From: Candidatus Wolframiiraptor sp.
GTDB lineage: Archaea; Thermoproteota; Nitrososphaeria_A; Caldarchaeales; Wolframiiraptoraceae
NCBI GenBank assembly: GCA_003660635.1
Contig: QMUP01000073.1
Coordinates: 1-5,520 of the forward strand
Length of the DNA: 5,520 bases
Direction: 5' to 3'
A program made the position numbers and the translations under genes. Under the pieces are notes generated by a model. It did no database searches and had not been told where the DNA came from. It saw only the letters and a list, made by a program, of their open reading frames with translations. Positions 1 through 5,520 of this stretch are shown here, piece by piece (position 1 is the first letter of the stretch; each line of letters starts with the position of its first letter).

Positions 1-1270
1 CTTCTTTTAGGGGGAGAATCGGCGTGCTCTCGCCATAGACCGGGCAGAGGTGCCTGTGCTTGAGCATTATCTCCAGTAGCTCGCCGATTTTCTCCTCGAG
101 GTTGCTGTGAGATAAACCGGGTATCAATTGGATTACGTCGTCGAGCCCCTGGCCGTGATAGACTAAGAGCAGGCGGTTTCCGATCCTGAGCCACGCCGGG
201 TTTCCTACGAAGATGAGGTCGCGTCCACTCTTCTCAAGAACCATCCTGTATTCGTCTGAAAGTGGTGGTTGGGGTAGTGCTCGCTGAATCGGCTCGTGAT
301 TTCCCGGCGCGATTATAACCTTGATGTTAGGGGGTATCTCGGCGATTAGTTTCGCCACTTCCTCGAACTGCTGGGTAATTGATGTTATTTCGAGTTCGTT
401 GTGTTGATTTGGATAGACTCCGACCCCATCGACTAGATCGCCTGCGATCACCAGAAAGCGTATCCTCTTTACCTCCGCATCTCTCGTCCGATTGATCCAA
501 TCGAGAAACCTCTCAAATAAGTCCCTCCTAAACTTCTTGCTTCCAACATGTAGATCTGAGATCAAGCAGATATTCACATCTCCCGAAGGCCAGCTCTCCT
601 GCGACCCAGAGGAGGGAACATCTGGGAGAAGTATCTCCCGCGCGATGAAGGATTCCCCGCGTTTACAAACCTTAACCGCGAAGATCGAATCCGGTAGAAG
701 CCGCTCCGCCGCGTGGAATAGTTTCTCGTTCCCCGTTTTTGGGACTATTATCGTGGCCTCGGCGGTTGGGTCATCGACGGTGAGGAATATGGCTCGCTCG
801 CTCTCCCTCCTCTCAAACAGCATGACGGCGGCATATGCTTCCTGGCCCTCCCTCAGCTTCAGGAGGGACTTTAAGTCCATTAACCCCCTGATCCTCTCCT
901 CGAAGATCCTCTTCAGCTTCTCATATCTGCTTCTAAAATACGCTTGAAACTCGTTGATCGCCCCCTTAATCCTATACTCTGCCGTGAAGCGTTCATCGAC
1001 CACTACATCGAATTCGGGTGGGGGCTCTGCGGCAGCCTCCGTAGCCGCCTCCACCTTCTGAGGAGCCCTAGAGAACTCTATCACCCTTTCAACATCGGCG
1101 ACGTCTACTATGGTGGAATTCGTCTTCAGCGTTTGGATCCGCTTTATCACCTTGTTTAATGCCTCTAAGGGGTCTTCGACGGATTCTAAGAGCTCTAGGG
1201 CGCGCTTAGTCAGGGTGTAGCCTTTCCTCGCGGCCTCGTCTACGAGCCTTTTAGCCAGCCTCCTCTGCAA
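1..1270 (-). CDS. polB: DNA polymerase D small subunit DP1 (PolB-type exonuclease subunit), partial at its C-terminus
   Basis: Small subunit of the archaeal replicative polymerase PolD; it partners the large subunit DP2 and carries the Mre11-like 3'-5' proofreading phosphatase fold. I translated 423 residues before the gene runs off the left edge. Residues 1-65 form a basic helical N-terminal region, and 66-90 an Ala/Pro/Glu-rich linker. About 95-210 is the region expected to hold the OB fold. The phosphoesterase domain begins near 230, with metal-ligand motifs DLH (239-241), GD (277-278), GNHE (323-326) and YHG (371-373), then the DP1-typical segment KHRHLCPVYGESTPILP (404-420). The final GHxH motif must lie outside the window. 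Start: TTG at 1270 has GGTGA at 1278-1282 with a 7-nt spacer; GTG at 1300, in frame after a stop at 1310-1312, would add ten residues but has no good ribosome site. It follows the dehydrogenase by about 51 bp and is probably co-transcribed. Family assignment is firm; the start is probable. Confidence 0.93.
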   Translation of the reverse strand, partial: MQRRLAKRLVDEAARKGYTLTKRALELLESVEDPLEALNKVIKRIQTLKTNSTIVDVADVERVIEFSRAPQKVEAATEAAAEPPPEFDVVVDERFTAEYRIKGAINEFQAYFRSRYEKLKRIFEERIRGLMDLKSLLKLREGQEAYAAVMLFERRESERAIFLTVDDPTAEATIIVPKTGNEKLFHAAERLLPDSIFAVKVCKRGESFIAREILLPDVPSSGSQESWPSGDVNICLISDLHVGSKKFRRDLFERFLDWINRTRDAEVKRIRFLVIAGDLVDGVGVYPNQHNELEITSITQQFEEVAKLIAEIPPNIKVIIAPGNHEPIQRALPQPPLSDEYRMVLEKSGRDLIFVGNPAWLRIGNRLLLVYHGQGLDDVIQLIPGLSHSNLEEKIGELLEIMLKHRHLCPVYGESTPILPLKE

Positions 1271-1277
1271 ATCGCCG

Positions 1278-1282
1278 TCACC
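1278..1282 (-). promoter_or_regulatory. Shine-Dalgarno site (GGTGA) that selects the TTG start of DP1
   Basis: Read on the minus strand, GGTGA lies 7 nt before TTG at 1270. It is complementary to the conserved archaeal 16S 3' end (AUCACCUCC). A second GGTGA at 1297-1301 overlaps the alternative GTG at 1300, so it cannot serve that start. Confidence 0.6.
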
Positions 1283-1321
1283 GATAACGCGGCACGTCAC
1301 CGAATAAGGTTATTTCCCCGG

Positions 1322-2395
1322 CTAGGCCCGGACTATTATCTTCAACGCGGCCTTCTCGGCCATGAGCCTGAAACCCTCATCTACCTCATCGAGCCTTATA
1401 CGATGGGTTATCAGGGGCTTGACGTCGATCCTCCCGGCCTCCAGCAACCCAGCCGACTCCGCGAAGGATACCGGGTCATAGCCAAAGCTCCCGACGACCC
1501 TCAGATCAAAATAATGAATTAGGTTGACGTCCACGCTGGCTCCGGCCTCCCTCGGCGGGAAGCCCGCGAAGAGGCAGATTACGCCGCCTTTTCTGACGGC
1601 TGAGAATGCTTGGGAGAGGGCATTTATCGAGGGCACGTCGACGAAGACCACATCCGCCCCTCTGCCGCCTGTATGTGATTTGATGTATTCCGCGACCCCG
1701 CGTTCGCGTGGATTGACTCCGAGGGCTCCCAGATCCTCCGCGATCCCAAGCCTTTGTTCGTCGATCTCGCTGACGAATATCTTCCCGCATCCGGAGGCCT
1801 TGCACGCGAGGAGGTGTAGCAGCCCCATCGGCCCGCCACCGATAATTAGGACGTTTTGGGATCTCGTGATCTCCGCGAGCCTCATGCTCTTGAGGACGCA
1901 TGCGAGGGGCTCGATTAACGTGGCCTCGTCGTCTGAGATCCCCGCCGAGAGCTTTACCGAGCTGAATTTCACGACCCTTTCCGGCAGCTTTATGAGCTCT
2001 GAGAAGCCTCCTGGGAAGATCATCCCCTCCAAGATCGGTAAACCATCGGGTGACTTACCGATCGGCTTAAACATGTTTTCGCAGAGCGTGTATTGGCCCC
2101 GTAGGCAGTAATAGCATCCGCCGCATGGGGCGTATCCGCCGATCGCGAGCCTATCGCCCTTCGAGAGTCCTTCTACATCCTCGGCTACCTCCACGACCTC
2201 GCCTACTATCTCGTGGCCCAAGACAACTGGGGGCCTCAATATCTTATGTCCCTTCGAGTAAGCCTTGTAGTCGGTTGCGCACAGCGCGCAGGCCCTTAGC
2301 TTGATCAGGACCTCTCCTGCTTCGAGATCCGGGATCGTTATCTCCTTAAATTCTATCTTCTCCAGCTCCGTCAGGACCGCTGCCCTACTCCTCAT
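1322..2395 (-). CDS. Zinc-dependent medium-chain alcohol/polyol dehydrogenase (sorbitol dehydrogenase-like)
   Basis: Medium-chain dehydrogenase/reductase of 357 residues, the normal family length, expected to oxidise a secondary hydroxyl of a polyol or sugar to a ketone in the cytoplasm. Catalytic-zinc residues are C39 (in CALCATD), H61-E62 (in GHE) and E162 (in IEPLA, typical of the sorbitol/threonine dehydrogenase branch). The structural-zinc loop is intact with C91, C94, C97 and C105. The Rossmann motif GGGPMG is at 186-191, and the following strand ends in SEID (E211, D213), which favours NAD+ over NADP+. ATG 2395 was chosen because GGTGA at 2404-2408 sits 8 nt upstream; ATG 2401 and GTG 2407 are in frame but too close to that site. 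The start overlaps the kinase end by 11 bp, so the two are probably translationally coupled. The substrate cannot be read from sequence: L-threonine, arabinitol, xylitol, sorbitol and sugar dehydrogenases all belong here. The kinase neighbour argues for a polyol or ketose pathway. Confidence 0.9.
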   Translation of the reverse strand: MRSRAAVLTELEKIEFKEITIPDLEAGEVLIKLRACALCATDYKAYSKGHKILRPPVVLGHEIVGEVVEVAEDVEGLSKGDRLAIGGYAPCGGCYYCLRGQYTLCENMFKPIGKSPDGLPILEGMIFPGGFSELIKLPERVVKFSSVKLSAGISDDEATLIEPLACVLKSMRLAEITRSQNVLIIGGGPMGLLHLLACKASGCGKIFVSEIDEQRLGIAEDLGALGVNPRERGVAEYIKSHTGGRGADVVFVDVPSINALSQAFSAVRKGGVICLFAGFPPREAGASVDVNLIHYFDLRVVGSFGYDPVSFAESAGLLEAGRIDVKPLITHRIRLDEVDEGFRLMAEKAALKIIVRA

Positions 2396-3881
2396 CCACA
2401 TCGTCACCGAGTTCGGGGAATAGGTCCTTCAGCCTCTCGTATAAGACCTTGTAGAGCGCGAATCTCCGGTCATACAGGCGGCGTAGCCCGGGATCAGGCT
2501 CGAACACCTCCTTAACCCTAACCATCTCGGTACACGCTCTACGTAGATCATTCCAGAATCCCGCGGCCATTCCGGCGAGGATCGCGGCTCCGAGTAGGCT
2601 TGCATCTGGCTCCTCGAAGGTGATTACCTTGAGGTTTGTGATGTCGGCCTTTATCTTGCTCCAGACCGGGTTCTTTGAGCCCCCTCCAGAGGATCGGAGT
2701 TCCTCGACCTCGACGCCCCTGAGCTCTAGGTCCTCGATGAGGTGCCGGATCGCGAAGCCGCAGCTCTCCAGAATAGACCTCACAAAATTCTTCCTCCCGT
2801 GCTTGAGCGTGATCCCGAATAAGACTCCCCGCGCCTTAGGATCCCAGATCGGGCTCCGCTCACCAGCGAAATAGGGTAGTAGGATGAGGCCCTCGGCTCC
2901 CGGAGGGCAGAGTGACGCCTCATAGCATAGGAGGTCGTAGTCGCCTCCACCTACCACACCTCTCAAATCCTCATCGACGCCGAAGTTGTCTCGGAACCAT
3001 CGGAGGATCGCGCCCGTCGAGGAGGTGAATCCGCCGGCTATCCAGAGGCCATCTATTAGGAATGGCATGAGCGGGAGGTTGGGGCCATAGGGCATCCTCC
3101 TCCGAGTCAGGGAGGCGACGACCGTCGAATGGCCTGTTATCTCGTAGGCGGATCCCTCCTCGAGGCAGGCGACCCCGAGTGAGGCCAGGACCCCGTCTAC
3201 CCCGCCTAGGGCCACGACCACGTCCCGCGGTAGACCCAGCTCCTCCGAGGCCTCTCCAGATAACGTCCCCAAGACCTCCCCGGGTCTCCGGACTTCCGGC
3301 AACAACTCCTCATCGACCCCGACCGCGGATAGCAGGTCCTCATCCCATCTGCCTTTTTCGACGTCGTAGCCGGCCATGGCCGCGCTGTACCAGTCTGTAA
3401 CCGCCTCGCCGCAGAGCCTCTGATTAAGGAAACTCATCGCGCAGAGATATCTGGAGCAGCTTTCGTGGATTTCCGGCCTATTCTTCTTCAGCCAGAGGAG
3501 CTTCGGCATGAAGTAGGTGGCGTCTGAGCAGTTGAGCCCCAGATTTCTCAGCTCCCGCGACTCCTCGACCGCCCTGGAGTCCATCCACAGTATCGCCCTC
3601 GTTAGGGGATTTCCCTCCGCGTCAACGGGTATCAGGGTTGGGGCCTGCGCGCTCAAGGCCATGGCCCGAATATCCTCGGGTTTGATCCCCTCGGCGAAAA
3701 GTTCTCTGAAACAGGTTCTGAGGGCATTCCACCAAAGCGTGGGATCCTGCTCGGCCCAACCCGGGGCGGGGAACTCGACGCCGTATTCCCGTCGCTTCTT
3801 CGCGACGCAGCCGCCGTCCTCTCGATAGACGGCGATTTTACAGCCCGTGGTCCCGACATCTATTCCGGCGAGTAACTCCAT
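2385..3881 (-). CDS. FGGY-family carbohydrate kinase (xylulokinase-like)
   Basis: ATP-dependent sugar kinase of 498 residues, the usual FGGY length. The N-terminal actin-like domain opens with phosphate loop GIDVGTTG (6-13), followed by GWAEQDP (41-47) and ILWMDSRA (97-104). GGVDG (226-230) carries the presumed catalytic base D229, and ITGHST (248-253) follows. The C-terminal domain has the second FGGY signature around LLPYFAGERSPIWD (334-347), the helix with LESCGFAIRHLIEDL, and the adenosine-binding GGGSKNPVW (399-407). Overall it looks most like xylulokinase. However, the GQMHG substrate loop of bacterial XylB reads SAQAPTLIPVD here (77-87), so the sugar is uncertain; xylulose, ribulose or another ketose are candidates. 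ATG 3881 has no spaced Shine-Dalgarno, but a TATA-like box about 29 nt upstream suits a leaderless transcript. It overlaps the dehydrogenase by 11 bp; together they could convert a polyol to a ketose phosphate. It interrupts the usual orc1-DP1 adjacency. Confidence 0.92.
   Translation of the reverse strand: MELLAGIDVGTTGCKIAVYREDGGCVAKKRREYGVEFPAPGWAEQDPTLWWNALRTCFRELFAEGIKPEDIRAMALSAQAPTLIPVDAEGNPLTRAILWMDSRAVEESRELRNLGLNCSDATYFMPKLLWLKKNRPEIHESCSRYLCAMSFLNQRLCGEAVTDWYSAAMAGYDVEKGRWDEDLLSAVGVDEELLPEVRRPGEVLGTLSGEASEELGLPRDVVVALGGVDGVLASLGVACLEEGSAYEITGHSTVVASLTRRRMPYGPNLPLMPFLIDGLWIAGGFTSSTGAILRWFRDNFGVDEDLRGVVGGGDYDLLCYEASLCPPGAEGLILLPYFAGERSPIWDPKARGVLFGITLKHGRKNFVRSILESCGFAIRHLIEDLELRGVEVEELRSSGGGSKNPVWSKIKADITNLKVITFEEPDASLLGAAILAGMAAGFWNDLRRACTEMVRVKEVFEPDPGLRRLYDRRFALYKVLYERLKDLFPELGDDVDEE
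2404..2408 (-). promoter_or_regulatory. Shine-Dalgarno site (GGTGA) inside the kinase 3' end, for the dehydrogenase
   Basis: GGTGA on the minus strand lies within the last codons of the kinase (Gly-Asp of GDDVDEE), 8 nt before ATG 2395. It decides between the three in-frame starts at 2407, 2401 and 2395, and implies translational coupling of the overlapping pair. Confidence 0.6.
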
Positions 3882-3906
3882 TCACTTTGAGATTGTCGTT
3901 GTTGGT

Positions 3907-3914
3907 CTTTTATT
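3907..3914 (-). promoter_or_regulatory. TATA-like box, candidate leaderless promoter of the kinase-dehydrogenase(-DP1) unit
   Basis: The minus strand reads AATAAAAG at -33 to -26 relative to the kinase ATG. In archaea transcription starts roughly 25-27 bp from the TATA centre, which would put the start at or next to the ATG. The lack of a usable Shine-Dalgarno before this ATG agrees with that. The 63-bp gap between orc1 and the kinase shows no coding-strand T-tract terminator, so read-through from orc1 is also possible. Confidence 0.4.
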
Positions 3915-3944
3915 GGTTGTGATGTGGCCTCCGGATCGCGTTCC

Positions 3945-5231
3945 CTATTTTCTGGCGATGGATGGCGTGTAGTTCAGCAGGGAGGCGAGGACTTCGTCGC
4001 TTCCGATGACCTCTTCCACCTCATCAGGAGGGGTAAGCAGGACTATCTTCCTCGTCCTACCCCGCCTCCCCATGTTGACTAGGTCGCTCTTCACGACCCC
4101 CAGCATATCGAGCTCCGAGATCAGGGTGCTCACCCGCCTATCCGTGAGGGGTTCGACGCCGATGAGCCCGCAGACCTCTCTATATGTTTGGTAGATCATC
4201 CCGGAGATGGGGTCGTTTACGCCGTTCTTCGTGAGCAGGAGGAGGGACGTTAAGACGAGTTTGCTGTGGAGGGGGAGCGTGGAGAGGGCCTCGAAGACCC
4301 TACCCCGCTCGATTATGCTCTGGGCGATCCTTACATGCCTCTCCTCGACCCGCTCGTCCCCATTCCTCTCCGCGACCTCCGCCGCGACCCTGAGCAGATC
4401 TATGGCCCTCCTCGCGTCTCCATGTTCGGCGGCGGCGAGGGCTGCGCATAAATTGATCACATTTTGGGGAACCGCTCCATCGTGGAAGGCCAGCTCCGCT
4501 CTCTCGCTGAGGATGTCCACGAGCTCCATGGCCGTGTATGGGTGGAATACGAGTTCTTCCTCGCTGAGGCTGCTGAGAACCCTGGGGTCGAGGTAGTCCT
4601 TGAAGTGGAGGTCATTCGAGGTCCCCACGAGGGATAAGCCGCCTCCCTCCATGCCCTCATTTATCCTAGTCAATTCGTAGAGGAGGTTGTCGCCATAGGA
4701 CTTCACCAGCGCGTCGACCTCATCGAAGCAGGCCACGAGCAGTAACCCCTTCTCCCTGAGCCCCTTCCTAAGCCTGTTATAGACCTCGGCCTTCGACAAC
4801 CCTGTGAAGGGAACCCTCACCCCGATGGCCCCACAGAGCTCGCTCAAGGCCTTGTACTCGGTTCCCGAGATCCTGCAGTTCACGTAAGCAAAGGCGAGGG
4901 GAAGATTCTCCTTCTCGGCGACCTCCTCAAATCTCTTAAATACGTATCTCACCACCGCCGTCTTCCCGGTCCCAGTTTTTCCGTAGATGAAGACGTTGCT
5001 GGGCCTAGAGAGGCTCAGGGCTGGAGCCAGGATCTCTCCAAGCCTCCGAATATGCTCGTCTCTATGAGGAAGCCTGTCGGGGACATAGTCAGATCTCATG
5101 ACTTCCCTGTTCTTGAATATCCTAGGTCTCCGCAGAGCCCTCTGAAAGACCTCGCTGAGGGGATCCCCTTCACCCCTAAATTTCTGATGAACTAGCCCCT
5201 TGACGATGTCAGGTCGTTTATTTGACTTCAA
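3945..5231 (-). CDS. cdc6: Orc1/Cdc6 replication initiator (AAA+ ATPase with C-terminal winged helix)
   Basis: Origin-recognition protein that binds ORB elements and helps load the MCM helicase. It has 428 residues, near the usual archaeal length. A basic N-terminal tail leads to the family hallmark NREVMRSDYVPDRLPHRDEHI (41-61). Walker A is GKTGTGKT (84-91), Walker B is LLVACFDEVD (D170, E171), and sensor 1 is GTSND (N206). DPRVLSSL (215-222) holds the candidate arginine finger, and sensor 2 is GDARRAIDLL (271-280). Residues from about 315 form the winged-helix domain, with basic wing GRRGRTRK (388-395). All ATPase residues look intact. TTG 5231 is the start because it is the only start codon between an upstream in-frame stop near 5302 and the conserved core; an imperfect AAGGGG lies 9 nt before it. 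The gene reads away from the origin-like region at 5232-5520, the normal archaeal arrangement of a cognate initiator beside its origin. Confidence 0.96.
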   Translation of the reverse strand: MKSNKRPDIVKGLVHQKFRGEGDPLSEVFQRALRRPRIFKNREVMRSDYVPDRLPHRDEHIRRLGEILAPALSLSRPSNVFIYGKTGTGKTAVVRYVFKRFEEVAEKENLPLAFAYVNCRISGTEYKALSELCGAIGVRVPFTGLSKAEVYNRLRKGLREKGLLLVACFDEVDALVKSYGDNLLYELTRINEGMEGGGLSLVGTSNDLHFKDYLDPRVLSSLSEEELVFHPYTAMELVDILSERAELAFHDGAVPQNVINLCAALAAAEHGDARRAIDLLRVAAEVAERNGDERVEERHVRIAQSIIERGRVFEALSTLPLHSKLVLTSLLLLTKNGVNDPISGMIYQTYREVCGLIGVEPLTDRRVSTLISELDMLGVVKSDLVNMGRRGRTRKIVLLTPPDEVEEVIGSDEVLASLLNYTPSIARK

Positions 5232-5249
5232 GAGAAGTAGCCCCTTTTC

Positions 5250-5256
5250 ATTATAA
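5250..5256 (-). promoter_or_regulatory. TATA-like TTATAAT just upstream of orc1 (alternative proximal promoter)
   Basis: The minus strand reads TTATAAT, centred about 22 nt before the TTG start of orc1. That is slightly too close for a standard leaderless transcript, so it is the less favoured of two orc1 promoter candidates. Confidence 0.25.
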
Positions 5257-5291
5257 CGAAGATGCGCTAAAGAACTGGCTTCACTAGAAAA

Positions 5292-5307
5292 GTAGCGTCA
5301 ACGCTAC
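5292..5307. promoter_or_regulatory. 16-bp perfect palindrome (7-bp arms, 2-bp centre), candidate operator or initiator site upstream of orc1
   Basis: GTAGCGT, then CA, then ACGCTAC: all seven arm positions pair. The symmetry stops at the next base on each side. It lies about 60 bp upstream of the orc1 start, between an A+T-rich TATA candidate (5313-5320) and the transcription start that box would predict (near 5290). It has no T-tract beside it, so it is more likely a protein-binding site than a terminator. The binding protein is unknown. Confidence 0.5.
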
Positions 5308-5312
5308 ACTCC

Positions 5313-5320
5313 ATTTTATT
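5313..5320 (-). promoter_or_regulatory. TATA-like AATAAAAT, candidate orc1 promoter
   Basis: The minus strand reads AATAAAAT; a start about 26 bp downstream would fall near 5290, giving a leader of roughly 60 nt that contains the AAGGGG site before TTG 5231. The box directly abuts the ORB-like element beginning at 5322, so Orc1 binding there could affect its own transcription. Called from position and composition only. Confidence 0.35.
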
Positions 5321-5321
5321 T

Positions 5322-5340
5322 TTCTAACGGAAAAAGGGGC
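5322..5340 (+). repeat. ORB-like element (degenerate dyad with G-string)
   Basis: TTCT-AAC-GGAAA followed by AAGGGGC. It matches the strong ORB at 5358 in 9 of 12 dyad positions and has the same orientation with a GGGG run, but the run is 2 bp closer to the dyad. Probable weak Orc1/Cdc6 site. Confidence 0.4.
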
Positions 5341-5357
5341 GCCGGCTGTGATCGAGG

Positions 5358-5386
5358 CTTCCAGTGGAAATAGAGGGGTCAGAGGG
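5358..5386 (+). repeat. Origin recognition box (ORB), Orc1/Cdc6 binding site
   Basis: CTTCCAGTGGAAA followed, after TAGA, by GGGG and then TCAGAGGG. This has the two parts of the archaeal ORB known from Pyrococcus, Sulfolobus and Aeropyrum origins: the short dyad TTCC-AGT-GGAAA bound by the winged helix, and the asymmetric G-string contacted by the AAA+ domain. The G-string points rightward, away from orc1. The match is from memory of the consensus. Confidence 0.75.
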
Positions 5387-5398
5387 AGATTAGGGCCC

Positions 5399-5437
5399 GG
5401 TTCTTGGCAAGATCGTTTTTCACTTTTGTGAAGAACC
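5399..5437. repeat. Inverted repeat GGTTCTT / AAGAACC with short nested repeats
   Basis: GGTTCTT (5399-5405) pairs perfectly with AAGAACC (5431-5437) across 25 bp. Inside the right half, TTCAC (5419-5423) faces GTGAA (5428-5432). TGTGAAG also occurs twice, 12 bp apart (5427-5433 and 5439-5445). The cluster lies at the change from mixed to A+T-rich sequence in the origin region. Function unknown; some of this could be chance in A+T-rich DNA. Confidence 0.3.
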
Positions 5438-5455
5438 ATGTGAAGTTTTTCCGCA

Positions 5456-5471
5456 TTTTCCTTAGGAAAAA
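5456..5471 (+). repeat. mini-ORB-like dyad without G-string
   Basis: TTTTCCT-T-AGGAAAA is a perfect odd palindrome with 7-bp arms and contains TTCC-TTA-GGAAA, the same half-sites and 3-bp spacing as the strong ORB. No G-run follows; the sequence continues into A+T-rich DNA. It could be a mini-ORB or part of a duplex-unwinding region. Confidence 0.35.
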
Positions 5472-5503
5472 GTATATTTCCAATGAGAAATGCTCTCAAA
5501 ATC

Positions 5504-5517
5504 CTTTCACAGGAAAT
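5504..5517 (+). repeat. ORB-like dyad at the window edge
   Basis: CTTTCACAGGAAAT agrees with the strong ORB (CTTCCAGTGGAAAT) in 11 of 14 positions, in the same orientation. Only four bases remain before the window ends, so whether a G-string follows cannot be seen. Confidence 0.3.
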
Positions 5518-5520
5518 TCA

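Follow-up and report, generated by a model that had tools for sequence, protein, structure and literature searches.

We conclude that a 2.6-kb cassette of two genes, encoding an FGGY sugar kinase and a zinc-dependent medium-chain dehydrogenase, was probably inserted between the replication initiator gene orc1/cdc6 and the gene for DP1, likely by transfer from another archaeal lineage, and we predict that its products oxidise a polyol and phosphorylate the resulting ketose. The window, by which we mean the whole stretch of DNA analysed here, is the entire contig C96 of draft genome G000 and spans 5,520 bases (the assembly holds 1.23 Mb in 245 contigs and is 83% complete). In this window all four genes lie on the minus strand, in the order orc1, FGGY kinase, overlapping zinc dehydrogenase and DP1, starting from the side of the origin box (Table 1).

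Gene content of the window and the predicted origin

An earlier note, made from the letters alone, had assigned the four gene identities, and each was recovered at the same position, on the minus strand and above its Pfam cut-offs (FGGY_N 170 bits and FGGY_C 125 bits in the kinase, ADH_N 88 bits and ADH_zinc_N 71 bits in the dehydrogenase, DNA_pol_E_B 62.5 bits in DP1, Cdc6_C 99 bits and Cdc6_lid 94 bits in orc1). The orc1 product also exceeds the TIGR02928 cut-off (417.8 vs 181.3 bits), and the cut DP1 scores under the equivalog cut-offs. The note had further spoken of an overlapping polyol dehydrogenase; the dehydrogenase and the overlap are confirmed, but the label 'polyol' is unproven because the protein scores below every substrate-specific NCBIfam model.

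Table 1. Features of the window, with positions counted from its first base.
Feature	Position	Strand	Basis
orc1/cdc6 initiator gene, primary copy	3945..5231	-	Pfam, TIGR02928, synteny with relatives
FGGY sugar kinase, XylB-like, 498 aa, frame open	2385..3881	-	Pfam, NCBIfam, alignments, trees
Zinc-dependent medium-chain dehydrogenase	1322..2395	-	Pfam, protein search, conserved residues
DP1, small (exonuclease) subunit of PolD, cut by contig end	2..1300	-	Pfam, DP1 tree
Inserted segment, about 2,630 nt	1319..3948	-	blastn edges against G007 (locus L115)
Candidate TATA-like stretch AATAAAAG	3907..3914	-	by eye; 26-33 nt before kinase ATG
DP1 leader, 51 nt, pre-insertion remnant	1271..1321	-	alignment to G007 leader
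Partial oriC intergenic region, cut by contig end	5232..5520		AT-richer than rest of window
ORB-type origin box TCCAGTGGAAATAGAGGGGT, proximal of two convergent boxes	5360..5379	+	pattern scan of 21 loci

The ATG at 2395, where the database protein P0121 begins, is more likely to be the start of the dehydrogenase than the GTG at 2407, from which the frame is open. A GGTGA motif (2404-2408) stands eight bases ahead of this ATG, within the final codons of the kinase, and because the dehydrogenase start overlaps the kinase end behind this motif, translation of the dehydrogenase would be coupled to that of the kinase. For DP1 the probable start is TTG 1270, which matches the DP1 starts of congeners, and its leader also carries a GGTGA (1278-1282). 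The spacers measure 63 nt between orc1 and the kinase and 21-51 nt between the dehydrogenase and DP1.

Upstream of orc1, TCCAGTGGAAATAGAGGGGT resembles an archaeal origin recognition box (ORB). A scan of 21 loci (those of the window and 20 relatives) for the pattern TCCANTGGAAANNNNNGGGG, allowing 3 mismatches at most, gave 59 matches in 18,289 nt upstream of orc1, compared with 12 in 187,847 nt outside that region. A proximal box in the same orientation is found at -147 to -218 from orc1 in 21 of 21 loci, that is, in the window and in all 20 relatives, and this gives the proposed origin support from sequence. The window has one box within the 289 nt present upstream of orc1; the distal box, which is oppositely oriented in 19 of 20 relatives and reversed in G026, would be expected just past the contig end, judging from a spacing of about 165 nt in G007. 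One account describes archaeal origins in general as AT-rich DNA with ORBs on its flanks (PMC5333045), and two convergent boxes beside orc1 would fit this description of an origin, which we therefore regard as predicted.

The window orc1 is 87% identical to that of G007, and its neighbourhood is otherwise common to congeners whose contigs are long enough. The suspicion that it might be a second, non-origin paralogue can be set aside, since the gene is syntenic and ORB-bearing, and the orc1 paralogue of G000 lies on contig C81 (31% identical). Pieces of DP2 were found on other contigs of the same genome (C66 and C136).

Empty sites, edges and timing of the proposed insertion

The best orc1 and DP1 matches were paired in each of 100 relatives, with gaps measured between the aligned parts. 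Wherever both genes occur in families f1-f3 (31 genomes), this gap is 27-289 nt; in the window it is 2,647 nt. In family f1 both genes are present in 19 of 21 relatives (G010 and G013 have no DP1 match) and are adjacent on one strand in all 19; they are likewise adjacent in 10 of 10 such relatives in family f2 (10 of 12 carry both) and in 2 of 2 in family f3. In family f4, 7 of 8 genomes carry both, but far apart or on separate contigs, and in several remoter genomes (such as G046, G051 and G081) the two are convergent; the tight same-strand order of orc1 and DP1 is therefore a trait of f1-f3 and not of the phylum. Thus, the cassette is missing from sister lineages, as the proposal of an insertion had anticipated, with the spacer empty in every one of the sampled f1-f3 relatives with both genes, and the four-gene order does not recur throughout the phylum. 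As regards names, the DP1 of G024 (family f4) groups with P0300, named Candidatus Caldarchaeum, and that of G011, from the family of the window, with P0281, named Aigarchaeota archaeon, which makes Caldarchaeales the likely order.

The edges of the insertion are sharp. Comparison by blastn with G007, the nearest sister sampled (locus L115), covers positions 8-1318 and 3949-5310 of the window and nothing between; homology ends at most 4 nt from the dehydrogenase stop codon and restarts at the end of orc1, and about 2,630 nt occupy the place of a spacer of about 93 nt in G007. The insertion would have replaced this spacer yet spared the last 51 nt before DP1: when aligned to the leader in G007, the 51 nt from the dehydrogenase stop to the DP1 TTG score 22 (maximum of 8 in 2,000 shuffles), and the 63-nt spacer between orc1 and the kinase shows no alignment to the spacer of G007 (score -8.5, against a mean of -8.4 for shuffles). 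With these 51 nt left in place DP1 keeps its own leader, so that the cassette would not abolish DP1 expression.

No direct repeat of 6 nt or more (no common 6-mer) is shared by the two junction areas, and no hallmarks of mobile elements (integrase, transposase, target-site duplication) were found among the four genes of the window or at the junctions. Integration at a tRNA gene was rejected as a route because the window contains no tRNA and no Rfam match at the gathering threshold. A viral carrier was also considered and rejected: the 11 pattern stretches in viral contigs include none that codes for a relative of the cassette kinase.

The kinase is found in a second species. One match, P0001 (98%), has behind it a 90% cluster of 20 member sequences. 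Outside its own population, the best match of the kinase is P0002 (85%) and that of DP1 is P0242 (82%), each on a JGI contig 25,891 b long; given this equal size, it is nearly certain that they share one contig, and in the second species, too, the kinase very probably lies near DP1. The similar divergences of kinase and DP1 suggest that the kinase has been kept under selection. For the dehydrogenase, P0121 of the same population matches at 98%, and among the best 120 of 3,018 matches nothing else exceeds 43% and no orthologue was found for the JGI sister species. This species therefore seemingly is without the gene or has it broken, and as a result the two genes may not have come in together, or may not have remained together.

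In a careful DP1 tree of 56 rows, the window, P0241 and P0242 form one clade (99/92), beside which stand G007, P0243 and P0244 (100/99); six other congeners fall outside both clades, and in them the orc1-DP1 site is empty. Together, the tree and the empty sites place the gain on the branch to the window and P0242, and from this we infer that a single insertion took place before the lineages of the window and the JGI sister species separated.

Composition was tried as a sign of foreignness and dropped, because the cassette departs from the genome but orc1 departs from it further. Among native open reading frames (ORFs) of similar length, 2.5% of 81 have a greater codon distance than the kinase, 7.4% of 121 a greater one than the dehydrogenase, and 0.9% of 106 a greater one than orc1; GC3 is 0.72-0.74 in the cassette genes, 0.75 in orc1 and 0.56-0.57 in the genome mean. 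The word usage of the insert lies at the 6th percentile of 159 stretches.

These properties bear on whether the arrangement is an artefact, either a chimera in which the assembler joined the cassette to the locus or a mis-binned contig of another species. We consider this highly unlikely, even though the contig is short and comes from a draft in 245 contigs, its GC content reaches 56.3% where the 45 readable contigs of 50 sampled (5 dropped) average 48.4% (z 2.25, with a single contig above it), and the GC3 of orc1 is above that of all 224 sampled native ORFs. The GC3 of orc1 is also high in the sisters G007 (z 1.6, 74 ORFs) and G002 (z 2.1, 22 ORFs), so the high GC of the contig is no proof of mis-binning; moreover, the intergenic spacings are gene-like and the DP1 leader is continuous with DP1. 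An assembly artefact, which the earlier note had named as a danger to its reading, is made unlikely by the second species, with its kinase and DP1 on contigs of equal size. The insertion would stand even if the contig came from a sibling species.

Source and predicted function of the cassette

The search for a source covered 397 other genomes of the phylum, drawn evenly from a larger group. No kinase match at E 1e-90 or better exceeds 41% identity, the value reached by the best one (G367:C26:5605-7047), and the best dehydrogenase match is 40% identical (G367:C26:8236-9252). Both matches lie on one contig and one strand, 1.2 kb apart, which makes a donor of archaeal type likely; at about 40% identity, however, this possible donor resolves the donor lineage and the direction of transfer only weakly. 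The sugar run to which these nearest phylum relatives belong reads FGGY kinase, ribokinase, dehydrogenase and DeoC-type aldolase, and adjoins a methenyltetrahydromethanopterin cyclohydrolase gene; unlike this run, the cassette has no ribokinase between its two genes. No orc1 or DP1 match occurs in the 18 kb of G367:C26 that the analysis covered.

The other kinases of G000 itself (on C155 and C9) group with the kinases of its relatives, whereas the cassette kinase stands apart from those of congeners and clusters instead with distant sequences, among them one from another archaeal family. In the tree that includes G367, a quick tree with SH-aLRT support only and with three long-branched named rows omitted, the cassette kinase, G367 and P0003-P0006 fall within a clade of 8 rows (support 99), and a comparison of gene tree with species tree, again on quick trees, finds the kinase in conflict. 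The dehydrogenase sits on a long branch, and under a long-branch warning, near P0133, P0147, G367 and P0122-P0124, of which P0122 is named Thermoproteota archaeon; it is weakly placed, and its tree is compatible with transfer. One row of that tree (G367_7102) is a ribokinase and not a dehydrogenase, which only lengthened the root branch. Named relatives in genome contigs (13 loci, best 34% identity) were uninformative on the source. Of the bacterial or distant archaeal affinity suggested at the outset, the second part thus holds for the kinase, with its distant and in one case archaeal neighbours, while no bacterial affinity was seen for the cassette genes. Overall, the kinase and dehydrogenase would have been gained by transfer from another archaeal lineage.

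The best NCBIfam model for the kinase is XylB (TIGR01312), at 308.7 bits and under the cut-off of 380.25, which the G367 kinase passes with 391 bits. With the XylB branch of FGGY kinases it has in common both FGGY domains and the conserved aspartates; D8 is nearly invariant and D229 invariant in 39 aligned rows, and we take these to be the catalytic aspartates. The stretch SGQMHG of the xylulokinase 5vm1 is replaced by SAQAPT in the cassette kinase, and at the same position the relatives P0004 and P0005 read SGQSPT and SGQAPT.

The dehydrogenase shares ADH_N, ADH_zinc_N and both sets of zinc-site residues with zinc medium-chain dehydrogenases (L-threonine 3-dehydrogenase 2dfv and 2d8a; L-iditol 2-dehydrogenase-like proteins), and differs from the L-threonine 3-dehydrogenase model tdh in reaching 177 of its 458 bits. 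C43, H65, E66, E166, C95, C98, C101 and C109 are invariant in 20 rows and presumably form the two zinc sites, and the acidic residue after the second strand (VSEID) would, on our assumption, point to NAD as cofactor.

At least six further pairs of kinase and dehydrogenase neighbours (same strand, less than 300 nt apart) occur among the matches listed (G074:C8, G053:C9, G008:C47, G007:C25, G007:C70 and G026:C2), and a report on the cultivated Wolframiiraptor gerlachensis, of the Caldarchaeales, gives it a xylose isomerase and multiple xylulose kinase genes (PMC9246946). Based on these recurrent pairs and the xylulose kinases of W. gerlachensis, the route from polyol to ketose to ketose phosphate is our best guess for the predicted pathway, and one that we hold to be somewhat more probable than the alternatives combined. 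In such a pathway an NAD-dependent dehydrogenase would make the ketose, and the FGGY kinase would convert it to a ketose phosphate that could enter central metabolism.

Position beside the origin

The earlier note had left two readings side by side. Insertion into a conserved replication locus is supported by the empty site in 31 relatives, the sharp edges and the kinase tree; for a link between carbon supply and replication, nothing that we tested favours coupling. In its general form such a link would mean that the pair is kept at the origin in this lineage, with sugar supply or early-replication gene dosage tied to initiation. The kinase has seemingly stayed near DP1 through divergence to 82-85% identity, and metabolic control of replication has been described in bacteria (PMC10427196, PMC9009071), but the arrangement is known from one small clade only, the dehydrogenase has apparently not been kept in the JGI sister, the leader of DP1 is preserved, a candidate promoter (by eye) precedes the kinase itself, and the window contains no regulator or fusion, all of which render a functional link very improbable. 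We find still less probable a nutrient gauge, in which transcription running from orc1 through the kinase and dehydrogenase into DP1 ties the dosage of initiator and PolD to the carbon supply; if true, it would be an archaeal counterpart of the bacterial control. Least probable of all is that the order orc1, kinase, dehydrogenase and DP1 is ancestral, was lost from most relatives and left the compact order as the derived one, since, although the kinase is common to two species and hence not brand new, the cassette would then have to have been lost cleanly and independently many times among 31 genomes in three families, and the kinases of congeners are not orthologous in the tree. In the insertion that we favour, the position by the origin would be incidental, a tolerated insertion and not a regulatory device.

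An island of oriC, cdc6/orc1 and DP1 has been described in Pyrococcus, Halobacteriales and Methanosarcinales, in an account according to which no other replication gene is linked to cdc6 as recurrently as DP1, a linkage interpreted there as a hint that PolD may be recruited to the origin by Cdc6 (PMC2643942). The window likewise has an ORB-type box, orc1 and the small subunit of PolD on one strand; it differs in that two metabolic genes split orc1 from DP1 and in that the DP2 pieces are elsewhere. Among the papers that our literature search listed, none described metabolic genes between orc1 and DP1. The spacer is an unusual site for an ordinary kind of gene gain.

A separate observation at this locus concerns genus g4 (G010 and G013), which has the same neighbourhood except that no DP1 stands between orc1 and the conserved gene that follows. 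Neither DP1 nor DP2 was found when the two g4 genomes were searched, and PolB is present in both. G007 and G002 keep DP1 and have no DP2 match, so that in draft genomes a missing DP2 is by itself weak evidence; more weight attaches to the syntenic gap at DP1.

A clean insertion on one branch, with an empty site in the sisters, means that the tight adjacency of orc1 and DP1 can be broken with neither gene lost. With DP1 also missing there in a sister genus, the locus offers a natural test of whether that adjacency matters in itself.

The contig end and orc1

Going by the spacing in G007, the nearest sister genome compared, the distal origin box (ORB) is expected within a few bases of the contig end, and such a repeat may be a place where assemblies break. 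Compared with the ORFs sampled from each genome, orc1 has a third-position GC content (GC3) far higher than average in the window genome (z 2.6), in G007 (z 1.6) and in another relative, G002 (z 2.1).

Coordinates of the features discussed
Feature	Stretch	Coordinates
Contig end, close to the expected distal ORB	window	5480-5520
orc1	window	3945-5231
Genus g4 orc1 neighbourhood without DP1	L123	G010:C1:40000-52000
Genus g4 orc1 neighbourhood without DP1	L124	G013:C20:2000-14000
FGGY kinase related to cassette kinase, DeoC-type aldolase nearby	L207	5587-10119
FGGY kinase related to cassette kinase, DeoC-type aldolase nearby	L208	5340-7788

Kinase neighbours

DeoC-type aldolase genes lie near FGGY relatives of the cassette kinase in two other archaeal families (L207, L208), hinting at a sugar route that pairs kinase and aldolase.

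PolD subunits among relatives

DP2 had no match in the whole genomes of G007 (93% complete) and G002 (76%), in both of which DP1 adjoins orc1, reflecting either draft incompleteness or true loss. In genus g4, which belongs to the same family as the window genome, DP1 is missing from precisely the interval that separates orc1 from the syntenic gene next in line (L123, L124). The DP1 and DP2 models matched nothing anywhere in the two g4 drafts, G010 (88% complete) and G013 (80%), each of which holds two PolB matches. It is possible that this genus lost PolD independently, beyond the lineages already known to lack it.
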